From Thiomicrorhabdus sp. (lineage in GTDB: Bacteria > Pseudomonadota > Gammaproteobacteria > Thiomicrospirales > Thiomicrospiraceae), in NCBI GenBank assembly GCA_015487495.1, contig WFPP01000025.1, positions 1 to 64,000 on the forward strand: a stretch of DNA of 64,000 nucleotides, written 5' to 3'. This document shows positions 1 through 64,000 of this stretch, piece after piece. Under the pieces are notes generated by a model. That model did no database searches and was not told the DNA's origin. It saw only the letters and a list, made by a program, of their open reading frames with translations. Both the position numbers and the translations under genes were made by a program. Position 1 is the stretch's first letter; every line of letters starts with the position of its first letter.

Positions 1-57
1 CTTCTAAAACATTTCCAAGTTCAAACTCCCGCCACTCACACATACAACACCTCATCT

Positions 58-134
58 GTACGGGCAACCCCCTGTGGTTGCCCCATTTGATTGCAACGGT
101 AAATAATGGGCAGACACGGGGGCCTGCCCCTACG
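58..134. repeat. Palindromic mobile repeat, copy 1 (left-edge copy)
   Basis: It opens with a GTACGGGCAACCCCC-type arm followed by TGTGGTTGCCC, and closes with GGGCAGACACGGGGG then CTGCCCCTACG. The outer arms are inverted copies of each other and the inner blocks match the element inside hsdM (1427-1553). It lies immediately downstream of the stop codon of the DUF1016 gene. This copy has one repeat unit and not five. Confidence 0.8.
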
Positions 135-138
135 ATAA

Positions 139-1194
139 TTATTCATCCCCAACCTCTCCAATTTCTGCTTCGATCTCCTCAATACTCGGCAAGCTGGATT
201 GAAAATCTTTTGGTAACTGCTGGGTGAGTTGATATTCACTCACGCCCATCGCCTGTCCTGTTTCTTTTAGTGCATATTCAACAATGGTTTTGTCCTTGGA
301 TTGGCATATCAGTAAACCAATTGTTGCCTTGTCTTCTTCTCTTGCCAACAGGTCATCCACGGCAGAGATATAAAAATTGAGTTTGCCGACATATTCGGGT
401 TTAAACTCAGTAGTTTTAAGCTCAATAACGATATAACAGCGTAATTTGAGGTGATAAAACAGTAAGTCGATATAAAAGTCCTTGTCGCTGACTTGTAATT
501 GATACTGTTTACCCACAAAGGCAAAACCTGCTCCCAATTCCAGTAAAAACTGACTGATGTTTTCAGTTAATGCGGCTTCCAGTTCTTTTTCATTGTGTTT
601 TTCACTCAGCATTAAAAAATCAAAGCAGTAAGGATCTTTTAAGGTTTGTTGGGCAAGGTCTGATTGAGGACTTGGAAGGTGGTTTTCAAAGTTATTCAAT
701 ACTTTGCCTTGCCGTTCAAAAAGATGTGATGCTATTTGGTGAGTTAGTACCGCCCTTGACCAGTTGTTTTCGATGGTTTTTTGTACATAAAAAAGTGCTT
801 CTTTTGTTGAGCTTGATTTGCTGACAATCAGCAGGTTTTGTCCCCAGGGGATTTGAAAAATAGGGGCTTGGTCTAATTGCGAAACAACTTGTTTCGTCAT
901 TTCATCTGCCTGCATCCAGTAGCGGTGCCACTTTCGCATTAACTCAAGATTTCTAACTGAAAAACCTTTTATATCAGGGAAGGCTTGTTGCAAATCCTGA
1001 CTAACCTGTTTGATCAAGCCATCACCCCAACGGGCCGTTTGTTGTTTTTCTAAAATCTGCTCAGCAATAAACCAGTAGGTGATTAACAGCTCTTTGTTAA
1101 CCGAAATTGCTGCTTTAATTTGGGCAGATTGGATATGTGATTTCAGTTTGTGAATGAGGTCTCTGTATTCACCATTCTTGATAAGATCACTCAT
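139..1194 (-). CDS. DUF1016 / YhcG-like PD-(D/E)XK nuclease domain protein
   Basis: A 351-residue protein with an N-terminal DUF1016 (winged-helix-like) region, roughly residues 5-150, and a C-terminal PD-(D/E)XK-type nuclease domain. The core [10 protein letters not shown] followed by [11 protein letters not shown] gives the D...ExK catalytic arrangement. ATG at 1194 is preferred over the upstream TTG at 1200, because GGAG lies about 7 bases before it and the start overlaps the hsdM stop as ATGAGTGA (8 nt), which implies translational coupling. Family members often sit inside type I restriction-modification operons as accessory genes; their biochemical role is not settled. Co-transcription with hsdM here suggests a defence-related function, which is inference. 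Confidence 0.85.
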
Positions 1195-2854
1195 CCCCAA
1201 TCTCCAGCTTCACCTTTGCCAGATTCTCCAATATCCGCTGATTGAGTTCGGCTTCTTCTTTAAGCTGACTTTCAAATTCAGTTTTAAGACTGCTAAAGCG
1301 TTCGGCAAAGTCAAAATCATCCTCTTCTACTGCCAAGCCGACATAGCGCCCCGGGGTGAGCACATAATCCAGTTCTTTGACCCTATCAATCGAGGCGGCA
1401 CAACAAAATCCCTTTACATCAGCATACCCCGTAGGGGCAACCCCCTGTGGTTGCCCATCCTGTGGTTGCCCATCCTGTGGTTGCCCATCCTGTGGTTGCC
1501 CATCCTGTGGTTGCCCATTATTAGGGCAGACACGGGGGTCTGCCCCTACGGGGTTACGCCAATTATGGTAGGTATTGGCAATGGTTTGAATATCTTCCGC
1601 TGATAACTCACGAGTACGGCGGTTGATCAGATGCCCCATATTGCGTGCATCAATAAACAGGATTTCATTGCGTCGGTCACGAAACTTGCCATTGGCACGG
1701 TTACGACTCAGAAACCAAAGGGAGGCGGGTATCTGGGTATTTAAAAACAGTTTGGCAGGCAGGTTGACAATGCAGTCAATTAATCCTGCTTCGACCAAGG
1801 ATTTTCTGATCTCACCTTCACCGGATGTTTTAGACGTGAGAGCCCCTTTTGCCAGTACAAAACCGGCTTGTCCGCTGGGGGCGAGGTGGTAGATAAAGTG
1901 CTGTATCCATGCGTAGTTGGCATTGCCAGTGGGCGGCGTGCCATATTGCCAGCGGCCATCCTTGCGTAGCAAATCACCGCTCCAGTCACTGACATTAAAG
2001 GGTGGATTGGCGATGATGTAATCGGCTTTGAGGTCTTTGTGGGCATCGTTTAAAAACGAGCCCTCGTTGTTCCATTTGACCTGAGAGCTGTCAATGCCAC
2101 GAATGGCAAGGTTCATTTTTGCCAGCCGCCAAGTGGTCTGGTTGCTCTCTTGTCCATAAATAGAAATATCGTTAATTTTACCCTGATGTTCGGTCACAAA
2201 CTTTTCCGATTGTACAAACATGCCACCCGACCCACAGCAAGGATCAAACACTCGTCCTTTGTAGGGTTCGAGCATTTTTACCAAGAGTTCAACCACGCTT
2301 CTGGGGGTGTAGAATTGCCCGCCTTTTTTGCCTTCTGCCAGAGCAAATTCACCTAAAAAATATTCAAACACATGCCCTAGTACATCGGCACTGCGGGATT
2401 TGGCATCGCCTAAAGCGATATTACTAATCAGATCAATCAGTTCGCCCAAGCTGGTTGGGTCAAGATTTTGTCTGGCATACACTTTGGGCAAAACGCCTTT
2501 GAGTGAAGCGTTTTCTTTTTCAATCGCATCCATTGCCTCATCAACCGTTTTGCCAATGTTCGGTTGTTTGGCATGGGCTTGCAAATGCGTCCAGCGGGCA
2601 TCTTGTGGCACAAAAAACACATTTTCGGCTTTGTATTCATCTTTGTCTTCAGGGTCAGCACCGATATATTCGCCTTCACCTGTTTTTAATGCGGCGTACA
2701 ACTCTTCAAAGGCATCGGAAATATATTTAAGAAAAATCAAACCCATAACAACATGCTTGTATTCAGCGGCATCGATGTTTTTTCTGAGTTTATCTGCTGA
2801 TTTCCAAAGCTGTTTTTCCAGTGATGCTTCTTGGTCTTCTTTTTTCTTTGCCAT
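1187..2854 (-). CDS. hsdM: Type I restriction-modification system DNA methyltransferase subunit HsdM
   Basis: HsdM supplies the S-adenosylmethionine-dependent N6-adenine methylation of a type I restriction complex, working with HsdS and HsdR, which are not in the window and presumably lie to the left. Visible features are the N-terminal HsdM helical domain (residues about 10-150), the SAM-binding motif DPCCGSGG near 204-211, the catalytic NPPF near 283-286, and the C-terminal [12 protein letters not shown] signature. Residues about 435-476 are not part of the family: they are encoded by an in-frame palindromic element carrying four GQPQD units plus GQPQG. ATG at 2854 has AAGGAAA upstream. The insert sits in a linker between conserved blocks, so the enzyme may still work. 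Confidence 0.93.
1427..1553. repeat. Palindromic mobile repeat, copy 2, inserted in frame in hsdM, with expanded 15-bp units
   Basis: The 127-bp element has perfect 13-bp inverted ends, CCCCGTAGGGGCA and TGCCCCTACGGGG. Between them the 15-bp unit TCCTGTGGTTGCCCA is present five times in tandem (about 1443-1518), followed by ATTAGGGCAGACACGGGGG. Read on the minus strand it keeps the hsdM frame and encodes GQPQD repeats. A single-unit copy lies at 58-134. Confidence 0.92.
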
Positions 2855-2974
2855 TGGGTTTCCTTGTTTGTGATTGGCAGTGATTGTGTTTTGGGGGGAA
2901 CAAGGCTGTAGAAAAACCCATTAAGAACACTTTACGCCTGTTATTTTTTATAATACTACGCTGAGTCGTTACTC

Positions 2975-3406
2975 TTATTTAAGTAATAAATTTTGTAAAT
3001 TGTTTAAATACGTTTGTTCATCAGGTTCTTTGTTGTTTTGTTGTGCGCTCCATAAGGATTCGGCTAAACATTCGATCATTGCGTGTTCGGTGTCGTGTAC
3101 GTTGCCTAATTTTTGCCCCAGTTGTTGGTAGACTTGCTGAATGCCTTGGGGACGATCCATTGAGACTTGTTCTTGTAACCCCAGGTGCATTCCCATGTGT
3201 AAAAAGGGGTTGGTTTCACCGTCTTCGGGTTTGTATTCGTTGCCGAGGTGTTTGCCATTGGTGAGCATTGCGTGGTATTCAGGGTGTTGTTCTATGACGC
3301 GTGCCACCATGGTTTCCATTGGATCCATTGGCAAGCTTAAACGCGCTTTTTGCCAGGTGTCTACATAAAATTGTCTGAGTTTGTCTCGTTCGCTGGTATA
3401 TAACAT
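2975..3406 (-). CDS. DUF1841 family protein
   Basis: A 143-residue soluble protein matching the DUF1841 family by its overall pattern: N-terminal LRQFYVDTWQKA, a central NPFLHMGMHLGLQEQ block, and a histidine/acid-rich stretch NVHDTEHAMIECLAESLW. No signal peptide or membrane segment is visible. The family is widespread in beta- and gammaproteobacteria and has no established function; the conserved histidines and acids could bind metal, but that is a guess. It lies downstream of nth on the same strand with a 47-nt gap and may be the last gene of the rnf-nth transcription unit. Confidence 0.85.
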   Translation of the reverse strand: MLYTSERDKLRQFYVDTWQKARLSLPMDPMETMVARVIEQHPEYHAMLTNGKHLGNEYKPEDGETNPFLHMGMHLGLQEQVSMDRPQGIQQVYQQLGQKLGNVHDTEHAMIECLAESLWSAQQNNKEPDEQTYLNNLQNLLLK

Positions 3407-3453
3407 GAATTTGATTCTATCTATGATTATTATGACATGATTGTTATGACATT

Positions 3454-4089
3454 TTAGTCGGTTATTTTATCTTTGTATTCGCATAAGTCGGAAATGCAAC
3501 ACGCACCACAACGGGGTTTTCGTGCTACGCAAGTATAACGTCCGTGCAGTATGAGCAGGTGGTGTGCTGGAATGATGTAGGCTTTTGGAATGACTTTAAG
3601 TAATTTTTTTTCAACGTCTAATACATTTTTTCCCGTAGCCAGTTTGGTGCGATTGGAGACTCTAAAAATATGCGTATCCACGGCTATTGTAGGCTGACCA
3701 TAGGCGGTATTTAAGACCACATTGGCGGTTTTGCGTCCCACGCCTGGAAGGGCTTCAAGGTCTTCTCGGTTATCGGGTACAACGGAGTTGTGTTGTTCAA
3801 CCAACATTTTACAGGTTTTAATGATGTTGGCGGCTTTGGTGTTAAACAGCCCGATGGTTTTGATGTAGGATTTTAAGCCTTCTTCTCCAAGTGCATAAAT
3901 CGCTTCGGGGGTGTTGGCAACGGGAAACAGTTTATCGGTGGCGATATTAACCCCTTTGTCGGTGGCTTGTGCCGATAAAATGACGGCAATGAGCAATTCA
4001 AAGGGGGTGCTGTAATTTAGCTCGGTTTCAGGGTTTGGAATGGCCGCACTAAGGCGTTCAAAAATATTAAGGCGTATTTCTTTATTCAT
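3454..4089 (-). CDS. nth: Endonuclease III
   Basis: Base-excision repair DNA glycosylase/AP lyase that removes oxidised pyrimidines. The 211-residue length fits the family. The helix-hairpin-helix LEALPGVGRKTANVV carries the catalytic lysine, AVDTHIFRVSNR carries the catalytic aspartate, and the C-terminus CVARKPRCGACCISDLC supplies the C-x6-C-x2-C-x5-C ligands of the 4Fe-4S cluster. It follows rnfE by 6 nt, the standard gammaproteobacterial rnf(rsx)ABCDGE-nth arrangement, so it is probably co-transcribed with the Rnf genes. Confidence 0.97.
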   Translation of the reverse strand: MNKEIRLNIFERLSAAIPNPETELNYSTPFELLIAVILSAQATDKGVNIATDKLFPVANTPEAIYALGEEGLKSYIKTIGLFNTKAANIIKTCKMLVEQHNSVVPDNREDLEALPGVGRKTANVVLNTAYGQPTIAVDTHIFRVSNRTKLATGKNVLDVEKKLLKVIPKAYIIPAHHLLILHGRYTCVARKPRCGACCISDLCEYKDKITD

Positions 4090-4095
4090 AAGCGA

Positions 4096-4866
4096 TTACG
4101 GTGTGGTCTCTGTTTTTTGAGTGGAAGTGACGTTAACGGGAATGCCGAGTGCATTCGGGTGTTGAGCCGTTTTGTTCGCGTCCAGTACGTTTTTAAATGC
4201 AATTAACAGGCCCAGACCAATAAAAGCACCAGGGGGTAAGATGGCTAAAAGTACGCTTTGGTAATGGTCGCTAAAGTGAATGGTCCAGTGGGTGGCCACC
4301 TCGCCAAAGAGTAAGTGTGCGTGGTCAAACAAGGTGCCGTTACCAATCATTTCCCGTAACGCTCCCAGTACCACCAGCACCAACATAAAGCCAAGCCCCA
4401 TAAAAAAAGCATCCACCAGTGCTTTGTCTAGCGTATTTTTAGAGGCATAGGCTTCTGCACGCCCCAGAATGGCGCAATTGGTCACGATGAGTGGAATAAA
4501 AATGCCTAAAATACCGTGCAATATATGAAAGTAGGCGTTCATTAACAGGTCGATAATGGTGACGGCGGTGGCAATAATGGCAACAAAAACGGGAATACGA
4601 ATGTCACTGGATACGTGGTTTCGAATAAGGGAGACCAGTCCGTTTGAGATTAATAAAACGGCTAAGGTTGCCAGACCAAGTGATAAGCCATTAACGGTGT
4701 TGTTGGTCACCGCCAGTAGTGGACATAAACCAAGCAGAGCCACTAAGGCCTGATTGTTTTTCCAAAGGCCATTATCCACGATTTTTTGATATTCTTGCCA
4801 GCGTGTTGGTGTCTTTTCTGTTGTGGCAAGCGTGGCTTTTTCTGTGTGCGTATCTGAATGACTCAT
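4096..4866 (-). CDS. rnfE: Rnf electron transport complex subunit RnfE
   Basis: Integral membrane subunit (256 residues) of the ion-translocating Rnf complex, paralogous to RnfA and to the NqrD/E pair. About six hydrophobic helices are visible after a hydrophilic N-terminal extension of roughly 30 residues. Conserved blocks include [18 protein letters not shown] and [15 protein letters not shown], the latter containing a conserved cysteine in a membrane segment. It is the last rnf gene in the operon, 6 nt after rnfG and 6 nt before nth. The N-terminal extension is longer than usual, but no better start is obvious. Confidence 0.96.
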
Positions 4867-4872
4867 ATTGCG

Positions 4873-5559
4873 TTACTCATAGATTTTTTCTCCAGTTTGA
4901 TGCACAAACAGTAAGGCTTTTTTTATGGCTGCCACGACGGCTCTGGGGGTAACGGTTGCGCCGGTAAATTGATCAAATACACCGCCATCTTTTTTAACGG
5001 CCCAACGTGGATCATCAACAGGATCGCCGTGTTCTTTTGGGGGAATATTGAGGCGTTTTCCGTTAAAACTTAAAATCCAGTTGTCTTTGCGTTCTTCTAT
5101 TTTATCACCTAATCCTGGCGTTTCACGGTGTTGTAATACGCGAACCCCTGATACTTGCCCGTCGGGAAACACTGCCATAAGCAGTGTAATGTGGCCACTG
5201 TAGGCATTGCGGGCAACCACTTGAAAGATCGCGCCAGCAGGTTGTTTGTTTTTTCGTGCACGATAAATCACCACGGGGTGGTCGCTGCCAAGCATTTTAA
5301 ATTGTTTTGGGTCTGAAATGGTAATCGTGTCTTCCAGCGGTTGGTTATCGTATAAGGAGGGGGGGAAAATTTTATTAAAGGTTTTTAACATCGCCTCACG
5401 ATGTTCGTGTGCAATTTTGGGCGCGGTTAAGCTGTAAACGCTGGACAATAAAACAATGCAAACCAATATAAAGGCACTGAGTTTATAAGCCGAGCCAAAC
5501 ATGTGTTGAAACAGGGTACGGTGTTCGCTATGGTTAGATGGTTTTGTGTTGTTTGTCAT
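4873..5559 (-). CDS. rnfG: Rnf electron transport complex subunit RnfG
   Basis: Periplasm-facing flavoprotein subunit of Rnf (228 residues) with one N-terminal transmembrane helix (about residues 27-48, LSAFILVCIVLLSSVYSL). The C-terminal motif FDQFTGATVTPRAV contains the threonine to which FMN is attached through a phosphoester in this family. The HRETPGLGDKIEE block is also typical. It passes electrons between the other flavin- and FeS-bearing subunits. It lies 18 nt downstream of rnfD and 6 nt upstream of rnfE, consistent with one transcript. Confidence 0.96.
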   Translation of the reverse strand: MTNNTKPSNHSEHRTLFQHMFGSAYKLSAFILVCIVLLSSVYSLTAPKIAHEHREAMLKTFNKIFPPSLYDNQPLEDTITISDPKQFKMLGSDHPVVIYRARKNKQPAGAIFQVVARNAYSGHITLLMAVFPDGQVSGVRVLQHRETPGLGDKIEERKDNWILSFNGKRLNIPPKEHGDPVDDPRWAVKKDGGVFDQFTGATVTPRAVVAAIKKALLFVHQTGEKIYE

Positions 5560-5577
5560 TTTTTACCCCCCCTATCC

Positions 5578-6654
5578 TTATTTATGGCCGTATACACGGG
5601 GTTGTGTGTATTGGTCAATCAGTGGCACGGTAATGTTCATTAACAGGATGGCAAAGGCAATGCCGTCAGGAAAAATGCCCCATGTTCGAATCGTGTATAC
5701 CAAGACCCCAATGCCAAACGCAAAAATAAAACGTCCTATGGGGGTGGTGCTGGAGGTAACGGGGTCGGTAATAATAAAAAAGGCCGCCAGCATGGTTCCG
5801 CCAGAAAGCAATATAAAGTCCACGGGTGGGTATGTACTGGGATCAATGCTGTGAAAAATAAAGGCCATGAGTCCTAAGCTGCTTAAAAAACCAACGGGGT
5901 ATTGCCAGCGAATACTGCGGGTAAATAACAGCCATAATCCACCGATTAAAAAAGCAATGTTAAGCCACTCCCAACTGTTTAAATCAAATAGTAAATGAAT
6001 GACGTGAAAAGAGGAATAACCGTCGTGTGCAACAGGCATGGTGTGCGCCAAACTTTCGATGGCGCTGATGCCTTGACTGAGCTCGGTTTGCAGTTTGCCT
6101 AACGGGGTGGCGCTGGTAATGATGTCCACAGAAACATTGGGAATGACACCAGTAAAAATAAGGTAAAACGCATCGCTGAAGGTTATGTAGTGATTGGCCA
6201 CCTCGGCGGGCAATGTCCACTGTGTCATCTGAACGGGGAAGGAGATTAATAAAAATGCATAGCCCAGCATGGCTGGATTAAAGGGGTTATATCCCAAGCC
6301 ACCATAAATGTGTTTACCAAAAATTAAGGCAAATGCTGTGCCACTGACAATGATCCACCAAGGCGCACCAGGTGGAATGCAAAAGACCAAACCGGTAATG
6401 GTAATGAGGGCACTCATATCGGTGATAAAGGGCAATACGGGACGTTTTCGTAGTTTGAGCAGGGTGTATTCCACGACGAATAGGGTTGCCAGAGCCAATA
6501 GCCACTGCATGACAATGCCAAAGCCAAACAGGTAGATATGCACTAACAATGCGGGCAGAGCGGCAAGTTGTACTTTGAGCATTAACGCCCGAATGGAGTG
6601 CTTGCTGTGCGCAAAAGGGGATGAAAGAGAGGATGAGAATGGCGATAAACTCAT
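5578..6654 (-). CDS. rnfD: Rnf electron transport complex subunit RnfD
   Basis: Polytopic membrane subunit (358 residues, about nine or ten hydrophobic helices) related to NqrB. It carries the covalent FMN motif TSATPLGKLQ in a large periplasmic loop and the family block GKHIYGGLGYNPFNPAMLGYAF. Together with RnfG it forms the membrane flavin relay of the Rnf complex, which couples NADH:ferredoxin electron transfer to ion movement or, in SoxR reduction, acts as the Rsx system. Its ATG directly abuts the TAA stop of rnfC (TAAATG), so translation is likely coupled. Confidence 0.96.
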   Translation of the reverse strand: MSLSPFSSSLSSPFAHSKHSIRALMLKVQLAALPALLVHIYLFGFGIVMQWLLALATLFVVEYTLLKLRKRPVLPFITDMSALITITGLVFCIPPGAPWWIIVSGTAFALIFGKHIYGGLGYNPFNPAMLGYAFLLISFPVQMTQWTLPAEVANHYITFSDAFYLIFTGVIPNVSVDIITSATPLGKLQTELSQGISAIESLAHTMPVAHDGYSSFHVIHLLFDLNSWEWLNIAFLIGGLWLLFTRSIRWQYPVGFLSSLGLMAFIFHSIDPSTYPPVDFILLSGGTMLAAFFIITDPVTSSTTPIGRFIFAFGIGVLVYTIRTWGIFPDGIAFAILLMNITVPLIDQYTQPRVYGHK

Positions 6655-8691
6655 TTAATGGGTCTCCTGTTGCGTTTGACGGGCTTTGCGTTCGGCAGCG
6701 CGTTTTTTAGCGGCTTCTATGGCTTTTTTGCGTTTTTCTTCGGCAGAAGTGGGCGCTTGTGGGGCTTTGGGGTTGGATTCTGAGTTGGGTGCCTGAGTAG
6801 AAGAGGGCACGGTAGACGCTTCTTGGTCGGTGTGTTCTTGGTTCTGTTTTGCACGACGTTTGGCGGCGGCCATTGCAGCGGCTTTTTTAGCAGCGGTGGC
6901 TTTAGAGTTTTTATTGGGGTCTTTATTGGTCGTGTTTTTAGACCCCACTTGAGCGGCGGCTTGTTTTTTAGCCGTTTCAATGGCTTTTTCTCGTGCCGAA
7001 GCGCGAGAGGGCTGAGATGTATTTGATGACCCCGTGGCTTTTTGGCTGGCCGCCGCACGTTTGGCGGCCGCTGCTCTGGCCGCGGCGGTGGCACTGGATT
7101 TTTTTGAGGGTTGAGACTTTTCGGGGGCATTGGCTTTACGTTGTTTTACCGCTTCTTTTTTGGCTTTTAAACGTGCGTCTCGTTCTTGTTTTTCGCGCTC
7201 AATACGTGCCAATCTAAATTCATGACGTTGTTTGGCCAGTTCAACGGCTTGCTGTTCTGCATGTTGTTCTTTAATGGCGGATTTGGCATGACGATAATAT
7301 TGTACCAATGGAATACGACTCGGGCAGACGTAGCTACAACAACCGCACTCAATACAGTCAAAGACATTCAATTTTTCAACCTTTTCAAACTCATGTGCCT
7401 GGCTGTGCCAAAACAGTTGTTGTGGTAATAAATTGATTGGGCACGCCTCCATGCATTCACCACAGCGAATACACGGCATGGTGAGTTGTTCGGGTTCGGG
7501 TGGGTTGGCTAAAATGCAGTTGGTGGTTTTGATCACCGGTACCTGATTGGTTTTTACTTTAAAGCCCATCATGGGGCCGCCCATAATGAGGGGGTAATTA
7601 ATGGGCGTTTTGGGCTGTGCTAATTCGGTTAGGTCGCTAAAAGGCGTGCCTATTAAAGCATGCATATTGTAAGGTATTTTCAGGCCTAACCCTGTTACCG
7701 TTACCAGGCGTTGTGTTAAAGGTTCTCCTTGAGTGACGGCTTTAAAAATAGCGGCGCAGGTGGCAACATTAAAGACCAGTAACCCGCTGTCAATGGCATG
7801 GGTTTTTGCTGGAATTTCAATGCCCGTTAACTCTTGAAGTAATTGTTTTTCCCCCCCCATAGGGTAAACGGTTTCCACTTCTTGAACGGTAACAATGGTG
7901 TGTTGTGCGGCATGGCTTATGGCTTGAATGGCAGCGGGTTTATTGGATTCAATCGCACATACAATCTTTGGAGTTCCTAACGCATGTGCCACCATAATCG
8001 CGCCTTGTATCACCTCTGCGGCTTGTGTTTGCATCAGCAAATCATCGCAGGTGATAAAGGGTTCGCATTCTGCGCCATTGATAATGAGGGTTTGAATTTG
8101 GCCTTGAGTGGCGGGGATTTTGGCGTAAGTAGGAAAGCCTGCACCTCCCAACCCAACAATACCGGCGTTGAGCAAAATCGTTTTTAAGGCTTGTGGCTCG
8201 CCAGGGGGCTGACCATTGATATTTAAAGCATTTTCAAGGGATTGATTTTTTCCATCGGGTTCTAAAATAATGGACAAGGCATCGAGGCCTGAAGGGTGCG
8301 TTAAGGGAGTGTGTTTAATAGCCGTAATGATGCCCGATGTTGGGGCATGAATTGGAACAATTACCCCGTGTTTATTGGCTTTTGAAGCGGCCATAAGCAG
8401 TTGGTTTTTTTGAACGGAATCGCCTACGCTGACTTTAAGGTCAATTTTTTGATGTGCACTGAGTTTGATGGGTAAAATCAGTTGTTTAGGGATAAGGGTT
8501 TCTTTGATGGGGTGTTGCAGGGAGAGCGATTTGTGGTATTGCGGGTAAACGCCTCCATTAAAACGGTGTTGCCAGCGCTTGGCATCAGGGTAAAGGTAGG
8601 CAATAACCCGCGCACTTGCTCGAACCAGTGGGTGCAATATAGAGTGTAAAATGGTGTGAAACCAAGATGGGTTACAAGGTGCTTTACTCAT
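6655..8691 (-). CDS. rnfC: Rnf electron transport complex subunit RnfC
   Basis: NADH-binding peripheral subunit. I start it at ATG 8691 ([10 protein letters not shown]), which overlaps the rnfB stop as ATGAGTAA, and not at the longer ORF start 8859, which would overlap rnfB by 176 nt; the protein is then 678 residues. Visible features are the Gly-rich FMN/NADH site [12 protein letters not shown] followed by [13 protein letters not shown], and two 4Fe-4S motifs, [12 protein letters not shown] and [12 protein letters not shown]. The C-terminal 200 residues are a lysine/alanine-rich low-complexity tail with recurring AKKRAAERK-type units, a known feature of gammaproteobacterial RnfC. A run of eight C (7851-7858) lies within the coding region and the frame is intact. 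Confidence 0.95.
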
Positions 8692-9247
8692 GCTTTTTTT
8701 CTTCCATTGTTGGCCTGTTTTGGGGTTCAGGCCATTGCCAAGTGTCAAGCGAGGGTTTGGGTGGGCGCATTTCGATGCAATCGACTGGACAAACGGGCAC
8801 ACATTTTTCACACCCGGTGCATTCGGACTGAATAACGGTGTGCATGAGTTTGGTTGCACCTACAATGGCATCCACGGGACACTCTTTAATGCATAGCACG
8901 CAACCAATGCAAACGTCTTCATCAATAAAGGCGGTCTCTTTGGGTTTGGGTTCGGCGGCGCTCTCATCCAGTGGCTTGGGTTCAAGGCCTGTAATTTCTG
9001 AAATCAGAATCATCACTTCATTGCCACCAGGAATGCATAAATTCACATCGGCTTCTTCATTGGCCAAGGCTTCAGCATAGGGTTTGCAACCAGGGTAACC
9101 GCATTGGCCACACTGGGTTTGTGGCAAAATATCATCAATCTGTTTGGCAACGGGATTGCCTTCTACCTTAAAGCGCACTGCGGCATAGCCCAGCAATAAG
9201 CCAAACACTACTGCAAGCCCTACAAAAATAACAATGGCAGATAACAT
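8684..9247 (-). CDS. rnfB: Rnf electron transport complex subunit RnfB
   Basis: Iron-sulfur subunit (187 residues from ATG 9247, [15 protein letters not shown]). The ORF-track TTG start at 9268 adds seven residues and overlaps rnfA, so it is less likely. There is one N-terminal membrane anchor, then the 4Fe-4S domain [15 protein letters not shown] with a later cysteine in LCIPGG, then two ferredoxin-type motifs, [16 protein letters not shown] and [15 protein letters not shown]. It accepts or delivers electrons between ferredoxin and the membrane subunits. It sits between rnfA and rnfC in the normal order, with an overlapping rnfC start. Confidence 0.96.
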
Positions 9248-9248
9248 G

Positions 9249-9827
9249 CTAATGAACCATTCCTCCAAACCCCATAAAGGCCATTGACATTAGGCCTGCG
9301 GTAATCAGTGCAATGGGAGCCCCTTTAAAAGGGGCGGGGACATCGGCGGCATCAATGCGTTCACGCAGTGCGGCAAATAACACCATGACCAGGGTAAAGC
9401 CGACTGCCGCCCCAAAACCAAATATGGCCGATTCAATAAAATCATTATTTTCGGAGACATTTAATAACGCCACACCCAGCACGGCACAATTAGTGGTAAT
9501 TAATGGAAGGTAAATTCCCAGTACTTGATACAGCACGGGGCTGGTTTTATGAATGGCCATTTCGGTGAAACCCACAACGGCTGCAATGGCTAAAATAAAA
9601 GCAATGGTTTGTAAAAATTCCAATCCAAAGGGGTGTAAAAGATAGGTGTAAATAAGGTAACTTAAAACGGAGGACAGGGTTAACACAAAGGTGGTGGCCA
9701 GCCCCATCCCCAATGCGGCATCGGTTTTTTTAGACACACCCATAAAAGGGCATAACCCTAAAAATTTAACCAAGACAAAATTATTGACCAGAACCGTGCT
9801 AATCAAAATTAAAGCGTACTCTTGCAT
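9249..9827 (-). CDS. rnfA: Rnf electron transport complex subunit RnfA
   Basis: Integral membrane subunit (192 residues, six predicted helices), first gene of the rnfABCDGE operon. Conserved blocks include [18 protein letters not shown] and [16 protein letters not shown], each containing a conserved membrane cysteine, which mirror the paralogue RnfE. AAGGAGAT lies upstream of ATG 9827 with a rather long spacing. Only 59 nt separate it from the metG stop upstream on the same strand, so either the operon promoter lies in that gap or there is read-through from metG. Confidence 0.97.
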
Positions 9828-9886
9828 GGTGGGGGTCTATCTCCTTTGGGTCGTAACGATTCAGCGTTTTTCTGAATCGTGAGGGC

Positions 9887-11980
9887 TTATTTTACACGCA
9901 TTCCTGGGGTCGCCCCATCGTCTGGCGATAAAATGTAAAGATCACTGCCACCAGGGCCTGCTGCTAACACCATGCCTTCTGAAACCCCAAAACGCATTTT
10001 ACGAGGGGCTAAATTGGCCACCATAACGGTGAGCTTGCCAATTAATTGTTCTGGTTCGTAGGCCGATTTAATGCCCGCAAAGACCTGGCGTTGTTCAAGG
10101 CCAATATCAAGTGTGAGTTTAAGCAATTTTTTGGCTTCTGGTACGGCTTCGGCGTGAACAATTTTGGCAATACGCAAATCGATTTTAGAAAATGCTTCAA
10201 TGCCAATTTCATCGGCCAATGGCTCAAAATTAGGTGTGGCATTTTTTTGAGGGTGCTTATTCTCTTTTTTACCGTCGGGTACATTGCTTTTTTGAGTCAT
10301 GGTTTGTGTTGAAGCATCCACCATTTTTTGAATGGCATCCATCTCCAGGCGGGTTAAGAGCGGTTTAAATTTTGTGATTTCATGGTGATAAAGCGGGTGT
10401 TGTATGTCATCCCATGCGGCCTTGTCTAATTTTAAAAAGGCATTGGCTTTGTTGGCTGTAACGGGTAAAACGGGGGTTAAATAGCTTATCAGCACACGGA
10501 ATAAGTTAATTCCAACACTCACTGATTCATGCAGTTCACTCTCTTTGCCTTCTTCTTTAGCCAATACCCAGGGGGCGGTTTCGGCAATGTATTCATTGGC
10601 TTTATCGGCCAACGCCATAATATCACGCATGGCATGGCCATATTCTCGTGCCTCGTACAGTGCCGCAATGCTTTCGGATTGATTTACAAAGTGTTGATAT
10701 AACTCGGTGGCTTCTTTAGACCAAGCGCCACTGAGTTTTCGATCAAATTTTTTAACCACAAAACCGGCACAACGGCTGGCAATGTTAATGACTTTACCCA
10801 CTAAATCGGAGTTAACACGTTGTGCAAAATCTTCAAGGTTTAAATCAATGTCATCAATGCGACTTGACAGTTTGGCAGCATAGTAATAGCGCAAATATTC
10901 TGGGTTTAAAAACTCCAAATAGGTTTTGGCCATAATAAACGTGCCACGTGATTTGGACATTTTTTGGCCGTCAACGGTTAAAAAACCGTGTGCAAAAATG
11001 GCATCGGGGGTTCTAAACCCAGCGCCTGATAACATGGCTGGCCAAAACAGTGCATGAAAATTGATGATGTCTTTGCCAATAAAGTGATAGAGTTCGGTTT
11101 TAGCGCCTTGTTGCCAATATTCATCAAAGTTGAGTCCCGTTTTATCACAATAGGTTTTAAAACTGGACATATAACCAATGGGGGCATCTAGCCAAACGTA
11201 GAAAAACTTGTCTTTTTCGCCAGGAATTTCAAAGCCAAAGTAGGGGGCATCACGCGAGATGTCCCAGCCACGCAAGCCACTCTCAAGCCACTCATCTAAT
11301 TTATTGGCAATTTGTGTTTGTAAGTGCCCCTCTCGTGTCCATGCTTTTAGCATCTCTTCAAACTGGTTAAGTTCAAAAAACAGGTGTTCGGTCTCTTTTT
11401 CAATGGGCGTTGCCCCTGAAACGGCAGAGGTTGGATGGATTAAATCGGTTGGGCTATAGGTTGCGCCACAGGCTTCACAATTGTCGCCGTATTGGTCTTT
11501 GGTTTTGCATTTTGGGCAGGTTCCCTTGACAAAGCGATCAGGCAAAAACATCTCTTTTTCAGGGTCATAATACTGTGAAATGGTTTTACGAGAAATATAG
11601 CCTTTTTCTTTTAAAGCCAAATAGATTTGCTCTGCAAAGACTTTATTTTCAGCGGAGTGTGTGCTGTCATAGTGATCGAATTGCACGTGAAACCCTGCAA
11701 AATCCGCTTGGTGTTCTTCAGAAGAGTTGGCAATAAGGGTTTCTGGAGAAATGCCTTCTGCTTGCGCCCTTAACATAATGGGCGTGCCATGCGCATCATC
11801 GGCACACACATAGGTACAGGTGTGTCCGCGCATTTTTTGAAAGCGCGACCAAATGTCAGTTTGAATGTATTCCACTAAATGCCCTAAGTGGATGGGGCCA
11901 TTGGCGTAAGGCAGGGCACTGGTAATTAGGATTTTTCGAGGAGTGTTTAAGGCGGTTACAGGCGTTTCGGTGTTTGACAT
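9887..11980 (-). CDS. metG: Methionyl-tRNA synthetase
   Basis: Class I aminoacyl-tRNA synthetase that charges tRNA-Met, including the initiator (697 residues). The HIGH-type motif is GPIHLGHL near residues 29-35, the zinc-binding knuckle is [18 protein letters not shown], and KMSKSRG is the second ATP-binding signature. The C-terminal 110 residues are an EMAP/Arc1p-like tRNA-binding domain ([20 protein letters not shown]), so this is the long, dimerising bacterial form. It is divergent from the STAS gene; the mrp gene commonly next to metG lies just beyond it. Confidence 0.98.
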
Positions 11981-12189
11981 TTTATTTTTCCATTTGTCAT
12001 TAAGGGTTCCTTGAAGAGTCCTGAATTAAGGAGCCATCAAGGTTAGTGCATCCATCAAATCTTGATTTATTTTGAGATAGCACAATATTATAGCGAGTTT
12101 AAGTGTTTTATGTTTTGCTCTTTATGCTTTCAGAGGGTTATACTTCTGTTTATCAACAGTGGTGGTCTTTTTTACATTAAGTTTGTTAA

Positions 12190-12237
12190 GGAACCTCTGA
12201 ATAAGTTCCTTAAAGAAGCGATTTGTTCAGAGTTGTT
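12190..12237. repeat. Family A MITE-like mini-element, 48 bp
   Basis: It starts GGAACCTCTGAATAAG and ends with TTGTTCAGAGTTGTT, an imperfect inverted match to the start. TTAA flanks it on both sides (12186-12189 and 12238-12241), as expected for a 4-bp target duplication. It is probably a deleted relative of the 260-bp copy at 57139-57398. Confidence 0.6.
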
Positions 12238-12486
12238 TTAAGGTAGAATGGTGGATAAGTGAGTGATTTTCAGGTTGTACTCTTGCAAACACTGCTTTAT
12301 GATGGGCTACTCAGATTTATAATTTTAAACGGTTAATATTAAATAGAAATTTTCACATGAGGGGCACGCGACAGAAAACAGAGGTAAAGTTTGGCTGATT
12401 GAGGCGGAAATTGCAGGGAATAGGGTACTATTCACAAAAATTTTAACGAAAATCAGGTGTCTTTTCCCTTTGTTTATTCGTAATAT

Positions 12487-12501
12487 CCTTTTGTGCAAAG
12501 G
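12487..12501. repeat. Recurrent 15-bp palindrome, copy 1
   Basis: CCTTTTGTGCAAAGG has perfect 5-bp arms (CCTTT/AAAGG) around TGTGC. Near-identical copies lie at 23142, 42816 and 45551, all intergenic. It could be a protein-binding operator or a conserved piece of a degenerate repeat. Here it sits 41 nt upstream of the STAS gene. Confidence 0.6.
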
Positions 12502-12542
12502 TCTTAAATAGTTGAGTTTTAAATTTAAAGGTAGGCACGGAC

Positions 12543-12854
12543 ATGGGATTAAAAACAGTGGTTGACGGTGAAGTGGTAACCATTTCTGTTATTGGGTGTT
12601 TTGATGTGAGTGCTTATGAAGAATTTAAAGAAATCTGTCAGCGGCATTTAACCGACACCAATCAATTTGTCATTGACCTCGCTCAAGCCTCTTATATGGA
12701 CAGCTCTGCTTTAGGCATGTTGTTGCTTTTAAGAGAGAAGACCTTGGGTGATAAGTCACGTGTTCGCTTGGTTAATGTTGGAAAAGAAGTGCAGAACGTG
12801 CTTGAGATTGCTCAATTTAACCAACTCTTTTCAATAGAACTTCGTTCTGCTTAA
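12543..12854 (+). CDS. STAS-domain protein (anti-sigma factor antagonist type)
   Basis: A 103-residue single-domain STAS protein of the SpoIIAA/RsbV type. The conserved loop SYMDSSALGMLLLL holds the serine phosphorylated by partner anti-sigma kinases, and FVIDLAQASYMDSS is the canonical strand-loop preceding it. These proteins act in partner-switching regulation. No anti-sigma kinase, PP2C phosphatase or sigma factor lies next to it, so the partner is unknown. In gammaproteobacteria such solo STAS proteins are often tied to HptB/HsbA-type biofilm and motility signalling; that link is only analogy here. Confidence 0.88.
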   Translation: MGLKTVVDGEVVTISVIGCFDVSAYEEFKEICQRHLTDTNQFVIDLAQASYMDSSALGMLLLLREKTLGDKSRVRLVNVGKEVQNVLEIAQFNQLFSIELRSA

Positions 12855-12926
12855 TGCTCGGCACTTTTAGTGTTTTCTTTTCTTGTAAATGGCGGTTGCT
12901 TTCTTTTATTTAATCAGTGCTTTCCT

Positions 12927-13021
12927 AGGAGTCTTCCGGACTTAGGTAATCGTTACGAGAGAAAGCCATTTTAAGGCTCTGTTTTCGCAGTAGATTTACC
13001 CTAAATCCGACAGGCTTCTAG
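12927..13021. repeat. Family B MITE-like element, 95 bp, overlapping the mrp stop codon
   Basis: It begins CTAGGAGTCTTCCGGACTTA and ends AAATCCGACAGGCTTCTAG, an imperfect inverted repeat (17 of 22 positions by my count). The terminal CTAG (13018-13021) contains the TAG stop of mrp on the minus strand. Interior words such as GAGAAAGCCATTTT also occur in the 166-bp copy at 22882. Confidence 0.8.
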
Positions 13022-14286
13022 GTGTTTAAGATTTCAATTTTAGGGAAGGCATTGGCGTAACTTTGTTTTTGTGTGCTTACTTTGAAGGCAACTTTGTGTG
13101 CAATGCTTCGATAGTGTTGTGACAGGATGCTGTTGGGTTCGGCAATGACCGTTGGTTTTCCGTTGTCTGTATCTTCCCGAATGTGTTTATCCAGAGGCAG
13201 ACTTTCAAGGAGTTCAACCGCATATTGTTTGGCCATCTCTTCACCACCGTGTTCTCCAAAAATGGCTTCTTCATGTTGGCATTGGCTACAAATGTGGGTA
13301 GCCATATTTTCAATAATCCCTAAAACAGGAATATTGACTTTTTCAAACATTTTTAAGCCTTTTTTGGCATCAATTAATGCAATTTGTTGTGGCGTGGTGA
13401 CAATTACGGCGCCTGTTACAGGAATTTGTTGTGACAGGGTGAGTTGTACATCGCCTGTTCCGGGAGGCAGGTCAATAATAAGGTAGTCTAAATCTTGCCA
13501 ACTGGTTTCTTTAAGCAGTTGAGTGAGGGTTTGAGTCACAATTGGGCCTCGCCAGATCATGGGAGAATCTTCATCAATGAGTGCCCCAATGGACATGACT
13601 TGCAGACCATAGGCGGACAGGGGTTGCATGCTTTTGCCATCTTTAGAATTGGGTTTGTCATGGATATTAAGCATGGTCGGGATGCTTGGGCCATAGATAT
13701 CGGCATCTAAAATACCCACTTGTGCCCCTTCTTGTTGTAATGCGAGTGCAAGGTTAACGCTGGTGGTTGATTTTCCTACTCCTCCTTTTCCTGAGGCAAC
13801 AGCAATTATATTTTTAATGCCTGGTAGAGGGGCAATGTTTTGTTGGGCTTCGTGTGCCACGACGTGAGTTGTAAACTGAATGGTGACTTTTTTAACCTCA
13901 TCTAGCTGTGTAAGATTGTGTGTTAAAGCCAGTTCAATACTTGGCCATAGGCTTTTGCAGGGGTAAGGCAGGGCGAGGCTAAAGCTGAGGTGCCCCTTTT
14001 TAAGAGTCATGTTGCTAAGGGCTTTAGGGGTTAAAAATGTGTGTTGTTTGTTTTTAAAGGTGGTCTGTTCGGTAGGTGGGGGGCTTTCTTTTGTTTTTGC
14101 TGGTTCAGCCGTATCGTTTTTGGTATTGGTTTCAAGGGGGGCTGTTTCAGTGTTGTCGGTAATAATTGGGTGTGGTTCGTTTAACACTGATTGCATTGGG
14201 TTTGGATGGGCTAAAATAATGCGTTCAATTTTATGCTGTCGTTCTTTGGTCAGTTCTTTGCCAAAAAGCCTTTGAAAAAATCCCAT
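13018..14286 (-). CDS. mrp: Iron-sulfur cluster carrier protein Mrp/ApbC
   Basis: P-loop ATPase of the Mrp/NBP35 family that binds and transfers 4Fe-4S clusters to apoproteins. The deviant Walker A IAVASGKGGVGKST lies near residues 161-174, followed by GILDADIYGPSIPTML and the bridging CxxC in HICSQCQHEEAIFGEHGG. The 422-residue length includes an N-terminal MIP18-like remnant separated from the ATPase by a low-complexity, Pro/Thr/Glu-rich linker (about residues 40-85), longer than usual. The TAG stop is formed by the end of a family B repeat, so the last few residues may differ from the ancestral C-terminus. Confidence 0.94.
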   Translation of the reverse strand: MGFFQRLFGKELTKERQHKIERIILAHPNPMQSVLNEPHPIITDNTETAPLETNTKNDTAEPAKTKESPPPTEQTTFKNKQHTFLTPKALSNMTLKKGHLSFSLALPYPCKSLWPSIELALTHNLTQLDEVKKVTIQFTTHVVAHEAQQNIAPLPGIKNIIAVASGKGGVGKSTTSVNLALALQQEGAQVGILDADIYGPSIPTMLNIHDKPNSKDGKSMQPLSAYGLQVMSIGALIDEDSPMIWRGPIVTQTLTQLLKETSWQDLDYLIIDLPPGTGDVQLTLSQQIPVTGAVIVTTPQQIALIDAKKGLKMFEKVNIPVLGIIENMATHICSQCQHEEAIFGEHGGEEMAKQYAVELLESLPLDKHIREDTDNGKPTVIAEPNSILSQHYRSIAHKVAFKVSTQKQSYANAFPKIEILNT

Positions 14287-14501
14287 GTTAGGTATCCTTG
14301 TTTTACGTTTTTAATTGTTGAAGTTTATTCTATCAGGATTTTTTTGTTTTTTTGCAGGCTTACTCTTGTTTCCTGTTGTTGTTTCTGGATGCCTGTATTT
14401 ATTATTTTAGGGTTGGGGCTTAGTGTTATAATTTCTTTTTTTGATTATGAGGTTTATGCATTGGCGGTTTTGTGTGCATATTAGAGCAATTTGTGGGTGA
14501 T

Positions 14502-16400
14502 ATGAGTACGGTTTTGGAGACATTTTCTCGACAAACAATTGAACAACTTCCTTCTTATTTAGCGGATCAAATTGCGGCAGGTGAGGTGATAGAACGACCT
14601 GCTTCTGTGGTGAAAGAACTTTTGGAAAATGCTTTGGATTCGGGAGCAACCTCAGTTGAAATCTTGATTGAAGAGGGGGGGGAGAAATCCATTGTGGTGT
14701 CCGATAATGGTGAGGGGATACCTAAGGCGGAGTTGTTGTTGGCGGTAAGCCGTCATGCCACCAGTAAAATTAAAACAGGATCCGATTTGGAGGCGGTGGC
14801 AACATTGGGGTTTCGAGGGGAGGCATTGGCGAGTATCAGTTCGGTTTCCCGTTTTGAAATAATGAGCCGCCATGCTTCAGATAGCGCGGCATGGAGTGTT
14901 TCTTCAGAGGGTGAGGGTATCTGGAGTGCGTTGAAGCCAGCTGCTGGAAAACAGGGAACGCGTGTTCGTGTTGCGGATTTGTTTTTTAATACCCCTGCAA
15001 GAAAAAAGTTTTTGCGTGCAGCCAGAACAGAGTTTATGCACATTGATCAGTTGGTTAAACGTATGATGTTAAGTCGTTCTGATGTTTCTTTTAAATTGGT
15101 TCATAATCAAAAAATGGTTCGACATGTGCAAGCAGTGACAGGTTCGTCTCCTGAACACAGCAGTGTTACCAAGCGTTTGGCTCAATTGATGGGGCAGCCG
15201 TTTATGCAACAATCGTTGCATATTTCGTATGAGGCTCAAGACATTGCTTTGCATGGGTGGGTTGGGCTACCAACCTTTAATCGCAGTCAAACCGATATGC
15301 AATATTTGTTTGTTAATGGTCGTATTGTTCGTGATCGTTTATTGTCTTATGCGGTTAAGCAGGCGTACTCTGATGTGTTGTATGGTGGGCGTCATCCTGC
15401 GTATGTTTTGTTTATTGAAATGCCCCATGAACTGGTGGATGTGAATGTGCATCCAGCCAAGTACGAAGTACGTTTTGCTAATGGACGTTGGGTGTATGAT
15501 TTTTTACGGCGTTCTGTGCGAGACTCAGTGGCCAAACCTGTGGCATCGGAAAGTGGCAGTGGCCTGCCCTTGGAGGGGGGAAATATTTCACAGGGCTTGT
15601 CTTTAAATCAAAAGGCAGGGCAGAGACTTTCTCCGTCTGAGTTTCAAGCGACGATGGCTTTTCAACATCCTGTAGAACACAAGGCATTTAACCCGAGTTT
15701 ACAGCAGATGCTGGATCAACGACATGCTGCTGAAGGTCAATCGAATCCTTTGATTTCTGAAGTAATGGGGCAGTATACGGTTAACGCAAGTGCGCCTGAT
15801 ACGCATTCATCCGATATTCCACGTTTAGGGTTTGCAAAAGCTCAATTGCATGGGGTGTATATTTTGGCTGAAAACCAGAAGGGGTTAGTGTTGGTGGATA
15901 TGCATGCAGCACATGAACGGGTGGTGTATGAGCGGTTTAAAAAACAGTGGGAGGGTGAACGTTTGATTTCTCAGCCGTTGTTGGTGCCGATTGCTGTCGC
16001 ATTGGATTGCGCTCAAGTGGCGGTGTGGCAGTTAAATGAATCAGGTTTTCGTAAGTTGGGGTTTGAGATTGAACCGCTGGGGCCTGAGCAATTAAAAGTG
16101 ACTGCGGTGCCAGCATTGTTGGTTAAAAGTGATATTGTTGGGTTGATTAATGACATGATTGCTGATTTATCTGTTGCTGGACAAACGCAACAGGTGGAAG
16201 AGTTGATTAATGAAATATTGTCAACAATGGCTTGTCATGGTGCGGTGCGAGCCAATCGCCAGTTAAGTTTGTCTGAAATGAATGCGTTATTAAGAGAAAT
16301 GGAGGTGACAGAGCGTTCCGATCAGTGCAATCATGGGCGACCAACCTGGATTCAGTTCTCAATGGCGCAATTAGACAGTTTGTTTATGCGGGGGCAATAA
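14502..16400 (+). CDS. mutL: DNA mismatch repair protein MutL
   Basis: The GHKL ATPase region carries DNGEGIPK and GFRGEALASISSV, and the C-terminal dimerisation domain is present. The C-terminus holds DMHAAHERVVYE, which fits the D-x-HA-x2-E-x4-E metal-binding endonuclease motif, plus ACHGAVRAN and CNHGRPTW blocks. It is therefore predicted to be a nicking MutL of the kind found where MutH is absent. I start at ATG 14502 (MSTVLETFSRQ), giving 632 residues; the GTG at 14472 in the ORF track adds ten poorly supported residues. A G8 tract at 14675-14682 is retained in frame. It heads the mutL-miaA-hfq-hflX series. Confidence 0.96.
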   Translation: MSTVLETFSRQTIEQLPSYLADQIAAGEVIERPASVVKELLENALDSGATSVEILIEEGGEKSIVVSDNGEGIPKAELLLAVSRHATSKIKTGSDLEAVATLGFRGEALASISSVSRFEIMSRHASDSAAWSVSSEGEGIWSALKPAAGKQGTRVRVADLFFNTPARKKFLRAARTEFMHIDQLVKRMMLSRSDVSFKLVHNQKMVRHVQAVTGSSPEHSSVTKRLAQLMGQPFMQQSLHISYEAQDIALHGWVGLPTFNRSQTDMQYLFVNGRIVRDRLLSYAVKQAYSDVLYGGRHPAYVLFIEMPHELVDVNVHPAKYEVRFANGRWVYDFLRRSVRDSVAKPVASESGSGLPLEGGNISQGLSLNQKAGQRLSPSEFQATMAFQHPVEHKAFNPSLQQMLDQRHAAEGQSNPLISEVMGQYTVNASAPDTHSSDIPRLGFAKAQLHGVYILAENQKGLVLVDMHAAHERVVYERFKKQWEGERLISQPLLVPIAVALDCAQVAVWQLNESGFRKLGFEIEPLGPEQLKVTAVPALLVKSDIVGLINDMIADLSVAGQTQQVEELINEILSTMACHGAVRANRQLSLSEMNALLREMEVTERSDQCNHGRPTWIQFSMAQLDSLFMRGQ

Positions 16401-16416
16401 GAAGCGCTGATTAAGA
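16401..16416. repeat. Solo family A end between mutL and miaA
   Basis: The spacer is GAAGCGCTGATTAAGA, which matches the left end of the family A element upstream of pnp (GGAAGCGCTGATTAAA). It fills the whole mutL-miaA gap. With only one end and no partner nearby this could be a relic or chance. Confidence 0.4.
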
Positions 16417-17370
16417 ATGAATATAATTAAAAAGTTAATTGAGAATAAACAGTGTGTGGCATTAATGGGGCCAACGGCTTCGGGTAAAAGCCAGTTGTCA
16501 ATGGATTTGGCGCAAGCGTTGCCGATTGAAATCATCAGTGTGGATTCGGCGTTGATTTATAGGGGAATGGATATTGGTACAGCCAAGCCCAGTGCGAAGG
16601 AGTTGCAGCTTGTTCCGCATCATTTAATTGATACGCATGATCCTTCCGAAACCTATTCGGCTTCGGAGTTTGTTGAGAGTGTTCATGAATTGGTTGCGAC
16701 CATTTTTTTACGTGGTAAATTGCCTGTATTTGTGGGGGGAACGATGATGTATTATCATGCCTTGCAACAAGGTATGAACCAGCTCCCTTCTGCTGATACA
16801 ATGGTTCGGGAAACATTACAGACGTTATGGCAACGTAGTCCTGACGTATTGCATCAACGGTTGAAAGAAGTTGATCCAGAATCGGCAATGCGTATTCACC
16901 CAAATGACCCACAACGATTGATTCGCGCCTTGGAGGTTTATGAGCTGTCGGGCAAAACGCTTACACAGTTGCGTGCTGAACCTAAAGCGTCTTTAACCGC
17001 ATTTCATTTAATAAAAATAGGGTTAATTCCTGAAGATCGGGCACGATTGCACCGCCAAATTGCGAAGCGCTTTGATTTGATGTTAGAATCGGGCTTTCTG
17101 CACGAAGTAAAAACGTTGTTCGAACGTGGGGATTTAACGGCTGACATGGCATCTATGCGCAGTGTTGGCTATCGTCAAGCATGGCTGTTTTTTACCGGTG
17201 AGTACGATTATGATTTGTTTAAGTATAAGGGGCTGGTCGCAACACGTCAGCTGGCTAAGCGACAATTAACATGGTTAAGAAAAGAGTCCGGCTTAACCAT
17301 TATTGATCCGTATAAAATATCTCGTAATGCACGTTTGGAGTGTGTTTTGAATTGTTTGGAAGTGTCTTAA
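16417..17370 (+). CDS. miaA: tRNA dimethylallyltransferase
   Basis: It transfers a dimethylallyl group to N6 of adenosine-37 in tRNAs that read UNN codons. The P-loop GPTASGKSQLSMDLA lies near residues 18-32, DSALIYRGMDIGTAKPS is the family signature with the catalytic aspartate, and GGTMMYYHALQQGM and HPNDPQRLIRALEVYE follow. The 317-residue length is normal. It is separated from mutL by 16 nt and followed by hfq, the common gammaproteobacterial order, so it is likely part of one transcript. Confidence 0.97.
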   Translation: MNIIKKLIENKQCVALMGPTASGKSQLSMDLAQALPIEIISVDSALIYRGMDIGTAKPSAKELQLVPHHLIDTHDPSETYSASEFVESVHELVATIFLRGKLPVFVGGTMMYYHALQQGMNQLPSADTMVRETLQTLWQRSPDVLHQRLKEVDPESAMRIHPNDPQRLIRALEVYELSGKTLTQLRAEPKASLTAFHLIKIGLIPEDRARLHRQIAKRFDLMLESGFLHEVKTLFERGDLTADMASMRSVGYRQAWLFFTGEYDYDLFKYKGLVATRQLAKRQLTWLRKESGLTIIDPYKISRNARLECVLNCLEVS

Positions 17371-17435
17371 GGGGCTTATTTAGAGCTTTCTTAAATTAAA
17401 AACAATAAAAAAGTTTCAAAATATAAGGAATGGCT

Positions 17436-17711
17436 ATGGAAACAAAAGAAAATAAGAAAGCAATAAAAGCACTGCCGATTCAAGACCCCTATTTAAATGC
17501 ATTACGTAAAGAGCGAATTAGTGTTTCGGTCTATTTGGTGAATGGAGTTAAGTTGCAAGGTAAAATTGACTCTTTTGACCAGTTTGTGGTGTTACTGAGA
17601 AGCAGTGTGACACAAATGGTTTATAAACATGCCATTTCAACGATTGTGCCTGCACGTGATCCAAAGCCTTATGAGTCAGAAGCAAGAACACTCATTGAGC
17701 CTATTGATTAA
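17436..17711 (+). CDS. hfq: RNA chaperone Hfq
   Basis: Sm-like hexameric RNA-binding protein that pairs small RNAs with mRNAs. Sm1 ([27 protein letters not shown]) and Sm2 ([12 protein letters not shown], with the YKHA motif) are intact. Two ATGs compete: AAGGA ends immediately before ATG 17430 but is 6 nt before ATG 17436, so the second (METKENKK) is the better start, giving 91 residues. The N-terminus is longer than the E. coli MAKGQSLQDP type by a lysine-rich stretch of about 12 residues ([18 protein letters not shown]). It lies between miaA and hflX as usual. Confidence 0.97.
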
Positions 17712-17731
17712 TTTGAGAGATTGCTTGTTAA

Positions 17732-19009
17732 ATGGAATTATTTGATCGCCTTGAACGGCGAGAACTGGAAAAAGCGGTATTGGTTCATGTGGATTTTTAT
17801 CATGAATCGGATCGTGAAGACCTGGAAGAATTTTATGAGCTGGTGGATTCTGCGGGTGCTGAAATTGGTACATTGCTAACCACTAAACGTCAGAGAGCAG
17901 ATTCCAAGTATTTTGTGGGGAAGGGTAAGGCAGAAGAAATTCAGCAAGCGGTTGAGTTGCATGAAGCTGATGTTGTGATTGTGAATCATGCATTAACCCC
18001 TGCACAAGAACGAAACTTATCTGAATTGGTGCAATGTCAGGTATTGGATCGGGTTGGATTGATTTTAGATATTTTTGCACAAAGAGCTCGGTCACACGAA
18101 GGAAAGCTACAGGTTGAGCTGGCATTACTTAAACGTATGGCTACCCGATTGGTAAAGGGGTGGACGCATTTGGATCGCCAGGGGGGAATTGGCGCACGTG
18201 GGCCAGGTGAAACACAACTTGAGTCTGACCGGCGTTTGGTACAAGGGCGTATTAAATCGTTAGAAAGCAAGATTGAGAAGGTACGCAAACAACGTGGTTT
18301 GGGACAACAAGCACGTAAACGCAGTGACGTGCCTGTTATTACGATTATTGGTTATACTAATGCAGGTAAATCCACTTTGTTTAATCGCATGACTTCTGCA
18401 AATGTGTATGCTGAAGATCGTTTGTTTGCCACATTGGATTCGACCTTGCGCCGTGTGCATTTACCTGGTGCTGGCAATGTCATTTTTGCGGATACGGTTG
18501 GGTTTATCCGCCATATTCCCCATGATTTGGTAACGGCATTTCGCTCGACTTTGGAAGAAACCCGAGAGGCGGATCTTTTAGTGCATCTGGTGGATGCTTC
18601 TGACCCACATCGTGAAGAAAAAATACGGGATGTGCAAGAGGTCATTAAGGAGGTTGGAGCGGAGTCGGTACCTCAACTGTTGGCCTTTAATAAAATTGAT
18701 CGTCTTGACCCTGTTGTGATGGCAAAAATGGATTGTAATAATGATGGTGTTCCTCAGCGTGTATGGTTATCCGCACAAACGGGAGAAGGGATTGAGCTGT
18801 TATTTGATGCTGTGGCTTCTTTTTTTAAAGGGCGGTTTTTAACGGTTAATTTAACCTTAAAAGTGGACGCTGGTAAAAAGCGTGCCCAACTGTATTCGCT
18901 GGGCACAATTTTGGAAGAAGGGTTTGATGAAGAAGGCAACAGTCAATTTAAGATGTTATTAACGGATCAAGAGTGGCAAGTGATTAAAAATTGGCCTGAG
19001 TTACTTTAG
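17732..19009 (+). CDS. hflX: GTPase HflX
   Basis: Ribosome-associated GTPase (425 residues) of the Obg-HflX group that helps split or rescue stalled 50S/70S ribosomes under stress. There is an N-terminal HflX domain (about 1-195) with the glycine-rich GGIGARGPGETQLESDRR segment, then the G domain: G1 GYTNAGKSTLFN, G3 FADTVGFIRH, G4 NKID. The C-terminal subdomain shows KRAQLYSLGTILEEGFDEEGN. It is the third member of hfq-hflX-hflK-hflC, but a 313-nt gap before hflK carries a solo repeat end, so hflKC may have a separate promoter. Confidence 0.96.
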   Translation: MELFDRLERRELEKAVLVHVDFYHESDREDLEEFYELVDSAGAEIGTLLTTKRQRADSKYFVGKGKAEEIQQAVELHEADVVIVNHALTPAQERNLSELVQCQVLDRVGLILDIFAQRARSHEGKLQVELALLKRMATRLVKGWTHLDRQGGIGARGPGETQLESDRRLVQGRIKSLESKIEKVRKQRGLGQQARKRSDVPVITIIGYTNAGKSTLFNRMTSANVYAEDRLFATLDSTLRRVHLPGAGNVIFADTVGFIRHIPHDLVTAFRSTLEETREADLLVHLVDASDPHREEKIRDVQEVIKEVGAESVPQLLAFNKIDRLDPVVMAKMDCNNDGVPQRVWLSAQTGEGIELLFDAVASFFKGRFLTVNLTLKVDAGKKRAQLYSLGTILEEGFDEEGNSQFKMLLTDQEWQVIKNWPELL

Positions 19010-19322
19010 GAGCCTCTGTCTGTAGGAAGCTCTGAATAAGTCGCTTAATTTCTGGCAATGCCATTTTATTTGCTCCCAATCAAAATTTCCGCCCCTAAGT
19101 TATCTTCGTTTGAAGGGCTTTTGAATTAGGAACGGCCTTTTTTATTTGCCATAAATTATTTTAATAGGTGACTTTTAGCCGTAATCTCTCTAAAATACGG
19201 TGAATCGCGTCTGTAGAATTGACAGATCAATGGATTGTGTACGAGTTTTTATGCATTTACTGTGATGAACTTCTTGGTTGAATGTATACAAAACGCTTTG
19301 TTGAAAACATGGAGATGTTTGA
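19010..19322. other. 313-bp intergenic region between hflX and hflK
   Basis: It holds a one-ended family A copy (19025-19073). The rest is AT-rich with no ORF. GGAGATGT precedes the hflK start. Confidence 0.55.
19025..19073. repeat. One-ended family A MITE copy
   Basis: GGAAGCTCTGAATAAG is followed by CTTAATTTCTGGCAATGCC and ATTTTATTTGC. This matches the reverse complement of the right 49 bp of the 260-bp element at 57139-57398 (GCGAATAAAATGGCGTTGC through TTCAGAGGTTCC) with only a few mismatches. No second end is found nearby, so it looks truncated. Confidence 0.7.
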
Positions 19323-20555
19323 ATGGCTTGGAATGAACCAGGTAAGTCTGGGCAGGACCCTTGGGGTAACTCGGGAAATAACAACAGCGGTGGAGATAAA
19401 AAACCACCTAAAAACCAAAAAAATGATGAAATTGATGCGTTGTTAAAAAAAGCCCAAAAGGTTTTTGGTGGCGCAAGCAGTAAATTCGGCAAAAAAAATG
19501 GCGGGGGAATCGGTGGTGTTGGTGGTGCCGTCATTTTTGGTGTAATTGGTACTGTTTGGCTGTTGTCTGGTATTTATATTGTTGACCCTGCTGAGCGTGG
19601 TGTTGTTACCCGTTTCGGTGCGTTTGTTGAAGAAACCAAGGCGGGACCTCATTGGCATATTCCATACCCTATTGAACGCGTTCGCATTGTAAATGTTGAC
19701 CAAATTCGTACCGCTGAAATTGGGTATCGTTCAGATACCACTCGTACCCGTACAGGGAGTGTTCCAACCGAGTCATTAATGTTGACCAAAGATGAGAATA
19801 TTGTTGATCTTAAAATTGCTGTGCAATATCAGGTTCAAAGTGCCAACCAATATTTGTTTGATGTGTCAGATCCTGATTTAACATTACGAGCAGTCGTAGA
19901 AAGTACGTTACGTGAGGTGGTTGGGCAAAGTACGATGGATTTTGTGTTAACGGAAGGGCGTAATGAGGTGGTTTCCCGAGTGAAGGAGTTGACCCAGGAA
20001 CGTCTAAATGAATATAAAGCCGGTTTAATTGTCACCAGTGTCAACTTGCAGGATGCTCAACCACCTGAGCAAGTGCAGTCGGCATTTGCAGATGTGGTGA
20101 AAGCACGAGAAGATCGTGAACGTTTAATTAATGAGGCGGAAACCTATTCAAATGATATTTTACCGAAAGCACGTGGTAAAGCTGCTCGTGAACTTGAAGA
20201 AGCCAGTGCTTATCATGACAGGGTGATTGCACAGGCAGTGGGTGAGGCGGCTCGTTTTACCAGTATTGTTGCCGAGTATCAAAAAGCACCAGAAGTAACG
20301 CGTAACCGTTTATATATTGATGCGATGTCAACGGTATTGAGTAAGACCAGCAAGGTTTTTGTTGGGTCAGACAGCAGTAATAATTTATTGTATTTGCCAC
20401 TGGACAAAATGATTAATCAAAATCAGGCAACGGTTCCTTTTGTACCTGCCCAGCCTGTTGTGCCTGCTGCACCAGCTTCAATGAATCGACATAACAGTTC
20501 AAATGGTCAAAAAACCAATATTCGTGACTACTTAAAAAATAGGGAGCTACGCTAA
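19323..20555 (+). CDS. hflK: FtsH protease regulatory subunit HflK
   Basis: Membrane-anchored SPFH/prohibitin-family protein that forms, with HflC, the periplasmic cage around the FtsH protease. The 410-residue protein has a Gly/Asn/Lys-rich cytoplasmic N-terminus, one transmembrane segment (VGGAVIFGVIGTVWLLSGIYIV, about residues 61-82), the SPFH domain starting VDPAERGVVTRFGAF, and a C-terminal helical region rich in Glu/Ala/Arg. It overlaps hflC by one base (TAATG), implying translational coupling. GGAGATGT precedes ATG 19323. Confidence 0.96.
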   Translation: MAWNEPGKSGQDPWGNSGNNNSGGDKKPPKNQKNDEIDALLKKAQKVFGGASSKFGKKNGGGIGGVGGAVIFGVIGTVWLLSGIYIVDPAERGVVTRFGAFVEETKAGPHWHIPYPIERVRIVNVDQIRTAEIGYRSDTTRTRTGSVPTESLMLTKDENIVDLKIAVQYQVQSANQYLFDVSDPDLTLRAVVESTLREVVGQSTMDFVLTEGRNEVVSRVKELTQERLNEYKAGLIVTSVNLQDAQPPEQVQSAFADVVKAREDRERLINEAETYSNDILPKARGKAARELEEASAYHDRVIAQAVGEAARFTSIVAEYQKAPEVTRNRLYIDAMSTVLSKTSKVFVGSDSSNNLLYLPLDKMINQNQATVPFVPAQPVVPAAPASMNRHNSSNGQKTNIRDYLKNRELR

Positions 20556-21412
20556 TGACTTCAGTTCTTTCAATTTTGGTGGCTGCTCTTCTTTTTGTGG
20601 CCAGCAATGCTTTTTACGTTGTAAATCAATGGGAAACCGGGGTGGTTCTTCGTTTAGGGGAAATTGTTAAGGCAGATTTAGAACCCGGTTTGCATGTTAA
20701 AACGCCTTTTATTAATAATGTACGTAAGTTTGATGCACGTTTACAAACGTTGGATGCCGCTCCTGAACGCTATTTAACCAGTGAAAAGAAAAATCTGGTT
20801 GTGGATTCGTTTGTAAAATGGCGAATTTCCGATGTTGAAAAATTTTATACCACAATGAATGGTGATAACCGTCAAGCGGGTATGAAACTGGGGCAAATTG
20901 TAAAAGACGGTTTGCGGGCTGAGTTTGGTAATCGTACTGTTAAAGAAGTGATTTCAGCAGAACGTGTTGAAATTGCGAATAAAATTAAAGCCACAACGGC
21001 ATTGGCTGCGGCTTCGTTTGGTATTGAAATTGAAGACATTCGAATTAAACGAATTGACCTAGCACAAGATATCAGTGAGTCGGTTTATCGAAGAATGGAA
21101 GCGGAACGTAATCGTGTTGCGAAAGATCTGCGTTCAAAAGGGGCGGAAGCTGCTGAAAAAATCAAGGCTGATGCTGATCGCCAACGCGTGGTTATTTTAG
21201 CGGATGCATACAGTGAAGCGGAAATTTTACGTGGTAAAGGCGATGCGAAAGCAGCCGAAATCTATGCCAAAGCTTATAATGCAGATGCTGAGTTTTATTC
21301 CTTTTATCATAGTATTAATGCTTACAAGGCGTCGTTTAAAGAAAAAGCAGATATTTTATTGGTTGATCCAGATTCTGATTTCTTTAAGTATTTTAATTCG
21401 TCAAGTAAATAA
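20555..21412 (+). CDS. hflC: FtsH protease regulatory subunit HflC
   Basis: Partner SPFH protein of HflK (285 residues). A single N-terminal membrane segment (SILVAALLFVASNAFYVVNQ) is followed by the SPFH domain (ETGVVLRLGEIVKADLEPGLHVK) and an alanine/glutamate/lysine coiled-coil region with GDAKAAEIYAKAYNADAEFYSFY typical of HflC. The HflKC complex modulates FtsH degradation of membrane and soluble substrates. Its start overlaps the hflK stop by one base. Confidence 0.96.
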   Translation: MTSVLSILVAALLFVASNAFYVVNQWETGVVLRLGEIVKADLEPGLHVKTPFINNVRKFDARLQTLDAAPERYLTSEKKNLVVDSFVKWRISDVEKFYTTMNGDNRQAGMKLGQIVKDGLRAEFGNRTVKEVISAERVEIANKIKATTALAAASFGIEIEDIRIKRIDLAQDISESVYRRMEAERNRVAKDLRSKGAEAAEKIKADADRQRVVILADAYSEAEILRGKGDAKAAEIYAKAYNADAEFYSFYHSINAYKASFKEKADILLVDPDSDFFKYFNSSSK

Positions 21413-21435
21413 CAAGCCAGTTTATTTATTAAGTT

Positions 21436-21627
21436 ATGCTAGAAACAACACTGATCTCAGCCATTGCGCTTGTGTTTATTATTGAAGGTATTTTGCCATT
21501 TATGTTTCCAAATGCCTGGAAACGAATGATGACGGCAGCGCTTCAAGGTTCTGAGAAAGAGTTACGTGTGATGGGGTTCATCTCCATCAGTATTGGAATG
21601 ATTATACTGATGTTTTTAGCCGGCTAA
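21436..21627 (+). CDS. DUF2065 small inner-membrane protein
   Basis: A 63-residue protein with two hydrophobic helices (LISAIALVFIIEGILPFMF and VMGFISISIGMIILMFLAG) joined by a short loop WKRMMTAALQGSEKELR. It matches DUF2065 (YjeT-like), small membrane proteins encoded between hflC and hisZ/purA across beta- and gammaproteobacteria. The function is unknown; the constant position suggests a link to HflKC or simple operon conservation. It lies 23 nt after hflC. Confidence 0.9.
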   Translation: MLETTLISAIALVFIIEGILPFMFPNAWKRMMTAALQGSEKELRVMGFISISIGMIILMFLAG

Positions 21628-21709
21628 ATCAAATGCTTGTATTTTAACCTTTTTTAGCTGTGTCGCCTTTGATGCAACATTTTATTTAAGAATTTCAAAG
21701 AAGTTATTC

Positions 21710-22885
21710 ATGCAACAATCAACTTGGTTTACGCCTGAAGGGTTAGAAGACCTTTTACCCCCTCAAGCTCAAAAATTAGAATACTATCGTCGTCAATTAA
21801 TGGATGGATTTAACCTGTCGGGTTACGATTTGGTTTTACCCCCTCTTGCCGAGTTTACCGATTCATTGCTAACGGGAACAGCACGCCATCTGGCTGTAGA
21901 TACCTGTCGTTTTACCGATCAGGAGAGTGGCAAAATGATGGGTGTTCGAGCGGATATGACACCACAAGTTGCTCGTATTGTGAGCAATCGTTTAAAAGCA
22001 TCCGATACCATTTCTCGCTTGTGTTATGCGGGAGAGGTTTTGAAAACGCGTAATAATAAAGCTAAGGGGTCGCGTAGCCCAATTCAAGTGGGTGCTGAAA
22101 TATTTGGTCATGCTGGTGTGGAAAGTGATATTGAAATCATTGAACTCATGCTGGAAGCAATGCAAACATTGAATTTGAAATCGGTTAAATTGAGTTTGGG
22201 GCATGTGGGTATTGTGGATGAATTGTTGTCACTGGCCCAACTGAATGAGGCTCAAACTGCACAGTTACTGGCTATTTTTGAGCGTAAAGCCATTCCAGAG
22301 TATGATGCGTTTTTGGCTGACAATACCCTTCCAGAAAGCGTTTCAAATGCCTTTTCAAAATTGCTGGGCTTTTGTGGGGAGGCGACACAGGTATTGCAGC
22401 AAGCCAAAGAATATTTATCGCCTTTGTCTCCTGTTTTAAAAGAAGCCATTGCACATCTGGATACGGTTATCTCTTATTTAAAGAGTATGCACAGTAATGC
22501 CATTCATTTAGATTTAGCAGATATTCGTGGTTATCAGTATCACACTGGTATTATTTTTGCCTGTTACTCTGCAGATGGTTTTTTATTGCCTATTTGCAAA
22601 GGTGGGCGATACGATGATATTGGATCGGATTTTGGGTTGGCACAACCTGCTACGGGGTTCAGTTTGGATTTACGTTTGGCGTTGGATTTACTGGATTCTG
22701 TACCTGACTCAGAGACAGGAATTGTGTATGCACCACCAGAAGCGGATAAAGCACTTCAGGCTAAAATAGCAACGCTAAAGGCATCGGGTATTAAAGTGAT
22801 TAAAACCTATGATACAGGGGCTTTGGTGAAAGGTGACCAATACCTTTCTAATAACGGTACTCAATGGCTGGTAGTAAATGTCTAG
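21710..22885 (+). CDS. hisZ: ATP phosphoribosyltransferase regulatory subunit HisZ
   Basis: HisRS-like protein without tRNA charging activity that pairs with the short form of HisG to catalyse and feedback-regulate the first step of histidine biosynthesis. It shows the class II synthetase-like core (VRADMTPQVARIVSNR, GEVLKTRNNKAKGSRSPIQVGAEIFGH, ARK-like GGRYDDIGSDFG). The 391-residue length is normal. The TAG stop (22883-22885) is part of the CTAG that opens a family B repeat, so that element defines the end of the protein. A short-form HisG is expected elsewhere in the genome. Confidence 0.94.
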   Translation: MQQSTWFTPEGLEDLLPPQAQKLEYYRRQLMDGFNLSGYDLVLPPLAEFTDSLLTGTARHLAVDTCRFTDQESGKMMGVRADMTPQVARIVSNRLKASDTISRLCYAGEVLKTRNNKAKGSRSPIQVGAEIFGHAGVESDIEIIELMLEAMQTLNLKSVKLSLGHVGIVDELLSLAQLNEAQTAQLLAIFERKAIPEYDAFLADNTLPESVSNAFSKLLGFCGEATQVLQQAKEYLSPLSPVLKEAIAHLDTVISYLKSMHSNAIHLDLADIRGYQYHTGIIFACYSADGFLLPICKGGRYDDIGSDFGLAQPATGFSLDLRLALDLLDSVPDSETGIVYAPPEADKALQAKIATLKASGIKVIKTYDTGALVKGDQYLSNNGTQWLVVNV

Positions 22886-23047
22886 GAGTCTGTCGGATTT
22901 AGAATGAATCTACTGCGAAAAAGCCATTTCGGCCCATTTTTCTGATCAATTTCGTTAAATATACTCATATTCGCCTCGAATGATCGAAAAAATGGCCTCA
23001 AAATGGCTTTCTCTCGTGACGATCACCTAAGTCCGATAGACTCCTAG
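22882..23047. repeat. Family B MITE-like element, 166 bp, overlapping the hisZ stop codon
   Basis: It begins CTAGGAGTCTGTCGGATTTA and ends AAGTCCGATAGACTCCTAG; the 21-bp ends match at 19 positions as inverted repeats. The interior holds AAAAATGGCCTCAAAATGGC and GAGAAAGC-type words shared with the copies at 12927 and 31386. No ORF is present, so any transposase would have to act in trans. Confidence 0.88.
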
Positions 23048-23141
23048 AGAAGTGCGGAGTTATTTATTGATACCCTTGCATGAAAGAGGGAAAACCGAAA
23101 TAGAAAAATAGGCAATCTGTTTTCTTTTTTTATTTGTGTAT

Positions 23142-23156
23142 TCTTTTGTGTAAAGG
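23142..23156. repeat. Recurrent 15-bp palindrome, copy 2
   Basis: TCTTTTGTGTAAAGG lies 44 nt upstream of the purA start and shares the flanking TTTTTATTTGTGTA with the copy at 42816. It could be an operator or promoter-proximal element of purA. Confidence 0.55.
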
Positions 23157-23185
23157 TTTCTCATTCAATCTAATTATAAAAGTGA

Positions 23186-24520
<1,335 letters not shown>

Positions 24521-24550
24521 AGGTTTTAATTATAGAGTCTTAAAATTCAA

Positions 24551-24583
24551 AAAAGCCACGCAGATTTTTGCGTGGCTTTTTTG
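24551..24583. terminator. Bidirectional intrinsic terminator between purA and the DUF3581 gene
   Basis: AAAAGCCACGCA, a short loop, then TGCGTGGCTTTTTT forms a 12-bp stem with A- and T-runs on the two sides. It lies between convergent genes. Confidence 0.9.
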
Positions 24584-24622
24584 GGTTTTGGCTTGACGGA
24601 AAAAAACAACTTGATAGCACCG

Positions 24623-25348
24623 TTAAGCGTTTTTTTGTTTTGTAAAATAGGCGTGTTTAGAAGATTCGTATCGTGCAATCAGGTCGTCAATTGTTGCCTG
24701 TTCGTATTCACGTAAGCCTCCTAATACCATGGTTTTAAAGCCAGACCCTATTTTTTTGCCTGCTTCAAGGACATCAAAATTCAACCGAACTAATCCTCGT
24801 TTTCCTGTTGCTTCTAACTGACTGTCAGAGAGTGTTAAAGTTGGGGCTTTTAGTGTTAATGTATCTACTTCAAAGGCCATGCTTTCATAAATTACCATTG
24901 GACGTTCTGGATTAATCATAACATTGTGTTTTTTCATAAGTGGTATAAGAATATGTGGAAAACTGTGTCCAGAAAAAGCAACATAGGCTCGTGAAAATGC
25001 TTCAATCTCTTCCATATTTTGGGTTGCCTTTCCCTGTTGTGTAACATTTAAGTAGGATTTTCCATTGTTATCCGTAATGCTGAATTCCTGAGAGGGCGTT
25101 TTGGGAAGGATTAATGTGACATTTTTTCCGACCATTCCTGTGTAGTTAAAGGACATCTTTTGAGATAAGCCCAAGTGCGCTAATACTAATGAAAACAGAA
25201 GGTCGCCAGGTACGCAAAAGCGTTTTGAATCAGGGTTATGCAACGGGTTAAAGTCATCAGATACCTTTTTTGCAAAGGCACTGCCTTGTTCTGGAGTGAT
25301 GGTAATAAAGCTATTGTTTTTAATCGTATGAAATGGGTCTAAATACAT
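24623..25348 (-). CDS. DUF3581 family protein
   Basis: A 241-residue soluble protein recognisable as DUF3581, a family largely confined to gammaproteobacteria. Visible blocks are ITPEQGSAFAKKVSDDFNPLHNPDSKRFCVPGDLLFSLVL, reminiscent of the hot-dog/MaoC-like NPLH substrate-binding loop, and a second half with RPMVIYESMAFEVD. This suggests a double hot-dog fold acting on acyl groups, but no activity is established. I start at ATG 25348 (MYLDPFH); the ORF-track TTG adds six residues. It is convergent with purA. Confidence 0.82.
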   Translation of the reverse strand: MYLDPFHTIKNNSFITITPEQGSAFAKKVSDDFNPLHNPDSKRFCVPGDLLFSLVLAHLGLSQKMSFNYTGMVGKNVTLILPKTPSQEFSITDNNGKSYLNVTQQGKATQNMEEIEAFSRAYVAFSGHSFPHILIPLMKKHNVMINPERPMVIYESMAFEVDTLTLKAPTLTLSDSQLEATGKRGLVRLNFDVLEAGKKIGSGFKTMVLGGLREYEQATIDDLIARYESSKHAYFTKQKNA

Positions 25349-25518
25349 GGTTTCTCTGTCAATCAATCAATAAAAAAATAATCATACTGAAAATTCGCTT
25401 AATAATCATCTTTATTAGACCCCAAAATCTTACATAGAGGCGTAAATCCAGTCCAACTCTCTGAAAAATCGAGAGCGTTCATAATTCTGTATCACGATTA
25501 ATTTAAATGGACAGGAAT

Positions 25519-25561
25519 AAAAAAAGGGAAAGAAAAATTTCTTTCCTCCCCCCTTTTTTTT
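25519..25561 (-). terminator. Intrinsic terminator after the TonB receptor gene
   Basis: The inverted repeat GGAAAGAAA/TTTCTTTCC is flanked by an A-run on the left and a C/T-run on the right, so on the minus strand it ends in a T-tract. It lies about 60 nt downstream of the receptor stop codon and could also work on the plus strand. Confidence 0.7.
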
Positions 25562-25622
25562 CTTTATGAAAAGAGCTATTGTCATGCTATCTGGTTTGCA
25601 TTATGAGTGCATCTTATTAGGA

Positions 25623-27890
25623 TTACCAGTCCACTTCAATGCCTGCATAGACAAATTGTGGTAGCCCGCCACGTGCTCCTGCTGGTTGACGTGAAACGAC
25701 ATATTCAGCATCGAATAGATTTTGTATGCCACCGAAGAGTTTGGTGTGTTTGTTTATTCGATAGAAGGCATTGACGTCTGCGGTAAAATAAGCATCGGTT
25801 TTACCGTAACGGGCATCGGGTTGCCCAGCGCCATTTATTTGTGTGTTAACATTGTTGGCACTGGTGTAGGTCTCACTGACGTAGTTTCCTGTTATAAATG
25901 CGCCCCATTGGTTGCTTTCTATTCCTGTTCCTAGGCTGAATGTCCATTCTGGAATGTAGGGCACGGCGTTGCCTGCTTTACCATAACTAAAAATGGATTC
26001 AGCATCGGTTGAAGTGGAGTTATTTAGTTGCGTTGCGTTGGTGTAGGTGGCACTTAAAAAGCTTGGTGTCCTTACGCCCCAGTTTTTTGCTAATCCAGCA
26101 TCGTATTGAATGGCAATTTCAAGTCCAAACGTATCTACTTTTCCAAAGTTTTCATCGTCTCCTGTTCCTGTTCCCCCTACGTTATCAGTAACAATTAAAT
26201 TATTAAAGGCGGTATAAAAAAATGTACTTTCAAGTGCGAGTGCATGAGATGTATTGGTGTAGCGTGTTCCCAATTCAAAAGCGGTACTGGTTTCTGGGTC
26301 AAGCCCGCTACGGGTTCCACGTGGACTAGGGGTTGAATAGCCTGTATGCAAGCCACTGAAGAGGCTCCACTGTTCATTAAATTGATATGCTGCGCCAATA
26401 CCGTAGGCGTTGACAGAAAATGCATTTTCTCCATCTCGGTTTTGAGTTCCCCCTGTGGTTTGCAAGGCTCCTTTAGGGTCTTCAGAGCGTTGGTTTAGTA
26501 ACTCATATCGAATCCCTGGAACAATGGTCCAGTTACCTGTTTCGATGGTGTCCTGAATAAAAACAGCTAATGCTGTTGTTTCCTGAAACCGATCTCCTGC
26601 ATCTCCAGGTGTACCTCGGGTGACGTCAGTAATGGTACCATTGGCTATTTGGGTGTATGTGTCTTCCCATTGAAAACGTCTAACACTGTCTTGATGCAAG
26701 CGGATACCTGCCATTATTTCGTGTTGTGTATTTGTGGTATCAAACCTAAAATACCCAGAGGTTTCAACCCCTTGAGAATAATAGGAACGGTTATTCGCTT
26801 TTATATCCAGATCGCATCCTGCGGTTCCTTTTAAACAATTTTGTGCGGTACCAGCAACCTCAATGGCGGTTGAAAGGCTTGTGCCATCGACCTTATTAAG
26901 TTTGTACCAATTACGTTTAAAATCAGTTTGATATAGAGTGCTAATAATATCGATATCGTCTGTTGGGCTAATACTCCAGCGTAAGGTGGTTTGTGTTTGT
27001 TTACTTTTGATATTGTCAAAACGGGATGCGGCATAACGGCGTGTTGGATCGGCATCAAAGTCTGCTTGTGATAACCCTAAATAGGTCTCATCAGCATTCA
27101 GATTACTGGTGCCATGCTTAAACTCAAGCCGTTGGTACATATCTGTATTTGGTTCCCAGGAGAGCTTAATGGTGGTGTCTTGTTTGTTAAATCCTGTTTG
27201 ATCACCTGAGCGAAAATCTGCTGTTTCATCAATGGTTTTAAACCCATCATTTTGTCTTTGATAACCTTCAATTAAAACCCCTATGTATCCAGCACTGGTT
27301 TGAAATGTGTTACCAATATAGGCGTGAGTTCGTTGTTCATTAAAGTTGCCGAGGGTAGATTTTAAATAAACTTTTTCTTTATTTGGAATGGGGGTCGAAA
27401 GATAGTTGATGACGCCTCCTGTGGTATGGGGGCCATATTTTATTTGGCTAGAGCCTTTCAAAACTTCTAAGCCATTCATGCGTCCAGATGTGGGAGTGTA
27501 GTAAGCCGCTGGTGCAGAATAGGGCGCAGGCGACATCATAATACCATCTTCCATAACGGTAATTTTGGCGTTTCGTGTGGTGTCTACTCCGCGTAAGCTA
27601 ATACTTGGAAACAGCCCAAATCCATCTTCTTCACGAACATACACGCCAGGAACTTTGCGTAATACGCGATTAATGTCATCGTAGTTTTGTTGACGAATGT
27701 CTTTTTGAGTTATGAGTTGGGCTGAACCAGCAATTTTATCAATGTTTGCTGGGTTTCCAATAACCATTGTTTTATCCAGAACGGTGACTTCTTGTTCACT
27801 CATGGGCAGGTTACTCGCCATAGCAGGAAAGGTCATTCCTGCTATGGCGAGTGTGATGGTTTGTTGTAATAAATGGTTTTGTTTTATCAT
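25623..27890 (-). CDS. TonB-dependent outer-membrane receptor, FecA-like
   Basis: Ligand-gated outer-membrane transporter. From ATG 27890 (MIKQNHLLQQ) it is 755 residues, with a signal peptide ending near GMTFPAMASN; the longer ORF start adds 18 residues without support. A possible TonB box (QEVTVLD) precedes the plug domain (QLITQKDIRQQNYDDINRVL, VPGVYVREEDGFGLFPSISLRG, LEVLKGSSQIKYGPHTTGGVINY). The 22-strand barrel ends in the canonical aromatic residue (GIEVDW). Plug wording resembles FecA-type ferric-citrate or siderophore receptors. A near-perfect Fur box upstream supports an iron role; the exact ligand is unknown. Confidence 0.88.
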   Translation of the reverse strand: MIKQNHLLQQTITLAIAGMTFPAMASNLPMSEQEVTVLDKTMVIGNPANIDKIAGSAQLITQKDIRQQNYDDINRVLRKVPGVYVREEDGFGLFPSISLRGVDTTRNAKITVMEDGIMMSPAPYSAPAAYYTPTSGRMNGLEVLKGSSQIKYGPHTTGGVINYLSTPIPNKEKVYLKSTLGNFNEQRTHAYIGNTFQTSAGYIGVLIEGYQRQNDGFKTIDETADFRSGDQTGFNKQDTTIKLSWEPNTDMYQRLEFKHGTSNLNADETYLGLSQADFDADPTRRYAASRFDNIKSKQTQTTLRWSISPTDDIDIISTLYQTDFKRNWYKLNKVDGTSLSTAIEVAGTAQNCLKGTAGCDLDIKANNRSYYSQGVETSGYFRFDTTNTQHEIMAGIRLHQDSVRRFQWEDTYTQIANGTITDVTRGTPGDAGDRFQETTALAVFIQDTIETGNWTIVPGIRYELLNQRSEDPKGALQTTGGTQNRDGENAFSVNAYGIGAAYQFNEQWSLFSGLHTGYSTPSPRGTRSGLDPETSTAFELGTRYTNTSHALALESTFFYTAFNNLIVTDNVGGTGTGDDENFGKVDTFGLEIAIQYDAGLAKNWGVRTPSFLSATYTNATQLNNSTSTDAESIFSYGKAGNAVPYIPEWTFSLGTGIESNQWGAFITGNYVSETYTSANNVNTQINGAGQPDARYGKTDAYFTADVNAFYRINKHTKLFGGIQNLFDAEYVVSRQPAGARGGLPQFVYAGIEVDW

Positions 27891-28077
27891 GATTTTTAGT
27901 TTTCCCTTGTTTTTAAGTGGGCCTGTTTTTGCAACGGCCTTCAATGTTTAAAAAATAAGGCTGTGATTGTTTTTGTAGTTTGGAAAGTTTAGTCCAAGTA
28001 CTAAAAAACAGGTCTTTAGGAGAGTAAACAGCCTTAATGTGAAGCTTAATTATGAACGATTATTATTTAAAAGTAAA

Positions 28078-28092
28078 TGAGAATCATAATCA
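28078..28092. promoter_or_regulatory. Fur box upstream of the TonB receptor
   Basis: TGAGAATCATAATCA matches the 7-1-7 Fur consensus TGATAATnATTATCA at all but two arm positions, and the wider AATGAGAATCATAATCATT extends the symmetry. It lies about 190 nt upstream of the receptor start codon, so iron-dependent repression of the receptor is likely. Confidence 0.85.
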
Positions 28093-28207
28093 TTAATGTG
28101 TTTATTATTGTTTGATCTCATTTCCTTAAGGAAAATTTGAGTTATTTGATTTTTGAGCGGAGTTGTTAATAAAAAATCGTTGCACGAGCGAATCTTGACA
28201 CAAAGAA

Positions 28208-28232
28208 CTCGACACCTGTAGGTTGAATCGAG
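28208..28232. repeat. REP-like hairpin, copy 1
   Basis: CTCGACACCTGTAGGTTGAA followed by TCGAG forms a CTCGA/TCGAG stem with an inner CCT/AGG. A sister hairpin with the same outline lies at 54611-54636. Confidence 0.5.
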
Positions 28233-28340
28233 ACAGAAATGACAGGGAGTAGCAAGCAATAAGGTGAGTTGAGATTCTTTAATAAAGATCAGGCTTATTT
28301 TTGCTTTTTTTTATAGGTGGATTTTTTCGTGTAATGGTTT

Positions 28341-29124
28341 CTATAAATCTTGTTTATAAAACAGTGCCAGCTGTTGGTATACGAGAGGATAGTGTTTGTG
28401 AAGTTCTTTTGGGGCTTCGAAAAAGTATTCGGTGGTGACGGCAAAAAACTCGGCTGGATTGGTAGCGGCATAGGGGTTTATGCTGGGTTTTTGGTTGTGT
28501 TGCAGTTGGTGGTTTAACTGGTTAAAGGCATCAGAAAAGGCATCGAACCAAGCTTGATTATTCATATTACGATGGAGGGGAGGATGGCCGTTGGTTGCGC
28601 CATTGAGCATATCGAGCTTGTGTGCCATTTCGTGCATGAGCACTTGATTGGCGTGTTTGTGTAATGGGTGGGGTTGATTATCCTGCCAGCTAATGATGAT
28701 GCCCCCCTGATATTGCGTTTCGCCCGATTCAATGCCTGCCCAGTCTTCCATAATACCATCTTGGTTAAAGTGGGGGGGGGCGCCCATTGTGAAAGGCATT
28801 GGGGTAGACAATAATTTCTTTCCAGTTGCGTATCCAGTCGAGTGGATTGCCTTCTTCTGGATTTTCAAGCCCAAAAATTACGATGGCGGCTTGGGTAGCG
28901 ATGGTGGTACGCATAAGGTCTGAGAGAAAAAAACCGTGTACAGCAGTGAGGGTTTTATGAGTTAAAATCTGGCTGGCAAGCAGGCGTAATTGCATTTTTT
29001 CATGGCGTGAATAGCGTTGTATGATTGGCATAGTTGCAATGGTCTTATGCCACAGTTTAAGTGGTATTTTGCTTTTTTTAAGTGCACGTTGTAATAAAAA
29101 CCGTTTGATTCGAGTTGTAAACAT
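28341..29124 (-). pseudogene. mtfA: MtfA-like zinc peptidase (M90 family), split by a +1 frameshift in a C9 tract
   Basis: Two overlapping minus-strand ORFs (28765-29124 and 28341-28874) are the two halves of one MtfA-family protein of about 260 residues. The first half carries LTAVHGFFLSDLMRTTIATQAAIVIFGL and the second carries the zinc-ligand motif VLMHEMAHKLDMLNG (HExxH) and the family C-terminus PAEFFAVTTEYFFEAPKEL. The frame changes at a run of nine G on the plus strand (28772-28780). Removing one G would give NGRPPHFNQDG and a continuous protein. It may be a real pseudogene, a phase-variable contingency locus or a sequencing error. MtfA in enterobacteria modulates Mlc and glucose uptake; that role is not assumed here. 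Confidence 0.85.
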
Positions 29125-29136
29125 GAGGGGCCTATT

Positions 29137-30048
29137 CTATGAAGAGGGGGCTGTTAATTGAGTTTGATAGTGTTGTCTGGCTCGGTCTATTTTCTGACAC
29201 AGGTCGTCAAGAGCATTGATGAGTCGTGCTGTCGGTCTTTGGTAGTAATTGTTATTGAGCAGGTAAATTTGTTGGTTTTTGACTGCTTGTAGCTTGGGGT
29301 ATTGTTGCCAAAACGTATACCAGTTTTGTTGAAAGCTGGCTTGCCCACCTAATAAAAATATTTGAGGGTTGCGTTTAAACAGGCTCTCTAGTCCAATTGT
29401 AGCGGTTAATTTAGGCAGGTCTGAAAAAGCATTTTGTGCACCACAGGTGGTGATGGCTTGACTAATGAACTGGTCGCCATTCATGGTGATAATTGGTTTG
29501 TGCCATATTTGGTAAAAACTGGTGATGGGGGGGCGTTTTTGATAGGTTTGACGAACGTTTTTTAGCGTTTTTCTCAGAGCTTGGGCGGTTTGTTTTGCTT
29601 TAATAGGGTCGCCTGCCAGTTGGCCAAGATTTTCAATTTGGTTGGGTATGTCATCTAATTTGGAGACGTCAAACAGTTGCACTTGAAACCCCAGTTCTTT
29701 TAAGCGTTTGATGTCTTTAGGACGGTTACCTGATGTCCATCCTAGAATAAGATCGGGATTAAGTTGAATGATTTTTTCAAGATTAATGGCGTTGTGGCTA
29801 CCAATAAGAGGTTTGCTTAGTGCTTCTTTAGGGTAGTCTGAGTAGGACACAACACCTACAATTTTATCACCGGCATGGGCGGAGTACAGCATTTCGGTAA
29901 TATGAGGTGCCAGCGAGATAATACGCTGATAAGTATTGGGTTGCGTTGTGAGTGGCGGTTGAGTTGCCCAGCTGTTTGAGAAGCAGAAAAGCAGTGCGCT
30001 ACTTATGATTGTGCAAAGGGCTGGGTTATTAAGGCTCAATGTTTTCAT
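29137..30048 (-). CDS. BtuF-like periplasmic cobalamin/metal-chelate binding protein
   Basis: A 303-residue periplasmic binding protein of the helical-backbone (BtuF/FhuD-type) class. The signal peptide ends around SNSWATQPP; the core is RIISLAPHITEMLYSAHAGDKIVGVVSYSDYP and LNPDLILGWTSGNRPKDIKRLKELGF. The second lobe has FYQIWHKPIITMNGDQFISQAITTCGAQNAF, typical of proteins annotated as cobalamin-binding. No ABC permease or ATPase gene is adjacent, so the transporter must be elsewhere. Its start overlaps the msrAB stop by 20 nt. Alternative ligands such as haem or a siderophore cannot be excluded. Confidence 0.82.
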   Translation of the reverse strand: MKTLSLNNPALCTIISSALLFCFSNSWATQPPLTTQPNTYQRIISLAPHITEMLYSAHAGDKIVGVVSYSDYPKEALSKPLIGSHNAINLEKIIQLNPDLILGWTSGNRPKDIKRLKELGFQVQLFDVSKLDDIPNQIENLGQLAGDPIKAKQTAQALRKTLKNVRQTYQKRPPITSFYQIWHKPIITMNGDQFISQAITTCGAQNAFSDLPKLTATIGLESLFKRNPQIFLLGGQASFQQNWYTFWQQYPKLQAVKNQQIYLLNNNYYQRPTARLINALDDLCQKIDRARQHYQTQLTAPSS

Positions 30049-31366
30049 CCGCTATAAACTTAAGAACATTGCCATTGATGCAATAACGTTTAAAGGTGGG
30101 GGGTGGGCCATCATTGAAGACATGGCCCAAGTGAATGCCTGAACTGGCGCTGCGTACTTCGGTTCGAGTCATACCTAGAGTATTGTCTTTATGCAGTGTG
30201 ATGGCACCTTCAACAGGATTAAAAAAGCTGGGCCAACCAGTTCCACTTTTAAATTTGGTGTCGCTACGAAACAATTTGGCACCGGTTATGGGATCAACAA
30301 AGTAGCCTGGGCGTGTTTCGTCCAGATGAGAGCCTGTAAAGGGTTGCTCAGTGCCCTCTTCAAAGGCAATCTTTCGTTGTTCAGGAGTAAGCAATCGTAG
30401 CCCAAGCCATTTCCAAAAACGGGTTTTATCACCGTTATACCCTGTATAGCGGGAGACCTCATTACCATGTTCAAACAGGACAGTTGTCGGTGTTGCGAAC
30501 AGGGGGGCATCAAGTGTCCAGTTTTTGGGTGGTTTAGGGCTTAGTGTGGTGACAATTGCAACTTCGGATTGCCAGTGTTCGAGAATTTCTTGTTTAAATT
30601 TTTTGCAAAATTCACAGTCTTCTGCTTCAAATACAATGAGTTGTCTCTTAAAGTTTAAGTTATTTTCTGTTGGTTTGGTCTTGTTTTTAGTGCTGGAATC
30701 AGGGTAGGCAACTCCTGTTCCTCCTAAGCCACAATAACCATCAGGATTTTTTTTAAGGTAGTCTTGATGATAGGTTTCGGCGGTAACGTAAAGGGTTAGC
30801 GGTTCTATTTCGGTGGTGATGCTGGAAAAACCTGCCTGAGTTAATGACGTTTGATACTCTGATTTGGTTTGTTCAGCAATGTGTTTTTCAGCCTCGGTTT
30901 GATAGTAAATAGCGCTACGGTAGTTGCTGCCAATATCATTCCCTTGGCGATTGCCTTGCGTTGGATTGTGGTTTTCCCAAAATGCAATAAGGATTTCTTT
31001 TAAAGAAATGGTGTCTGGTTGATAGGTGACCTTAATGACTTCGGCATGGTTACGTTCTTGTGATTGCCCTGTTCGAAGGCGTTTTTCCAGATTAAGTATG
31101 TCTTGGTAGGTTGCATTGGGCTGACTTCCATTGGCATAGCCATTTTCCACATCAACCACTCCCTTAAGTTGCGAAAGGCGTTTTTCTGCCCCCCAGAAAC
31201 ACCCCATTCCTAATACAATTGTTTGAGTAGAAGAGGGGGGGGGCAGTACTTTCATGCCGGTTTCCTTTGCGTGAGAGGTCGAGTTCAAAATGGTCATGCA
31301 CAATAACAAAAAAAATCCCATTTTAGAAGGAGAGGAGGGCAATTTTAGAGGGGGGGAAAATAGCAT
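30029..31366 (-). CDS. msrAB: Exported methionine sulfoxide reductase fusion MsrA-thioredoxin-like-MsrB
   Basis: A 445-residue protein with an N-terminal signal sequence (MGFFLLLCMTILNSTSHA after a lysine-containing leader), so it acts outside the cytoplasm. The MsrA domain (about 47-220) has the catalytic GMGCFWGAEK (Cys56). A middle domain of about 100 residues has thioredoxin-like features with AEDCEFCKKF (CxxC, 251-254). The MsrB domain (about 325-445) has SGTGWPSF, HLGHVFNDG and the catalytic RYCING (Cys429), and lacks the zinc-binding CxxC pairs. The middle module may supply reducing equivalents. A C/G9 tract (31235-31243) in the leader is in frame. Start 31366 or 31321 cannot be decided, as neither has a clear ribosome binding site. 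Confidence 0.9.
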   Translation of the reverse strand: MLFSPPLKLPSSPSKMGFFLLLCMTILNSTSHAKETGMKVLPPPSSTQTIVLGMGCFWGAEKRLSQLKGVVDVENGYANGSQPNATYQDILNLEKRLRTGQSQERNHAEVIKVTYQPDTISLKEILIAFWENHNPTQGNRQGNDIGSNYRSAIYYQTEAEKHIAEQTKSEYQTSLTQAGFSSITTEIEPLTLYVTAETYHQDYLKKNPDGYCGLGGTGVAYPDSSTKNKTKPTENNLNFKRQLIVFEAEDCEFCKKFKQEILEHWQSEVAIVTTLSPKPPKNWTLDAPLFATPTTVLFEHGNEVSRYTGYNGDKTRFWKWLGLRLLTPEQRKIAFEEGTEQPFTGSHLDETRPGYFVDPITGAKLFRSDTKFKSGTGWPSFFNPVEGAITLHKDNTLGMTRTEVRSASSGIHLGHVFNDGPPPTFKRYCINGNVLKFIADENIEP

Positions 31367-31837
31367 AAACTGGTCTACTGTTATTAACGTTAAATAGAGT
31401 CATATTCGCCTCAACTGATTGAAAAAATGGCCTCAAAATGCCTTTCTTAGAGGTTTCTTAAGTCCGACAGATTCCTAGGCAAGTTCAATTTTCAGAATCC
31501 AGACCTTTTTTCGCAAGCGCAGGTCGATACGACAAGAAAAGATAACGCAGAACTTCAAGCGAACTTTCTTACGCGTTATTTTAACTTAAATTTTTGACTC
31601 TTGTGGTCACGACTTAAATAACTTTAAGAAAGGCACGCTTTGGTGTTACAAAGGGAGGGTAATAATGAATGGGTAAGGGGGGATGGGTAAGAAATGGGTA
31701 AGGGGGGGGAATTTTTTAAAATTGGCGTGTTGCTTGCTCTACCCTCTCATATTAGGTGTTTATAACAGTGGGTTTTAATAGGTATGTTATTAATGTTGTT
31801 TACTGAATATGCTTGTAAGAGATTGAATAGTACTGGA
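31367..31837. other. Intergenic region between divergent msrAB and the NlpC/P60 gene
   Basis: It contains a truncated family B repeat (31386-31478) and a G-rich stretch at about 31666-31713 with three imperfect ATGGGTAAGGGGG-like direct repeats. No ORF has coding features. Promoters for both flanking genes should lie here. Confidence 0.55.
31386..31478. repeat. Family B MITE-like element, left-truncated copy
   Basis: It aligns with the right two thirds of the 166-bp copy: GTTAAATA..TCATATTCGCCTC, then AAAAAATGGCCTCAAAATG, ending AAGTCCGACAGATTCCTAG. The left inverted end is not found. Confidence 0.75.
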
Positions 31838-32332
31838 ATGTTTAAGGTTTCAATGATTTTATTGAGTGTCATTTTTTTGGCAGCCTGCTCAAGTTCTCCA
31901 CGCTATAATGATTCGTCGAGTGTGCAAAAATCAGAGAATTCATCGCTTCATTCAAACCGTTCTTCAGTGATTCATCGATTGTTGTTAAAACAGTATCGTC
32001 ACTGGAAAGGCACGCCTTATCGTTATGGGGGAACGTCTTTAAGCGGAGTGGATTGTTCTGCCTTTGTACAGAATACTTATCGCTCAAAGTTGGGCAAACA
32101 AATTCCTCGTACCACGCGTACTCAAATTAAAATAGGAAAAAAAGTAAAAAAATCGCAGTTAAAAGTGGGGGATATTGTATTTTTTAAAACAGGGCGTACT
32201 TCGCTTCATAATGGCATTTATCTTGGAAATGCACAGTTCATGCATGCCTCATCCAGTAAAGGGGTGACAATTTCCAGTTTAAACAACCGTTACTGGCGTA
32301 AACGCTACTTAACTTCTCGTCGAATTCTGTAA
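31838..32332 (+). CDS. NlpC/P60 family lipoprotein (cell-wall endopeptidase)
   Basis: A predicted outer-membrane lipoprotein with an NlpC/P60 papain-like domain that cleaves peptidoglycan stem peptides. The lipobox is FLAACSSS, and the domain spans about residues 45-160. The catalytic cysteine is in GVDCSAFVQNTY, the histidine in SLHNGIYLGN, and FMHASSSKGV supplies the distal part. WKGTPYRYGGTSLSG is the usual block before the cysteine. I start at ATG 31838 (MFKVSMILLS), which gives a proper signal with a lysine; ATG 31853 has a better-spaced AAGG, and the ORF-track start 31784 gives an unlikely long leader. Confidence 0.88.
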   Translation: MFKVSMILLSVIFLAACSSSPRYNDSSSVQKSENSSLHSNRSSVIHRLLLKQYRHWKGTPYRYGGTSLSGVDCSAFVQNTYRSKLGKQIPRTTRTQIKIGKKVKKSQLKVGDIVFFKTGRTSLHNGIYLGNAQFMHASSSKGVTISSLNNRYWRKRYLTSRRIL

Positions 32333-32605
32333 AAGCGCTTTGTGCAATACAAATACAATGAGCAAGTAAATTATGGTCGCTGTTTTTTTGTTTTCCTTTC
32401 TGGGGCAGGCTTCTAGAGTGTTGCTCAAATGTTTACACTGTTTTTTACATTTCTACATGTAAGGAGTTGGGGGGAGAGTTTTGTTTTAAAACAGGCTGTA
32501 ATTTGGTATGGTTTCTGTGTTATGTTTTAATTTCAGGTTTTTCTGTGAATGGCTACCCGGACTTAGCTGGGTGGTTGCCTAATTTCTCTAAATGGTGGTG
32601 TTGGT

Positions 32606-34570
32606 ATGTCTAGGATAGAGTCTATTTTAACGGAATCACGAGTGTTTGAAGCATCAGAACAAGTGCTGAATTCAGTGGCTTTAGATGCTCAGTCGATTAT
32701 GAGCATGTATGAAAAGGCCGAACAGGATCATGTGGGCTTTTGGTCAGATTTGGCACGAGAAAAATTGAATTGGTCAAAACCTTTTACCGTTGGTTTGGAT
32801 GATTCTGAAGCGCCTCATTTTAAATGGTTTACCGATGGTGAATTGAATGTTTCCTATAATTGCATTGATCGGCATTTGGAGAACAAAAGCGATAAGCTGG
32901 CCATTATTTTTGAAGGCGACGATGGGCATGTAGAGCGTTATACCTATAAAGAGTTGCATGACCATGTATGTCGTTTTGCGAATACGTTAGTGTCTATGGG
33001 GGTTCAGAAAGGGGAGCGTGTGGTTTTGTACATGCCAATGATTCCACAAGCGGTAATAGCCATGCAAGCATGTGCCCGTATTGGAGCGATTCACTCAGTT
33101 GTTTTTGGTGGGTTTTCAGCAGATTCATTGCTTGATCGTATTGAAGATGCGGGTGCAAAATTGGTCATTACTGCTAATGGTGGTTACAGGGGGGGGAAAA
33201 TTATTTCGCTTAAAAAAGCAGTGGATGAGGCTCTGGAAAAGGGGGGGGATCATGTTCGTAAAGTGATTGTTTTTAAGCGTACCGATGAAGCGGTGCCAAT
33301 GAAAGAAGGGCGTGATATTGATTGGTATGAAGCCGAAGCAGGTATGAGTAATTACCATGATCCCGTGATGGTGGAATCGGAACACCCTCTCTTTTTATTG
33401 TATACATCCGGTTCTACTGGCAAGCCGAAGGGGGTGCAACATAGTACGGGAGGGTATTTGCTCAATGCTCATGTGACTAATGAGTGGATGTTTGATTTAA
33501 AGGATAGCGATATTTTTTGGTGCACGGCAGATGTCGGCTGGATTACAGGGCATACTTATGTGGCGTATGGTCCTTTGTCAGTGGGGGCAACGCTGTTAAT
33601 GTTTGAAGGGGTTCCTACTTACCCAGACGCAGGGCGTTTTTGGCAAATATGTCAAGATCACGGTGTAACCATTTTTTATACTGCTCCTACTGCAATTAGA
33701 GCGTTAATGAAATTTGGTTCAGAATGGCCTGAAAAATACGATTTATCGGCACTTAGAATATTAGGAACCGTGGGAGAGCCAATTAATCCAGAAGCCTGGA
33801 TATGGTATTACCATGAAGTTGGTGGAGGACGTTGTCCGATTATTGATACGTGGTGGCAGACGGAGACTGGTGCACATATGATTGCGCCATTTCCTGTTAC
33901 CCCTTTAAAGCCAGGGTCGTGTACTAAAGCGTTACCAGGGATTGATGCGGCTATTTTAGAAGAGTCTGGTAATGAGTTGGGTGTAGACGAAGGCGGAATG
34001 TTGGTGATTAAAAAACCGTGGCCTTCTATGATTCGTAATGTTTGGGGGGATGAGGCACGTTATAAAAAAACCTATTTTCCTTTAATGGAAAAAGGGGGGG
34101 ACTCTCGGTTTTATTATGTAGTGGGTGACAGTGCTTATCAGGATGAAGATGGGTACTTCTGGATTTTAGGGCGTGTAGACGATGTTTTAAATGTCTCAGG
34201 GCATCGTTTGGGAACAATGGAAATTGAGTCGGCTTTGGTGGCGCACTCTCAGGTAGCAGAAGCGGCTGTTGTTGGGCGTCCTCATGAAATTAAGGGGGAG
34301 GCTGTTTCTGCTTTTGTGGTGCTTAATACCCCTATTCCTGAAGGGGAGGCACGTGAAACTCTGGTTCAAACTTTACGTAATTGGGTTGCAAAAGAAATTG
34401 GTGCCATTGCCAAGCCAGATGATATTCGATTTGGTACAAATTTGCCCAAAACACGTTCGGGAAAAATCATGCGTCGTTTATTGAGAACGTTAGCCCAAGG
34501 TAAAGACATTTTGCAAGATACCTCTACTTTGGAAGATCCATCGGTTCTGGAACAGTTTAAAAAGCCGTAA
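32606..34570 (+). CDS. acs: Acetyl-CoA synthetase (AMP-forming)
   Basis: It activates acetate to acetyl-CoA with ATP. The 654-residue length and the ANL-superfamily motifs fit Acs: [21 protein letters not shown], the [15 protein letters not shown] substrate-binding block, [20 protein letters not shown], and the C-terminal [14 protein letters not shown] with the lysine that is reversibly acetylated by Pat/CobB systems. Three G-tracts of 7-8 bases (33189, 33241, 34094) are maintained in frame. The gene appears monocistronic, with a strong terminator downstream. An imperfect CTACCC/GGGTGG hairpin lies in the leader. Confidence 0.97.
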
Positions 34571-34671
34571 CAAACATTGACAAAATGGTGATTTACTGTA
34601 TAGTTTTGTTCAGATTTTTTAAAAAATTATTAAGCGTTGTTTAAAATAAAACTAAACGGCGGCTTAACTTT

Positions 34672-34701
34672 TAAAAAACCCCGTTTTTACGGGGTTTTTT
34701 G
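34672..34701 (+). terminator. Intrinsic terminator after acs
   Basis: AAAAAACCCCG, TTTTTA, CGGGGTTTTTT: an 11-bp stem followed by a T-run, about 100 nt after the acs stop. Confidence 0.9.
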
Positions 34702-34834
34702 TTATTAAAATTTAAGAAATGGGGTTTGAGCGCATAGGTAAACCAGAATAAGATGAGGGTGTGTCCTTATTTGATTATTTTATCGGTTTGGACTGATTGG
34801 CTTTAAACCTTAAAAATAGCGGAAGAGATTGTTA

Positions 34835-35290
34835 GTGCGTTTAGAAGAGAAGCTAGAGAAATTATTAAAGCCTACCATTGAATCAATGGGGTTTGAATTG
34901 TGGGGGTTTGAATATCTGCCCGCAGGGCGTCATACGGTTTTAAGGGTATTCGTTGATAAAGAAGAGACGGGGGTTACGGTTGATGACTGTGCTACGATAA
35001 GCCGCCAGATCAGTGCCATTATGGATGTAGAGGATCCCATTAGCAGTGCGTATATGCTGGAAATTTCTTCTCCAGGAATGGATCGTTTGCTTTTAAAACC
35101 AAGTCAATTTGAGCGTTACAAAGGTAAAACGGTTCAAGTGAGAACAGCGGTAGGCGTTTTGGGGCGTAGAAAGTTTAAGGGCCCAATGCGACAAGTGGGT
35201 GATACGATGATTGTTATAGAGGTAGACGGTGAACTATATGAAGTTGCTTATGACATCATCGAAAAAGCAAACTTGGTCGCTGAGTTTTAA
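34835..35290 (+). CDS. rimP: Ribosome maturation factor RimP
   Basis: It is needed for 30S subunit assembly. From GTG 34835 (MRLEEKLEKLLKPTIESMGFELWGFEY) it has 151 residues; GGAAGAG lies 8 nt upstream, whereas the ORF-track TTG at 34829 would be too close. The N-terminal alpha/beta domain ends near SPGMDRLL, and the C-terminal SH3-like domain carries VRTAVGVLGRRKFKGPM. It is first in rimP-nusA-infB-rbfA-truB. No tRNA-Met gene precedes it, unlike in E. coli. A solo family A repeat end directly follows the stop. Confidence 0.95.
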   Translation: MRLEEKLEKLLKPTIESMGFELWGFEYLPAGRHTVLRVFVDKEETGVTVDDCATISRQISAIMDVEDPISSAYMLEISSPGMDRLLLKPSQFERYKGKTVQVRTAVGVLGRRKFKGPMRQVGDTMIVIEVDGELYEVAYDIIEKANLVAEF

Positions 35291-35291
35291 T

Positions 35292-35301
35292 CAGAGGTTC
35301 C
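35292..35301. repeat. Solo family A end after rimP
   Basis: TCAGAGGTTCC is immediately followed by TTAA, the same end-plus-tetranucleotide arrangement as the fuller family A copies. It begins two bases after the rimP stop, in the rimP-nusA spacer. Confidence 0.5.
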
Positions 35302-35432
35302 TTAAACATTAAACCTAGAGATGATATTGAAATAGTAATTTAAGCTGCTCAGAGCAGTTGCAAAAAATTAAATAGGGTAGCGTTTCCATTTAAGATGCTG
35401 CAAAACTTAAAAAAATTAGGACGAGAAATATA

Positions 35433-36923
35433 ATGGGTAAAGAAATATTAGCCGTTGTGGAAATCATGGCAAACGAAAAAGGTGTTGATAAAGAAATTAT
35501 TTTTGATGCCATTGAAACTGCGTTAGCAACAGCCACTCGAAAAAGTCACGGAGATGACATTGATGTTCGTGTGGTAATTGATCGTGATACGGGAGAGTAT
35601 GAATCCTTTCAGCGCTGGGAGGTGATTGAAGATGCAACAGCAATTGAGGATAATGTTGGTTGGTATATTCGTGAAATGGATGCAGTAGATATTGACCCTA
35701 ATATTGAGGTTGGTGAATTTATTGAAGAGCCGATTGAGTCGATTGATTTTGGGCGAATTGGTGCACAAACTGCTAAACAGGTGATTATTCAAAAAGTTCG
35801 TGAAGCAGAGCGCAAAAAGGTTGTGGCAGAGTACAGTAAGCGTGTGGGAGAAATTTTAACGGGGCAGGTAAAGCGTGTTGATCGTGGTGATGTTATTTTA
35901 GATCTCGGCGAAAATGTGGATGCCATTATTCCGCGTAATCAGTTGGTCGCTCGTGAAAATTTCCGCATGGGAGATCGTGTTCGTGGCTATTTGCAATCGG
36001 TTGAATTTCGCCCTAGAGGCCCTCAGTTAACCATGTCGCGAGCATGTAATGAAATGTTGATGGAACTGTTTAAAATTGAAGTTCCTGAAATTGGAGATGA
36101 CTTGATTGACGTAATGAGTGTTGCGCGTGATGTTGGTTTTCGTGCCAAGGTGGCCGTGCGTGGTAATGATCCACGATTAGATCCGATTGGTGCCTGTGTT
36201 GGTATGCGTGGTTCACGTGTTCAATCGGTTATGAATGAATTGAACGGTGAGCGCATTGATATTATCCAGTGGGATGTCAACGATGCCCAGTTTGTGATTA
36301 ATGCCATGGCTCCTGCTGAAGTGATTTCCATTATGGTGGACGAAGATAAGCATACGATGGATTTAGCAGTGGATGATGAGCAACTTTCTCAGGCGATTGG
36401 AAAAAATGGTCAAAATGTCCGTTTAGCCAGTGAATTAACTGGTTGGGAATTGAATGTTATGAGTCAGTCTGCCATGTCTGAAAAACATAATATTGAATCT
36501 AAAAGTCAAATTGATGTCTTTGTGAATGCACTGGATGTTGATGAAGAAATGGCGGAAGTTTTAGTTGCAGAAGGCTTTTCAACACTGGAGGAAGTGGCGT
36601 ATGTACCTGCGGTTGAAATGTTGGATATTGATGGTTTTGATGAAGAAATTGTAACGGAGTTAAAACAGCGTGCTAAAGATGCCCTGTTAACCAGTGCCAT
36701 TGCAGAAGAAGAGCGTTTGGCATTGGCTGAGCCAGCGGATGATTTGCTAAGTCTGGAAGGAATGACCCCTGAGTTGGCAAAAACATTGGCAGGAAGTGGT
36801 GTTATAACACAAGAAGACTTGGCAGAGTTAAGTATTGATGAAGTATTGGAAATCTTGGACATCAATGAAGAGACGGCTGGAGAATTAATTCTGAAAGCAC
36901 GTGCACCATGGTTTGAAGAGTAA
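35433..36923 (+). CDS. nusA: Transcription termination/antitermination factor NusA
   Basis: RNA polymerase-associated factor controlling pausing, termination and antitermination. The 496-residue protein has the N-terminal polymerase-binding domain (1-125), an S1 domain (GEILTGQVKRVDRGDVILDL), two KH domains (GACVGMRGSRVQSVMNELNGERIDI and LSQAIGKNGQNVRLASELTG), and two C-terminal acidic repeats rich in Glu/Leu (DVDEEMAEVLVAEGF.. and LEGMTPELAKTLAGSG..), as in E. coli. It sits between rimP and infB with AGGA upstream of ATG 35433. Confidence 0.98.
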   Translation: MGKEILAVVEIMANEKGVDKEIIFDAIETALATATRKSHGDDIDVRVVIDRDTGEYESFQRWEVIEDATAIEDNVGWYIREMDAVDIDPNIEVGEFIEEPIESIDFGRIGAQTAKQVIIQKVREAERKKVVAEYSKRVGEILTGQVKRVDRGDVILDLGENVDAIIPRNQLVARENFRMGDRVRGYLQSVEFRPRGPQLTMSRACNEMLMELFKIEVPEIGDDLIDVMSVARDVGFRAKVAVRGNDPRLDPIGACVGMRGSRVQSVMNELNGERIDIIQWDVNDAQFVINAMAPAEVISIMVDEDKHTMDLAVDDEQLSQAIGKNGQNVRLASELTGWELNVMSQSAMSEKHNIESKSQIDVFVNALDVDEEMAEVLVAEGFSTLEEVAYVPAVEMLDIDGFDEEIVTELKQRAKDALLTSAIAEEERLALAEPADDLLSLEGMTPELAKTLAGSGVITQEDLAELSIDEVLEILDINEETAGELILKARAPWFEE

Positions 36924-36938
36924 AGGGAGAGGAATTAA

Positions 36939-39431
36939 ATGTCAGATATATCGGTAAAAGAATTTTCAAAAACACTCAACCTTTCGGAAGAAAAACTACT
37001 TTCTCAACTGGATGCATCGGGTATTAAAGGTAAAAAATCAGGAGATGTGATTACAGACGATGAAAAAATAACGCTATTGGGTTATCTGAAATCATTGCAT
37101 GGTGAACAGTCAGAAGAATCGCCCAAAAAAGTGACGTTACGTCGTAAGCAGACGCTTAATTTATCATCAGGTTCTGGTCGGGATAAGCGCAGTGTAAAGG
37201 TTGAGGTACGCAAAAAACGTACTTATGTTAAAAAAGAAGAGAAGGTTGAAGAGCCTGTGGTTGAGATCGTTCCTCCTGTTGAAGAAGCAGTGAAAACGGT
37301 TGAATCGTCTAAAAAAACATCCCCTGATGTTGAGAAACAAGCTCAGCCAGAAACACGCTCTAAAAAAGGGAGAGGGAAACCGGAAAAAACACATGTAAAA
37401 CCTGAAGAGATTCCTGTAGTGGCTCCACCTCCTGTTAAAGAAGACCATTCTAAGGCGGCTAAAAAAGCCAAAGATCAAAAACATCATGAAACTCGCAAGG
37501 TGAATGATGGTCGAGATGGGCCTAAAGGAGGCGCAGCGAAAAAACCTGGAAACCAAAATAATCGTGGTGGTAATCGGCGTCCAGCCCGTGGTGGCCGAAA
37601 AAACGTTCAACCCAAACATCGTGCTGCGTTGCAGATGGATAATGAGCATGGGTTTCAACAGCCAACTGCGCCTGTTATTAAGGACGTAAAAGTGCCTGAA
37701 AGCATTACTTTGTCAGCACTGGCAGAGCAAATGTCGATTAAAACCGGAGAGGTCATTAAGTTTATGATGATGGAGCTTGGTACGATGGCAACCATTAACC
37801 AGATTCTTGATCAGGAAACGGCAATGCTAATTGTTGAGGAAATGGGGCATAATGCCATTGCCTTTAATGAAGTAACGGTTGAAGATGAGGTGGTCAATCA
37901 GGAGTATCATGGAGCTACGGTTACCCGTTCTCCTGTTGTCACGATTATGGGACATGTTGATCATGGTAAAACGTCTCTACTTGACTACATTCGTAAGGCC
38001 AAGGTGGCAACAGGTGAAGCGGGTGGTATTACGCAACATATCGGTGCTTACCATGTTGATACCGATCAGGGAGGAATTACTTTTATTGACACTCCTGGTC
38101 ATGCGGCTTTTACCGCCATGCGAGCACGAGGTGCCGATATTACGGATGTGGTGGTGATTGTTGTGGCGGCAGATGATGGGGTAATGCCTCAGACTCGCGA
38201 AGCCATTCAACATGCCAAAGCGTCTGGTGTTGGTATTGTGGTTGCTGTTAATAAAATGGATAAAGAAACAGCCAATATGGATCGTGTGATGCAGGAGCTT
38301 GCCACGGAAGAAGTGGTGCCTGAAGCTTGGGGCGGCGATGTTCAATTTGTTCCTGTTTCGGCTAAGACCGGTTTGGGGATTGATGATTTACTAGATGCGA
38401 TTTCGTTACAATCTGAAATGTTGGAGTTGGAAGCACCAATTGAAGGTCATGCAAAAGGCGTGGTGATTGAGTCTCGCTTGGATAGGGGGCGAGGAACGGT
38501 TGCAACGGTACTGGTTCAATCGGGTACGTTACGTAAAGGTGATATTGTTTTGTGTGGTATGGTTTATGGGCGTATTAGATCTTTAATCAGTGATTCAGGT
38601 CAAAGTATTTTAGAAGCGGGGCCATCTATTCCGGTTGAATTGCTCGGACTGTCTGGTGTGCCTGTTGCTGGGGATGAAATGATTACTGTTGAAAATGAGC
38701 GTAAGGCTCGTGAAGCAGCCACCTTCCGTCAAGGCAAGTTTAAAGAATTAAAAATTGCACGTCAGCAAAAATCAAAACTTGAAAATATGTTTAACAAAAT
38801 GGCTGAGGGTGAAACTCAAAGCGTTAACATTATTTTGAAAGCAGACGTACAAGGATCCATTCAGGCGATTACAGATGCATTGGTGAAATTATCCACAGAA
38901 GAGATTAAAGTAAATGTGATTTCTTCTGGTGTAGGGGGCATTAGTGAAACCGATGCCAACTTGGCATTGGCTTCAGATGCATTGATTTTTGGTTTTAATG
39001 TTCGTGCTGATGTTGCAGCCAAGCGTATTATTGATAATGAAGGCATTGGTTTAAAGTATTACAGCATTATTTATGAAATTGTCGATGAAGTGAAGCGTGC
39101 GGTTGAAGGGAAGCTCGCTCCGGATATTCAAGAGAATATTGTGGGTGTTGCGGATGTGCGTGATGTTTTTAAAGCCCCTAAAATTGGCTTAATAGCTGGT
39201 TGTATGGTGACGGAAGGGGTGGTTAAACGTAATAACCCAATTCGGGTTCTTCGTGATAATATTGTTATTTATGAAGGAGTATTGGAATCTTTACGTCGTT
39301 TTAAAGATGATGTACAGGAAGTCAATAAAGGCATTGAATGCGGTATTGGTGTAAAAGATTATAATGATGTTAAAGTTGGGGATCAAATTGAGTGTTACGA
39401 ACGTATAGAAGTGAAACGTACGTTAAGCTAA
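36939..39431 (+). CDS. infB: Translation initiation factor IF-2
   Basis: GTPase that positions initiator tRNA on the 30S subunit (830 residues). The N-terminal IF2_N module ([22 protein letters not shown]) is followed by a long, lysine/proline/glutamate-rich low-complexity linker to about residue 225. A second IF2_N module ([22 protein letters not shown]) precedes the G domain: G1 [13 protein letters not shown]3 DTPGHAAF, G4 NKMD. The C-terminal domains II-IV end in [28 protein letters not shown] precedes the ATG. An intrinsic terminator follows before rbfA. Confidence 0.98.
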
Positions 39432-39455
39432 TTGAATCAGCACTTCATTAGGTTT

Positions 39456-39487
39456 TACAAAATGCCCCACTGGGGCATTTTGTTTTT
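39456..39487 (+). terminator. Intrinsic terminator between infB and rbfA
   Basis: ACAAAATGCCCCA, CT, TGGGGCATTTTGTTTTT: a stem of about 12 bp and a T-run. It would attenuate or separate rbfA-truB from the upstream genes. Confidence 0.88.
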
Positions 39488-39539
39488 ATAAAAAAGCAGT
39501 CATTGTTTAGCCGTTACAAAAAATAAAGAGAAAGTGAAT

Positions 39540-39902
39540 ATGAGTAATTCAACGGTGAGTCGGCCTGCACGGGTCGCCCAGGAAATTCGGCGTACGTTGT
39601 CGCAAATGTTATTGCGAGAGGCGAAAGATCCACGGTTTCAAAGAATAAATATTACCGACTGTAAAGTCAGTAAAGACTTAAGCATTGTTAGAGTGCATTT
39701 TGCACTGATTGGTCATAATGAATCAGACCCTGAAGTACAAGATGCATTGAATGCTCTGGAAAAAGCAAAGGGTTTTTTTAGGACAGAGCTGGGTAAGAAA
39801 TTACGTTTGCGTATTGTGCCAGATATTCGGTTCTTTTATGACAATGTTCCAGAGCATGCACAGCATATTGAAAATTTAATTAATAAAGCGCTTAATTCTT
39901 AA
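39540..39902 (+). CDS. rbfA: Ribosome-binding factor A
   Basis: Late 30S maturation factor with a type II KH fold. From ATG 39540 (MSNSTVSRPARVAQEIRRTL) it has 120 residues; the ORF-track GTG at 39534 adds two. Family blocks are DPRFQRINITDCKVSKDLS and LRLRIVPDIRFFYDNVPEHAQHIENLI. Its TAA stop is immediately followed by the truB ATG (39903), so the two are almost certainly co-translated. Confidence 0.96.
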   Translation: MSNSTVSRPARVAQEIRRTLSQMLLREAKDPRFQRINITDCKVSKDLSIVRVHFALIGHNESDPEVQDALNALEKAKGFFRTELGKKLRLRIVPDIRFFYDNVPEHAQHIENLINKALNS

Positions 39903-40826
39903 ATGGCACAGTTTAAACGTCCACCTAAGAGGCACATTGATGGCATTATTTTATTAAACAAACCTGTCGGGCCTTCTTCAAATGGTATGTTACAAAAAGT
40001 AATGCGACTTTTTAATGCCAAAAAAGGGGGGCATACGGGAGCATTGGATCCGTTTGCGACAGGGTTACTCCCCATTTGTTTGGGAGAAGCCACCAAAATT
40101 TCAGGTTTGTTGCTTGAATTGGATAAGCGTTACACAGCGACGTTAAAATTGGGAGAACAAACCGATACAGGGGACACGGAAGGCAATGTGGTTAAAGTGT
40201 TAAAAGTTCCCGAGTTAAATGAAGACTCAATTTCGCGGGTGCTGAAACAATTTATAGGTGCACTTAAACAAGTGCCACCGATGTATTCGGCTTTGAAACA
40301 TCAGGGAAAACCGCTGTATCATTATGCACGTCAAGGCATAGAAATTGATAGACCTGCTCGTTCTGTTGTGATTAAACAGTTGAAGTTTATTTCGTTTGAA
40401 AACAGTGTGTTGACTTTTGATGTGATGTGTTCCAAGGGAACTTATGTTCGAACATTGGGTGAGGACATTGCTTTGGCTCTTGGAACGGTTGGGCACCTAA
40501 CCGCATTGCATCGTACTCAAACGGGGTCGTTAAGCGGTGAAAATATGGTGACTTTTTCAGAGATTGAATCTTTGCGAAAGGCAGTTATTCAGCCTATTGA
40601 CAGTGCATTAACTCACCTGCCACGTTTGGATCTTTCTGCTGAAGAAGTTGATTTAATCAAGCACGGCCAAATGCTGGACTATCCAAAACCAGAGGCAGAA
40701 TTTGTGCGTTTATATGACCAGAAAGAGTGTTTCGCGGTGGGAGAGTGGTCTGATAAAAAACAGAAATTAAAGCCTAAACGTGTTTTTAACTTACACCTTG
40801 CTAAGGCTGAAGAGGTGGGGGAGTGA
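39903..40826 (+). CDS. truB: tRNA pseudouridine-55 synthase
   Basis: It makes pseudouridine-55 in the T-loop of tRNAs (307 residues). The catalytic aspartate lies in KGGHTGALDPFATGLLPICLG (Asp49). KRYTATLKLGEQTDTGDTEG, PPMYSALKHQGKPLYHYARQG and CSKGTYVRTLGEDIA are the other family motifs. It abuts rbfA. In most gammaproteobacteria rpsO follows directly; here two additional genes intervene. Confidence 0.98.
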   Translation: MAQFKRPPKRHIDGIILLNKPVGPSSNGMLQKVMRLFNAKKGGHTGALDPFATGLLPICLGEATKISGLLLELDKRYTATLKLGEQTDTGDTEGNVVKVLKVPELNEDSISRVLKQFIGALKQVPPMYSALKHQGKPLYHYARQGIEIDRPARSVVIKQLKFISFENSVLTFDVMCSKGTYVRTLGEDIALALGTVGHLTALHRTQTGSLSGENMVTFSEIESLRKAVIQPIDSALTHLPRLDLSAEEVDLIKHGQMLDYPKPEAEFVRLYDQKECFAVGEWSDKKQKLKPKRVFNLHLAKAEEVGE

Positions 40827-40842
40827 GTTTTGGGGGTGGGAG

Positions 40843-41691
40843 ATGATTTTTACTCAGGCGGATGGTATTTTGGACTTAAGAGAGCGTGCGGCTTATTTGG
40901 CAGGCCACCTTAAAGAGGCGACGTGGTTGCCTTGGGAAATTTTGCCTGAAAGTTTAAATGAATTGCCTGCGACTCCCTCGACCCTTTTTTTAGTGGGGGA
41001 CAAGGAAGAGATTGACGCTGCCAGTCTGTTTTTGGATACAAAAGGTTATAAGGTAAGTGGTTCGTTGGTGATAGACAATGAGCAAACAATGCAACAATGG
41101 GCAAAGGCGTTACCAGAACAAGTGGTGACAGGAAGTGACTCTAGGCAATTATGGACACCAACCCCGTTATTGTCGGATTGGGTTCAATCCATGATTGAGC
41201 AAGGGATGAACCCTAAACAGATGACTCCACGTCTTAATGCGCTGGATTTAGGATGTGGTGGAGGCCGGGATGCTGTTTTTTTAGCTCAAAAAGGGTGGCG
41301 AGTGACGGGTATTGATCAAGAGGCACGAGTTTTAAGGCGAGCAAAGCAGTTGGCAAACCGTTCGGGTGCTTCGATTAAATTTAAATGTTGTGATCTTAAA
41401 AAAGAGGGGTGTTTTCCAGATACTCAGTTTGATTTGGTTGTGGTTGTTCGTTATTTAAACCGGACACTTTTTCAACGAATAGAACGTGCCGTTTCACCAG
41501 GTGGTGTTGTGCTGTATCAAACCTTTGTAACAGGGGTTGAGGCGCTTGGTTCACCTAAAAATCCAAATGTAATTTTAAAAACAGATGAATTAAGTAAAGT
41601 TTTTTCGGGTTATCAAATAATTGTTGATAGAATAGAGAAATTAAAGGATGGACGCCCTGTGGCTTCCTTTATTGCCCAAAAACCATTGTGA
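40843..41691 (+). CDS. Rhodanese-like domain fused to a class I SAM-dependent methyltransferase
   Basis: From ATG 40843 (MIFTQADGILDLRERAAY; GGTGGGAG upstream) this is 282 residues. The first 90 residues have the rhodanese outline (DLRERAAYLAGHLKEATWLPW, then a strand-loop-helix LFLVGDKEEIDAASLFLDTKGY), but the position of the catalytic cysteine is occupied by Val-Gly-Asp, so sulfurtransferase activity is unlikely. The second half is a Rossmann methyltransferase with motif I LDLGCGGGRDAVFLAQKGW, and VTGIDQEARVL. It resembles TehB-like or thiopurine-type methyltransferases. The substrate is unknown. It sits between truB (16-nt gap) and a cyclic-nucleotide-binding gene. Confidence 0.82.
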   Translation: MIFTQADGILDLRERAAYLAGHLKEATWLPWEILPESLNELPATPSTLFLVGDKEEIDAASLFLDTKGYKVSGSLVIDNEQTMQQWAKALPEQVVTGSDSRQLWTPTPLLSDWVQSMIEQGMNPKQMTPRLNALDLGCGGGRDAVFLAQKGWRVTGIDQEARVLRRAKQLANRSGASIKFKCCDLKKEGCFPDTQFDLVVVVRYLNRTLFQRIERAVSPGGVVLYQTFVTGVEALGSPKNPNVILKTDELSKVFSGYQIIVDRIEKLKDGRPVASFIAQKPL

Positions 41692-41720
41692 GTATTTTGT
41701 ATTCGTTTCAAGGAGAGTGT

Positions 41721-42209
41721 ATGTTATCTATATCTACGGATGAGCTATTTAATTTTTTTCAAAAACACTTAATTTGTGAGTCCTTAACTAAGCAGGAAGT
41801 CGGTCGTTTAATTCACTATCTTCAAGATAAAAAATACGAAGGTGAAGAGGTGATTTCAGATGCAGGTGAGGTAGGTGAATCACTTGGTTTTATTGTTAAG
41901 GGTAAGGTGCTATTTAACGGGGCAGATGCCGATCATACCGCAGTAGGAAAGCAAGGTGTGGGAACTTTAATTGGCGAAATGTCTTTTTTTGATCGCAAAC
42001 CTCGTAATTTAAGAATGACGGCAGGTAAGAAAGGCGTACAAATTTTTATGCTAACACGTCCAATGTATGAACGCTTAAAAGTTGAAGAACCATTTATAGC
42101 AGTAAATATTTTAGAAAATGCAATTGTGAGTTTAGATGATCTGGTTCGTCATATGGGAGATGATATTTCAGCATTAGGGCATTATGTGCATGGGTTTGGT
42201 AAACGTTAA
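41721..42209 (+). CDS. Cyclic nucleotide-binding domain protein (no DNA-binding domain)
   Basis: A 162-residue protein starting at ATG 41721 (MLSISTDELFNFF; AAGGAGAG upstream). It has one cNMP-binding beta-roll: YEGEEVISDAGEVGESLGFIVKGKV, then GTLIGEMSFFDRKPRNLRMTAG, the phosphate-binding-cassette region. The residues FFDRKPRNLRM deviate somewhat from the canonical GExALL..pRaAT, so real ligand binding is uncertain. The C-terminal helix lacks a CRP-type helix-turn-helix, so it is not a transcription factor by itself. It lies 29 nt after the methyltransferase gene and is likely co-transcribed with it. Confidence 0.8.
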   Translation: MLSISTDELFNFFQKHLICESLTKQEVGRLIHYLQDKKYEGEEVISDAGEVGESLGFIVKGKVLFNGADADHTAVGKQGVGTLIGEMSFFDRKPRNLRMTAGKKGVQIFMLTRPMYERLKVEEPFIAVNILENAIVSLDDLVRHMGDDISALGHYVHGFGKR

Positions 42210-42265
42210 GGTAAACTGTTAAATTGTTTTAATTTTATGATTGTTTTGTGTAAACACGTTTTCAT

Positions 42266-42275
42266 CAGAGCTTCC
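42266..42275. repeat. Solo family A end upstream of rpsO
   Basis: CAGAGCTTCC is followed at once by TTAA. It sits just upstream of the rpsO -35 box, in the gap after the cNMP-binding gene. No inverted partner is close by. Confidence 0.45.
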
Positions 42276-42284
42276 TTAAGCAAC

Positions 42285-42312
42285 TTGTTTTAAGATCTTA
42301 AATAGGTATAAT
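42285..42312 (+). promoter_or_regulatory. Sigma-70 type promoter of rpsO
   Basis: TTGTTT, a 16-bp spacer, then TATAAT (42307-42312). It lies about 78 nt upstream of the rpsO start, giving rpsO-pnp its own promoter separate from the truB-side genes. Confidence 0.65.
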
Positions 42313-42335
42313 ACGCCAGCCAGTTCGTTTCTATC

Positions 42336-42373
42336 ATCGGTTGTGGAAGCGAGTCTATTTAATTAAAACCGAT
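42336..42373 (+). promoter_or_regulatory. Possible S15 autoregulatory hairpin in the rpsO leader
   Basis: ATCGGTT (42336-42342) can pair with AACCGAT (42367-42373), just before the GGAGAG ribosome binding site. S15 represses its own translation through leader structures in several bacteria. Whether this hairpin is such a site is inference. Confidence 0.4.
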
Positions 42374-42389
42374 TTTGGAGAGAAAGAGT

Positions 42390-42656
42390 ATGTTTAACGC
42401 TGACGTTAAAGCAAAAATCGTTGCTGAATATGCAACAAAAGAAGGCGACACGGGTTCGCCAGAGGTTCAAATCGCCCTTTTAACTGCGCGTATTAAGTAC
42501 CTAACAGAGCATTTTAAAATACATAAGCAAGATAATCATTCTCGTACAGGTTTATTGCGCTTGGTCAGTCGTCGTCGTAAGCTTTTGGATTATATTCACA
42601 AGAAAGACGGTGAAAGATACCTGTCTCTTATTAAGCGTTTAGGTTTGCGCAAATAA
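42390..42656 (+). CDS. rpsO: 30S ribosomal protein S15
   Basis: Primary 16S rRNA-binding protein (88 residues from ATG 42390, [27 protein letters not shown]). The TTG start in the ORF track runs through the GGAGAG ribosome binding site and is rejected. The signature [25 protein letters not shown] is intact. It is followed by a strong intrinsic terminator and then by pnp after a 770-nt gap, whereas the two are normally close together. Confidence 0.98.
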
Positions 42657-42726
42657 GAAAACAGGAACGGCTTAGGCATGCTTTTTTCAGAGGGAAGCCA
42701 AGTTTGTTATACAAAATGTTTGAATA

Positions 42727-42755
42727 AAAAACCCTGCCTAGGCAGGGTTTTTTTG
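42727..42755 (+). terminator. Intrinsic terminator after rpsO
   Basis: AAAACCCTGCC, TA, GGCAGGGTTTTTTT: a perfect stem with a T-run, 70 nt after the rpsO stop. Confidence 0.92.
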
Positions 42756-42815
42756 TTTATGAAGCTTTTGCACACGATACTGTTGAGAAAATATTAACTA
42801 TTTTTATTTGTGTAC

Positions 42816-42830
42816 TCTTTCGTGCAAAGG
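42816..42830. repeat. Recurrent 15-bp palindrome, copy 3
   Basis: TCTTTCGTGCAAAGG, preceded by TTTTTATTTGTGTAC, which is almost the same flank as in the purA leader copy. It lies in the rpsO-pnp gap, about 65 nt before a family A element. Confidence 0.55.
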
Positions 42831-42896
42831 TCTCTTATAAATTATTCGCCAAAGAGAAAATAAAGAGTAGAATAGTCCCGTTCAGGGTTTTCTTAA

Positions 42897-43310
42897 GGAA
42901 GCGCTGATTAAATCGTTTGGATTCTGGGCAAGCCAAATTGTCAGCATTAAGGCCTCTTTTCGCAGGCGTATGTCGAATGAACCTGAATCCCTAAAAGACC
43001 TATTAAGGTATAAAATACCGTTAATTTATGAGTGTCTGACTCCTTTTTAACCAGATATCAGGGATATAGACTGACTGTTACTCTGTACTTGTGCTGGTAT
43101 CGTGCCAAGGTTTCTTGCTAATGTTTGTGGTTATAAGGAAGTCTTTGTATGAAAGGATGCATGAATAAAAAAGATTAAAATACCTTTGGGTGTGTGTTTT
43201 TTTGCTTCGGCTTATGAACAACCTTGCGGGTATTGAGAGCCACGTTTTTCGAGTGTGTGTTGTGTGGGTTTCATAAGATTTGTTAGGAAAGCGATTTATT
43301 CAGAGCTTCC
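42897..43310. mobile_element. Family A MITE-like element, 414 bp, between rpsO and pnp
   Basis: The left end GGAAGCGCTGATTAAATCG and right end CGATTTATTCAGAGCTTCC are inverted repeats (17 of 19). The flanking tetranucleotides are TTAA on the left and TTAG on the right. No transposase ORF lies inside, so it would be non-autonomous. The two ends are clear; that the whole interval moved as one unit is inferred. Confidence 0.7.
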
Positions 43311-43426
43311 TTAGGGATTCAGATTTCAGACAAGTAAAGCCACAATGGATATTTTTTGCAGTTAAAAGCGCTTGGTATGGTGTAATGCGCTTTATTTATT
43401 ATTTTTGAAACGTTAAAGGATTTTTT

Positions 43427-45517
43427 ATGGCCAAGATTACGAAGTCATTTCAATATGGCAACCAGCAGGTTACATTGGAAACGGGTGAAATTGCACGTCA
43501 AGCAGATGGTGCTGTCATGATTGGAATGGGGGATACCCGTATTTTGGTGACGGTGGTTGCTGCCAGAACAGCTAAAGAAGGGCAAGATTTTTTTCCTTTA
43601 ACGGTTAATTATCAAGAAAAAGCGTATGCTGCTGGAAAAATTCCAGGGGGGTTTTTAAAGCGAGAAGGACGACCCTCTGAAAAAGAAACCTTGATGTCGC
43701 GTTTGATTGATCGTCCGATTCGTCCTCTTTTTCCAAAAGGGTTTAAAAATGAAGTGCAAGTTATTGCAACGGTTGTTGCTTTAGATCGTGACGTGGGTAC
43801 GGAAGTGGCGGCTATGTTAGGAACGTCTGCTGCATTGGCTATTTCGGGAGTTCCTTTTGATGGACCAATTGGCGCGGCCATTGTTGGTTATCAGAATGGT
43901 GAGTATTATTTAAATCCAACTTTGGAGGCACTCAAAACGTCGGATTTGGAATTGAGTGTGGCAGGAACGAAAGACGCGGTGTTAATGGTTGAATCTGAAG
44001 CGTCTGAATTGTCTGAAGATATTATGCTGGGAGCAGTGATGTTTGGCCATGCTCAAATGCAAGTAGCCATTGATGCTATTTCAGAGTTTGCAGCAGAGGT
44101 GGCCAAACCTGTTTGGGATTGGCAAGCAGAACCTGAAGACATGGAGCTTAAAGAGGCGGTATTTTCTTTAGTGCGTTCAGAGGTTGAGGCGGCTTATAGT
44201 ATTGCGGATAAAATGGCACGCTACAGTGCTTTAGATACGGCTAAAGCCAAGGTGATGGCGGAGCTTGCTGTTTCAGACGAGAAACCAGATGGGTTTAACG
44301 ATAAAGCACTGGAAGCTGCGTTTGGTAAACTGCAAAAAGAAATTGTGCGTGGTCGAGTGATTGCGGGAGAACCTCGTATTGATGGTCGTGATACACAAAC
44401 GGTTCGTCAGGTGACATGTAAAGTAGGTGTTTTACCAGAAGTTCATGGTTCGGCTTTATTTACACGTGGTGAAACGCAAGCGTTGGTGGTGACAACATTA
44501 GGAACGGAACGGGATGCTAAAATTGTGGATGATTTAACGGGTTCTTATCAAGACCGTTTTATGTTGCATTATAATTTTCCTCCGTTTTCAGTGGGTGAGT
44601 GTGGTCGAATTGGTAGCCCTGGGCGTCGTGAAATTGGTCATGGTATGTTGGCACGTCGCGGAGTGGCGGCGTTATTGCCTACCGCAGAAGAGTTTCCTTA
44701 TACCATTCGAGTGGTTTCTGAAATTACGGAATCCAATGGTTCCAGTTCAATGGCTTCAGTGTGTGGAACGTCCTTGTCATTAATGCATGCTGGTGTGCCA
44801 ATTGAAGCACCTATTGCAGGAATTGCAATGGGCCTGATTAAAGAAGAGGATAAATTTGCTGTTTTATCGGATATTTTAGGTGATGAGGATCACTTGGGAG
44901 ACATGGATTTTAAAGTGGCGGGAACCGATCAAGGGATTACGGCATTGCAAATGGATATTAAAATCACAGGCATTACCGAAGAGATTATGAAGATGGCATT
45001 AGCGCAGGCTAAGAAAGGGCGCCTGACTATTCTTGACTCTATGGCAGAAGCCATTCAATCTTCTAATGAAGGGGTAGCCTCAACAGCACCACGCTATACA
45101 ATGATTAAGGTTAAGCCTGAAAAAGTACGTGAAATCATCGGGAAAGGGGGCGCGACTATTCGTGCTCTGACGGAAGAAACGGGTTGTGTAATTGAAATTG
45201 ATGATGAGGGTAATGTAAAAATTTCATCCTCTGATGAAGCCGCGTCTGCTTCGGCTACGGCACGAATTGCAGAGATCACTGCGGAACCCGAAATTGGTAA
45301 AACGTATGATGCTGTTGTGAAGAAAATTGTTGATTTTGGTGCGTTTGTTTCTTATATGCCTGGTCGTGAAGGTTTGGTACACGTGTCTCAAATTGCAAAT
45401 GAACGTGTTGAAAATGTAAATGATTATCTAAAAGAAGGGCAGGAAATTCGTGTGAAGTTGACAGAGGTGGACAAGCAAGGTCGTGTCAAACTTTCAATTA
45501 AGGCCGTTGAGGCCTAA
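43427..45517 (+). CDS. pnp: Polyribonucleotide nucleotidyltransferase (PNPase)
   Basis: 3'-5' phosphorolytic exoribonuclease and core degradosome component. The 696-residue protein has two RNase PH domains ([18 protein letters not shown] and the catalytic [29 protein letters not shown] region), the KH domain ([19 protein letters not shown]) and the S1 domain ([23 protein letters not shown]). AAAGGA precedes ATG 43427. It is uncoupled from rpsO here by a terminator and an inserted repeat, so it must use its own promoter. Confidence 0.98.
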
Positions 45518-45550
45518 TTCAGTTTTGAGTATAAAGCCTTTTGTAAGCAT

Positions 45551-45565
45551 TCTTTTGTGTAAAGC
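45551..45565. repeat. Recurrent 15-bp palindrome, copy 4
   Basis: TCTTTTGTGTAAAGC lies 34 nt after the pnp stop, just before the terminator. It is the weakest of the four, with one arm mismatch, and it is downstream and not upstream of a gene. Confidence 0.45.
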
Positions 45566-45594
45566 TCCCTTAAGGTTTTCTTTTAGTTGTTTCA

Positions 45595-45625
45595 GAAGGC
45601 TGTTCATTGAACAGCCTTTTTTATA
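45595..45625 (+). terminator. Intrinsic terminator after pnp
   Basis: AAGGCTGTTCA, TTG, AACAGCCTTTTTTA: a stem of about 10 bp and a T-run. Confidence 0.88.
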
Positions 45626-45731
45626 AAAAGTTCATAAAAAGAAAGAAGGGGGGGGAATATTTAAATTATTATTTCTCCCCTCTTTATCTCTTCTTATTTA
45701 ATTAAGTCTTAATTTGTGGAAGTTAAAAACT

Positions 45732-48653
45732 ATGTCAAAAACGCATGTAGCATTTGAGTACATTGGCCAGCATACGATTGAATCGTTAAATTTAACGGTT
45801 GAGCATTATCAACATATTGTAACTGGAGCAACGCATTATCACTTGGCAGCGGATGATCCGCAAAATGTTTTTTTAGTGGCTCTTAGAACGGTTCCAATGG
45901 ACTCAACCGGTGTGGCGCATATTCTTGAGCATACTACGTTATGTGGTAGTCAAAAATACCCTGTACGTGACCCTTTTTTTATGATGATTCGACGTTCATT
46001 AAATACGTTTATGAATGCGTTTACATCCAGTGATTGGACCGCCTACCCTTTTGCAACGGAAAATAAAAAAGATTTTCAAAACTTGTTGCAAGTGTATATG
46101 GATGCAGTGTTTTTTCCAAACTTGGATGTGCTTGATTTTGCACAGGAAGGTCACCGTTTTGAATTCGAAGAAATGACGAATACTGATTCTCCCTTAACCT
46201 ATAAGGGCGTGGTATTTAATGAGATGAAGGGGGCAATGAGCTCTCCCGTTTCAACATTATGGCAAGCTTTTTCATCGGAGCTGTATCCAACAACGACTTA
46301 TCACTATAACAGCGGTGGTGAGCCTGAAAATATTCCTGATTTAACGCATGAGCAGTTATTGGATTTTCATAAAATCCACTATCACCCTTCCAATGCTGTT
46401 TTTATGACGTATGGTGATATTCCTGCTTTTGAACATCAAACTCATTTTGAATCGCTGGCATTATCAAGTTTTAAAGAACGTGTGCCGCAAGTGCATGTTG
46501 GTTTGGAGCAACGCTTTAATCAGCCTAAAGCCGTCAGTGCGTCTTATGCTTTGGACGAAGAGAATGTGGAAGCCAAAACCCATATTGTGTTGGGCTGGTT
46601 ATTGGGTGAGAACAAGGACCCGATTCAGGTTTTAAAAGGTCACTTACTTTCTTCTGTATTGTTGGACAATAGCGCTTCTCCGTTACGCATGGTTTTGGAA
46701 GAAACTTCTTTGGCAACGGCACCTTCTCCTTTGTGTGGTTTGGAAGAATCAAACAAGGAAATGGCATTTGTTGTGGGGGTTCAAGGTTCAGAGAGTGAGC
46801 ATGCCCAAGCTATTGAAGACCTTGTTTTGGCTGAGTTAAATCGAATTGTGGTAGAGGGTGTAGAGCAGTCACAAGTTGATGCGATGTTGCATCAATTGGA
46901 GTTGTCTCAACGAGAAGTCGGAGGCGACAGTTACCCTTATGGTTTGCAGTTGATTTTACATGCGTTACCTGGGGCATTACATGAAGGGGATCCGATTGTA
47001 CTACTTGATACCGATCAAGCATTGAGCGTTTTGGAAAAAGAGGTAAAGGATCCCCGGTTTATTCCAGACTTGATTCAAGCGTGGTTGTTGGATAATCCGC
47101 ATCGTGTTCGTTTGACTATGGCACCTGATACGGAATTGTCGGTTCAAAAAGAGTTAGCTGAAAAGCAAAAATTGGCAAGCATTCAAGCAGCATTAACAGA
47201 AGAGGAAAAGCAGGCCATTGTGGATCAAGCGGTCGCATTGGAAAAGCGTCAGGCTCAAATAGATGACCCTGATATTTTGCCAGAAGTGACGAAAAAAGAC
47301 ATTCCTGAAACCATTAAAACCTATCATGCTCAAACTACACGGGTTGGCAAGATGCCTGTTACGTATTATTCTTGTGGCAGTAATGGGTTGACTTATGAGC
47401 AGCTAGTTGTGGATTTGCCTGAATTGAGTGACCAGGAAAAAGCATGGATGCCACTGTTTAATAGTTGTATTACGGAAGTAGGTAGTGCTGAACGTGATTA
47501 CTTGGAAACCCAAGCATATCATGCTCAAATTTCGGGCGGTTTGTCTGCTCGTTCTGCGGTACATTCAAAGTTGCAAGCACCCGATGGGTGTCACAGTCAT
47601 TTTATACTGTCTTCAAAGGGGTTGAATGCTCATCAGAATGAGGTGGCTGGACTGCTTGAAGAGACGCTTTACTCTGCGCGTTTTGATGAGCTGGATCGTT
47701 TAAAAGACCTTGTAGGGCAAATTAGGGCTTCGGTTGATCATAGCATTACGGGGAATGGTCATGGTTTGGCTATGATGGCTGCGACTCAAAATTTTACCCC
47801 CCCTGCACAGTGGAGCTTTCAGCGCTCAGGATTTGCAGGTATTCAGGCAATAAAGCAACTGAATGACTCGTTGCAGGCGTCAGAATCAGCTGTAGAAGCC
47901 TTTGCTAAGGGACTATCGGGCATACAAAAAAAATTATGTCAATCGCCTAAGCAGGCTTTGGTGATTAGTGATGAACAAGGGTTGTCTTCCGCGTTAAAGG
48001 GGTTAGCATCAACGTGGCGTGTTTTGCCTGACTCTTCTTCTTATCAGAGTGACTTTATTGTCAAAGCTTCTCATCAACCGATTAAGCAAGCTTGGGTAAC
48101 CAGTACACAAGTCAATTTTTGTGCGCTTGCGTATCCTGCTGTTATGCCAGATCATGAGGATGCTCCTAAATTAGCAGTTTTGGGTGCCTGTTTGCGTAAT
48201 GGTTTTTTACATTCCTCAATTCGTGAAAAAGGGGGGGCTTATGGAGGTGGAGCGCACTACAATGCTGAAGCCAGTGCGTTCGTATTTTATTCTTACCGTG
48301 ATCCACGCTTGTTAGAAACATATGATGACTTTTATTTGGCAAAATCATGGTTAATGAGCGAAGATGCGACACAAGCCAAAGTGGATGAAGCCATTTTAAA
48401 TGTCATCAGTTCAATAGATAAACCCAGTTCGCCAGCAGGAGAAGTTAAAAAGGCATTTTTTCAAACATTGTATGGCCGAACGCATGAGGTGCGAATGGCG
48501 TATCGTTATGGCGTGATTTCTACCACATTAAAGGATTTAAGAGAGGTGGCTGATCGTTATTTGAGTTCAGATAATGCGTCTTTAGCCGTATTAACCAACA
48601 CCAAGGGGGCTGAAAAATTAGCGGATTCAGGGTTTGCGGTTTTGACCTTGTAG
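45732..48653 (+). CDS. M16C-family zinc metalloprotease (PreP-like)
   Basis: A large inverzincin-type protease (973 residues from ATG 45732, MSKTHVAFEYIGQH, with GGAAG upstream; the TTG at 45714 is rejected). The zinc motif HxxEH is HILEHTTLCGS near residue 64, with the distal glutamate expected in KGVVFNEMKGAMSS. The M16C middle region and the degenerate C-terminal half (EKGGAYGGGAHYNAEASAFVFYSYRDPR) are present. Members degrade oligopeptides inside a closed chamber, as organellar PreP does. There is no signal peptide, so it is predicted cytoplasmic. A G7 tract lies at the GGAYGGG block. It appears monocistronic. Confidence 0.92.
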   Translation: MSKTHVAFEYIGQHTIESLNLTVEHYQHIVTGATHYHLAADDPQNVFLVALRTVPMDSTGVAHILEHTTLCGSQKYPVRDPFFMMIRRSLNTFMNAFTSSDWTAYPFATENKKDFQNLLQVYMDAVFFPNLDVLDFAQEGHRFEFEEMTNTDSPLTYKGVVFNEMKGAMSSPVSTLWQAFSSELYPTTTYHYNSGGEPENIPDLTHEQLLDFHKIHYHPSNAVFMTYGDIPAFEHQTHFESLALSSFKERVPQVHVGLEQRFNQPKAVSASYALDEENVEAKTHIVLGWLLGENKDPIQVLKGHLLSSVLLDNSASPLRMVLEETSLATAPSPLCGLEESNKEMAFVVGVQGSESEHAQAIEDLVLAELNRIVVEGVEQSQVDAMLHQLELSQREVGGDSYPYGLQLILHALPGALHEGDPIVLLDTDQALSVLEKEVKDPRFIPDLIQAWLLDNPHRVRLTMAPDTELSVQKELAEKQKLASIQAALTEEEKQAIVDQAVALEKRQAQIDDPDILPEVTKKDIPETIKTYHAQTTRVGKMPVTYYSCGSNGLTYEQLVVDLPELSDQEKAWMPLFNSCITEVGSAERDYLETQAYHAQISGGLSARSAVHSKLQAPDGCHSHFILSSKGLNAHQNEVAGLLEETLYSARFDELDRLKDLVGQIRASVDHSITGNGHGLAMMAATQNFTPPAQWSFQRSGFAGIQAIKQLNDSLQASESAVEAFAKGLSGIQKKLCQSPKQALVISDEQGLSSALKGLASTWRVLPDSSSYQSDFIVKASHQPIKQAWVTSTQVNFCALAYPAVMPDHEDAPKLAVLGACLRNGFLHSSIREKGGAYGGGAHYNAEASAFVFYSYRDPRLLETYDDFYLAKSWLMSEDATQAKVDEAILNVISSIDKPSSPAGEVKKAFFQTLYGRTHEVRMAYRYGVISTTLKDLREVADRYLSSDNASLAVLTNTKGAEKLADSGFAVLTL

Positions 48654-49108
48654 GGCTTTTTTTTTAGGGAGACTTTTGCCGTACTTTAGAAGGGATGTTT
48701 TAAGTAGGTGGAATGGAATAAAACCCTTTAAATAAGCGGATTCTTACTGGACAAGCAAGGTGTAATCAAGTAGAATCCACGCAATGAATTATTGCGACTG
48801 AAATTAAACAGTTTTTTGCTTTTACGGAGTATTTAGCAGGGATGGCCAACGTCATTTAGCACACTAAAAAAACGGAGTGAGTTCTTTAATGGGACTGGCT
48901 CCGTTTTTTTGTATGTATTGCTTGAAATGGTGGCATGGTTTGGATTGCTTATAAAAGAGTCTGAATTAAGAGGAAAATGAGCGTTTAAATCTTCATTTTT
49001 AACACAGACTGAATTATTTTCCGGAAGTTTGAGTTGGTTAATTTGGTTTAGAGTACCTTGCTCTCACACGTGCAGAACGCTCGTTAATACACTTGGATGG
49101 ATGAATCA
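48654..49108. other. 455-bp region between the M16C protease gene and carA
   Basis: It contains one strong hairpin-plus-T-run (48866-48910) and AT-rich sequence likely to hold the carA promoters. Nothing resembling a protein gene is seen. About 200 nt upstream of the terminator could encode a small RNA. Confidence 0.5.
48866..48910 (+). terminator. Intrinsic terminator upstream of carA
   Basis: AAAAAACGGAG pairs with CTCCGTTTTTT over a 21-nt loop and ends in seven T. It is 212 nt past the protease stop and about 200 nt before carA, so it could end the protease mRNA or an unannotated small transcript. Confidence 0.8.
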
Positions 49109-50236
49109 ATGACACAAGCTTTGCTGGCTTTAGAAGATGGTACCCTGTTTTGGGGGGTTTCACTTGGTGCGGATGGAGAAACGACAGGAGAGGTCGTTTT
49201 TAACACATCATTAACAGGATATCAAGAGATTTTAACGGATCCTTCGTATTTTAAACAAATTGTGACCTTAACGTATCCTCATATTGGGAATGTAGGGGTG
49301 AATACAGAAGATGAAGAATCTCCACGTATTATGGCTCAAGGGTTAATTGTGAAAGATTGTCCTGTGTTAATGAGTAATTTTCGTGCTGAAAAGTCATTGC
49401 CTGACTATTTAAAAGAACAAAATGTTGTGGCCATTGCAGACATTGATACACGTAAACTAACACGACTTCTTCGTGATAAGGGGGCGCAGTCTGGAGTGAT
49501 TGTGGCAGGCGATCAAATTGATGCCGAAGCCGCCGTATTACAAGCAAAGTCATTTCGCGGTTTAAAAGGACTGGATTTGGTCCAAGAGGTGACCACCTCA
49601 GAAACATATGATTGGTCAGAAGGCTCATGGAAACTGGGGGAAGGTCATCTCGATTGTTCCAGTAATAGTGGTTTTCACATCGTTGCTTATGATTATGGTG
49701 TTAAACGTAATATTTTACGCATGATTGTTGACCGTGGTTGCAGGCTAACGGTTGTGCCAGCAAAAACACCAGCAGAAGCAGTTTTGGCAATGAACCCAGA
49801 TGGCATCTTTTTATCGAATGGCCCTGGTGATCCTGAACCTTGTGATTATGCTATTCAAGCCATTCAAACTATTTTAAAAACCAATGTACCTGTTTTTGGT
49901 ATTTGCTTAGGACACCAATTACTCGCTTTGGCAAGTGGTGCAAAAACATTAAAAATGAAATTTGGTCATCACGGTGCAAACCATCCTGTACAAGAGATTG
50001 AAACCAAAAAAGTCATGATTACCTCTCAAAATCACGGGTTTGCAGTAGATGCAGATTCTTTGCCAAACTGCCTTGTTGCAACTCATAAATCGTTATTTGA
50101 TGGTTCATTACAGGGCATTGCCCGAACGGATAAATTGGCGTTTGGTTTTCAGGGACATCCTGAGGCCAGTCCAGGCCCTCATGATGTTGCTCCGCTGTTT
50201 GATTTATTTATTGATAATATTAGGAAGAGTAAGTAA
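49109..50236 (+). CDS. carA: Carbamoyl-phosphate synthase small (glutaminase) subunit
   Basis: It hydrolyses glutamine and channels ammonia to CarB for carbamoyl phosphate, the precursor of arginine and pyrimidines. The 375-residue protein has the N-terminal CPSase domain ([16 protein letters not shown]) and the class I glutamine amidotransferase domain with the nucleophile in [15 protein letters not shown] and the HPEASPGP histidine-glutamate pair. I prefer ATG 49109 ([11 protein letters not shown]); ATG 49097 would add four residues. Its TAA overlaps the carB ATG by one base. Confidence 0.97.
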
Positions 50237-53200
50237 TGCCAAAAAGAAGTGATATAAAAAGTATTATGATTATTGGTGCAGGCCCTATTATTATCGGTCA
50301 AGCATGCGAATTTGATTATTCTGGCGTTCAGGCTTGTAAAGCTCTGAAAGAAGAAGGGTATCGCGTTATTCTTGTGAATTCGAATCCGGCAACGATTATG
50401 ACCGACCCTGAAATGGCAGATGCGACTTATGTTGAACCCATTGAGTGGCAAACAGTGGAAACCATTATTGCTCAAGAACGTCCTGATGCGATTTTGCCCA
50501 CAATGGGAGGACAAACTGCCTTAAATTGTGCATTGGACTTAAACGATAAAGGGATTTTAACCAAGTATGGTGTGGAACTGATTGGGGCGGATGCTGATGC
50601 AATTGATAAGGCAGAGAACCGTGACCGCTTTCGTCAGGCGATGACTAAAATTGGTTTGGATATGCCTATTTCAGATGTGGCACACAATATGGAAGAGGCT
50701 TGGAGTATTCAAGAGAAAGTAGGGTTTCCAACGGTGATTCGTCCCTCTTTTACTTTGGGTGGCTCTGGGGGAGGCATTGCTTATAACAAAGATGAATTTG
50801 AACAAATTTGTAAATTTGGATTAAATTTATCCCCCACCAGTGAACTGTTGATTGAAGAGTCGATTGAAGGGTGGAAAGAGTACGAAATGGAAGTGATTCG
50901 TGATCGTAATGATAATTGTATTATTATTTGCTCGATTGAAAATCTTGATCCTATGGGTGTTCATACAGGGGACTCCATTACGGTTGCACCCGCTCAAACA
51001 TTAACCGATAAAGAATATCAATTGATGCGTAATGCCTCTTTGGCCGTATTGCGTGAAATTGGTGTGGAAACAGGAGGTTCTAACGTCCAATTCTCCATTC
51101 ACCCAGAAACAGGACGAATGATTATTATTGAGATGAATCCACGAGTTTCTCGTTCATCGGCTCTTGCCTCTAAAGCAACAGGTTTTCCGATTGCTAAAAT
51201 TGCAACCAAGTTAGCGGTGGGCTATACCTTGGATGAGTTGTCAAATGACATTACCAATGGAGCCATGCCAGCTTCCTTTGAGCCTACAATTGATTATGTA
51301 GTCACGAAAGTTCCGCGCTTTACATTTGAAAAATTCCCTCAAGGCCAAAATCGTCTGTCAACTCAAATGAAGTCGGTGGGTGAAGTGATGGCAATGGGGC
51401 GTAATTTTCAAGAATCAATTCAAAAAGCATTGCGAGGATTAGAAACCGATAAAACTGGATTTGATGAAATTATGCCATTGGCAACAATGGAAGAAAAAGA
51501 GATTAAGGATCTTTTGCGTCAAGAATTGCGCAACCCAGGTGCGGAGCGCTTATGGTATGTTGCCGATGCTTTCCGTGCCGGTTGGGACTTAGAAACCGTT
51601 TTTGAAAGTTGTAAGATTGATCCTTGGTTTTTGGCTCAAATTAAAGAGCTGGTTGATATTGAAGATGACGTAAAACAACGTGGTTTAGAAGCGTTAGATG
51701 AGGTGTATTTACGTAATCTTAAACGTAAAGGGTTTTCAGATAACCGTTTGGCAAAGCTGCTTAATACTGATGCGGCTTTTATTCGTAAATTTCGTCATAC
51801 GTTAAACATTCGCCCTGTTTTTAAACGTGTTGATACTTGTGCAGCAGAGTTTGAAACATCAACTGCCTATTTGTACTCAACGTATGATGAGGAGTGTGAA
51901 GCCAATCCAACCGATAAAGATAAAATTATGATTTTAGGCGGGGGGCCAAACCGTATTGGTCAGGGAATCGAATTTGATTACTGTTGTGTGCATGCCGCGA
52001 TGGCCATGAGTGAAGATGGCTATGAAACCATTATGGTTAATTGTAATCCAGAGACGGTTTCCACTGATTATGACACCTCTGATCGTTTGTACTTTGAGCC
52101 ACTTACATTGGAAGATGTGCTTGAAATTGTAGAGATTGAGCAGCCGAAAGGTGTGATTGTTCAGTATGGTGGACAAACACCATTAAAGTTAGCTGAAGAT
52201 TTGGAAGCCGCTGGCGTGCCTATTATTGGTACCTCTCCTGAGTCGATTGATATTGCAGAAGATCGTGAACGTTTTCAAAAAATTCTAAATGACTTAAACT
52301 TATTGCAACCACCCAATCGTACTGCAACGTCTTCAGAAGAGGCGGTTATTTTAGCAAAAGAAATTGGGTATCCATTAGTCGTTCGTCCTTCTTATGTTTT
52401 AGGTGGACGAGGTATGGAGATTGTGTATGACGAAGCGAATTTGATTCGTTATATGCAAGCGGCCATTGATGTGTCTAACGATTCGCCAGTTTTATTAGAC
52501 CGATTTTTGGATGATGCTGTTGAATTGGATGTGGACGCTATTTGTGATGGAAATGATGTGGTGATTGGTGGCATTATGGAACACATAGAGCAAGCGGGAA
52601 TTCACTCAGGTGATTCAGCCTGTTCATTACCTCCATACAGTATTTCAAAGGAGATTCAAGATCGTATTCGTGTGCAAGTAGCTGATATGGCAAAAGCACT
52701 GGGTGTGGTGGGGTTAATGAACACCCAATTTGCTGTCAAGGGGGAGGATATTTATGTGCTCGAAGTGAATCCCCGTGCCTCTCGCACGGTTCCCTTTGTG
52801 TCTAAATCCATTGGAAATCCTTTGGCTAAGATTGCTGCGCGTTGTATGGTTGGTCAAAAATTGGCTGATCAAGGGTTTACGCATGAAGTGGTTCCAAGCA
52901 ATTATTTTGTAAAAGAGGCCGTCTTCCCTTTTATTAAGTTTTTGGGTGTGGATCCGATTCTTGGGCCAGAAATGAAGTCAACAGGTGAAGTAATGGGGAT
53001 TGGTGAAAATTTTGCTCAAGCGTATGCGAAAGCACAGTTGGCCGCCAGTACTGTTCTACCTCGATCAGGTACGGCCTTTTTAAGTGTGCGAAAAGCGGAT
53101 CGGATACAAGTTATTGACCTTGCAAATCAACTGATTGAAAAAGGGTTTAAAATCGTTGCTACTCGCGGAACAGCGGCTTCCTTAATGGAAGCGGGAGTGC

Positions 53201-53451
53201 CTTGTGAAATTGTAAATAAGGTCACAGAGGGTCGCCCTAATATTGTGGACTCAATTGTAAATGAAGAAATTTCTTTAATTGTGAATACTTCTGATGGTTC
53301 GGTAAGTATTCAAGATTCATCCAGCATTCGTCGTGAAGCGTTAATGCATAAAACGTGTTACACCACCACCATTGCAGGTGCATTTGCAATGGTGGCTGCA
53401 ATGGGTTATTTAGATAATCAACCTGTGACACGTTTACAAACTATTCATTAA
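50236..53451 (+). CDS. carB: Carbamoyl-phosphate synthase large subunit
   Basis: Synthetase subunit with two homologous ATP-grasp halves (1071 residues). The first half has [24 protein letters not shown] and [15 protein letters not shown]; the second has [22 protein letters not shown] and [15 protein letters not shown]. The C-terminal MGS-like allosteric domain ([38 protein letters not shown]) is complete. It overlaps carA by one base (TAATG), implying stoichiometric translation. A terminator follows before greA. Confidence 0.98.
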
Positions 53452-53460
53452 TTTGTACTG

Positions 53461-53507
53461 AAAACGCCAGAGGTTGTACATTGTGTAATCTTTGGCGTTT
53501 TTGTTTT
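53461..53507 (+). terminator. Intrinsic terminator after carB
   Basis: AAAACGCCAGAG pairs with CTTTGGCGTTTTTG, followed by more T. The stem of about 11 bp has one internal irregularity and a loop of about 20 nt. Confidence 0.75.
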
Positions 53508-53543
53508 TACAATACGATTCAAGTGTAAAAAGGAAATGGGGTT

Positions 53544-54020
53544 ATGCAAAAACATCCTATGACAAAACAAGGCGCAGATGCGTTACAAGCAGAGTTAACT
53601 CGCTTAAAAAAAGAAGAGCGTCCCAATGTGATTGAAGCCATTGCAACGGCTCGAGAACATGGTGATTTAAAAGAAAATGCAGAATATCATGCCGCACGTG
53701 AAATGCAGGGATTAATTGAAGGGCGTATTAAGCAAATTGAGTCTGTTTTAAGTTTGGCGCAAATTATTGATGTGACAACGCTGTCGCCAAATGGAAAAAT
53801 TGTATTTGGTACAACGGTTACATTGGTCAATATTGATACGGATGAAGAGGTCACTTATAAAATTGTAGGCCATGATGAAGCGGACGTAAAAGAGAATAAA
53901 ATTTCAGTCAACTCTCCGATTGCGCGTGCTTTAATTGGTAAACAAGAAGAAGATGAAATTATTGTGGAAGCCCCCAGTGGCAAAATTGAATATGAAATTA
54001 TTCGTGTAGAATACCTTTAA
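53544..54020 (+). CDS. greA: Transcription elongation factor GreA
   Basis: It stimulates the RNA polymerase transcript-cleavage activity to rescue backtracked complexes (158 residues). The N-terminal coiled coil ([46 protein letters not shown]) includes the tip acids of the DLKENAEY signature. The C-terminal FKBP-like domain contains [32 protein letters not shown] precedes ATG 53544. It follows carAB as in many gammaproteobacteria. Confidence 0.98.
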
Positions 54021-54074
54021 ATTTAAAATAGAGTTTTTTCCTAATTCGTTAAAATAGGGGGATAACTTTTTTTT

Positions 54075-54103
54075 AAAATGCCTGCCTTTGCAGGCATTTT
54101 TGT
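54075..54103 (+). terminator. Intrinsic terminator after greA
   Basis: AAAATGCCTGC, CTTT, GCAGGCATTTTTG: a perfect stem with a T-run. It overlaps the 5' extension of the next ORF in the track, which argues for the later ATG of that gene. Confidence 0.9.
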
Positions 54104-54120
54104 TTAAACAGGATGAAAAA

Positions 54121-54606
54121 ATGAGGCAAATTACGCGAAATAAGCTGGATAAAATTACAGGATTGATTGTTTTTTCAGTGGCAATGTTTTGGTTGGTGGT
54201 TGGCTACTTTGTTGTGCCTATTTTGTTTTCTTCATTACCCTCTAAGCTGGCAGGTGAGACTGCTGGGACATTATTTGAATTTTCGAGTTTGATGCTGTTG
54301 GTTGTTTTAATTATGCTCACAGGGCTTTATGTGGGGTTAGATTTATCAATACGCCACATTAAAAGCCTTTTGATGGCTTTATTATTGGTTTGTATTTTGC
54401 GTTTTTGGGTTGCACCCTGGATGGTAGAAATTAAACAAGCCTACCCTAAAGGATTGACTCCTGTATCCCCTGATTGGGGGCTTTTTTCATCATTACATGG
54501 TGTGTATCAATTATTGTATTTGGTTGTCATACTGCTGCTTTTTATTTGGGGGTTACGGTTAATTTTTTTATCCAGTAGACCTTTGCATGAGAGAGAGGTG
54601 AAATAA
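54121..54606 (+). CDS. DUF4149 family inner-membrane protein
   Basis: A 161-residue protein with four hydrophobic helices (LIVFSVAMFWLVVGYFVVPILF; SLMLLVVLIMLTGLYVGL; SLLMALLLVCILRFWVAP; LYLVVILLLFIWGLRLIFL). The loop PILFSSLPSKLAGETAGTLFE is the family-typical feature. DUF4149 genes often lie near greA in gammaproteobacteria, which fits. The function is unknown. I start at ATG 54121 (MRQITRNK), with AGGATG upstream; the TTG at 54088 lies inside the greA terminator. Confidence 0.78.
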   Translation: MRQITRNKLDKITGLIVFSVAMFWLVVGYFVVPILFSSLPSKLAGETAGTLFEFSSLMLLVVLIMLTGLYVGLDLSIRHIKSLLMALLLVCILRFWVAPWMVEIKQAYPKGLTPVSPDWGLFSSLHGVYQLLYLVVILLLFIWGLRLIFLSSRPLHEREVK

Positions 54607-54610
54607 AGCA

Positions 54611-54636
54611 CTCGACGCCCGAAGGGGTAAGTCGAG
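54611..54636. repeat. REP-like hairpin, copy 2
   Basis: CTCGACGCCCGAAGGGGTAA followed by GTCGAG: outer stem CTCGAC/GTCGAG, inner CCC/GGG. The outline matches the hairpin at 28208. It lies just after the DUF4149 stop. Confidence 0.5.
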
Positions 54637-54842
54637 AATTGTTATAAAGATTGTTTAATCATAAATATGAGTTTATTTTTACTTGTGATTGCCTCGCATA
54701 ATGGTTTCAAATAAAAAATTCTTATAAGTGTTTCGTTATATTTAGTGCTTTTTAGTGGTTGATTGGGTTGCTATTTAAAAGTAAAAGTATCAGAATTAGG
54801 GGTGTTGAAACCTTAATTTGCAACTCGGAGTTTATATTTAAA

Positions 54843-55196
54843 ATGAAAAACTTAACACTAAAAGCGTTGTTTATTTCAGTTATTTCGGTTGGCTCTATGA
54901 GTGCGTATGCAGAAAATACTTATGATTTATGCCTTGCTGATGCTGAGAATATTATTGAAACGGCCATTAAAGAGGGGTCGACTTCTGCACAAGCGATTGA
55001 GCAAAAAGTTGATGTGGCAACGTGCATGCAGGAACTGGCGAAGATAGAAGCAAAATATGCAGATCAATCTGTCGCACGAAACCCGTCATCGGTTATGACG
55101 CCAGAAGACCGTGCCAGATGGGCTGCATTATTTGATGCTGTGGATGCTAAAAATTATAAAGGTGTTCGTTACTTGCAAGCGTCTTATTATCGTTAA
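54843..55196 (+). CDS. Small secreted protein of unknown function
   Basis: From ATG 54843 (MKNLTLKALFISVISVGSMSAYAENT) this is 117 residues with a clear signal peptide cleaved near AYA-EN; the ORF-track start adds 28 unlikely residues. The mature part of about 92 residues has two cysteines (YDLCLADAE and VATCMQEL), which could form a disulfide, and a C-terminal DAVDAKNYKGVRYLQASYYR. I do not recognise a family. It has its own terminator and looks monocistronic, and it is probably periplasmic. Genes conserved here in other bacteria (yhbY, ftsJ) are absent. Confidence 0.75.
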   Translation: MKNLTLKALFISVISVGSMSAYAENTYDLCLADAENIIETAIKEGSTSAQAIEQKVDVATCMQELAKIEAKYADQSVARNPSSVMTPEDRARWAALFDAVDAKNYKGVRYLQASYYR

Positions 55197-55227
55197 AGTT
55201 AAAAGAGTGTTTCGATCCTATTTTATT

Positions 55228-55254
55228 GAAGCCAGTCATTGACTGGCTTTTTTA
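55228..55254 (+). terminator. Intrinsic terminator after the small secreted protein gene
   Basis: GAAGCCAGTCA, T, TGACTGGCTTTTTTA: stem AAGCCAGTCA/TGACTGGCTT and a T-run. Confidence 0.88.
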
Positions 55255-55264
55255 ATGCGATGTG

Positions 55265-55280
55265 TTTATTCAGAGGTTCC
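55265..55280. repeat. Solo family A end
   Basis: TTTATTCAGAGGTTCC is immediately followed by TTAA, in the gap between the small secreted protein gene and the DUF455 gene. No partner end is found within that gap. Confidence 0.5.
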
Positions 55281-55370
55281 TTAAGGTGCCTTGTTTTATA
55301 GTAGGGGGGGAAGATTGGATTGTTGTATTTTTAGTTGGGGTGAGCGTAAAAAATAAAAGGAAACAAGGGT

Positions 55371-56180
55371 TTGAAACAGAAAAACATATTTGAAACAGTG
55401 TACACCTGTTTAATGACGTCTGATCTAGATCAAAAAATGCATTTATTGGCTCAGATTCAAGAGGATTGGGCAGAAGAGCATTTTGAATTCACCCCTTTAT
55501 CAAACGTAGTTCGAATCCCTGATCCTGGACGTCCCGAAAAACCTTTATTGGTCTCTCCGAAAGAACTGCCTAAAAGACGTTTGGGCTCTCCCGAAGGGCA
55601 TGCTGCGTTAATGCATGCCATTGCTCATATTGAATTTAATGCCATTAATTTGGCATTAGATGCCATTTATCGTTTTCAGTCCATGCCGATTGGTTTTTAT
55701 TTGGACTGGCTGGGTGTGGCAGGAGAGGAAGCTTTTCATTTTCAAATGGTTCGAGAGCACCTATTTCGATTAGGGTTTGAATATGGTGATATGCCTGCTC
55801 ATGATGGGCTATGGATGACTACATATGAAACCGATCATGACCCATTGATCCGAATGGCATTAGTTCCTAGAACCTTGGAGGCCAGGGGGTTAGATGTGAC
55901 CCCTCCGATGATTCAAAAACTGCGTTCTATTGGCGATAAGCGTGGTGTGGAAATTTTAAAAATTTTATTACGTGATGAAATTGGTCATGTGGAAGTGGGA
56001 ACGCGCTGGTTTCGGTATTTGTGCAAGGAGCGGGGGATGAATCCTTTTGATACGTTTCAACATATAATTGAAACCTATTATCATGGTGACTTACGTGGTC
56101 CTTTTAACTATGAGGCACGCGAACAAGCTGGGTTTTGTGCACAAGAAATCTCTTGGTTAAAAACATTTCATTCTTCGTAA
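55371..56180 (+). CDS. DUF455 ferritin-like domain protein
   Basis: A 269-residue soluble protein with a ferritin-like four-helix bundle carrying candidate di-metal ligands: MHAIAHIEFNAINLALDA, GVAGEEAFHFQMVREHL and LLRDEIGHVEVGTRWF. These give repeated Glu/ExxH pairs, as in MiaE-type di-iron enzymes. The substrate is unknown. The start is a TTG at 55371 (MKQKNIFET), with AAAGGAAACAAGGG before it; the first ATG (55413) would cut conserved N-terminal residues, so TTG is preferred. It lies 34 nt before the ROK kinase gene and may be co-transcribed with it. Confidence 0.87.
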   Translation: MKQKNIFETVYTCLMTSDLDQKMHLLAQIQEDWAEEHFEFTPLSNVVRIPDPGRPEKPLLVSPKELPKRRLGSPEGHAALMHAIAHIEFNAINLALDAIYRFQSMPIGFYLDWLGVAGEEAFHFQMVREHLFRLGFEYGDMPAHDGLWMTTYETDHDPLIRMALVPRTLEARGLDVTPPMIQKLRSIGDKRGVEILKILLRDEIGHVEVGTRWFRYLCKERGMNPFDTFQHIIETYYHGDLRGPFNYEAREQAGFCAQEISWLKTFHSS

Positions 56181-56214
56181 CCGTTTACATTCTCTCTAAG
56201 TAACAGGAAGAACG

Positions 56215-57138
56215 ATGATGGTAAATCAAACGACGACTCTTCGCTTTGGTCTTGATTTAGGTGGTACAAAAATAGAGTTAGTTGCGCTGCCTTCTGAAAC
56301 CAATTCATCCAGTGATATTTTATATCAAAAGCGAATGGAAACGCCCAAAGGGGATTATTTAGCAACGCTTCAAGCAATAACCCAGTTAGTATCTGAGGCT
56401 GAAATGGCCTTGGGACAAAAAGGCACACTGGGCATTGGAATTCCAGGCGCAATTTCATCGAAAACAGGGCGTATTAAAAATGCCAATTCAACTTGTTTGT
56501 TAGGACAAGATTTGCAAGGTGATTTACAAGTTATGTTGCGCCGTCCAGTAAGGGTGGCGAATGATGCCAATTGTTTTTCCTTGTCTGAAGCGACAGATGG
56601 CTCTGCCAAAGGTGCTAAGGTCGTGTTTGGTGTGATTATTGGTACAGGGTGTGGTGGGGGGATTGTTGTGAATGGTCAAATCTTAAATGGTGTGAATGCC
56701 ATTGGAGGAGAATGGGGCCATAATCCCTTACCGTGGGCAACGGAACAAGATGTATTTTTGCCGTGTTATTGTGGCTTAAAAGGCTGCAATGAAACTTTTT
56801 TATCAGGCAGTGGCCTTGAGTCGCATTATCGTTTTCGTACAGGGAGGGATAAAAGCGCCAAAAATATTTTTGCGCTTCGAGCACAAAAAGACCCTGTGGC
56901 ATTGCAATTAACAGATGATTATATGGTTTGGTTGGCAAAAGGTTTGGCCAGTGTAATCAATGTGATTGATCCTGATGTCATTGTATTGGGAGGAGGCCTG
57001 TCAAATGAGGCGTGTTTGTATCAATGCGTGCCTAACCTCTGGCATAACTGGGTATTTAGTGATAAAGTCTTGACCCAGATTCGGGCGCCTAAATATGGTG
57101 ATGCCAGTGGTGTTCGAGGCGCTGCCTGGTTATGGTAA
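56215..57138 (+). CDS. ROK-family sugar kinase (fructokinase/N-acetylglucosamine kinase type)
   Basis: A 307-residue cytoplasmic kinase of the ROK family. The phosphate-binding loop is FGLDLGGTKIELVAL, GVIIGTGCGGGIVVNGQ is the second ATP motif, and the ROK zinc site is CYCGLKGCNETFLSGSGLE with an upstream histidine in GGEWGHNPLPW. VIDPDVIVLGGGLSN closes the adenosine pocket. The sugar (fructose, glucose, mannose or GlcNAc) cannot be decided from sequence. Two adjacent ATGs (56215, 56218) follow AGGAAG. The TAA stop is the last three bases of the GTAA that flanks a family A element. Confidence 0.92.
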   Translation: MMVNQTTTLRFGLDLGGTKIELVALPSETNSSSDILYQKRMETPKGDYLATLQAITQLVSEAEMALGQKGTLGIGIPGAISSKTGRIKNANSTCLLGQDLQGDLQVMLRRPVRVANDANCFSLSEATDGSAKGAKVVFGVIIGTGCGGGIVVNGQILNGVNAIGGEWGHNPLPWATEQDVFLPCYCGLKGCNETFLSGSGLESHYRFRTGRDKSAKNIFALRAQKDPVALQLTDDYMVWLAKGLASVINVIDPDVIVLGGGLSNEACLYQCVPNLWHNWVFSDKVLTQIRAPKYGDASGVRGAAWLW

Positions 57139-57398
57139 GGAAGCTCTGATTAAGTTCCTTAACATTCTGTGAGTCTTCAAGCCTTCCTATTCTAGGCCTG
57201 TTTCGCTGGGAATGGTTATTCCATTCACAAGAAGCATAACAACGAAGAGGAAGGCTTGAAGGCTCACCTTACGGGGCTTAGCCATTTTATACGCCTCGGC
57301 TTAAATGCCTTTGCAAGGTCTAGACATGACTTCAGTCATTTGCCTTGATGCGAATAAAATGGCGTTGCTAGAAATTAAGGGACTTATTCAGAGGTTCC
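57139..57398. mobile_element. Family A MITE-like element, 260 bp, with 4-bp target duplication
   Basis: The ends GGAAGCTCTGATTAAGTTCC and, inverted, GGAACCTCTGAATAAGTCCC match at 21 of 24 positions over the extended repeat. GTAA lies directly outside both ends (57135-57138 and 57399-57402). The interior has a second inverted pair, TTCAAGCCTTCC/GGAAGGCTTGAAG. There is no ORF. The ends remind me of IS5-type termini, which would need a database check. Confidence 0.88.
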
Positions 57399-57465
57399 GT
57401 AAGAAAATATGAATGATTCACATCATGTTTTTATCATATTTTTGAAGTGCACTGGAACAGTTAAT

Positions 57466-57495
57466 ACAACCTGAATCTGCTTTGGTTGTTTTTTT
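57466..57495 (+). terminator. Probable intrinsic terminator downstream of the ROK gene
   Basis: ACAACC, a 12-nt loop, GGTTGTTTTTTT: a short stem with a T-run on the plus strand, located beyond the inserted element. Confidence 0.55.
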
Positions 57496-57511
57496 GAGGG
57501 GGTACACATTT

Positions 57512-58372
57512 TTAGCGTTTTCCCTCTCCTCCAGCTTTGATTAAGAGTGCATCAAGCCAACGGTTAGGCAGTAGACGTTTTAAAATTGAAAATGCAATGG
57601 TTGGAATTGTCACACGATAGCGTATTTTAGCACGTTGGCTTTGTAATGCGTGAACCACGTGTTGAGTAACGGCTTTGGGAGAGAGGGTAAAGGGTGCGCT
57701 GGGGCCAACGGTTTCCAGACGTGTTACCATCGCGACATAGTTTTGTTTGTGTGCGCTGTCCTCCAGATTGATCCACTGTTTAAATTGTTGAAAGGCATTA
57801 TTACGAAATTCGGACAATATGGGGCCTGGCTCAATAAGGATTACTTGAATATTGTCTTGTTTAACTTCTAATCTGAGCGTATCGGCTAACCCTTCAATCG
57901 CAAATTTACTGGCATTGTAAGCACCACGGTATGGCATGGCTGCAAACCCGAGGATGGAACTGTTGTAAATAATTTTCCCCCCCCCTTGTTGGCGCATAAT
58001 AGGAATGATTTTATTTGTGAGCTCTTGTGTGCCAAAAACGTTGGTTTGAAATTGATGCTCCATTGCTTCACGGCTTAAATCTTCAACGGCTCCTGGTAAC
58101 CCAAACGCGCCATTATTAAATAGAGCATCTATTCGGCCATTGGTGTGTTCAAGAATTTGTGCAAGCGCTTTTTGAATGGAGTTGCTATTGGCTAAATCCA
58201 GTTGGAAGCAACAAATCCCTTCTTTTTTTAGGCGCTGAACATCCTGTTCTTTTCGGCAGGTTGCAATGACTTGATAGCCCATTTTGTGTAAGTGTTGCGC
58301 ACATTGGTAGCCAATACCTGTTGAGCAGCCTGTTATTAAAATCGTACTGGGAGGAAGACAGCGGTGTTTCAT
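57512..58372 (-). CDS. Short-chain dehydrogenase/reductase
   Basis: NAD(P)-dependent classical SDR (286 residues). The cofactor loop is LITGCSTGIGYQCAQHL (TGxxxGIG), NNGAFG is the NNAG-type strand, and the catalytic residues are the serine in IIYNSSILGFAA and YNASKFAIEGLADTLRLEV (YxxxK). IEPGPILSEFR is the usual post-catalytic block. The substrate is unknown. It shares an ATGA start-stop overlap with the upstream thioredoxin-like gene. The coding strand contains a G9 tract (plus-strand C 57977-57985) that stays in frame as Gly codons. Confidence 0.9.
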   Translation of the reverse strand: MKHRCLPPSTILITGCSTGIGYQCAQHLHKMGYQVIATCRKEQDVQRLKKEGICCFQLDLANSNSIQKALAQILEHTNGRIDALFNNGAFGLPGAVEDLSREAMEHQFQTNVFGTQELTNKIIPIMRQQGGGKIIYNSSILGFAAMPYRGAYNASKFAIEGLADTLRLEVKQDNIQVILIEPGPILSEFRNNAFQQFKQWINLEDSAHKQNYVAMVTRLETVGPSAPFTLSPKAVTQHVVHALQSQRAKIRYRVTIPTIAFSILKRLLPNRWLDALLIKAGGEGKR

Positions 58373-58743
58373 ATTTGGTTCTCAGTATTGGGTTGTGCAT
58401 TAAGCAGGTCTTGACGGACTTGTGCCATATCCAGTTCTTGTAAATTGGCAAGGCGTTTTTTTAAGGCATCGGTAGGAATAACACCTGCATGAGAAAAGAG
58501 AGTAATGCCGTCACGCATAAAGGTAATGGTTGGAGTTGAGCGTACTTGAAATAAGTGAGCGGGTGTTTCTTCTGTTTCCACATTGACTTTGTTAAATGCA
58601 ATATCAGAAAAAACGTCAGAAACGGTTTCAAAGATGGATGAAAACTGAGTATAGAGTGCATACCACGGTGCCCAAAAGTTTAGAGTGATAGTGTCATTTT
58701 GTGCCATGACCACCTCATCGTATTGTACGTTGTTTAAATGCAT
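58369..58743 (-). CDS. Thioredoxin-fold protein lacking the CxxC active site
   Basis: A 124-residue protein with the thioredoxin outline: ITLNFWAPWYALYTQFSSIFE at the active-site helix, FNKVNVETEETPAHLFQVRSTPTITFMRDG with the conserved cis-proline block STPT, then a C-terminal helix. The usual WCGPC is replaced by WYALY, so it has no redox cysteines (no Cys anywhere in the ORF) and cannot act as a disulfide reductase. It may be a structural or chaperone-like thioredoxin. Its TGA overlaps the ATG of the SDR gene, so the pair is translationally coupled. Start MAQNDT is an alternative. Confidence 0.85.
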   Translation of the reverse strand: MHLNNVQYDEVVMAQNDTITLNFWAPWYALYTQFSSIFETVSDVFSDIAFNKVNVETEETPAHLFQVRSTPTITFMRDGITLFSHAGVIPTDALKKRLANLQELDMAQVRQDLLNAQPNTENQI

Positions 58744-58862
58744 AATAACGGCCCTGTTGCACTCCTGTTTTAATGAAAGAGAGAGACGATTTTTCTGAAA
58801 GCGTTATCTTTTTTAGTGCTTTTGAGGGGTGATTGTAAATGCCTGTCATGACTTAAATTATT

Positions 58863-60269
58863 TTAGAGTGAGGGGTTGCCTCCTTGGGTGAGCAAGGCAG
58901 GATTGAGGTATTGCTTAAGTGTGGCTTCATCGAGGTCAGTCATTTCGAGTGCAACTTCAAGCACAGGTCTGCTAGAACGGTAAGCTTCTTTTGCAATGGC
59001 AGCGCCTTTTTCATAACCAACAACGGTATTTAAAGCGGTAACCAATATCGGGTTAGCACCAAGGGTTTTTTGAAGGGTTTCTTCATTAACGCAAAAATCT
59101 TTAATGGCTAAATCGGCAAGTTGCACTGAGGCGGTTGCGGCTATTTCAATGCTTTGTAATAAATTTAATGCAATCATGGGTAACATGACATTCAGCTGGA
59201 AAGTACCTGATTGCGCTCCAACGGTAATGGCGGCGTGATTGCCTATGATTTGGGCAGCAACCATGCATACGGCCTCAGGAATAACGGGATTCACTTTTCC
59301 CGGCATAATGGAGCTACCAGGTTGCAGTGCTGGAAGTTGAATTTCTCCCAGTCCAGCTAAAGGGCCAGAGTTCATCCAACGCAGATCATTGGCTATTTTC
59401 ATTAAGCTGGCAGCCAGTACATTGAGTTGTCCACTGAGTTCCAGAGCGGTGTCTTGAGAACTGATGCCAACAAATAAATTATCCATAGGTTCAAATGAAA
59501 TTTGCGTTAACTCACTTAGGTGGGAGGCGACCAGAGGGCCAAATTTTGGGTCGGCATTAACTCCTGTTCCAACAGCCGTACCTCCTTGAGGCAGTTTTTT
59601 AAGACGTGTTTGGGTTTCAGTTAAGCGTTGAATATTATCGGTAATTTGAGTCCGCCAACACGCCAGTTCTTGACTGAGTTTAAGTGGCATGGCATCCATT
59701 AAATGAGTGCGACCCGTTTTAACAATGTGTTCCAGTTCATTTTCACGGTGGGCAAGAGTTTTTGCTAAGTGGTTTAAGGCAGGAAGAAGTTGTTGGGTGA
59801 GTGCAATATTAGCGGCAACATGAATGGTGGTTGGAATCACATCATTGGAGCTTTGACTCATGTTTAGGTCGTCATTAGGATGCACTTCGATACCAGTAAG
59901 TTGCTTGGCTAAGTTGGATAACACTTCATTTGCATTCATGTTAGTACTGGTACCAGAGCCTGTTTGAAAGACATCAACAGGGAAGTGTGCTGAATAATCG
60001 TTATGAATAACGGCTTGTGTTGCTGTTTGTATAGCTTGCGCCTTGTCAGCAGATAAAAGTCCAAGTGTTTGATTGCTTTCCGAGCAGGCTTGTTTAACGT
60101 AGCAGAGAGCTTTTATAAAGGACGCCGGCATTGGGGTATGACTAATGGGGAAGTTATTAATAGCACGTTGTGTTTGAGCGCCATAAAGTGCATCGACAGG
60201 TACTTCTAATGTTCCCATGCTGTCTTTTTCAATGCGTGTTTTTACTGGGTTATTTTGTGTTGACATCAT
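58863..60269 (-). CDS. fumC: Fumarate hydratase, class II
   Basis: Iron-independent fumarase of the TCA cycle, catalysing fumarate plus water to malate. From ATG 60269 (MMSTQNNPVKTRIEKDSMG) it is 468 residues, the usual class II length; the ORF-track start 60317 adds 16 residues. Signatures are GAQTQRAINNFP, GSGTSTNMNANEVLSN, SQSSNDVIPTTIHVAA, the catalytic KTGRTHLMDAMP, and the superfamily signature GSSIMPGKVNP. It appears monocistronic and is divergent from the histidine kinase gene. Confidence 0.95.
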   Translation of the reverse strand: MMSTQNNPVKTRIEKDSMGTLEVPVDALYGAQTQRAINNFPISHTPMPASFIKALCYVKQACSESNQTLGLLSADKAQAIQTATQAVIHNDYSAHFPVDVFQTGSGTSTNMNANEVLSNLAKQLTGIEVHPNDDLNMSQSSNDVIPTTIHVAANIALTQQLLPALNHLAKTLAHRENELEHIVKTGRTHLMDAMPLKLSQELACWRTQITDNIQRLTETQTRLKKLPQGGTAVGTGVNADPKFGPLVASHLSELTQISFEPMDNLFVGISSQDTALELSGQLNVLAASLMKIANDLRWMNSGPLAGLGEIQLPALQPGSSIMPGKVNPVIPEAVCMVAAQIIGNHAAITVGAQSGTFQLNVMLPMIALNLLQSIEIAATASVQLADLAIKDFCVNEETLQKTLGANPILVTALNTVVGYEKGAAIAKEAYRSSRPVLEVALEMTDLDEATLKQYLNPALLTQGGNPSL

Positions 60270-60661
60270 TTTTGAGTATTCTTTATGGTGATTTAGGTGA
60301 TGCTTATAAGTATTCATGTTTAAATATTGAATAAGAGACTTTTGAGCGAAAGTGTGTACAAATAAAAAAAGGTTAAAATATAATCGATTTTCTCTCTTTT
60401 TTTACCATGCCTCTCTCGAGCAAAAGCTCAATTAAGAAAGTTCTGAATGATTTGACCTGCCTCTGAGAGACACATCAATCATATTATAAAGTAAGAAATT
60501 CAGAGCTTTTTTAATTTAAGCGTAAAAATTTATGGAACTCATTTTACGCTTGTTTAATTTAAAAAGACAGTCGCGATCAGCATCGGTTTTTGATTCATCT
60601 AATGAACGGTGTGTTTGAGAAGTGCTGACTACGTTGAGTTGTTTGTTACGATAATTAAATA
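60270..60661. other. 392-bp divergent region between fumC and the histidine kinase
   Basis: It contains a degenerate pair of family A-like ends (AGAAAGTTCTGAATGATTT near 60435 and AAATTCAGAGCTTTTTT near 60497) and an AT-rich 10-bp hairpin AAGCGTAAAA/TTTTACGCTT (about 60518-60552). No ORF is credible. Promoters for both flanking genes should lie here. Confidence 0.5.
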
Positions 60662-62776
60662 ATGAAGAAGAGTAACCTTGAAATGAGTGAACAGAATCTC
60701 ACGTTAGCTCAAGAGTTGATGGATAAAACATTATGGTGGCGCTATTCTTCGATTGCGAAAAAGAATGCTCTATTGCTTTCGCCAGAGTTAAAGGCTCTTT
60801 TTAATCATTCCATTGTTGAGTTTAAGCACCTAACAGGTCGTTATACAACACCAATGATTCAATTTAAAGTGAAAGAGGTGCTGGAATCTCCTGATAAGGA
60901 CGTGCGTTTTATTACTTCATACCATACCCGGCATGGAAAACGGTCGTTTCAGCATCAATTGCATGTGTATGAAGAAGATGGCAAGCGTTATGTATTAGCC
61001 AACTGTATGGATGTAACAGAAATGGTGGCGCTGGAGCGTGAGATTGTGGATGCTCAAGGCCGACTTTCTGTAACACAGGTGGTGGAGCGTCAAGAACTAT
61101 TGGAAGCGCAACACCGCATTGTTAAAGAATCGTATCAAAAACAATCACGGTTTTTAGCGATGTTAAGTCATGAGCTTCGTTCTCCATTATTGGGAATTAG
61201 TAGCCTGGTTCAGCGTTTACGAGCCAATCAAACGGATGAAGCCGTTTTAAATGCATTAAAAGCCATTCATATTACAGCAGAGCAATCAACGTTTTTAGTC
61301 AATGATATTTTGACTTATTCCCAAACAGAGTTTGATGAAGTGACTTTGCACCCAGTGGCTTTTTCATTAAAAGAGACCTTGAATAATGTAAAACAGCTTA
61401 CCAAATCCATTGCGGCGGATAAAGGCTTGTTTGTTTCATTAATTTATTTGGGTGAGCAGGACATAGTCGTTGGGGATCGTGTTCGTGTTTCACAGGTTTT
61501 AATTAATTTAATTGTAAACAGCATTAAATTTACGCAATATGGTGGGGTTTCCATTGAGGTCATTCAAGGAGAGAATAACCGATTTTCTTTTAAGGTAACG
61601 GACTCTGGTGAAGGAATTGCCGAAGATCAGCTGGAACGTATTTTTGAGCCATATGCTCAACTGGAAAGTATTGGCAGTACACAGAATATTGGTTCGGGTT
61701 TAGGGTTGTTAGTGGTCAAAAAACTGGTTTATCTGATGGGGGGGGATATTTCTGTAAAATCGACCTTAAAGGTTGGAACGTCTTTTTACTTTGACCTGGT
61801 TTTTTCTGAAGACGAGATTCCAAAGGCCAATGAAGAGAGGGAGGTAACTGCATTAGCGGCGACAAACCTGGAAGAGGCATCTGCTAAAAATAGCTTTGAG
61901 CAGATGGCTCCAGTGGAAGAGGCAACAGAAGAGATGGGATCTTCTCCCCTTGTTTTAATTGCAGATGATTCCAATATTAATTTAATGGTGCTAGGTGGGT
62001 ACTTGCAAGAATTAAATTGTACGGTAGTTGAAGCGAAGAACGGTCGAGAAGCGTGGGAGCTGTTTTTAAAAAATACATTTGAGTATGTGTTTTTAGACAT
62101 TCAAATGCCTTTTTTAGATGGCATTGAGGTAAGTCAAAAAATTAAAGAATGCGTTCAAAAACAGTGTCCATCAGCGAAACATCTTAAAAAAGTCTTTGCT
62201 GTTACGGCAGGAGGAGATGAGTCAAACTTTACGTTAGAAGGGCAGCCTGTGGAGTCTAATGGATTTGATCACTGGTTTGTTAAGCCGGTTTCAAAAGCTC
62301 AAATTATGGCTGTATTGCAAGATAAAACATTGGAAAAAGACGAGGAAAATACGCACGTTGAACAAATTTCCCCCCCTGTTTTAAATGATGAAAAGCAAAG
62401 GGTTTCTTCTGTTGAGTCTGATTTGCTTTATACTGAGATTAAATATGAAGGGGTTGAAGCCGTGCCGGAACAATTTTTATCACTGGTGGATAATTTTTTA
62501 AATGATTTGAAAACGGGTTTTTCAGAAATGTCTGAATTAATTCAAATGGGTGATGCATCCGGTATTGTTAAAAAAGCCCATTACTTAAAGGGAAACTGTA
62601 TGTTATTGCAGTTGGAAACGATGGTAACCCTCTTGAGAGAACTTGAAACATTAGCGCAAAAAAATAAGCAGGATATGGGTAATAAACAGAAAGAATTTCA
62701 TTTTATTTTAGAAAAACTGCGTTTTGGACTAAAATATCTTGAGAAGTCTATAGCGATTCGTCATAATGCCTTATAA
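60662..62776 (+). CDS. Soluble hybrid sensor histidine kinase with receiver and HPt domains
   Basis: A 704-residue cytoplasmic protein with no membrane segment. Residues about 1-125 look like a degenerate PAS-type sensor (HQLHVYEEDGKRYVLANCMDVTE), followed by a short coiled coil. The HisKA H-box is MLSHELRSPLLG (His170); the HATPase has N-box NLIVNSIKFT, DSGEGIAEDQ and GSGLGLLVVKKL. A receiver (VLIADDSNIN to VFLDIQMPFLDG, Asp479) and an HPt domain (AHYLKGNCMLL, His640) complete a full phosphorelay. The LuxR-type regulator 68 nt downstream is the obvious target. The signal sensed is unknown. G8 and C7 tracts are in frame. ATG 60683 is an alternative start. Confidence 0.92.
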   Translation: MKKSNLEMSEQNLTLAQELMDKTLWWRYSSIAKKNALLLSPELKALFNHSIVEFKHLTGRYTTPMIQFKVKEVLESPDKDVRFITSYHTRHGKRSFQHQLHVYEEDGKRYVLANCMDVTEMVALEREIVDAQGRLSVTQVVERQELLEAQHRIVKESYQKQSRFLAMLSHELRSPLLGISSLVQRLRANQTDEAVLNALKAIHITAEQSTFLVNDILTYSQTEFDEVTLHPVAFSLKETLNNVKQLTKSIAADKGLFVSLIYLGEQDIVVGDRVRVSQVLINLIVNSIKFTQYGGVSIEVIQGENNRFSFKVTDSGEGIAEDQLERIFEPYAQLESIGSTQNIGSGLGLLVVKKLVYLMGGDISVKSTLKVGTSFYFDLVFSEDEIPKANEEREVTALAATNLEEASAKNSFEQMAPVEEATEEMGSSPLVLIADDSNINLMVLGGYLQELNCTVVEAKNGREAWELFLKNTFEYVFLDIQMPFLDGIEVSQKIKECVQKQCPSAKHLKKVFAVTAGGDESNFTLEGQPVESNGFDHWFVKPVSKAQIMAVLQDKTLEKDEENTHVEQISPPVLNDEKQRVSSVESDLLYTEIKYEGVEAVPEQFLSLVDNFLNDLKTGFSEMSELIQMGDASGIVKKAHYLKGNCMLLQLETMVTLLRELETLAQKNKQDMGNKQKEFHFILEKLRFGLKYLEKSIAIRHNAL

Positions 62777-62844
62777 ACTTTAAAACTAAGCTACCGTTAA
62801 TGTGGGTAGTGAACGATAAAAACCTTTAAAACTAGGACCTTTCC

Positions 62845-63492
62845 ATGTCTGAAAAAATTACTATTTTACTGGCCGAAGATCATGCATTAGTGAGAGCGGG
62901 ATTTAAATCGATTATTGAGTCAGAGGATGGCTTGGAGGTAGTGGCTGAAGCTGAAGATGGTTTAGAGTGTCTTGAGCTTGTTAGAGCCAAGTCTCCACAA
63001 GTAGTCTTGCTGGATTTATCGATGCCAAAATTAAGTGGTTTAAATGCCATTACGCATATTAAAAAGCGTTATGGTGATACAAAAGTGATTGTTTTAACAG
63101 CAGCAGAAACCACGAATGTTTGGAATGAAGTCCTGGATTTGGGTGTCAGTGGTATTGCAATGAAGTCGATTTCACCAAAAGAACTGATTAAAGGTATTTA
63201 CGGTGTGATGGAGGGAGAGCTTTTCATTCACTCGGAAATTCAACCTATTTTAGAAGAAGCGGCAGGTTTAAAGAATAAACGCTTATCAGTGCGTGAAAAG
63301 CAAGTGGTTAAGTTGGTTGCAGAAGGGTATAAAACCAAAGAAATTGCTGAAATGCTTGAAATCAGTGATCGTACCGTTTCGAAACACCGTGAAAACTTAA
63401 TGACGAAAATGGGAGCCACCTCAACGGCTGAGCTGACTAATTATGCAAATGAAACCGGTCTGACGAAAGTGAGACTGGAGGAAATTGAATAG
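62845..63492 (+). CDS. NarL/FixJ-family response regulator
   Basis: A 215-residue two-domain transcription regulator. The receiver domain has the acidic pair AEDH, the phosphorylated aspartate in VVLLDLSMPK (Asp57), VLTAAE and the switch lysine in GIAMKSISP. The C-terminal LuxR-type helix-turn-helix is LSVREKQVVKLVAEGYKTKEIAEMLEISDRTVSKHRENLMTKMGA. It follows the hybrid kinase by 68 nt and is presumably phosphorylated by that kinase's HPt domain. Target genes are not identifiable. An intrinsic terminator follows. Confidence 0.95.
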   Translation: MSEKITILLAEDHALVRAGFKSIIESEDGLEVVAEAEDGLECLELVRAKSPQVVLLDLSMPKLSGLNAITHIKKRYGDTKVIVLTAAETTNVWNEVLDLGVSGIAMKSISPKELIKGIYGVMEGELFIHSEIQPILEEAAGLKNKRLSVREKQVVKLVAEGYKTKEIAEMLEISDRTVSKHRENLMTKMGATSTAELTNYANETGLTKVRLEEIE

Positions 63493-63513
63493 AATTTTAG
63501 GTGTTTTCGGTTT

Positions 63514-63544
63514 TTAAAAAGGGCTTTTTAAAAGCCCTTTTTTA
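63514..63544. terminator. Intrinsic terminator between the response regulator and the DUF5610 gene
   Basis: AAAAAGGGCTTTTAAAAGCCCTTTTTTA-like stem: AAAAGGGCTTTT pairs with AAAAGCCCTTTT, with runs on both sides. It lies between convergent genes. Confidence 0.88.
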
Positions 63545-63572
63545 TTGCCTGTTGTTCAGGTTTTGTAATGAC

Positions 63573-64000
63573 TCAGGCCGTTGTTACTGTGCTGCTTTCT
63601 GGGTTTGTTTTAGGAGCAGTGATGTCGTCTGTAATGCCCAGGTATTGATTACGAAAGTTTTGAAATCCTTCTTGAACCAGCGCATAGGTTTTATCAATAT
63701 TGCTTGAAATCTCACCTTCTAATACTTTTAAGTCTCCTAAAATATTTTTAGCTTCTTCAAATCCCTGAGTAACTCCGCCACCCATAACTTCGATAAAACG
63801 ATCAACTAAGGCTTCGCCTTCAAGGTCGGGGTTGGCGGCTTGAAATGAGGCAAAAAAAGCAGTACTGCCATCGACAATGCGTTTGGCCGTATTTTCAGGC
63901 GTCCAATATTCCATGCCGCCTTGCTGTTTTAGAGTGTCTTCACTAATGGGTGCTACGGCACCTTCATCGAGCTTAAATTCAGCACTGAGTATTTCATTGA
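63573..64000 (-). CDS. DUF5610 domain protein, C-terminal part (gene runs off the right edge)
   Basis: The ORF track starts at ATG 63914, but the frame stays open to the window edge (upstream codons read SEDTLKQQGG directly before MEYWTPENT), so the true start lies outside. The visible 140 or so residues match the DUF5610 outline: YWTPENTAKRIVDGSTAFFASF, VTQGFEEAKNILGDLKVLEGEI and IDKTYALVQEGFQNFRNQYLG. The family is found in gammaproteobacteria and its function is unknown. The product is hydrophilic and largely helical in the visible part. Confidence 0.75.
   Translation of the reverse strand, partial: NEILSAEFKLDEGAVAPISEDTLKQQGGMEYWTPENTAKRIVDGSTAFFASFQAANPDLEGEALVDRFIEVMGGGVTQGFEEAKNILGDLKVLEGEISSNIDKTYALVQEGFQNFRNQYLGITDDITAPKTNPESSTVTTA

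Follow-up and report, generated by a model that had tools for sequence, protein, structure and literature searches.

A putative MITE-like hairpin element overlaps the hisZ stop codon of Thiomicrorhabdus sp., probably as a passive effect of its CTAG target

Small mobile elements and dispersed palindromes that resemble the repeat analysed here have been described in several prokaryotes. MITEPsy1 of Pseudomonas syringae is a small non-autonomous element that inserts at and duplicates CTAG (or YTAA) and has been seen moving (PMC3189936). In Methanosarcina acetivorans, MITEs related to ISMac2, 160 and 169 bp long, were assigned to IS1182, and for one of them the repeat column gives 4 (PMC3852290); ISPse1, a member of IS1182, makes a 4-bp duplication (PMC3281130). 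IS1272, also of the IS1182 family, is reported to take the place of stem-loops at its target without duplicating sequence (PMC5678879). REP palindromes of the GTAG/CGTC families are 20–40 bp long, carry a tag at one end and are linked to RAYT tyrosine transposases (PMC3733652).

The hairpin element at the end of hisZ in Thiomicrorhabdus sp. is like MITEPsy1 in being small, apparently non-autonomous and CTAG-duplicating. MITEPsy1, however, is 100 bp long, has other ends, is tied to ISPsy2 rather than IS1182 and has no family of full-length palindromes across phyla. The ISMac2-related MITEs are alike in length and in IS1182 affiliation, the ends of the hairpin being common to IS1182 elements. 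They are archaeal, whereas the hairpin family spans many proteobacterial classes, has a conserved interior and occurs in a host in which the transposase was undetected. IS1272 has an IS1182-family transposase and is palindrome-related like the hairpin but, unlike it, the hairpin appears to duplicate its CTAG. REP palindromes are likewise dispersed, extragenic and marked by a conserved terminal tetranucleotide; an identity with REP/RAYT was rejected on the length of the hairpin (about 168 bp) and its symmetric CTAG ends. We did not find the hairpin family in the open-access papers searched or in Rfam.

The window, by which we mean the whole stretch of 64,000 nucleotides analysed (contig WFPP01000025.1), contains a full-length hisZ on the plus strand (21710..22885) encoding the 391-aa regulatory subunit of ATP phosphoribosyltransferase, followed by purA (23201..24520, plus strand), named from its conserved protein start. 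Between them lies one complete copy of the hairpin element, 166 bp long (22882..23047), recognized from its sequence, its other copies, its fold and the family alignment. It is assigned to the minus strand, where the canonical orientation of the family places ATCGTNRCGAG close to the 5′ end. The element starts with CTAGGAGTCTGTCGGATTTA and ends with TAAGTCCGATAGACTCCTAG, and with its near-perfect inverted ends it is a near-palindrome, predicted to fold into a single long hairpin of −76.9 kcal/mol (z = −9.65). CTAG stands at its left (22882..22885) and right (23044..23047) ends. The hisZ reading frame ends in AAT GTC TAG, and its stop codon (22883-22885) lies inside the first of these CTAGs; sequence and ORF coordinates thus confirm the earlier note, which had described a 166-bp repeat opening with a CTAG that contains the hisZ TAG.

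That the stop lies physically inside the boundary of the repeat might suggest that a longer HisZ was cut by the element, whose CTAG would then be a new, premature stop. HisZ, however, matches its family model over its full length, with residues 3–389 of 391 corresponding to positions 4–387 of the 389-position curated model. Aligned at their C-termini, no fewer than eight relatives of the same genus, none with the element at this site, had an identical stop column (fourteen relatives were compared in full and the rest partly). In the element-bearing genome and the relatives alike the stop comes five residues past a conserved (Q/K)W: the protein ends QWLVVNV here and QWCVVSA, QWVVEQV, QWVIETV, QWTVERV, KWTVERV, QWMVETV, QWSIQTV or QWTVQTL in the relatives. 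Truncation is rejected on model coverage and on the element-free relatives; it would survive only if the host lineage had a private C-terminal extension, and we regard it as extremely improbable. Judged from these comparisons, the element did not truncate HisZ and the protein is unchanged, contrary to a suggestion in the earlier note. Nor is it supported that the repeat supplied a stop that was missing: the stop position is conserved and the TAG itself was most likely there already. The earlier note took a stop position and flanking sequence shared by descent with element-free relatives as the sign of a passive target-site effect; the position of the stop is indeed shared, while the sequence directly around the site has diverged too far for comparison. 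The stop codons of the relatives are TGA, TAA or TAG, the nearest relative (protein 82% identical) ending in GCA TGA, and the hisZ–purA gap is 315 bp with the element versus 29–205 bp in the relatives. No element-free hisZ site with CTAG was found among the same-genus relatives compared, which include no empty site from the same species.

The origin of the two CTAGs was examined by an empty-site search with the joined flanks of 20 copies, 12 from Halomonas-type genomes (G078-G080) and 8 from Sedimenticola (G081/G082). A filled site of Sedimenticola (L291) reads ...GACAGACGC-CTAG(element)CTAG-CGCACACCC, and its empty orthologue ...CAAGCCGC-CTAG-CGCACACCC, so that one CTAG is present when the site is empty and two when it is filled. 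This pair supports the earlier proposal that the element inserted at a CTAG target which coincided with the end of the gene, and the single CTAG of an orthologous empty site also counts against a truncated HisZ. Two further empty sites carry one C-AG and one TCAG, each in single copy; the exact CTAG was seen in the L291 orthologue only. One Halomonas-type empty site has no CTAG, and the Halomonas-type empty sites are mostly too diverged to read. By these comparisons the target appears to be CTAG-like, present once and doubled upon insertion. Since a CTAG that is single when empty and double when filled is a duplicated target, the hisZ TAG was most likely an in-frame stop before the element arrived. 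For hisZ itself this is inferred from sites elsewhere, and it would hold under a 4-bp duplication of CTAG as under a 2-bp duplication of the TA inside it, which leave the identical, indistinguishable string.

CTAG could instead belong to the element, in which case the target would need no CTAG and the overlap with the stop would be an accident of landing. The near-invariance of CTAG at both ends would fit this, as would the Halomonas-type empty site without CTAG and one further copy of the host (L003, C122:46862-47023), which is 96% identical and has TTTG/CTTG in place of CTAG. That copy is probably young and may point to a duplication of 2 bp or to a target that is relaxed. An element-borne CTAG nevertheless seems very unlikely to us, given the one CTAG in the empty site exactly where the filled site has two, the single near-CTAG word at the two other empty sites and the over-representation of stop codons among insertions.

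The overlap at hisZ is not isolated. Within the 2.04-Mb host assembly, 37 stretches match the element, about ten of them near full length, and the complete copies mostly have CTAG at both ends. The window has five occurrences of a 16-bp element end, where shuffles predict 0.14, and two of the three window copies sit on a stop codon. The second of these, shortened to 97 bp by an internal deletion (12925..13021), holds in its right CTAG the TAG stop of apbC (13018..14286, minus strand), which encodes a 422-aa Mrp-type iron–sulfur carrier matched as far as 357 of 369 in its model; the third (31388..31478, plus strand) is a partial copy with a single end. Beyond the window, element CTAGs form the stops of trpD, dnaA, thrC, a dctM gene, leuC and gatB. 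The model matches of all six proteins reach within a few positions of the model end, ThrC at the element-bearing locus continuing for ~50 residues beyond it. At one locus (L181:4886-5054) a single element gives TAG to the convergent ORFs on either side of it, which a palindromic CTAG permits. Copies also occur in two same-genus genomes (G001, G012) and in another genus of the same family (G045). Overlap with stops is recurrent and ordinary for the hairpin family.

We compared element ends with other CTAGs drawn from the same loci, with genes called simply (naively) from ORFs. Of the 60 element ends in the genus set, 8 were outward stops and 1 lay inside a gene, versus 7 and 134 of 190 other CTAGs. 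At 120 loci of other genomes, 28 of the 179 ends were stops and 18 lay within genes, the figures for the 407 control CTAGs being 25 and 233. Insertions clearly avoid genes (p < 1e-22). Stops accounted for 27% (genus set) and 35% (other genomes) of extragenic insertions, compared with 12% and 14% of extragenic control CTAGs; the excess gave Fisher p values of 0.09 and 0.0002, respectively. This further excess may come from selection against insertions that hit promoters, or from genuine targeting.

The 20-bp end, CTAGGAGYCTGTCGGAYTTA, was found in at least 120 stretches when 84,980 species genomes were scanned, where we estimate that chance would give about two. The matches listed come from Gamma-, Beta-, Zeta- and Deltaproteobacteria, with a small number of other phyla also represented. 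Lengths cluster at 166–169 bp, around 168 bp, and the symmetric 20-bp ends are common to all. A Pseudomonas copy matches two Pseudomonas plasmids and four viral contigs bear the 20-bp end; searches of the window copy against plasmids and of a Halomonas copy against phages gave no match. A sister hairpin subfamily (L074:1122-1288 on host contig C82, and in G001, G012 and G023) has the ends CTAGGAGCCTGTCCGAGAACTAG and a similar centre, GGCGAATAGCACGGCTATTTAACGA.

In several genomes the 20-bp ends adjoin IS1182 transposase genes (L163, L159, L165, L144 and same-genus G002 contig ends). The L163 transposase matches NF033551 with E = 2.4e-105 and that of L159 with E = 2.8e-70; L159 has ends on both sides (1503 bp), as does L165 of Endozoicomonas (1558 bp, partly masked). 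By eye, the sequence adjoining the ends in G002, L144 and L163 does not look like the interior of the hairpin. Many contigs of G002 (L085-L094) break at the 20-bp ends, some entering the start of an IS1182 transposase, the breaks marking an IS of many copies that the assembly has lost. With 166–169 bp the element is too small for a transposase gene; it has tens of copies, terminal inverted repeats common to autonomous IS1182 loci and a short target-site duplication, CTAG being single in the empty and double in the filled site. On these sequence features the best reading is that of a MITE which uses IS1182-type ends. The transposase expected in the same genome of an IS1182 derivative was not detected in the host with NF033551 or tblastn, a weak negative in a draft that is 94% complete and of a kind from which repeats are often lost; nor was it found in G045, which is nearly complete, G078 or G082.

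An alignment of 33 sequences across phyla showed that the stems covary: both sides had changed in 43 of 61 pairs, and 93% of cells were paired, against no more than 47.5% after sliding. The interior also has asymmetric loops, GTAGCGAG/CGCAGTAGAT and GAGGCGAATAG..CTATTTAACGA, that are conserved across phyla. The covariation, the very stable predicted fold and the excess on stop codons would suit a hairpin kept at gene ends for an RNA role, for example transcription termination or protection of the 3′ end of the upstream mRNA. Against this, the element has no U-run terminator and no promoter-like site, its orientation relative to the gene at stops is even (10 versus 9, no bias), hisZ in relatives lacks it, and hairpin-templated repair of a palindrome can also yield covariation. 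We consider such a role distinctly unlikely. A function as terminator or promoter of purA was rejected for want of a consensus site, and a known structured RNA family because no Rfam covariance model matched: the window gave no gathering match and six further element loci had no hit at E ≤ 1, the only hits below threshold being plant miRNAs. Although the covariation could stem from hairpin-templated repair, that process should erase the asymmetric loops that persist. An interior conserved across phyla is also unusual for a simple IS deletion derivative and counts against a plain MITE. The 168-bp hairpin might instead form a class of mobile hairpin of its own, spread horizontally, with loops read by a protein, perhaps as folded ssDNA or RNA; it could then persist without IS1182 in the genome and would truly prefer stop codons. 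We hold this to be rather unlikely.

The reading that we favour, at a probability of roughly 85%, is a passive target-site effect of a MITE-like element at the hisZ stop. Ancestral hisZ would have read GTC TAG, and a non-autonomous hairpin transposon with IS1182-type ends would have inserted into the CTAG already holding the stop, moved in trans by an IS1182-type transposase undetected in the draft host genome. Insertion would have duplicated CTAG on the far side of the element and left the stop and the HisZ protein unchanged. As insertion occurs at CTAG with its copying, elements would often land on TAG stops without harm to the gene; selection against in-gene insertion, together with TAG stops that form CTAG when preceded by C, may explain why many survivors lie on stops. 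Against the favoured reading stand the lack of an empty hisZ CTAG site, the TGA of the nearest relative, the exact CTAG at one empty site only and the undetected host IS1182. The overlap would then be a predictable outcome of CTAG targeting, and a warning to annotators that repeats ending in CTAG often seem to supply stop codons. The family behind it is more interesting than the local case of hisZ: a widespread hairpin family is described, with conserved internal loops that call for a protein to read them and with landing sites that make a simple system in which safe insertion at the ends of genes can be studied.

Other repeats were seen in the window. A dispersed repeat, CTTTTTTTATTTGTGTATTCTTTTGTGTAAAGGTTTCTCAT, occurs between hisZ and purA (23124-23164) and at 28305-28345, 42798-42838 and 60326-60371, and another, built on TTCAGAGSTTCCTTAA, in both orientations at 35283, 42257, 43292, 55262, 12182 and 57375. 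Tandem repeats of 15 bp, CCTGTGGTTGCCCAT, occupy 1429-1533. Runs of at least seven G lie beside intergenic repeats (31233-31245, 31349-31357 and the flanks of many element copies) and are possibly a habit of the lineage.
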